Source: a virus
DNA length: 24,331 bases
Reading direction: 5' to 3' (one strand)
IMG/VR virus record: IMGVR_UViG_3300043395_002136
Location: 1-24,331 of that record
The notes under the pieces were generated by a model that saw only the letters and a list, made by a program, of their open reading frames with translations, was not told the DNA's origin and searched no databases. Position 1 is the first letter of the stretch. Every line of letters starts with the position of its first letter. The translations under genes and the position numbers were made by a program. Positions 1 to 24,331 of this stretch are shown here, piece by piece.

Positions 1-141
1 CGTGAGTGAGCCGCCAGCTTCTTCGCATTCAGAAACCCAGCCCTTATACTTCGCCTGCTCGGCCCGCATCTCATCCAAAAGCCGAACAAGGCGCGGCAGG
101 CAACCCTCATTGGCGGTCTCTGGAGTAGGTTCGTCGCTCAT
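1..141 (-). CDS. Small unassigned protein, C-terminus beyond left edge
   Basis: An open frame starts with ATG at 141 and stays open to base 1, giving 47 codons with no stop, so the end of the protein is missing. The visible part begins MSDEPTPETANEG and continues as a charged helix (LVRLLDEMRAEQAKYKGW), with no signal peptide or membrane segment. Its ATG overlaps the stop of the upstream gene as ATGA, the coupling used throughout this phage, and this is the main reason for calling it. I do not recognise the family. It is probably a small early or accessory phage protein. Confidence 0.6.
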   Translation of the reverse strand, partial: MSDEPTPETANEGCLPRLVRLLDEMRAEQAKYKGWVSECEEAGGSLT

Positions 142-404
142 TCGGGTGCCTGCGCTTCGGTGTTCGGCCTACTCGTCCACGCATAGAGCGCGTATTGCTG
201 CGCTGTGTGGTATCTGTCCATCTCGGCCAGATTTGATTCCGCTTCGGCGAGTTTTCTTCGTAGCGACGGGATTGTTTCGTGTCTCAGTTTCAGATATTGC
301 ACCTCATTCATTATCGGCTTTCCGGCTTGCGCGTAGAACCAGTTCAAAAAGGCAGAACCAGACCATGGAGCGCAACTGCGACGTTTTGCTTTCATTTTGC
401 ACAT
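138..404 (-). CDS. Small unassigned protein with C-terminal coiled coil
   Basis: The 88-residue frame has a basic N-terminus (MCKMKAKRR), a Trp/Phe-rich stretch (AFLNWFYAQAGKP, about 18-30) and a long charged helix (about 33-65, including SLRRKLAEAESNLAEMDRY) that should form a coiled coil. The stop overlaps the next start as ATGA at 138-141. Three starts are possible: 404, 395 (GAGAA upstream), or 311 (Met32, with GGAAAG six bases upstream, giving only 57 residues). I kept the longest because the FLNWFYAQAGKP segment reads like natural protein and runs straight into the helix. Function unknown. Its neighbours are small genes of the same strand, downstream of an HNH gene. Confidence 0.55.
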   Translation of the reverse strand: MCKMKAKRRSCAPWSGSAFLNWFYAQAGKPIMNEVQYLKLRHETIPSLRRKLAEAESNLAEMDRYHTAQQYALYAWTSRPNTEAQAPE

Positions 405-459
405 TTCTCGTGCGAGCTAGAAGCGGCTCGCGGTGGCTCATCTTTTTTGTTCGTGGCAC

Positions 460-693
460 TCACCCCACTAGCCGCCCCATCATTCGCTCGAACCAAGCCA
501 ACGGCCTCCAGACAATCGGCGCGAGTTCCGCAATCGAGAGCCGCCAACGAAGCCCGCTATTCGCCGCCTCTGCGTCAAAGAGCCTTTCCGTGAGCGTCCT
601 GCATTCGACGTTCAGCCGGTGCAATGCGTCAGCCTGACGGGCGATGATTCCCGAGAGGGAGTCAATGATTTTCGCGGATTCGGTGAGGTCCAT
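460..693 (-). CDS. Small unassigned coiled-coil protein
   Basis: A 77-residue frame starts at ATG 693, with AGGAAAC about six bases upstream, the clearest Shine-Dalgarno sequence in this part of the window. A longer frame up to 738 exists but its start has no such site. The protein (MDLTESAKIIDSLSGI...) is mostly helical and charged, with a likely coiled coil across residues 10-50 and a hydrophobic Trp-containing tail (LAPIVWRPLAWFERMMG) that could be amphipathic or membrane-associated. It has no catalytic motif and I do not recognise the family. It leads the leftward group of small genes that leaves the window at base 1. Confidence 0.6.
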   Translation of the reverse strand: MDLTESAKIIDSLSGIIARQADALHRLNVECRTLTERLFDAEAANSGLRWRLSIAELAPIVWRPLAWFERMMGRLVG

Positions 694-861
694 GGTCGTT
701 TCCTGCCAAACGATTACAGTAGTTCGACGGTTTCGCAAGCCTCGTTTGGCGGTTTTTCGGCGGATGTCCTATATTCTCAATAATGCGCGGAATCGCTCAC
801 GTTTGATAATTCCCCGGAGAGGAGGGAGTTGTGGCGGATTCTCAGGGAGAGTGGAGAAAAA

Positions 862-925
862 TGCGCGGTGCAAGGTTCGAACTTGCGAGCCTTTATTTGC
901 TTGGAGTTTTGCAATCCGCCATCCG
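862..925 (-). pseudogene. tRNA-like relic (T arm plus 3' acceptor strand)
   Basis: On the minus strand, bases 886-870 form a perfect T arm: a GCAAG/CTTGC stem of five pairs around the seven-base loop TTCGAAC. It is followed by seven bases (ACCGCGC) and an A, as expected for the 3' acceptor strand and discriminator. Upstream, CGGATTGCAAAA resembles the anticodon arm of tRNA-Cys (GCA). The opposite stem strand does not pair well, no matching 5' acceptor strand (GCGCGGT) is found, and the gap between the two arms is too long for a class I tRNA. It is either a decayed tRNA, a captured tRNA 3' end such as an attachment core, or chance. CCA is not encoded. Confidence 0.3.
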
Positions 926-1144
926 TAATGCGTAACTCGCTGAGGTTGCGGGAGAAGTTTATGTGCATGAAGTCGCTCTCTGCGTTCGAAAGCCTAACGG
1001 AATGGGCCATGGTTTGTAGTAGATAGGACGTTATACGGCGGTTTATCGGCGGTTGACGGTCTCGTGAATATCGGGTAATCTTGAAAATCATGCATTGCCC
1101 CTTCATTTCGTGCGTTTCGCCTCGATTTTGGGCGGGATTTTACG

Positions 1145-1180
1145 CCAAACGTTCGGAGTCCTGCCCCAAACGTTCGGAGT
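1145..1180. repeat. Two 15-base direct repeats, 21-base period
   Basis: CCAAACGTTCGGAGT occurs exactly at 1145-1159 and again at 1166-1180. The 21-base spacing puts both copies on the same face of the helix, and each holds the palindrome AACGTT. The repeats lie just downstream of the HNH stop (1201). The arrangement fits a protein-binding iteron or operator pair, but no partner is identified. Confidence 0.6.
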
Positions 1181-1200
1181 TCAAACCCCTCGCGATCCTC

Positions 1201-1524
1201 TCAGGAGTGAGAGGGAAGCGGGAAAAGTTGCATCTGCCCAACCTCTATCCGTTCCTTGCGCCTTTGCGCTCGCGCTCGCATGTCGTGCCGGTTGTGGCAA
1301 CGTTGACAGAGTGCCGCGAGATTTAGAAGGCTGGACGATTCGGGCCTGTCGTCGTGGACGTGCGCAACAGTCAGCACAACTTTAGAGCCTGTGATCGGAT
1401 GAGGCTGGTAATTTTCGCACCCGCACCACTCGCAACGATTACGTGCCCGGTAGAAGCGTACAAACCGCGAGCGAGCAGCCCAGTCTTTTGGATAGCGAGA
1501 CTTGTTTTCTGGGCGGATCGGCAT
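1201..1524 (-). CDS. HNH endonuclease
   Basis: A 107-residue protein with the full metal-finger HNH layout: CEWC at 31-34, the catalytic AHVHD at 54-58, Asn68 in LLNLAALC, and CQRCHNRH at 73-80. This is a single compact HNH domain with a basic C-terminal tail (RARAQRRKERIEV). Family members cut DNA with one metal ion. Free-standing phage copies act in packaging, in host DNA breakdown or as homing enzymes, and sequence alone does not separate these roles. I chose ATG 1524 because a domain-like sequence starts there; the open frame continues to 1554. It is not next to the terminase here, so a packaging role is less obvious. Its promoter probably lies in 1525-1690. Confidence 0.85.
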   Translation of the reverse strand: MPIRPENKSRYPKDWAARSRFVRFYRARNRCEWCGCENYQPHPITGSKVVLTVAHVHDDRPESSSLLNLAALCQRCHNRHDMRARAQRRKERIEVGQMQLFPLPSHS

Positions 1525-1633
1525 TACGTCAACTTCGCCGGAAAATTGAAACACGGCAACTGTAAAGCAATCCTTACAAGTTCCCCGTGGAACAAACGAG
1601 AAGTGTCGGTTTAGTGAACCTTTAGGATGCCAC

Positions 1634-1662
1634 CTGTCGAAAATCCTTAGAAAAATCGACAG
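1634..1662. promoter_or_regulatory. Perfect inverted repeat, operator-like
   Basis: CTGTCGA at 1634-1640 and TCGACAG at 1656-1662 form a perfect seven-base inverted repeat with a 15-base A-rich spacer. Half-site centres are 22 bases apart, about two helical turns. It lies between the HNH start (minus) and the 41-residue ORF (plus), a place where divergent control would be expected. No T-run follows on either strand, so a terminator is unlikely. A shorter palindrome, GTTCC-ccgt-GGAAC, lies at 1580-1593. Confidence 0.45.
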
Positions 1663-1691
1663 ATGTTCAGCCTGACGAACAAACGAACACC

Positions 1692-1817
1692 ATGGAAACC
1701 GTCCGCTATATCCTGCTAGGCATTGCCGGAATCATCGTCCTCCAGGCAATCAACATCACATTCGGGCTAGTCGCCTTCACGGTTCGCCGATGGATCGACA
1801 AGGCGAAGGGGCGCTAG
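1692..1817 (+). CDS. 41-residue single-span membrane protein (candidate)
   Basis: ATG 1692 opens a 41-codon frame: a short N-terminus, one hydrophobic helix (about residues 6-29, including YILLGIAGIIVLQAI) and a basic tail (RRWIDKAKGR). That composition is typical of small phage membrane proteins, with the positive end predicted to be cytoplasmic. There is no Shine-Dalgarno site, but AAACGAAC sits a few bases before ATG, as in front of several other genes of this phage. Its stop (1815-1817) interlocks with the stop of the convergent giant gene (1814-1816). It is the only complete plus-strand gene candidate in the window. A holin-like or regulatory role is conceivable but not shown. Confidence 0.45.
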   Translation: METVRYILLGIAGIIVLQAINITFGLVAFTVRRWIDKAKGR

Positions 1818-4800
1818 AGCACCCCAGCCCGCCGCCATTCCGCCCGCTTCGCCCGCTTCTCCTCATCGGACAAGCCCTTGAGGAGTTCATCCATGTAGGC
1901 TTTCCGCGCACCAGAGGCAACGCCTAGCCCCCGCAGCTTGCGGATTTCCTTGGAGTCCTCCGCCTTCTTCTCTTTCGGCTCCCTGGTTTTCTCGAACGTT
2001 TCTTCCGCCCGATCCGCCGCCAGCTTCGCCCTCCCCTCCTTGGTCGTGGCAACTAGAGCGTCGTCCACGTTATCGTCAAGGCCAAGGCTCCCCATAGTCC
2101 TTGCCGCCGCATCATAGAGCAAGGCCGCGCCGCCCGTGAAGCGTGAGACGGCCCGCGTAAGATCGTTCGTGAATTTTGCCACGTCTTCCACGGTGATTCC
2201 GTCCGCCGCAGCTTCCAGCAATTGCCTGCCTTCTCGGAAAAGTTTCTGCCCCTCCGCGACGATTGGCATTGGCTTGGAAAACGCCGGGACTCCCCATAGC
2301 TCCCGTATGCCGAGGTCAAGGAATTGACCGAAAACGTAGATGCCGGAAAGCGGTCCAAGCGTCATGGCAACGCCCCAGTTGCGGGGGTTCAAAGCCTCTT
2401 CCCGGTCATCATCGTCGCCGGTCAAGAGCTTGAGAGAGGCAACCGCCGTTTGCCACAATGCCGGGAGGATGATATGTCCGATGATGATGCGCTTCGCGAG
2501 TTCCTTCTTAGCGTCCGCCCGTCCCGCTTGCACGTCGCCAACCGCTTCCCAGGTCGCCAAGTAATACTTTCGAGCGTTCCCGAGAAACGTCGTGAAGAGC
2601 CGTTCCCAGCTAGAGCCCATTTCATTCGGGCTCATGTCCTTCACGTTGCCGCCAGTCTGGTAAAGCTCCGTCATGGATTCGAGCGCGTAAACGCCTTCTT
2701 CGTGCGCCTCCGCTTCCGTCGCGCCGTTCCGAAGAGCCGTCTCTTGCCCGTGCCGGTAGGCAGCATAACCGCCAACCACGGTAGAGACGAGATCCCCAGC
2801 CCGAACGAACCACATTCCAGCCGTCAAAGCCTCGGAAACACGGGAAGGCATTTCCACCTCTCCGCCCGGTTTCCGGTCAAGGCTCCCGCTAAGAATCGCC
2901 ATGATGTCACGTTCTCCGCCGCCCTCATAGCGTTCCTGAACAAAGGGAATCTTGCGCATCTCAGCCCATGCCTTGCGCGGGTTGCGCAGGAATTCGGCCT
3001 GATACTTCGCGAAGTCTGCCGCTGGGATTCCGTAGAGGTAGGCAAAGGCTCCCGTTGGTTGCTTGAAAATCTGCGTCCAGTTCCCTGCAAGTCCGGCGAA
3101 GACTGTGTTACGTCTTAGCCTGTCAACGATCGGAACCACCCTGGCCGTCTTGTTTCCGCGATCCGCGAAGTATTGCAGGAAGTCTTGAACGGCTTTGTTC
3201 AGCCCTTTCCCGTAATATCGAGTAATCGCTTGCTGGCTGTCCCGATGCCCGAGGGTTGCGCGAAGCTCCCTCACCGGGGAAGCGAAGGCGATGAAGTGAG
3301 CTTGTTGCGCGACGTGACGAGTGTAGGTCGCCAATGCGCCAACCTCGAAATTCGGTTCCGCCCGATGGGTTGGAAGACGCGAGAAGGTGAAGCCGGGAGA
3401 AAGCGAGCCGCCGCCTTGCACGTCCGACCCAAATTCCATGCCGGGTTTCTGGTTGGCGTGAAAGTAGCTCATCGGAGTGTAATTCCGAATCTTGGGAAGG
3501 TCCGCCCCATATATGCGCCGGTAAACCTCGTTCAAAGCGTCGTAACCTGATTCATATTTCTCCGTCAGGAAGTCGCGCAACGCCTTCGCCTCTGGAGTCA
3601 ACCAAGCCTCTAGCTCAGCCATGAACCGCTCATCATAGCCATGGTATTCCATGATGGGTCTCACGTCCTCTTGCCGGTAGCTCATCGTGATCCGCACGGC
3701 TTGGGACTGGCTTAACCGTTGCGGAACCATGCGAGCCTTGGTGAGATCCGTAAGATCGACGCCCTGCAAGCTCTTCCTGGCTCTCAGCCCGCGAAGTTTC
3801 GCCTCTTGCCCCCGCTGGATTTTAAGCAACTCAACAAGCTCTTCTTGTGAACGCCCCTCCGTTAGCGCCGCTTCATGTTCTGCCTTGGCTTCTGCCACGC
3901 TAGACTCCGCCGCCGCAATCGCGGAGTCGTGGTCGTCAAGAGCCTCAAGAATCGCCCGTTCCTGCCCCTCAGTGAATCCGCCCTCTTCCCGCTTGATTGC
4001 GCCACTACGCAACCCGCGAGCCGTCACAAGGGGAATATCCCGCTTCAACCTAGCCTCTGCCGGAATCTCCAGCCGTTCAATCCCTGTGTCTTGATGCTCG
4101 TCAAACTTCGCCCATGCCCGCTTTAGCTGGAACTTCCAGCGTCTCTTTGTGGTATCAATGCCGGAAACCCCTGCGAGGAATTCCGCAAGTTCCGTTTCCG
4201 CCCGCGCCTGCGTCCGTTCCATTACGCGAGTCGCACGGTGGACGAGTCGAGTGCCCCAACTAACAAGCTCGCTTCCCATATGCCCGGTAGCGGTATCCGC
4301 CCGAGAGATCCGGTTGAGAAGGTAACTCCAATCAAGGTTTCCGATCCCGAGGTTTTCCAGGGCACGGCGAAGCGTCCCTTTCTCGTCCTCTGCCGTTGTG
4401 CCTTGGCTAGAGTCGCGCCACCCTTGCCCTCCCTCAATGCTGCCCTTGATGATGCGCCCGCGTTGGTCCGCCTCTTCCTGCAACCGTGTTTCGTCCGCCG
4501 CCTTCCAGGCCAGCTTCCCTTCCTCGATCAGCCCGCGAATGTCATCAACTGCCTGGAATAGCTCGTCAGCGTTGCGCCCTTCCAAGTTCCCGAACCGGAG
4601 AAGGTGGAGCATTTCCGCCGATGCCGTAGCGTGTTCCTCCGGGTCCGTGATAGTGTCAACGGAAACGGTTAGGGTCGCCAGCCTTTCGGCTACAGCCTCG
4701 CCTGACATGTTCGCAACCTTCTCAATGTTGGCAAGCTCCGCCATCACTTCCGGCCCGAAGCCTTTAGTCCGCCTCTTCGCGTCCAGTCTAACCTTGCCGA

Positions 4801-7800
4801 TTGCGAAGAGCTTGTCAGCGTCGAGTAGAAGAATGTTCTTTGCGTGTTTCTCAAGCAATCTAGAAGCCTTTTCCGTCGCTCGCTCAAGCCGTTCCGCTCG
4901 CTTCTTTGGCGTCCCTGTCTTGACGAGCTTAGCCCATCCGCCCATCTGCCCGCGCAACTCTTTGGGCATAGCGGAAACGATCCGTTCCAAGGTCCGCACT
5001 TGCTCAATCAGCTTGAGCCGTCGCGCCATTTCCGTCGCTGGACGTGCCGTGCCCCTGTCTTTCCTAGCCTCCCGCTCTAACTCCGCAAGCTCTTCCCGAT
5101 GCTCGCGCAACGTCTCCCGAGTCACACGGGGAGCCTTAGCCTTGCGCCCGAGGGTGTAGTTTACTCCTTGGACGTCGCCTCTCCCGCTTCCGCCGCCTTC
5201 ATCGCCTCGTAAGCCCTCCGCTCCTCCTCCGTCATTTGCTCTAGGATTTGGGAAAGGGTTTGCTTCTCGCCATTCGGCGGCGAGTTCTGAGAATCGTTCG
5301 AAGTTTCCATTGATAAATTCCTCTGACGTTTGATAGCCTAATTCCCGAGCCTTCGCAAGTAGCCATGGACCCTGTCGTTTGGCGTCTTCCCTAAGCCATT
5401 CGGCGGAGGGTCTGCCCATCGTGAACAACGGCCCGCGAATCTTCCCCTCCCCATCCCCTCTCCGCTGAGAGTCCGCGAACCGTTCCACAACGGAGTCGCT
5501 TACATCGTTCTCCGCAAGGTAATCGTCAGCCTTTGCCGGGTCCGCCAGCATCTTGCCAAGGTCAGCCGCTTCACCAGCCGAGAGTCCCGCGTACGGATCA
5601 TACTTTCCGCCCTCCAGTCCCGAGGCTTGCGCCAAAGCAGATTCAAACCGGGGAGTCACCGCTCCCGCCTTGATCGCACGCTCTAGCCGGATTGCCCGAG
5701 AAACCATTTCACTCATGTATTCCCCAAGCCGCGCGAAGAATTCGCGAACCTTCGCCGGGAGGCTCTTTGCAGCCGGAGCCTTTCCGGCCAAGTAGTCAAC
5801 CGCGTAATCAGAAGCCCATTCAATCAAGCCCTCGTCCGTCTCCGCGTGAGTGTCAGCTTCACCCGCAAACTTCTCGATTTCCGCCCGAGCCTCACGCAAC
5901 TCCGAAATGGTGAACGTCCCGGAATCGTTCGCAACGCGAAACCATTCCTGCGCCTTCTCCCGCGCGAACACAAGGGGGGAGGTTTTGCCCTCAACGATTG
6001 CGATTGCTCCGCGCTCAATTTGCCCTTCACGCTCCCGCCAGTTTGCGCCAAGAATCTGCAAGTCATCCGGGGAAACGTCCTTCGCTACCGCAGAAGCGCC
6101 CGCTTCCCGTGCCGCTGGTGTAGCTTCTGGAATTGCCTCAGAAAGCTCCCGCGAAGTCTTGAAGAGCGTCACCCTTGACGGTGCCTCTCCCCTACTCTTC
6201 GAAAGCTCTTCGTGATGCGCCACCAGTTCAGGAAGCGCCATTCCCGTGAGATCCGGTTCAACGGTAACGTCTTTCGTCTTCTCGCGGAACGCTTCGCGAA
6301 TCGTCTTGATATTCGCGTTATCCTTCACGCCCAGCACTCCGCGAAGCCGCCGCTTTTCATCCGTGGAAAGCTCGTTTTGCCAATGCTCCGCAAATTCCTC
6401 GTCAGTTGCATCACGTAAGGCAACCTGATCTTCAGGGCCCATCCCCACCTTCTCAAATGGGGTAAGCTCCCTGCCCGCTTCTTCCGTCTCAGCTTCCTCG
6501 CCGAGCATGACGGACGCTTCCTTCAACTGCGCATTGCTCGCCGTTGCTTCCGTAAGAGCCTCCCGAGCTTTGCCCTGCCATTCTTCAATCAACCGCTTCG
6601 CTTCCTCCTTCTGTTTGTCGCTCGCCGCTTCCGAGTCAATCACCGATTGCGCACTTGCAAGGGCAGGGTGCGAGCCGTCGAGAACCTTCGTTGCCGTTTC
6701 AATCGTGAAATCGTTGACGGCTTTCTTGGCCTTTGCCAACACGATAGCGTCAGACCGTTCCATGCCGGACATTGCAACCCCAAGGATTGCGCCTAGGGCG
6801 AACTCTTCGCCGCGCCTAGCTGGGCCCAGAGGGTTGCGGTCAGGGTCGATTTTCAGGCCAAGCTCTACCAAGTCGTTCAGAAGTCCCGCCGTAGCTTCCT
6901 GCAAACCTTCTGATCCGCCCGAGAAGATAGCCTTGAGTGCCACGCCCTGCGCTGCCTCTCCAATTGCCGTGTTGCGCAATAGTTTCGTTGCCGTGCCGGA
7001 ACCAAGACCGAAAGCCTCGGACATGCCAACAAGGGCTTGCAGCTTCATTGAGCGTTCCGTTTGGAACTCGTTCGCCCCTTGCGCCTCTGCCGATTGGCGA
7101 GCCGCTTCAGCGCCAGCCGCCGCACCGGCTACCGCCATGCCCCTAGGTCCGGCAAGTCTTCCAACGGTGATAAAGCCCAAAGCATTCCCCGCGCCACTTG
7201 GTAACTTACCAAGCAGGAAGCTCTCAACGTAACGGGGATTTGTGCGCAACCACTTCGCTTCCGCCGTGTCTAGGTCTTTCTGCCCATACTCGCCGAATGC
7301 GCTGAGATACTTCCCCACGTTCTCCGCAAGCGTCCGCTCCACTAGCCGGACTCCGTTTTCCTTCAACGGTTCGACTATTACTTCGCCGTCCTCTTCCCTG
7401 ACGCTGATCCCGTGTTTGTAGTCGTACTTGATCGCGAGTTGTGCCCTAGCAAAGTCATCCTTTGCCGCCCGATACTCCGCCGCAATCGCTTTTTGGGTTT
7501 GCTCCCCTACCCTTTCGGGAGCCTTGGCCCGCGCTTCGTTCTCGATTAGCTCGCCCGCGCCCCTGACGGAATCCCAAAACAATCCCGCGCCACCAAGGGC
7601 GAAGGAGGAAACCGCAGAGCGAACCGGATTGACTCCGTTATCAATGGCATTCCCGCGCCAGGATTCGAAGAATTCCCGCGCCCTAGCTTGCGCTTCCTCC
7701 CGAGGTTTCCCCTGCTGAGTGATGTAATTGGCGTAGTGGTCCGCATGATCCGAGAGGATTTCCAGCCGCTTCTCTGGCGCGGCCTGTAGATACTCCGGGG

Positions 7801-7891
7801 AGCGTGCAATCTCTAGCCAATTGGCAGGTTTCGCCCATGAAACCGGCTCTTGCGCCAACCCGTAACCGTCGTCCGTTGCTTCGAATTTCAT
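1814..7891 (-). CDS. Giant internal virion / ejection protein (about 2025 aa)
   Basis: The last gene of the virion cassette, in the place of T7 gp16 and larger than it. I place the start at ATG 7891, which overlaps the preceding stop as ATGA; the frame extends eight codons further to a TTG. The protein is mostly charged helices: a Gly/Ala-rich hydrophobic zone near residues 230-390, a possible degenerate zinc-peptidase-like block near 639-702, a Gly-rich linker near 887-909, coiled coils near 920-1010 and 1310-1380, and a C-terminal 600 residues with hydrophobic helices (for example IIIGHIILPALW near 1802) and a basic end. I see no lytic transglycosylase signature. By position it should be packed in the capsid and injected to help form the DNA-transfer channel. 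It resembles the large multi-domain 'polyvalent' phage proteins in style, but no family match can be confirmed here. Confidence 0.85.
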   Translation of the reverse strand: MKFEATDDGYGLAQEPVSWAKPANWLEIARSPEYLQAAPEKRLEILSDHADHYANYITQQGKPREEAQARAREFFESWRGNAIDNGVNPVRSAVSSFALGGAGLFWDSVRGAGELIENEARAKAPERVGEQTQKAIAAEYRAAKDDFARAQLAIKYDYKHGISVREEDGEVIVEPLKENGVRLVERTLAENVGKYLSAFGEYGQKDLDTAEAKWLRTNPRYVESFLLGKLPSGAGNALGFITVGRLAGPRGMAVAGAAAGAEAARQSAEAQGANEFQTERSMKLQALVGMSEAFGLGSGTATKLLRNTAIGEAAQGVALKAIFSGGSEGLQEATAGLLNDLVELGLKIDPDRNPLGPARRGEEFALGAILGVAMSGMERSDAIVLAKAKKAVNDFTIETATKVLDGSHPALASAQSVIDSEAASDKQKEEAKRLIEEWQGKAREALTEATASNAQLKEASVMLGEEAETEEAGRELTPFEKVGMGPEDQVALRDATDEEFAEHWQNELSTDEKRRLRGVLGVKDNANIKTIREAFREKTKDVTVEPDLTGMALPELVAHHEELSKSRGEAPSRVTLFKTSRELSEAIPEATPAAREAGASAVAKDVSPDDLQILGANWREREGQIERGAIAIVEGKTSPLVFAREKAQEWFRVANDSGTFTISELREARAEIEKFAGEADTHAETDEGLIEWASDYAVDYLAGKAPAAKSLPAKVREFFARLGEYMSEMVSRAIRLERAIKAGAVTPRFESALAQASGLEGGKYDPYAGLSAGEAADLGKMLADPAKADDYLAENDVSDSVVERFADSQRRGDGEGKIRGPLFTMGRPSAEWLREDAKRQGPWLLAKARELGYQTSEEFINGNFERFSELAAEWREANPFPNPRANDGGGAEGLRGDEGGGSGRGDVQGVNYTLGRKAKAPRVTRETLREHREELAELEREARKDRGTARPATEMARRLKLIEQVRTLERIVSAMPKELRGQMGGWAKLVKTGTPKKRAERLERATEKASRLLEKHAKNILLLDADKLFAIGKVRLDAKRRTKGFGPEVMAELANIEKVANMSGEAVAERLATLTVSVDTITDPEEHATASAEMLHLLRFGNLEGRNADELFQAVDDIRGLIEEGKLAWKAADETRLQEEADQRGRIIKGSIEGGQGWRDSSQGTTAEDEKGTLRRALENLGIGNLDWSYLLNRISRADTATGHMGSELVSWGTRLVHRATRVMERTQARAETELAEFLAGVSGIDTTKRRWKFQLKRAWAKFDEHQDTGIERLEIPAEARLKRDIPLVTARGLRSGAIKREEGGFTEGQERAILEALDDHDSAIAAAESSVAEAKAEHEAALTEGRSQEELVELLKIQRGQEAKLRGLRARKSLQGVDLTDLTKARMVPQRLSQSQAVRITMSYRQEDVRPIMEYHGYDERFMAELEAWLTPEAKALRDFLTEKYESGYDALNEVYRRIYGADLPKIRNYTPMSYFHANQKPGMEFGSDVQGGGSLSPGFTFSRLPTHRAEPNFEVGALATYTRHVAQQAHFIAFASPVRELRATLGHRDSQQAITRYYGKGLNKAVQDFLQYFADRGNKTARVVPIVDRLRRNTVFAGLAGNWTQIFKQPTGAFAYLYGIPAADFAKYQAEFLRNPRKAWAEMRKIPFVQERYEGGGERDIMAILSGSLDRKPGGEVEMPSRVSEALTAGMWFVRAGDLVSTVVGGYAAYRHGQETALRNGATEAEAHEEGVYALESMTELYQTGGNVKDMSPNEMGSSWERLFTTFLGNARKYYLATWEAVGDVQAGRADAKKELAKRIIIGHIILPALWQTAVASLKLLTGDDDDREEALNPRNWGVAMTLGPLSGIYVFGQFLDLGIRELWGVPAFSKPMPIVAEGQKLFREGRQLLEAAADGITVEDVAKFTNDLTRAVSRFTGGAALLYDAAARTMGSLGLDDNVDDALVATTKEGRAKLAADRAEETFEKTREPKEKKAEDSKEIRKLRGLGVASGARKAYMDELLKGLSDEEKRAKRAEWRRAGVL

Positions 7892-9375
7892 AGCCCGAAA
7901 AGATACCTGCGCCAACCCTTCTCATTCCCAACCGGAGCAAGCTCATCGTCGTCTTGCTCGATTTGTTGCGCCTTGCTTTTCGGAGGTTTCGACAAGCCGT
8001 TAGTGGTCAACCAATCGTTGATCTCAGCCGGGGACGCTTCCGGGTTGGTATCCAACCACGTATTGAGCGCCCTAGCCGTCTCGAACTTGGCAACCGCTTC
8101 TTGCCCACCGTCAAAGTCAAGGCCCATCTTTTCCGCCAGTTCGTCGAACCGCTCTGTAAGCAAGGAGTTTGCAAGGGTCCGTTTCGCCGCCAGCCCATCC
8201 GCCGAATGATCCGCAGTTGATGCTCCCAAAATCTGGCGGAATCCCGCCCGGTAATCAGGATGAACCTCCGTTGCGATTCTCCGTTGCATCTGCCATCGCT
8301 CTTCCATCGGGGAGTCCTTCGTCAATGCCGTAGCTTCCCGATGAATCGCGCTCATCTTCTCGAAATCCGGGACGCTATTCCCGAGCCATTCCTCTTTGAA
8401 TTTCCGCTTGTCCACGGTGGAGAGGCGGGTTGAATCGAGGAGTGCGGTCAAATCCTCCTCCGTCATGTCAGGATATTCCGCGAGTGAGTTTTCCACGCTC
8501 TCCGCTTGCTCCGCCAAAGCCCTAGACTTGGCGAGGTCAATGCCTCGCTTAACCTTGTCTTGGTCTCCGGGACTCATCCAAGACGGGACTCCCGCCGCCA
8601 TGATCTCCTCCGCCTTCCACGGGTCCGAGTCAATCACCCGGCTAAACTGCGCCCGGTCAATTTGCTGGCTCGCCTTCTGCAACATCACCTCCGCTTGCTC
8701 TGGCGCGAGGATTCCCGTCGCCACCATTGCCCCCGCGATTTGCCTAGCCTTCGCCACGTCTTCAAACTCCACCGCCTGTTCAAACGCCGAGCTTGCCTTG
8801 ACCTTCGCGAGTTGCGCATTCTGACGAATTGCCATCGTCGAAAGACGTGTGGACGTTTCCGCTTCAAACGCCTGGAATGTCTTTTCGAGCTTGCCCCTGA
8901 GAGCCGATGACATTTTCTCATTGCCGAAAACGGTTTCCCGAAGCTCTGAAAGTTTCTCAGACCATCCCTCTTCCCAATCCGCAGGATCTTCCGGCAATGC
9001 AGCACGGTAGGTTTCAAACCCCCGGCTCATCGCCGCATCAGCTTCCATGATCTCAGCCGATTCCCGAGCTAGGACAATGCGCTTGAGAGTGTTCCCAATC
9101 CCCTCCCCTACGTCGTTGATTGCCCGCGTAATCGCCGCGCCCTTGCGAGCCTCCGCCCGCGCCTTGCCCATCTCGCCCGCCGCTAGAGCGTCACCGTTGA
9201 CGAGGACTCCGCCAAGCCTACGCATTTCGCCGGGAGCCTGAGATTGCACCCGGACGCGAGGGACGTTGATTCCGCCAGCACCTCGCACACGTCCAGCGCT
9301 CGCCCCAGGCATCATCCCGGCAACTCCGGGCGCCGCAGATGGACCGTTAGGGATTGGGATCAGTCTTCGTTCCAT
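7888..9375 (-). CDS. Internal virion protein (gp15-like by position)
   Basis: A protein of about 495 residues between a small Gly/Ala-rich virion protein and the giant one, the place of T7 gp15. The frame is open to 9402, but ATG 9375 has GGAAGG ten bases upstream and is the better start. The N-terminus is Pro/Gly-rich (IPIPNGPSAAPGVAGMMPG) and lacks a signal peptide. The rest is almost entirely charged helix with many Ala, Glu and Lys, as in ejection proteins that assemble as helical bundles. No enzyme motif is visible. Its stop overlaps the next start as ATGA. Function is inferred from order and composition, not sequence similarity. Confidence 0.75.
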   Translation of the reverse strand: MERRLIPIPNGPSAAPGVAGMMPGASAGRVRGAGGINVPRVRVQSQAPGEMRRLGGVLVNGDALAAGEMGKARAEARKGAAITRAINDVGEGIGNTLKRIVLARESAEIMEADAAMSRGFETYRAALPEDPADWEEGWSEKLSELRETVFGNEKMSSALRGKLEKTFQAFEAETSTRLSTMAIRQNAQLAKVKASSAFEQAVEFEDVAKARQIAGAMVATGILAPEQAEVMLQKASQQIDRAQFSRVIDSDPWKAEEIMAAGVPSWMSPGDQDKVKRGIDLAKSRALAEQAESVENSLAEYPDMTEEDLTALLDSTRLSTVDKRKFKEEWLGNSVPDFEKMSAIHREATALTKDSPMEERWQMQRRIATEVHPDYRAGFRQILGASTADHSADGLAAKRTLANSLLTERFDELAEKMGLDFDGGQEAVAKFETARALNTWLDTNPEASPAEINDWLTTNGLSKPPKSKAQQIEQDDDELAPVGNEKGWRRYLFGL

Positions 9376-9376
9376 G

Positions 9377-10309
9377 TTAGTTATACCTTCCACGCCATGC
9401 ACTCACGCTATCAACCCCGCCAGCAATCGAGGAAAGTAGCCCCATCCGGCCCTCTGTTCTCGTTGCGCTCGCCCCCGCCATCGTCGCCTCGTAATCGGCC
9501 ATTCCATACATGAGCGCAAGGTCGCCCTGCCGCCTCAGGTCTTTGGCTTGGCTCTTGTAGTTCTTCGACGTGCGTTTCGCATCGACAAGGGTAACGATTG
9601 CGTCTTGTTCCGTGTTCCAGCCGTCCACGTCCGCCATGAACTTCGAAATTTCCGCGCCGAATCTCATGCGCCTCGCGTCCTCCCCGCCCTCAAACGCTGC
9701 AACCTCGCCCTCGTATTGAGCAACGTCCCCGGCGAATTCTAGCCTCCTAGCCTCCCCCGCCGCTTGCTTTGCGTTGTCGAGGATAGAAAGCTCCATGCGC
9801 GAAGCATTCTCCACTAGCTTGTCAAGCTCACTGCCGGAATCCACGAAGCCCGCCCGAGCCACGTCCACCCTACCCCGCCCCGTCGCTTGTAACGCTTCCC
9901 GAAACATTCGCGTTCCGCGTTCCGCCCCTGTATCTAGTGTGTCCTGCGCCTCACGCCGGAATTGCGTAGCCTGCGCCCCTGCAAACTGCAAAGCCCGCTG
10001 AGACGATTGCTCTACAATGTCCGCCGCTCGAAGGTTCTCCGTGTGTTCCAGGGTGGAGAGTTGCGCGTTGATTGCCGCTTGGGAGCGTAGCCGGGCGGCA
10101 GTGTACTTCCCCATCCAAAGAGCGTGATTGGCATTCGCCTGAGCCGTCTTCGCTTGGTTGTAGTAGATGCCCTTGTTGATCTTTGCGGCCTGTAGCTGGA
10201 TAGCCGCCGCCCGCTCTTGTGCCGCCGCCGATTCTTTGGCCGAATCGTTCCCGAAAATACCGCCTAAGACCTTTGCTCCTCCGGAGACAATTCCCGCTAT
10301 CAAGCCCAT
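9377..10309 (-). CDS. Internal virion protein (gp14-like by position)
   Basis: A protein of 310 residues that begins with a hydrophobic Gly/Ala segment (MGLIAGIVSGGAKVLGGIFG, residues 1-20) followed by one very long Ala/Gln-rich helical region. That is the pattern of the small T7-type ejection protein thought to form the outer-membrane pore. ATG 10309 shares its A with the preceding stop (TGATG); a TTG one codon earlier is less likely. It follows the gp12-like nozzle gene, matching the T7 order 12-(13)-14-15-16. The C-terminal part contains another Gly/Ser segment (MGLLSSIAGGVDSVSAW). Assignment rests on order and composition. Confidence 0.75.
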   Translation of the reverse strand: MGLIAGIVSGGAKVLGGIFGNDSAKESAAAQERAAAIQLQAAKINKGIYYNQAKTAQANANHALWMGKYTAARLRSQAAINAQLSTLEHTENLRAADIVEQSSQRALQFAGAQATQFRREAQDTLDTGAERGTRMFREALQATGRGRVDVARAGFVDSGSELDKLVENASRMELSILDNAKQAAGEARRLEFAGDVAQYEGEVAAFEGGEDARRMRFGAEISKFMADVDGWNTEQDAIVTLVDAKRTSKNYKSQAKDLRRQGDLALMYGMADYEATMAGASATRTEGRMGLLSSIAGGVDSVSAWRGRYN

Positions 10310-12585
10310 CAATCACTTTGCGTCAAGTCGAATGAAACCGCAAGCGAAAGAATAGTAGCTGGCAAGGGCTTTTCTTGCTTAATTTTCACCCTCGGTTGCC
10401 TGTCGTGTTTGCCCGCTAACGTAGTAATGACAGGCATTGTATCCAAGGGGGGCGGAACGTTTGGCGTATCGCCGGAAATCCGGGTCTGTAGAGGATACCA
10501 CCGCAATGTTGATAGCGTAGCGTCAGCATACTCTAGGCCGAATGACTCGTATAGATCCACGATGATGCGATGAGCCCGCCCGATTTGATGCCGGGTAGAG
10601 CCCGCATTGGTTGCCGCTACAAGCGGAAGCGTTTCAACGAGGGACGTGTAAGGCAACCCTACGGCAACCTTCGTTCCATTCCGATCTAGCGTGATAGCTC
10701 CACTAGCAACCGTCTTATTCGGATGCTCCCCGCCGTCCACTAGAACCGCAACCTCTAGCCCCTCTAGGTGATCTAGCCCGGTGACTGCCGTTCCGGGAGT
10801 CCCAAGGTCAATCAGTTTCCCAGCGTCGAGGTAAAGGCAATCATCTGTATCCCCCTCAAGAGCCTCATCTGGCGTTGTAGGGTGCAACCGCTCAATGCGC
10901 CTCGTCCCGTCCCGAAGCACGGCAATCCATACCTCGTCCCCGTAGTCGCCGGGAATGGTCGCAACGCTTTCAATCGTCCCGTCCGTGGTATGCACGGCCC
11001 AACCCATCACTTCGAGGTTTCGCTCATAGGTCAGGCTTGCAAGGTTGCCGTCCTCGGTCACGCACCATAGGATTGAGTCTGGCTGCTGGGAAACCGCTAG
11101 CTGCACGATTCCCGAGCGCGTGACGTGCTCCGCCACAAGCGTCAACTCCGCCGCCGAATAGGGATCTCGCGCTAGGTCGTCGTTTACGTCCAAGCCAATG
11201 TAATCCCTGACTTTCGTTCCCCTGCGCTGGACGAACAAAAGCGAATCGTTCAACTCCACCACCCCAACCGCCGCCGATCCGTAAGCCGATGAGCGTTGCG
11301 CAACTGCCGTATCGGGGTCCGAAGCGTTGCGAATCACCCACTCGTCGCCCGCCGTCCCCGCGATCAACGCCCCGTTTCGCGAGGTCATCCAATTGATTTG
11401 ATCCGCCGTGGCACTATACAAGGTCCGTTGCAGAGCATAGTCAGGATAGCCCGCCACTTGCCGGAAGTTCGGGTAATCGTCAATGACACTCGCCCACATG
11501 GTCAAAGGCTCTTGAGTAGTCGCCGCCAGAGTCATCCGCCCATCATGAAGGACGATTTGCGACGGGTAGCCGTTATCTGCCGACCACGAGCCTTCCGCCC
11601 AGTAGCTAGTTGCATTCGTCGATTGCAGGGTTTCCGTGACGGTAGCCGTTACCGAAGTCGAGGAACCGAAAGCCGTGATCTTCGCAACGCCCCACACAAG
11701 GGACTGATCCGCCTCGATAATCACCCGCGCCGATGTCCCTGACGTGTAGGCCGAAACATTCGCCCGAATGTAGAGTGGCTCGTCAATGCTGCCTCGGTGT
11801 TCGATGTTCAAATCATCCGCCCCCGTCCACGATTTCAAAACCTCCCAGGTTGAGTTATCCCGCGAAGCCTCTAGCTGAATCGTCGCCGTCCACGTCCCCA
11901 GTGTCCGAATCGTGTAAACGCCCGAGATCAAAAGCCCGGTTGTCCCGCCCGTCGAGGAAATGACCTTAGCTTGCGCGTTCGTGCTCCTGACGTGCCCGAT
12001 CCGCCAGTAAGATCCAACGTGGTTCGAGTTCCACCGGGCAGAGTTTGCCGTCAGTGTCACGCTCCCAGTCAAGCCCGAGGCAGTCACCGTCAAAGTCGTG
12101 TCCGTGTTGGCGTCCTGAAACGGTTGGTAGGTAATCCCCCACTCCCCTAGCGTCCAATTGTTATCGCCGATGCGGAATAAACGACGGGGAGCGTAATTCG
12201 GATGGACTAGAAAAACCTCATCCTTGACTTGCTCCCATCGAAGAGCAGAAAGCTCACTCGCCGAGTACGGAGTTGGAATCTCGTACGTCGTGTCAAACTC
12301 ATCGAGCACTTCCGCGCCGTTCGAGTAGAAGCGAAGGGTTTGATTCCCGAAGGCCAGGATGAACGTCGTGTCAGATGAATAGCGAAACGGGATCAGCCGG
12401 ATTCCGCCCGTATCATACTCCGCAATGTGCTGGAATCCTGGCCGTCGAACGATGCCCCCATAGTGCAAGGGCAGGAAGTTTTGAAGCGTGGCAACACTCG
12501 CGAAATATCGCGCCATGTCTGACCTACTCCAAAGACGCCGGGAGACTTCCCCTCCATTGAGGCTGTAAACTTGTTGGTAACCCAT
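10309..12585 (-). CDS. Tail tubular protein B / nozzle (gp12-like)
   Basis: A 758-residue beta-rich protein. Its N-terminus (MGYQQVYSLNGGEVSRRLWSR, then LPLHYGGIVRRPGFQHIAEY) has the 'N-G-G-x-S-R, R-R-P-G' pattern of T7 gp12-like nozzle proteins, which form the distal tail tube of podoviruses. Residues about 165-300 (repeated Thr/Ser/Val strands) look like an inserted beta-sandwich. Its start shares bases with the stop of the gp11-like gene (TAATG), and a run of seven Gs lies just before it. Size is close to T7 gp12 (794). High confidence from both order and N-terminal motif. Confidence 0.9.
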   Translation of the reverse strand: MGYQQVYSLNGGEVSRRLWSRSDMARYFASVATLQNFLPLHYGGIVRRPGFQHIAEYDTGGIRLIPFRYSSDTTFILAFGNQTLRFYSNGAEVLDEFDTTYEIPTPYSASELSALRWEQVKDEVFLVHPNYAPRRLFRIGDNNWTLGEWGITYQPFQDANTDTTLTVTASGLTGSVTLTANSARWNSNHVGSYWRIGHVRSTNAQAKVISSTGGTTGLLISGVYTIRTLGTWTATIQLEASRDNSTWEVLKSWTGADDLNIEHRGSIDEPLYIRANVSAYTSGTSARVIIEADQSLVWGVAKITAFGSSTSVTATVTETLQSTNATSYWAEGSWSADNGYPSQIVLHDGRMTLAATTQEPLTMWASVIDDYPNFRQVAGYPDYALQRTLYSATADQINWMTSRNGALIAGTAGDEWVIRNASDPDTAVAQRSSAYGSAAVGVVELNDSLLFVQRRGTKVRDYIGLDVNDDLARDPYSAAELTLVAEHVTRSGIVQLAVSQQPDSILWCVTEDGNLASLTYERNLEVMGWAVHTTDGTIESVATIPGDYGDEVWIAVLRDGTRRIERLHPTTPDEALEGDTDDCLYLDAGKLIDLGTPGTAVTGLDHLEGLEVAVLVDGGEHPNKTVASGAITLDRNGTKVAVGLPYTSLVETLPLVAATNAGSTRHQIGRAHRIIVDLYESFGLEYADATLSTLRWYPLQTRISGDTPNVPPPLDTMPVITTLAGKHDRQPRVKIKQEKPLPATILSLAVSFDLTQSD

Positions 12586-13184
12586 TATCGCGCCCCCCCG
12601 TAAATCCTGCTAAGAACAAGGTCCGAGTCCCACACGCTATCGTTCCGAGTCCCGCGAGACTCGTTGGATGATGCCGCCGCCGCCCGTGGAATCACTTCCC
12701 GGAATGCCTTCGCCTCAAATTCCATCCCGAGGAGGAGATTCCCCGTGATACTTCCGGCCATGCGCGAGGCAAGGAGTAGCGCGAACGCTTCCACGAAATC
12801 AGATGGATAGGCGTTAGGGTCCGTCTCGTCGTAGATGTAGCGCACCTTGCACTCATCATCGTTGCTGAGAATCGTGCGGTTTTCGATGGCAAACGGTGGC
12901 TCCTGTGTGTTCCATGGGTCTGTATCGTTCACGTCCAGCACCTGGATGCACCCGGTAGGGATCTGATAGGCGTGATCCCATGGGCCGAAATCCGGGTCCG
13001 TGAGCGCCGCCGTCTCCTCTCTCCGAATCGCGAAACTCCAGGGAGTAGCCCGCAGGAGTTGCTGCCTAACGTGGTCGAAATGTGTCCTGCAATGTTCCGC
13101 GTTGACGGAAACTTGGTCCAGCGACGTGATAGCTTCCGCGCCGAGTTTGGCGAGAGCTAGGTTGCAGATTTGCGTGGTAGTCAT
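12585..13184 (-). CDS. Tail tubular protein A / adaptor (gp11-like)
   Basis: A 199-residue protein that starts MTTTQICNLALAKLG and continues with HCRTHFDHVRQQLLRATPWSFA. This is the typical opening of T7 gp11-like adaptors (N-x-A-L-x-x-L-G, then a helix ending in W-x-F-A). The adaptor ring joins the portal to the nozzle. Length equals the family norm of about 196. It lies between the capsid and nozzle genes as in T7. It has no Shine-Dalgarno site; bases before ATG are A-rich (GCAATAAA). The C-terminal codons carry seven consecutive Gs (12593-12599 on the plus strand as C) five bases before its stop, a possible slippage point. Confidence 0.92.
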   Translation of the reverse strand: MTTTQICNLALAKLGAEAITSLDQVSVNAEHCRTHFDHVRQQLLRATPWSFAIRREETAALTDPDFGPWDHAYQIPTGCIQVLDVNDTDPWNTQEPPFAIENRTILSNDDECKVRYIYDETDPNAYPSDFVEAFALLLASRMAGSITGNLLLGMEFEAKAFREVIPRAAAASSNESRGTRNDSVWDSDLVLSRIYGGAR

Positions 13185-13199
13185 TTTATTGCGAAGTCT

Positions 13200-13246
13200 C
13201 TAAAACAATGATGGGCGAGCAGCCCCCCTCAAGCCGCCCGCCCATC
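13200..13246 (-). terminator. Intrinsic terminator after the capsid gene
   Basis: On the minus strand GATGGGCGGGCGGC pairs with GCTGCTCGCCCATC (14 pairs, two of them G-U) around a Gly-codon-like G-rich loop, followed by ATTGTTTTA. It sits 29 bases beyond the capsid stop and before the gp11-like start. T7 has its main late terminator at the same place, where it boosts capsid over tail transcripts by partial read-through. Confidence 0.8.
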
Positions 13247-13274
13247 TGCCCAACACCACTTCTAAGGGAATTCG

Positions 13275-14213
13275 TTACGCGGTGACGGCGATTTCGACCA
13301 CCTTTTCGTCATATCGCCGCATCGCGCCCATCCGGCCCTCAACCCGCACCTGGATAGCGTGGGACAGGTCAGGCCGCACGTCGATGTAGCTCGCCCAGTT
13401 GTTCTCTGCGAAGTAAATCGCGGAAGGCAACCACATGAGGCACCGGGCCGAAGTTGAGATTGCGATTTGTTCAGTCGTCACCAAGCGCACCCCGAAGAAT
13501 TCCTCGATAACCCCGTCACTGTACGGCATGGACTTGGAATAGTCGCCGGAAGTGAAGGTGATGTCAGTGAAGAGCAAGCTCTTGTCTTTCGAGCGAAGGG
13601 CAAGCACAGGCTTTTCACTATTCGGAGACGCCATCCCGCCTTGAAGCGCGTAGGACGTGCCGAGCAACTGAAGAGCCTTGCGGATCTTGTCAACGCTCAT
13701 GCGCCCGCCGTTGGTTTCTTCCGCGCCAGTCGTGGCGTTGTAGGAGAAGTTGGCCGCGATTTGCTGACTGGCCGGGAAAGCCGAAGAGCCGCCCCCGGTT
13801 TCCCCAGTCGTCACCGTGCCACGAAGAGCCGCCAGGATGAGAGCTTCCGCCGTCCGGTTGCGAGCCATGTCAATGCTCTTCGCGATGTCCGAAGCCGGAT
13901 TGGTAATCCGGCCCAGCAAAGCCGGGTCAAACTTGCCCACCACGGAAGCGTCGTCGTACGGAGTCAGCGTCAACCACCTGGAAGACGAGGTATGGTCGCG
14001 CAACCGGGTAGCCCCGGCACGCTCCGTCATCGCTTCCATGTCGTCCCGAGCGTCAAGGTCATCGTAACGCTTGCCGTTGCCGGGGATCTCGTCCGTCTCA
14101 ATCGTGACGTAATTGCGCAGACGGTTCACCATCTGCTGGACCGCATGACCGAAGTTCTGGTTGAACAGGGTCGTGTGGTGATTCGGAATGTAGGATACTG
14201 CTAGATCAGCCAT
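13275..14213 (-). CDS. Major capsid protein (Phage_capsid_2-like)
   Basis: A 312-residue HK97-fold-type coat protein. Recognisable stretches are an N-terminal helix (LFNQNFGHAVQQMVNRLRNYV), the Arg/Thr region RLRDHTSSSRWLTLTPYDDA, the helix DIAKSIDMARNRTAEALILAALRGT with the TGETG turn after it, the FFGVRLVTTEQI strand, and a C-terminal RVEGRMGAMRRYDEKVVEIAV strand. These match the family of coat proteins found with T7-type portals in many podoviruses. It follows the scaffold gene, separated by a small beta-rich gene, and is followed by a terminator. No Shine-Dalgarno site; AACGAACT precedes the ATG. Confidence 0.88.
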   Translation of the reverse strand: MADLAVSYIPNHHTTLFNQNFGHAVQQMVNRLRNYVTIETDEIPGNGKRYDDLDARDDMEAMTERAGATRLRDHTSSSRWLTLTPYDDASVVGKFDPALLGRITNPASDIAKSIDMARNRTAEALILAALRGTVTTGETGGGSSAFPASQQIAANFSYNATTGAEETNGGRMSVDKIRKALQLLGTSYALQGGMASPNSEKPVLALRSKDKSLLFTDITFTSGDYSKSMPYSDGVIEEFFGVRLVTTEQIAISTSARCLMWLPSAIYFAENNWASYIDVRPDLSHAIQVRVEGRMGAMRRYDEKVVEIAVTA

Positions 14214-14251
14214 TGGAGTAGTTCGTTAGAGTGTTCTTGGTTGAATGCGGA

Positions 14252-14611
14252 TCAGTTGAATTCGGTGTCTTGCGCCACAACCCAAACCGTTCCGTCGGTG
14301 CAAAGCAAATCAACGAGGCGAATTTTGCCGGACGCAATCACGCCAGCCCCACCCCCGGAATCGTAAAGCCCATCGTTCAAGATGCCGGATTCCAGAGTCA
14401 GGGTGCGAGCGCCCCCCGAAGCCGTAATCACGTAACGGATAAGCTGGCCAGCCGTGCCGTTGGTCGGAATGTCGATGCGAATGTTTCCGGTCGCCGTGAT
14501 GTTAATGACTCCGCCCTGGTTGACGGTCGAAGCGTCAATATCAAACTGCGTAGCGTAGGTTCCGGTGGTCGCCCCCGGAGGTTCTTCCCAATGTTGTTTC
14601 AAGAATGCCAT
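14252..14611 (-). CDS. Small beta-rich virion protein, possible capsid decoration
   Basis: A 119-residue protein with alternating Thr/Val/Ile and Gly residues (GGVINITATGNIRIDIPTNG, then YVITASGGARTLTLESGI), predicted to be nearly all beta strand. It has no signal peptide. T7 has no gene between scaffold and capsid, but many other phages place a head decoration or cement protein exactly here, so that is the leading guess. An alternative is a short head fibre. The start at 14611 has no Shine-Dalgarno site; AAACGACT directly precedes ATG. It is probably the first gene of a capsid transcript, since structured RNA separates it from the scaffold gene. Confidence 0.8.
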   Translation of the reverse strand: MAFLKQHWEEPPGATTGTYATQFDIDASTVNQGGVINITATGNIRIDIPTNGTAGQLIRYVITASGGARTLTLESGILNDGLYDSGGGAGVIASGKIRLVDLLCTDGTVWVVAQDTEFN

Positions 14612-14696
14612 AGTCGTTTAAGTGCTTGAATTGATAGTCACCGCGCACCGTTTCCAAAAGCCGTCAAACAAATCTGAAACTTTTTTCGCGTACGCA

Positions 14697-14729
14697 GCAA
14701 CGGCCCGCTTGTGAGGAGCGAGCCGTTGC
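14697..14729. other. Long hairpin between scaffold and capsid units
   Basis: GCAACGGC and GCCGTTGC pair perfectly, with a second inner stem (CGCT/AGCG) in the loop. No T-run follows on either strand, so it may be an RNA processing or stabilising structure, or a factor-dependent terminator, rather than a simple intrinsic terminator. Confidence 0.5.
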
Positions 14730-14744
14730 CGAACGAATGGAAAC

Positions 14745-14766
14745 CACGGGGCAGACAATCCCCGTG
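14745..14766 (-). terminator. Hairpin downstream of the scaffold gene
   Basis: CACGGGG and CCCCGTG form seven perfect pairs around an eight-base loop, about 30 bases after the scaffold stop. The minus strand then reads GTTTCC, only a weak U-tract, so termination would be partial. Confidence 0.4.
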
Positions 14767-14797
14767 AGGGACGAGCTAGCACCGTCCCCGGAACCTG

Positions 14798-15616
14798 TCA
14801 AACGCCCCGCGCCATGAGGTCTTGGACCTTCCGAACGACGGACCTTTCGCCCGAGTGATACCGGGCATAATCCGGGTTTTGGGGATTCTGGATGATGTCA
14901 ATGGCTTGCGAGCGCGGGTTGGGAGCCACCATCGAGAACAACCCGTCAGGAATGCCCTTGCCCTTCAACATGCCGGGATCAGACTGAAACCATTCCCCAA
15001 TCTGCTTGAACGCCTGCGCCAGCTTCGCGTCCGCGTACTCGTCGAGGTTCACGCCAAGGAGTTTCGCCGCCTCAAGGGCTTGCTTGGCATTCTTTTCCAT
15101 GTCCTTCCCCCATACCTTTGCCAAAACCTCGCGCTCCGTCGCAATGGTCTTCGCGTCCTCTTCCTGCGCCGCCTTGGTCTGAGCTTCCGCTTCCGCCTTC
15201 CGCAACTCAGCCAGCTTCTGGACAGCAGACTTGGGAACTCCATTCTCTGCCGCCCACTTCGCGACGGACTCACTCCCCTCCCCTAGCGCGTAGTCCTCCG
15301 GTTTCTCAGCCGCGCCGATAGCCTTGCGAAATGCCGCAATCTCTTCCTTGGTTGCCTTCTCGCCGGGAACCTTCACCGCGCCGTCAATGGCCCGAGTCAG
15401 ACGGTGCAACTCCTTCACCACTTCTGGCATGGTGCGGAAATTCTTAAGAGTCGCCCCATAGTCCTTAATGTCATCCGGGAGGGAATCCGCGTGATTCTCC
15501 CTGAACGTGCCGTCAGGGTTAAGCCAGCCCGCGAAAGGTCCAGCAGGTTCAGAGGGAGGAGTTGCCGCGCCGGGATTGGTCGCGCCGTCAGTTGGTAGTG
15601 GTGTTGGTTCGCTCAT
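14798..15616 (-). CDS. Capsid scaffold protein
   Basis: A 272-residue acidic, helical protein just upstream of the capsid genes. The N-terminus is Pro/Thr/Gly-rich and disordered. The centre is a long Ala/Glu/Lys coiled coil (about 120-190, including KAEAEAQTKAAQEEDAKT), and the C-terminus is a short basic helix (RSVVRKVQDLMARG) of the sort that docks scaffold to coat. The block EKPEDYALGEGSES is common in podovirus scaffolds. ATG 15616 overlaps the preceding stop as ATGA. Composition, length and position agree with T7 gp9-type scaffolds; it should leave the procapsid on packaging. Confidence 0.85.
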   Translation of the reverse strand: MSEPTPLPTDGATNPGAATPPSEPAGPFAGWLNPDGTFRENHADSLPDDIKDYGATLKNFRTMPEVVKELHRLTRAIDGAVKVPGEKATKEEIAAFRKAIGAAEKPEDYALGEGSESVAKWAAENGVPKSAVQKLAELRKAEAEAQTKAAQEEDAKTIATEREVLAKVWGKDMEKNAKQALEAAKLLGVNLDEYADAKLAQAFKQIGEWFQSDPGMLKGKGIPDGLFSMVAPNPRSQAIDIIQNPQNPDYARYHSGERSVVRKVQDLMARGV

Positions 15617-15906
15617 AGTAGGGATAGATTCTCAATAACAATATGGGCAGGCTCGCACTTGAATCTTGCCGCGAGTCCGGCCTTTACGGAGTCGTAAGAG
15701 GCTTGGTCCGTGATGCGTGAGTCAGCTTCTAAAAATCCCTGAGTCCTCACGGGATCGCCTCGCCAGTTGCGATGGATAACGGAGAAGTGATAGGCAACGC
15801 CCTTTGTTTCCGGTTTCGCAACCGTGTTCCGGTCATCCACAGTAATCTCCGTTTCTGCCGGAACGGGAATGGTCCTCGGTTTTGTTACGCGCTTTGTCTT
15901 TGCCAT
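15613..15906 (-). CDS. Small unassigned protein in head cassette
   Basis: A 97-residue protein with a basic N-terminus (MAKTKRVTKPRTIPVPAE), then a mixed alpha/beta part (VAYHFSVIHRNWRGDPVRTQG). It starts inside the previous gene (22-base overlap), with AAGG and GGAG just before ATG 15906, and its stop overlaps the scaffold start as ATGA. Both links suggest translation with its neighbours. I do not recognise the family. The position between portal and scaffold suggests a head-assembly or early ejected protein. Confidence 0.75.
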   Translation of the reverse strand: MAKTKRVTKPRTIPVPAETEITVDDRNTVAKPETKGVAYHFSVIHRNWRGDPVRTQGFLEADSRITDQASYDSVKAGLAARFKCEPAHIVIENLSLL

Positions 15907-16148
15907 TTCTCCGCCTTGCTGAGTTCGATTTCCAGGATCTTCACAAGAGACTGCCGCCCCTCAACGCAAGCCGCTTTGTAGGGATCATAGCCAGCCGCAT
16001 CGAACGCGCCTTGATTCCACCACGCATTCTCTTTGAGGGTAGCCATTACCTCTTCGAAGTATTCGCTATGAGCGAACGCCAGCAACGCACGAACGCGCCG
16101 CGCAATCGGGTCCGCTTCCTTGGGCTTCGCTGCCTTTCTCTTGGTCAT
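15885..16148 (-). CDS. Small unassigned helical protein after portal
   Basis: An 87-residue protein with a Lys-rich start (MTKRKAAKPKEADPIARR) and a helical body (VRALLAFAHSEYFEEVMATLKENAWW, SLVKILEIELSKAEKW). The start overlaps the portal stop as ATGA. It has no enzyme motif and no membrane segment. Unassigned; its place in the portal-scaffold interval suggests a virion or assembly factor. Confidence 0.75.
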   Translation of the reverse strand: MTKRKAAKPKEADPIARRVRALLAFAHSEYFEEVMATLKENAWWNQGAFDAAGYDPYKAACVEGRQSLVKILEIELSKAEKWQRQSA

Positions 16149-17737
16149 GCCGCTTGCTCTTGTGCTTGCATCAGCATCGCCTGCCGTTGCATTGCCGCTT
16201 GCATCCGCCGAATCTCCGCCGGATCGCGCAGAAGATCGTTGGACGAACCTACACCCGTAAAGAATCGCCGGGAGAATTCTGGCAAGTTGAATTGCATCGC
16301 AACCTCTGGGTCAAATTCCGCCAAGGGGAGCAACTGGGAAAGGGCTTGAAGAGCCGATTGCTCTTGTGCCGCTTGCGTTTCAATCGCGATCCGGGAGAGG
16401 AAGTCAATCTCTGGAATGGGAATGGTCGCGCCTTGCGGAGTCTCCACCAGCATTTCACGGGGAAACTCTCCGAAGACGCCATCCCTCGCTTGCATTTCAA
16501 ACGCCCACTTCCCGAGCGGTTCGAGAACGTCAATGTGATACAGGTCAAACGTGGGAGAGGCATTATCCAACCTCTCCCCAAGGATCGCGTAAACCTCCGC
16601 CGCAGTCATTTGCGGACGGTCAAGCTGGCTGAACACCTTGAAGAGATCATTCATGAACGCCTCACGAATCCGCCCGCGCTTCGTCTCCGCCCGGTCAACG
16701 CCAAAATCGTAACGCGCACCGGATAGCCATTCTTCCGGCTTGCTCCCGGTTTCAGGGATAACCGTCACCCCTTTAGGCCGGTAGTCCACACGTCCAACAA
16801 GGTCATGCGGAACCAACACGCGAGGATTCATTTGCAGGTCAACCAAGGCGTCTTGCAGCATCTCCAGCCGGTTCAGTTGCCGTAGGTCAGGGACGGCCAT
16901 GAATGCCGGACTCCACCCGTAAGGAGCTTTCGGGTCCATGCCGCTCCAGGTCAGGAAGCGCGTTACAATGTAAGGGTTGTAGTGCGAGCCGCCCCTTGTT
17001 ACCTCCTTCGCGGAATCAAGGTGAATCCACGTCGAGACAAATTCGAAGTGTTTGGCAAGCGGGGATTCCGGGTTGTATTCCTCGTTCGGGTAGCAAGCAT
17101 GAATGTATTCATTCGCCTCATGCCACTTTTTCGGGTCCGTCGCGCACTTCCTGACGGCATCCGGGAGATTGTCCAAGCCAAACACCTTCGCGGCCTGGCG
17201 GTGAGAGTAAACCCGGCGAATGATAACGAGGTCGATTTCCTCGTCCCCGCCCTCCGAACAAACAAAATCCCTCTCTACCGTGAACTTGAATTGCCCATCC
17301 TGCCACACGCGCCCGAGGCAAGCAGTTCCGAAGCAAGAGCGGTCAAGCTGGAGTTCGAAAATCTTGGTATAGAAATTGGACATCCGAAGGGCCCGCCGCG
17401 TTCTCTCCGTGCAATCGTCCAGCTTCGTGCGGACAACCTCGCTCCCTTCCAATTCCGGGGGAGCCCCAAACCGCATCCACGGCTTAGAACGAGGAGTCGT
17501 CCATGCGAACATGCCGGTTGCCAACGTGAACAACGCTTGACCGCCCGTCGAGTCGAACAACTCCGCCGCCGTGGCGAGGTCTGGCGTCGATTGAGAGGCT
17601 ACCCCCGCCCCCATATGGGAGAGGTCGAAGTGCCGTCTTGGCTGGCAATACCTGGCATTCTCGCGCCATGCCTCTAGCCACGGGGAGCGAGCCGTTTCCA
17701 GGTCGCGGAACAGTTGAACGCAGTCTTGTGAAGTCAT
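16145..17737 (-). CDS. T7-type portal (head-tail connector)
   Basis: A protein of 530 residues that forms the dodecameric portal at the packaging vertex. Family features are visible: an N-terminal helix with W-x-E-x-x-R-Y-C-x-P (LEAWRENARYCQP), FDSTGGQALFTLATGMFAWTTP, a Cys/Gly-rich FGTACLGRVWQDG, and the crown-end RPQMTAAEVYAILGERLDNASPTFDLY followed by FDPEVAMQFNLPEFSRRFFTGVG. The last part is the diagnostic C-terminal block of T7 gp8-like connectors. I chose ATG 17737 because it overlaps the preceding stop as ATGA and has GGGGG upstream; an ATG three codons earlier (17746) is possible. It lies between terL and scaffold. Confidence 0.93.
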   Translation of the reverse strand: MTSQDCVQLFRDLETARSPWLEAWRENARYCQPRRHFDLSHMGAGVASQSTPDLATAAELFDSTGGQALFTLATGMFAWTTPRSKPWMRFGAPPELEGSEVVRTKLDDCTERTRRALRMSNFYTKIFELQLDRSCFGTACLGRVWQDGQFKFTVERDFVCSEGGDEEIDLVIIRRVYSHRQAAKVFGLDNLPDAVRKCATDPKKWHEANEYIHACYPNEEYNPESPLAKHFEFVSTWIHLDSAKEVTRGGSHYNPYIVTRFLTWSGMDPKAPYGWSPAFMAVPDLRQLNRLEMLQDALVDLQMNPRVLVPHDLVGRVDYRPKGVTVIPETGSKPEEWLSGARYDFGVDRAETKRGRIREAFMNDLFKVFSQLDRPQMTAAEVYAILGERLDNASPTFDLYHIDVLEPLGKWAFEMQARDGVFGEFPREMLVETPQGATIPIPEIDFLSRIAIETQAAQEQSALQALSQLLPLAEFDPEVAMQFNLPEFSRRFFTGVGSSNDLLRDPAEIRRMQAAMQRQAMLMQAQEQAA

Positions 17738-18054
17738 GCCATCCATCCCCCGGTTTCACCTGCGCCAACCGCCATCTTGATGCCCTTACGTTTGCGCCGT
17801 AGTCGCGCTTCCTCGCCCGAGGTCACACTGAGTTTTGCGAGCGGATCAGGAACAGGGACTGACGGCAAAGTTGCGTCGCTCACGTCGGGGAGCGTTGGGG
17901 GATTCTTCATCCATTCCGGGATCTCGAATTTGGGGAGGGAATCCGTTGCCTTCTTTTTCTTCGCTTTCTTCGCCGGAGCAGAGGGAGCTTGCGCACCTCC
18001 AAGCATAGAAGCGAATTGCGAAAGAAACCCTCCCGAAGCCGTGAAATTCACCAT
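17734..18054 (-). CDS. Small Pro/Lys-rich basic protein before portal
   Basis: A 106-residue protein with a Gly/Ala start, a Lys run (PAKKAKKKKAT, about 27-37), a Pro-rich centre (PPTLPDV, LPSVPVPDP) and a basic end (EEARLRRKRKGIKMAVG). Several podoviruses carry a short Pro-rich protein with an R-R-x-R-G tail near the portal or tail genes, and some of these (T7 gp6.7 and gp7.3) are virion proteins ejected early; I infer a similar role with low certainty. Its stop overlaps the portal start. The start codon is immediately preceded by a hairpin and has no Shine-Dalgarno site. Confidence 0.7.
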   Translation of the reverse strand: MVNFTASGGFLSQFASMLGGAQAPSAPAKKAKKKKATDSLPKFEIPEWMKNPPTLPDVSDATLPSVPVPDPLAKLSVTSGEEARLRRKRKGIKMAVGAGETGGWMA

Positions 18055-18073
18055 AACGCAACTTATATGCGTT
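18055..18073 (-). promoter_or_regulatory. Hairpin abutting a start codon
   Basis: AACGCA and TGCGTT form six perfect pairs around the seven-base loop, ending one base before ATG 18054. It occupies the position where a ribosome-binding site would be, so it may control translation of the 106-residue protein. Confidence 0.4.
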
Positions 18074-18093
18074 TACGGAGAACGCAAGCCTCT

Positions 18094-19665
18094 TTATAAC
18101 CCAATCACTTCAACCTTGCCTCTATGATAGCCGGATTGCGTATGAGCGTAGGTCAGCAACCCATGTAGCTTTGCCTCTGCAAATGTCCTGGCTGAATCCG
18201 CCGCGTGAGAGGTATGATCTTTCTTGGGCATCCGTTGCAACGTGCTCCCTTCCGGCACTTGCTCCACCTTATACTGAGTGAGGTAATCCCATGCGCTGCC
18301 TTCTCGCCCGTGAATCTTGAACTTGGTCTTCAATCGTTCATGGAACCACGATGTTTCGAACAGACTCCACAACTCACCGATACCCTGCCACACGGAACGG
18401 CATTGAGGGACCACCACTAGGTTGCGAGCACCAGCCGCAATCAATTCAGTCTTGAACGTCCGCCCGTCCTTCTCCGTGCCAGCCGCATCATGCGGGAGAA
18501 GATGCCTGACAATGGGACATTCGGAATGCCAATGGTCTATGATGCGGAGATATTCGGAGAGATCCACCCGGCTCCCCTGGTGATAGTTCAGCCATCGCAA
18601 CCCGTCAGGACAATCCTGAACATGCCAGATTGCAGTGTTCGCGCCTCCGAGATCCCAGGCAACGTAGCTGGGATAACGCGAGGAAACGTCAAACGCGCAC
18701 ACGCGCCCCAGCAATTCGCGCCGGGTCAACACGTCAGCATAGATCGCCCCGTCAACCGGAGACATAAACATGTCCTCCACCACTGCGGGAAACTCGCGGA
18801 ATACGGAGAACTTGGGAAGCGTCCGGTTCTCGTTCGCCCAAAAGGCTTTCTGCTGGAGCGTGAGGCTGATCCCCTGCTTTTCCCATCGCGAGAAAACCGC
18901 TAGCTCCTCCTCCCGGAACTCGTAACTGGTAACGCCCCTGGCTGAGTTGTCAGGGTTTTGCCAGAATGGAATGAACAAGAACTTGAACTCTTTCGGCCCA
19001 TGATTCACCCGCTTGCTTGCTTCCTCGATCAACCGGGAATGTTCCCCGTATTTCCCTCCCTCATGCGTGCTTTCAAACGTGCAACGGTTGCCTTCCGCAA
19101 TTGCAGGGATCGCGCCAGAGAGGATTTTCTGAGCATCCAAAGGCCGATGAATCGCGATGTAACCAAACTCCGAAACCCATAGCCTTTGAAGCGTCCCGCC
19201 ACGGAAAGAAGTCGAAATCGAAAACGAAGAACCGTTCTCCCATACCATTTTCCGCTCGCTCTTTGAGGCTAACGGAAACGCTTGGTGGAGCAAATCCCGC
19301 AACGATTCTTGCTCGCCGGGAGTCAAGCCTGGCACGGAAAACCCGATTGTCTCATACGCGAAAGCAACCGTTGCCAACTTGCCCTTGGCGTCCTCAATCC
19401 GCTTATCAATCAGACCGCAACACCGATTCCCCCCGCCGAATAAACACTCGTCGAGAGTGTCAATCGCTTCATACGTGCTGAAACCATGCTGCCGGGATTT
19501 CGTGAGAAGCGTAAATAGGTGCCGCTCCCCCTCGAACCATGTTTGCGAGTGATTAGGCCGGAATGGAATCGTTCGCCCCCATCGGTCCCTAATCGAGTAG
19601 AGGCTGGAAAGTCTCCATTTGCGATCCGCCAGGAGATCGGAAAGCCTTTCAATCTCCGCAATCAC
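18094..19665 (-). CDS. terL: Terminase large subunit
   Basis: A 523-residue packaging motor. The N-terminal ATPase has a variant Walker A (TKSRQHGFST, about 55-64), a Walker B ending in Ser-Glu (LWVSEF, 162-167) and a coupling motif FESTHEGG (197-204). The C-terminal RNase H-like nuclease shows Asp338 in YVAWDLGG, Asp393 in LLPHDAAG and Asp490 in HAADSART. Together these cut the concatemer and pump DNA through the portal. It starts with GTG at 19665, overlapping the previous stop as GTGA. The order terL, short basic protein, portal continues directly into the head genes. Confidence 0.95.
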   Translation of the reverse strand: MIAEIERLSDLLADRKWRLSSLYSIRDRWGRTIPFRPNHSQTWFEGERHLFTLLTKSRQHGFSTYEAIDTLDECLFGGGNRCCGLIDKRIEDAKGKLATVAFAYETIGFSVPGLTPGEQESLRDLLHQAFPLASKSERKMVWENGSSFSISTSFRGGTLQRLWVSEFGYIAIHRPLDAQKILSGAIPAIAEGNRCTFESTHEGGKYGEHSRLIEEASKRVNHGPKEFKFLFIPFWQNPDNSARGVTSYEFREEELAVFSRWEKQGISLTLQQKAFWANENRTLPKFSVFREFPAVVEDMFMSPVDGAIYADVLTRRELLGRVCAFDVSSRYPSYVAWDLGGANTAIWHVQDCPDGLRWLNYHQGSRVDLSEYLRIIDHWHSECPIVRHLLPHDAAGTEKDGRTFKTELIAAGARNLVVVPQCRSVWQGIGELWSLFETSWFHERLKTKFKIHGREGSAWDYLTQYKVEQVPEGSTLQRMPKKDHTSHAADSARTFAEAKLHGLLTYAHTQSGYHRGKVEVIGL

Positions 19666-19859
19666 GGCAATGCATACTCATCCGGCCCGATCCGGCGAAG
19701 CAAGCCCTTGGTGCGGAGGTCAACAAGAATCCACTTGGCCCGCTCAGGATTCGAATGGAACGACTTCCCTAACGTCTGGACTCTCTCCACCGTGATTTTT
19801 CCGCACAGAGCCGCCTCGGCCAAAATCAGCTTTGGGAGTTTGCTATTGTGGGGAGTCAC
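19662..19859 (-). CDS. Small winged-helix-like protein before terL
   Basis: A 65-residue protein starting with GTG 19859, with GGAA five bases upstream. Helices KLPKLILAEAALCGKI and NPERAKWILVDLRTKG are followed by LLRRIGPDEYALP, which reads like the recognition helix and wing of a small winged-helix DNA-binding domain. It is locked between overlapping genes (GTGA at both ends). The position directly before terL is where terS often lies, so it may be the DNA-recognition subunit or a partner of it. A separate terS-like gene at 22482-22934 is the stronger candidate. Confidence 0.7.
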   Translation of the reverse strand: MTPHNSKLPKLILAEAALCGKITVERVQTLGKSFHSNPERAKWILVDLRTKGLLRRIGPDEYALP

Positions 19860-20017
19860 CGCATTCCGAGGTTTGTTTTTACATGCAGCCCAAACAAATC
19901 AGACCATGAAATATCCGCTAGAATCCAGGCCCATCTCTCCGTTTCAATGCGCAAAATCTCGCACCACCAACCACCAAGGTAGTCATGCCGTCCGAATTGT
20001 ATGAGTTTGATTCTCAT
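19856..20017 (-). CDS. Trp-rich 53-residue protein
   Basis: A short frame with ATG 20017 overlapping the upstream stop as ATGA, and a stop overlapping the next GTG start as GTGA. Overlap at both ends is strong evidence that it is translated. The product (MRIKLIQFGRHDYLGGWWCE...) has six Trp among 53 residues, with acidic residues between them (IETERWAWILADISWSDLFG), and is amphipathic rather than clearly membrane-spanning. I do not recognise it. Being in the fibre-to-terL block it could belong to the lysis or packaging functions. Confidence 0.65.
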   Translation of the reverse strand: MRIKLIQFGRHDYLGGWWCEILRIETERWAWILADISWSDLFGLHVKTNLGMR

Positions 20018-20415
20018 GGGCGCATTGCAACGATTAGCCCGAGTTTGGTTTCAAGCACCGTCAACCGCTTCTCCGTCTCGTTGTGCTCCGCTTCCTCCCG
20101 CAGAAGCGTTTCGATCCGGCTTTCCAGATAGCCGACTTTCTCCTCTGCCGCTTTCCGGTCTGTCTGCCCCACCACCCAGGAAACCGCCGCGCCCACCACG
20201 GAAACGAGAAGCGTCAACCCCACCGCCATAGCCTCCCAGCTAGGACGCCCACTTGCCGCTTGCCGCCTCTCCAACTCCCCAAACCTAGCGTCAGAGAGCC
20301 GCTTGTCGGAATCCATCCGGTCAAGCAACTTCGCGAACGCCGAATGAATTTCCGAGAAACCGGATTCCATCCTGCGCTCTAGCCTATCGAGAAAGGCGGA
20401 ACTCTCGTCGCTCAT
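20014..20415 (-). CDS. Membrane-anchored coiled-coil protein (lysis candidate)
   Basis: A 133-residue protein with three parts: a charged N-terminal helix (about 1-55, including FLDRLERRMESGFSEI), one membrane span (about 62-84, AMAVGLTLLVSVVGAAVSWV), and a second charged helix (about 86-125, VGYLESRIETLLREEAEH). This topology is seen in holin-associated and spanin-like phage proteins. T7 places holin and Rz genes in the same fibre-to-terL interval, which supports a lysis role. ATG 20415 overlaps the preceding stop as TGATG; a GTG one codon earlier is also open. No signal-peptidase II lipobox is present. Confidence 0.75.
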   Translation of the reverse strand: MSDESSAFLDRLERRMESGFSEIHSAFAKLLDRMDSDKRLSDARFGELERRQAASGRPSWEAMAVGLTLLVSVVGAAVSWVVGQTDRKAAEEKVGYLESRIETLLREEAEHNETEKRLTVLETKLGLIVAMRP

Positions 20416-20639
20416 CACACGGGTTGCAATTGGTCTGCGTCATCATCCGGGATGCCCAGCAATCCGCGAACGACAAGCAACACTCCCAAGCCGATTTTCA
20501 GCGCCGGTTTCTTGGTCTTGAAATGCTCCTCCGCAATCGCTTTTTCGGCGAGGTCGAATAGGTCATCCTTGACCGTATCGGGGATGAGGCGAAACAGGGT
20601 GAACAACACCCCCATTTTAGGATTCACGCTAATGCTCAT
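20415..20639 (-). CDS. Small unassigned protein with hydrophobic segment
   Basis: A 74-residue protein: hydrophobic N-terminus (GVLFTLFRLIP), an acidic helix (DTVKDDLFDLAEKAIAEEHF), then LKIGLGVLLVVRGLLGIP (about 47-64) and an acidic tail. The second hydrophobic segment could span or lie on a membrane. Its ATG overlaps the previous stop as ATGA and its stop overlaps the next start. Unassigned; its position among two other small membrane proteins suggests it belongs to the lysis set. Confidence 0.7.
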   Translation of the reverse strand: MSISVNPKMGVLFTLFRLIPDTVKDDLFDLAEKAIAEEHFKTKKPALKIGLGVLLVVRGLLGIPDDDADQLQPV

Positions 20640-20755
20640 TTTTTGTCGGTTGGTTTGACTTTGATGTGAAGAAGTTTGCGAGCCTGAGAGGCGATAACCC
20701 CCAGGACTAGCATTCCGATGGAAAGAAAGAGAAGGCCGATGATTGCGTCAATCAT
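20636..20755 (-). CDS. 39-residue single-span membrane protein, holin candidate
   Basis: The frame starts with ATG 20755, one base after the fibre stop (TGA-t-ATG), and its stop overlaps the next ATG as ATGA. The product has a short N-terminus, one hydrophobic helix (residues 3-23, AIIGLLFLSIGMLVLGVIA) and a basic C-terminus (ARKLLHIKVKPTDKK). T7 gene 17.5, the holin, occupies the same place directly after the fibre gene. The topology and location suggest a holin or pinholin, although at 39 residues it is shorter than known class II holins. Confidence 0.65.
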   Translation of the reverse strand: MIDAIIGLLFLSIGMLVLGVIASQARKLLHIKVKPTDKK

Positions 20756-20756
20756 A

Positions 20757-22481
20757 TCAATAGTATTCGGTTACGATGATTAAGCCGCCAGCACCCACGC
20801 CACCCGCCCGGTCTGTCGCGGAGTTTTGGGTATAAGCGCCGGACCCACCAGCCCCGTAGTTCCCTCCCGCAGTCCCCGCCGCCCCCTGACCGGAAGTGCC
20901 GGAAATAGATCCGCCGCCAACCCCTCCGCCCATGTATGGGGCGCAACCACCATTGCCGACAAATCGCACTTCCCCGCCTGATCGGTGCCCGGAATCTCCC
21001 ATACTGCCGGGGAGGTTCAGATCCCCACCGCTACCAACACCACCAGCCCCGCCAAGGTTGAGCTTTAAGCCTGTCCCGGAGTTATCCCCAACCCCACCCG
21101 CCCCGCCCGTAGCTTGCATCGTGCCAGTGACACTCGCGACAAATGAGGTAGTCCCACCCGTGCCGCCCGTCGCGCCTGTATCAGCCCCGGCAGTCCCGCC
21201 AGCCCCTACCGTATAGGTGAATGTTTGAGCAACGCTAGTGTATAGCTTGATTGCATAACCACCACCACCGCCGCCACCGCCGACCGCAGCCTCAGAAACC
21301 GTCCCAAGCGCACCACCACCGCCGCCACCGGCACCGAAGACTTGGACTTCGAGCGCCCTAACATTCGCCCCCGGCGTGAACGTCGCCCCCGTGCCGGAGG
21401 TTAGGTAGGTCCGCCCCTTGAGGAGATACGGAGCGTTGAGAATCTTCGTTGGGTCTATGCTTCCCGCCAGCTTAACGTTGGTAATGGCAGAGTCCGCAAC
21501 CTTTGCCGTCGTGACGTTTGAATCGAGAATCTTTGCCGTCGTAACCGCATTAGACGCCAATTCCGTAGCCGTTACCGCACTCGCCGCAATCTTCGCCGTC
21601 GTGACTGCGCCGGTCCCTAGCTCAGTAGCGGTGACAGCACCAGCCGCAATCTTTGCAGTAGTTACAGCACCAGCGCCAATCTCCGTAGCCGTTACCGCAC
21701 CCGCCGCTATTTTGGCCGTCGTAACCGCCCCCGTTGCGAGCTTGGCCGCAGTGACGTTAGCGTCTAGGATTTTAGCAGTCGTCACCGAATCAGCCGCGAG
21801 CGTTGCAGCCGGAGCGCTTACCGCCGTCCAGCTACCCGCAGTCAATGCCGTCCCGATGTAAACGCCGGTCAATGCCGCGCTTCCGATAGCGTCAACCTGG
21901 ATTCCGATTTGCCCGATGTAGTCAGGGGTTGCCGCCGCCTTCGCCGCCGTATCAGCCCATACTTTCAAAGGCCGATCCACAACCGTCTCCGGGAGGTTGA
22001 GGAGCGTCACAACATCCGAGACACTTAGCCCGGTCAACACCCCATCCCCGTCATGCCCGAAAATCTGAGGACTCGCGGAAAGGGTAATCTCATCCTGTTC
22101 CGCCTCGCCCACGGCCAACCGTAGCGAAAGCCCGAGATCTCGGCGGAGTTGCTGGAGAATGTAATAAATCCTGTCGAGGTCGCGAGTAATGTCCGTCCCG
22201 CTCATCGGTCCAGCCGCGCTATACGTGCTGGTATGAGTGTTGGGAATCTCCCGATAGATGATAACGTCATCCCCATCTACAGGCCCGCCCGCCGTCATGG
22301 TAACGGTTCCTGTCGATCCGCTCCCGCCCGTAACCGTGTAGTCCGTGCCCTCTACTTGGAGCACTCCCTCCGCTTTAACGACTAGCTCGCTAGAGTTGTA
22401 GAAGACAAACGGGACGGCTACCGCTTGCTGATTTGATGTGAGGGTAACCTCTACTACTGAAGTCGTCGAAGAAACGGCCAT
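20757..22481 (-). CDS. Tail fibre with T7-type N-terminus and Gly-rich tip
   Basis: A 574-residue fibre. Residues 1-130 (including VPFVFYNSSELVVKAEG, YREIPNTHTSTYSAAGP, and IYYILQQLRRDLGLS) match the T7 gp17 N-terminal domain that binds the tail. Residues 231-340 are eleven decapeptide repeats. Residues 380-570 are extremely Gly-rich, with runs of six and eight Gly, and end in GGLIIVTEYY. Gly-rich clusters at a fibre end resemble polyglycine-type receptor-binding tips. No cleaved chaperone domain is visible. The gene follows the terS-like gene (TGAATG) and precedes the small membrane genes. Confidence 0.9.
   Translation of the reverse strand: MAVSSTTSVVEVTLTSNQQAVAVPFVFYNSSELVVKAEGVLQVEGTDYTVTGGSGSTGTVTMTAGGPVDGDDVIIYREIPNTHTSTYSAAGPMSGTDITRDLDRIYYILQQLRRDLGLSLRLAVGEAEQDEITLSASPQIFGHDGDGVLTGLSVSDVVTLLNLPETVVDRPLKVWADTAAKAAATPDYIGQIGIQVDAIGSAALTGVYIGTALTAGSWTAVSAPAATLAADSVTTAKILDANVTAAKLATGAVTTAKIAAGAVTATEIGAGAVTTAKIAAGAVTATELGTGAVTTAKIAASAVTATELASNAVTTAKILDSNVTTAKVADSAITNVKLAGSIDPTKILNAPYLLKGRTYLTSGTGATFTPGANVRALEVQVFGAGGGGGGALGTVSEAAVGGGGGGGGYAIKLYTSVAQTFTYTVGAGGTAGADTGATGGTGGTTSFVASVTGTMQATGGAGGVGDNSGTGLKLNLGGAGGVGSGGDLNLPGSMGDSGHRSGGEVRFVGNGGCAPYMGGGVGGGSISGTSGQGAAGTAGGNYGAGGSGAYTQNSATDRAGGVGAGGLIIVTEYY
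21462..21791 (-). repeat. Eleven in-frame 30-base repeats in fibre gene
   Basis: Eleven tandem 10-residue units follow the pattern (G/S/N)-A-V-T-(T/A)-(A/T)-(K/E)-I/L-x-x. Central units alternate between AVTTAKIAAG and AVTATELGTG, giving a 20-residue super-period. The underlying DNA differs between copies at third positions, so the unit is old rather than freshly amplified. The likely structure is an elongated beta or triple-stranded shaft whose length could change by repeat loss or gain. Confidence 0.9.
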
Positions 22482-22934
22482 TCATGCACCGAGCACCGTT
22501 TGGCCATTATTGCAACTCTTTTGCATTATCATCTTGGCAAGCATCGAGCCAAGATTCTCAGACGTGCTTTTCTCCGGTTCATCTTGACCCAAGCAACGCA
22601 TGTAATGCACTCGCGCTGCAAGCTGCACTTTCTCATCCTGCGAGTTCTTCGCTAGGTGCAACAGATGGGCGAGTGATTCATTGCGACTTTCAAGCCGCAC
22701 CATGCCGCCGTCTTGGTTGACTTCGAACGTGACGTGCTTTGGCTCTCTCACGCCAACCTGCGCTTGATACGTTGCAACCTGCGCTTGCACCTCTGGACGC
22801 CTCCAGGCCCGCGAAGCGTTTGCGCGGTCGGACTGTTTGACAGCCCGGCCTTGAGCCCGCGCAAATGCCTCAGGCATTGTTAACCCTTCATCTAGTCTGT
22901 AACGCACAAATAGCCTCGCGCTATCATTGGACAT
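22482..22934 (-). CDS. Terminase small subunit-like protein
   Basis: A 150-residue protein. An N-terminal helical part (DEGLTMPEAFARAQGRAVKQ, ANASRAWRRPEVQAQVATYQ) carries the 'A-S-R-x-x-R-R-P-E-V-x-A-x-V' feature typical of small terminase DNA-binding domains. A central helical region (NESLAHLLHLAKNSQDEKVQLAARVHYMRCLG) is of the oligomerising type, and the tail is disordered. It probably recognises phage DNA and delivers it to terL. It is the first gene of the leftward late cassette. Its start has no Shine-Dalgarno site and lies about three bases from the start point expected from a candidate promoter, so the message may be leaderless. Confidence 0.65.
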   Translation of the reverse strand: MSNDSARLFVRYRLDEGLTMPEAFARAQGRAVKQSDRANASRAWRRPEVQAQVATYQAQVGVREPKHVTFEVNQDGGMVRLESRNESLAHLLHLAKNSQDEKVQLAARVHYMRCLGQDEPEKSTSENLGSMLAKMIMQKSCNNGQTVLGA

Positions 22935-22971
22935 AGTGGCGCTATCATACCGCTATCAGCTACGTTTGCAA
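22919..22971 (-). promoter_or_regulatory. Candidate late promoter with three phased operator repeats
   Basis: On the minus strand TTGCAA (22971-22966), a 16-base spacer and TATGAT (22949-22944) form a plausible promoter before the terS-like gene. TGATAGCG occurs three times on the same strand: 22958-22951 in the spacer, 22947-22940 across the -10, and 22926-22919 in the first codons. Spacings of 11 and 21 bases put all copies on one helix face. A palindrome, TGCAAC-tat-GTTGCA, covers the -35 (22967-22981). Confidence 0.55.
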
Positions 22972-22990
22972 CTATGTTGCATGAGACGAT

Positions 22991-23593
22991 CTATGATGCG
23001 CGACGCATAGCTCTATAAACCGTCGCAACTGACACGCCTAGAGCCTTTGCAGCTTCCTTTTTGCTCGTCGTGTGAGAGAGTTTATCAGCAAGGTCTTTCT
23101 CGCTTATCTTCAGCGGTTTGCGCTGATTGTTGACACGTATCATCGTCTCTCGTTTTCTCACGGCCTTGACAGTCTCGCGATGTGTCTCAAGCATCGCACC
23201 GAGCAACACCTCCAGATTGAGAACTAGCAGGATAGGTGCAACTGCATGGCCCATTGCCATGACATACATTCCGGGAGACGTGAGAGAGATCGCGAGAGAC
23301 TGATCTATCACCGATTGATGCAACTGAAACACCACTGACACGCCAAGACACGCCCAGACGAGGGAGCGTGATAATTTCGCATCGCGCTTTTGCGTTGCGC
23401 TGATATATGCGCTGATTGAGAAACCTAGCGCGCCTAGATCAATCACCACGGGGAGCAACCATGGCGGTGAGAGTCGCAACGTCTCAGCGTATGAGAGGAG
23501 GCCGTGATACGACAACGCGAAAGCGCACGATGCAAGAGAAGCGAGGGTTGCGGCCTGGATGAGAGTGCTCCAGGGAAGTTTTGGGAGTGTCAT
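22991..23593 (-). CDS. DUF2637-like membrane protein with C-terminal HTH
   Basis: A 200-residue protein with four predicted membrane helices (about 10-32, 45-62, 76-94, 108-130) and a cytoplasmic tail. The Ser-Tyr after helix 1 (FALSYHGLLSYA), LPVVIDLGALGFSISAY, and the His after helix 3 (VVFQLHQSV) match the DUF2637 pattern known from mobile elements, mainly in actinobacteria. The tail ends in SKKEAAKALGVSVATVYRAM, a clear helix-turn-helix. A membrane-tethered DNA-binding protein is the natural reading. I chose ATG 23593: AGG lies six bases upstream and a leader ORF overlaps it as ATGA; a GTG frame to 23656 is less likely. Confidence 0.65.
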   Translation of the reverse strand: MTLPKLPWSTLIQAATLASLASCAFALSYHGLLSYAETLRLSPPWLLPVVIDLGALGFSISAYISATQKRDAKLSRSLVWACLGVSVVFQLHQSVIDQSLAISLTSPGMYVMAMGHAVAPILLVLNLEVLLGAMLETHRETVKAVRKRETMIRVNNQRKPLKISEKDLADKLSHTTSKKEAAKALGVSVATVYRAMRRAS

Positions 23594-23685
23594 GAGAACC
23601 TGGTGCCGTGCGCAACGTGCGATTGAGATGACAACCACACTCGGGGAGTCTCGCACGCTGGCACGGCATTAGGTTGGGGTGTCAT
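23590..23685 (-). CDS. 31-codon leader ORF overlapping the membrane-HTH gene
   Basis: ATG 23685, with AGG four bases upstream, opens a 31-codon frame whose TGA overlaps the downstream ATG (ATGA). The peptide (MTPQPNAVPACETP...) has no domain. It spans a strong RNA hairpin that would hide the downstream ribosome-binding site, so its translation could open that site. It may be regulatory rather than a working protein. Confidence 0.4.
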   Translation of the reverse strand: MTPQPNAVPACETPRVWLSSQSHVAHGTRFS

Positions 23686-23688
23686 CTC
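23597..23688 (-). promoter_or_regulatory. Leader RNA with two interleaved inverted repeats
   Basis: Stem A pairs 23604-23611 with 23661-23668 (TGCCGTGC/GCACGGCA) and 23616-23622 with 23651-23657 (CGTGCGA/TCGCACG), and extends with AACC/GGTT across 23597-23600 and 23672-23675, giving 19 pairs in all. Stem B pairs 23625-23633 with 23680-23688 (nine perfect pairs). One arm of B lies in the loop of A and the other outside it, so the two form a pseudoknot or exclude each other. Stem A covers the AGG before ATG 23593. Confidence 0.6.
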
Positions 23689-23746
23689 GCCTGGAGGCTA
23701 CGCCCGAACCTTGCTCAATGCAAGCGGCTCCATCCAACCGTCAAGA

Positions 23747-23775
23747 CGGCTCTAGGGAAACCTAGGGCCGTTTTT
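23747..23775 (+). terminator. Hairpin with T-run, plus orientation
   Basis: CGGCTCTAGG and CCTAGGGCCG pair fully (one G-U) around a GAAA tetraloop, followed by TTTTT. In the plus direction it is a textbook intrinsic terminator. On the minus strand the tail is GTCTTGAC, so it would stop the RHH gene only weakly. It overlaps the stop of the RHH gene. A plus-strand transcript needing termination here is not obvious. Confidence 0.65.
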
Positions 23776-24175
23776 GCGTACCCATGAGCCCGCGTAGCTC
23801 ATCGACGATTTCCCCGAGTGCGTTGAGCCTGTCCGATACCATGGCCGAATCCGTTTGGGAGCGTATCGTTGCCGGTCTGGAGAGAGAGCCGGTATCGTCC
23901 ACCTGAGAGCGAATGGATTGCTCTAGCTCGCCGAGGATGCCCGCTAGAGGCTGGCTAATACGTGCAGCCTGATAAGCCAATGCGCGGACATGTACGCAAA
24001 GATCCACAGGCATCACGCACGCGCCGCCTGGATCTCCGCCCGCGAGTAAGTAGGGCAAGGCGATGGAGCAGCATAGACGGAGGATTTCCGATTTGTCGCG
24101 CCCTGTAGCCGTAGCTGCCGCCTCCAGTTGAGCAACCGTCTCGGCGGGAGCGCGGAAGTTAATCGTCGTCGTCAT
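23762..24175 (-). CDS. Ribbon-helix-helix (RHH) regulator
   Basis: A 137-residue protein whose first 40 residues fit an Arc/CopG-type RHH domain: strand TTINFRAP, helix AETVAQLEAAATATG, then RDKSEILRLCCSIAL with the Gly-x-(D/S)-K-S-E turn. The remainder is helical (SQPLAGILGELEQSI, SDRLNALGEIVDELRGL), probably for oligomerisation or partner binding. RHH dimers often bind short repeated half-sites. It stands divergent to the rightward promoter at the window edge, as expected for a regulator of that region. The start at ATG 24175 has no clear Shine-Dalgarno site. It ends inside a hairpin. Confidence 0.75.
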   Translation of the reverse strand: MTTTINFRAPAETVAQLEAAATATGRDKSEILRLCCSIALPYLLAGGDPGGACVMPVDLCVHVRALAYQAARISQPLAGILGELEQSIRSQVDDTGSLSRPATIRSQTDSAMVSDRLNALGEIVDELRGLMGTQKRP

Positions 24176-24331
24176 ACTTCACACTGACAAGCCCACACGC
24201 AAAATCAAGAATCAATAAACATTCGTTATATCATAGTGACGACGTAACGAAAAATAATCGTAAAGGCGTTATATTTCGCTTGCCTCGTATTACGGTATCC
24301 ACTATAATTACCGCAACAAACGAACTATGAA
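24176..24331. promoter_or_regulatory. AT-rich divergent control region
   Basis: The plus strand carries TTGCCT (24280-24285), a 17-base spacer and a perfect TATAAT (24303-24308). It leads to AAACGAACT directly before an ATG at 24327, the first codon of a rightward gene of which only this start is visible. On the minus strand TATGAT near 24234 could serve the RHH gene. CGTTATAT occurs at 24224-24231 and 24267-24274, and an inverted TAACG lies at 24245-24249; these are candidate operators. Confidence 0.6.

Follow-up and report, generated by a model that had tools for sequence, protein, structure and literature searches.

Genes at the locus

The window, by which we mean the whole stretch of DNA that was analysed, is a 24,331-nt linear virus DNA carrying a podovirus late region (portal and terminase matches), with nearly all of its genes on the minus strand. 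Three of these genes concern us here, and relative L105, named in the first line, is introduced below.

22482..22934, minus strand: probable small terminase subunit, 3' of the DUF2637 gene (weak tblastn match to L105; position before the late genes)
22991..23593, minus strand: DUF2637 membrane protein with C-terminal helix-turn-helix (HTH), 200 aa (Pfam DUF2637 and HTH matches)
23762..24175, minus strand: upstream gene, ribbon-helix-helix (RHH; CopG/Arc-type) protein, 137 aa (Pfam RHH_1, 20.7 bits; cut-off 20.5)

The central gene encodes what an earlier note, made from the letters of this DNA, had taken for a membrane-bound HTH protein, and this description is borne out: the product matches DUF2637 (PF10935; 36.4 bits against a cut-off of 22.8, E 6e-9), contains four hydrophobic segments and has an HTH match at its C-terminus. 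Its predicted fold (mean pLDDT 80.8) consists of four long helices followed by three short ones that form a C-terminal unit.

A sigma70-like promoter, TTGCAA-16-TATGAT (22971-22944, minus strand), the second-best of the window, lies directly 5' of the small-terminase-like gene at 22934, the product of which finds its weak tblastn match at 3922-4269 of L105, within a small-terminase-like ORF that faces the DUF2637 gene of that phage. At the other end of the locus, 24176-24331 is an AT-rich divergent promoter region. Its plus strand carries a sigma70-like TTGCCT-17-TATAAT (24280-24308) and its minus strand an extended -10 site (24253-24225); a TTCGTTA/TAACGAA inverted repeat in the same region is a possible RHH operator. 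Scans of the window found no tRNA or tmRNA and no Rfam family above threshold, a weak match to BjrC68 marking the plus-strand terminator described below and no more; integron attC-like core sites were absent on inspection by eye.

Relatives of the phage

Kin were found only by alignment-based terminase scans, the first of which yielded L021 (IMGVR_UViG_3300028569_000090) and the second L105 (IMGVR_UViG_3300034198_012379) and L106 (IMGVR_UViG_3300032249_000810). Queries of phage, plasmid and genome collections with the DUF2637 protein, the small terminase, and single terminase and capsid sequences returned no useful close relative, nor did an exact search with a 17-mer from the leader of the DUF2637 gene. 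Against the window, all three phages show 42-45% identity in the terminase and 41-47% in the fibre, with the portal (40-47%) and capsid (37-38%) also matched in L105 and L106.

Each of the three carries, beside a small-terminase-like gene, a DUF2637 gene whose product exceeds the Pfam cut-off and shows an HTH-like C-terminus in translation. In all three, this gene and the late genes are on opposite strands; it diverges from the small-terminase-like gene, and comparison of the layouts suggests that it has been flipped in the window phage. None of the three has an RHH gene or a long leader directly before it. The leader is therefore not conserved with the DUF2637 gene and, as the relatives offer no alignable counterpart, there was no covariation to count. 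L106 has in addition a 252-aa HNH-type protein (L106:2941-3699, minus strand), whose two C-terminal repeats resemble the HTH of the DUF2637 protein and whose reading frame overlaps the DUF2637 gene start.

Folding of the leader

The minus-strand leader of the window phage holds three overlapping features.

23597..23675, minus strand: hairpin A, with the ribosome-site AGG in its stem (arms 23675-23651 and 23622-23597)
23625..23688, minus strand: inverted repeat B, 9 pairs (GAGATGACA at 23688-23680 with TGTCATCTC at 23633-23625)
23590..23685, minus strand: 31-codon leader frame, probably no gene (ATG 23685; TGA 23592-23590, overlapping ATG 23593 as ATGA)

The earlier note had described a 19-pair hairpin hiding the AGG before ATG 23593, a nine-pair helix formed by the hairpin loop with upstream sequence, and a 31-codon frame ending on the main start. 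The helix and the frame are present as described. The hairpin is present too, and the AGG does sit in its outer five pairs (AACCU/AGGUU), but the count has to be corrected to 23 pairs (5+8+10, with one 2x2 internal loop and one bulge). From these elements the note had derived a translation-controlled switch or pseudoknot. In such a switch the minus-strand RNA, through translation or folding of its leader, would adopt either hairpin A or helix B, and the choice would set translation of the DUF2637 protein. The local structure speaks for such regulation to a degree: the fold exceeds chance (z = -5.2 for 121 nt of the minus strand, -4.3 for the plus strand), ranking third among 606 minus-strand folding windows and first among those of the plus strand, and the ribosome site of the DUF2637 gene, at 19.9 kcal/mol, is the costliest to open of the 22 starts scored. 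The ATGA overlap, which would also fit a switch, is cheap, since a start codon and a following A suffice to create it.

We nevertheless regard the switch as very unlikely. Forcing B gives -29.4 kcal/mol against -49.6 kcal/mol for hairpin A, some 20 kcal/mol worse, and the pairing probability of B is close to zero; the linker of about 4 nt, set against a 23-pair stem, implies on geometric grounds that B and the full hairpin A cannot coexist, so that a pseudoknot fares no better. The leader frame does not resemble coding sequence (-0.23 bits per codon, under the 5th percentile for pieces of real genes, over 31 codons only) and is probably no gene. All three relatives keep the DUF2637 gene and lack the leader, the very observation that the note had named as evidence against its proposal, and the arms of B are accounted for as sites of a palindrome, TGNCA, to which we return below. 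What may survive is a plain occlusion of the start site by hairpin A, in the window phage alone. Very strong minus-strand hairpins also occur in the gene gaps at 13201-13290, 14681-14800, 1081-1200 and 1721-1830, and the one among them that lies 3' of the capsid gene resembles a terminator.

A putative plus-strand terminator

Upstream of the leader lies a further structure, on the other strand.

23746..23776, plus strand: intrinsic-terminator-like hairpin, 11 pairs, GAAA loop and T tract, overlapping the RHH stop codon

With -20.1 kcal/mol it surpasses all other terminator-like hairpins of the window, and it abuts the RHH stop on a strand that has no gene nearby. This recalls the immI region of phage P22, where a divergent promoter region, an RHH gene, a gap and an effector gene follow one another in the same manner (NC_002371; PMC12197685), and where, as in the window, an antisense-strand terminator stands at the RHH stop codon (NC_002371). 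In P22, this terminator ends sar at the arc stop, and the gap between arc and ant is taken up by sar; the terminator stem is fully paired on the antisense strand only, as it is here. By analogy, a plus-strand RNA could start inside the DUF2637 gene, cross the leader, where plus-strand folding is strongest within the window, and end at the terminator, blocking DUF2637 translation. We think this rather improbable. The window differs from P22 in its downstream gene and in having neither sar homology nor a recognisable antisense promoter: the best sigma70-like promoter just inside the DUF2637 gene scores 0.7, while the same matrix, which covers sigma70-type promoters only, gives P22 Psar 8.7, and the Rfam covariance model of sar (RF00262) gives 97.8 bits for P22 and no match in the window. 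The arrangement is absent from every relative, and an equally strong hairpin arose somewhere in 4 of 120 shuffled windows. With a terminator placed as in P22 but negative results for the promoter and the sar model, an antisense RNA is no more than possible. That the orphan terminator is a relic of gene inversion is speculative, since the relatives show no terminator of this kind 3' of their DUF2637 genes.

A TGNCA array at the DUF2637-HTH gene

The arms of inverted repeat B, in our reading two copies of one site in opposite orientation, contain a short palindrome with the core TGNCA (extended form RTGNCAY), a putative protein-binding site, and four copies of it cluster around the start of the DUF2637-HTH gene.

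23588..23592, unstranded: TGNCA site on the start codon of the DUF2637-HTH gene (plus-strand letters GTGTCATG)
23629..23633, unstranded: TGNCA site in the 3' arm of helix B, in the loop of hairpin A
23659..23663, unstranded: TGNCA site (TGGCA) in an arm of hairpin A
23680..23684, unstranded: TGNCA site in the 5' arm of helix B, at the leader ATG

Six more sites (23030, 23131, 23167, 23255, 23260 and 23336) lie inside the gene. The earlier note had offered a DNA-level site, such as a replication or recombination origin, as its alternative; the first half of that suggestion is supported, in that both arms of B, like the repeat at the start codon, contain copies of TGNCA, and nothing found here points to an origin of either kind.

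Taken alone, the four leader sites are significant at that place (p 8e-4) and would be unremarkable in a 24-kb scan made without relatives. It is the comparison that gives them weight, since an array of TGNCA sites is present in sequence at the DUF2637-HTH gene of all four phages. Observed against expected, the locus holds 10 versus 2.4 sites in the window, 40 versus 5.2 in L021, 22 versus 5.0 in L105 and 24 versus 4.1 in L106. Among 720 gapped palindromes TGNCA ranks first over the four loci, with a log10 combined Poisson p of -43.6 against -10.9 for the runner-up, and it remains first for the window and L106 alone (-14.4 against -4.3). The combined p assumes independent phages, which these are not fully, and TGNCA was defined after three of the four loci had been viewed; for both reasons the rank outweighs the p value. 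Before that definition, GTGTCA had been the most enriched hexamer common to the DUF2637 loci of the window and L021; tested then in L105 it gave p 2.5e-5, and it was absent from the L106 locus tested.

The sites also differ from their surroundings in how they are conserved. When L021 is compared with L105, identity extends to 38 of 40 and 39 of 40 positions of the TG..CA cores (95-98%), to the middle base of the motif in 4 of 10 and 5 of 10 cases, and to 32 of 51 and 30 of 51 other positions; invariant cores around a free middle base suit a palindrome bound by protein, not RNA pairing. Within coding sequence, the excess over synonymous shuffles is clear in L021 and L105 (observed count reached in 0 and 15 of 2000), moderate in the window (32 of 2000) and weak in L106 (137 of 2000). 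A helical phasing that seemed suggestive in the window (spacings of 41, 30 and 21 nt) is missing in the relatives, where no regular spacing of the sites was found.

In each of the four records, the 110 nt richest in TGNCA sites make up the 5' region of the DUF2637 gene or of its operon: 23585-23694 in the window, with sites at 23588, 23629, 23659 and 23680, and a gap with 11 sites in L021, 10 in L105 and 5 in L106. L106 has few sites at the DUF2637 start itself; its cluster lies upstream of the intervening HNH-HTH gene, and the excess reaches across that frame. As judged from these sequences, the dense part of the array has stayed 5' of the gene (in L106, of the operon) despite the apparent flip of the gene in the window. 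We note as a lesson that reading a single genome can make protein-binding repeats resemble RNA switches.

A membrane-anchored protein as probable binder of the array

We suggest, with a probability of roughly 0.6, that the interleaved inverted repeats belong to a DNA-level array of TGNCA protein-binding sites, spanning the DUF2637-HTH gene, its start codon and the sequence 5' of it, and that this array is bound by the membrane-anchored product of that gene, which would thereby regulate its own expression and tether the DNA to the membrane. The encoded protein would bind the array co-operatively and, once bound, would repress or tune its own promoter; in the relatives it probably controls the divergent small-terminase promoter as well. 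Through the array, a protein embedded in the membrane probably takes hold of the phage DNA where its gene lies, and it would keep that piece of DNA at the cell membrane. Occlusion of the ribosome site by hairpin A may add to this control in the window phage; the array itself accounts for neither hairpin A nor the plus-strand terminator. A further step, which we put forward as possible but doubtful, is that this four-helix HTH protein and the 5-bp palindromes of its own gene act like a centromere, keeping the genome at the membrane beside the terminase genes.

It is also conceivable that a different DNA-binding protein of these phages uses the array as its operator. Candidates are the RHH protein, which has relatives in two of the three related phages, and the extra HNH-HTH protein of L106, with C-terminal repeats that match the HTH of the DUF2637 protein. 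We consider this unlikely, as the array has kept to the DUF2637 gene across its apparent inversion, and the G332 record has a dense TGNCA array yet no RHH match. In the window, the sequence upstream of the RHH gene has a single TGNCA (24185) and no enrichment, which makes the RHH protein the less likely binder.

For binding by the DUF2637-HTH protein itself, the nearest documented parallel, by analogy, is SpdA2 of the Streptomyces plasmid pIJ101, which binds palindromic sites (sps) inside its own gene (PMC4170104). SpdA2 is a DNA-binding protein of a mobile element, as is proposed here for the DUF2637-HTH protein, with short palindromes in its own gene, in the case of pSVH1 at the start codon, and it affects the stability of its element (PMC4170104); as with sps, the same short palindrome is repeated in and before the DUF2637 gene across the relatives. 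The differences are that sps is a 12-bp palindrome in one to three copies (PMC4170104), whereas the TGNCA core has 5 bp and occurs in 10-40 copies, and that SpdA2 is not described as a membrane protein in PMC4170104, the membrane function residing in a separate protein, SpdB2. PMC4170104 further cites the SpdB2 of pSVH1, an integral membrane protein, likewise encoded on a mobile element, which binds double-stranded DNA as is proposed for the protein here, but its binding is reported there as non-specific, and that citation gives no known site array. Phage phi29 encodes a membrane protein, p16.7, which binds the DNA of the phage and has been proposed to recruit it to the membrane, a role similar to the one suggested here; it differs in binding displaced single strands and terminal protein and is without a site array (PMC4974454).

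The Pfam description of DUF2637 gives no function, and in the literature searched a single paper names the family. A conserved array at the phage DUF2637-HTH gene would suggest a testable job for it, namely sequence-specific DNA binding from the membrane, and the TGNCA array provides a ready probe sequence for DUF2637 proteins. Outside this phage group, the genomes with DUF2637 matches among those sampled are all actinobacterial, unlike the structural proteins of the window phage, which match phages of Gram-negative hosts.
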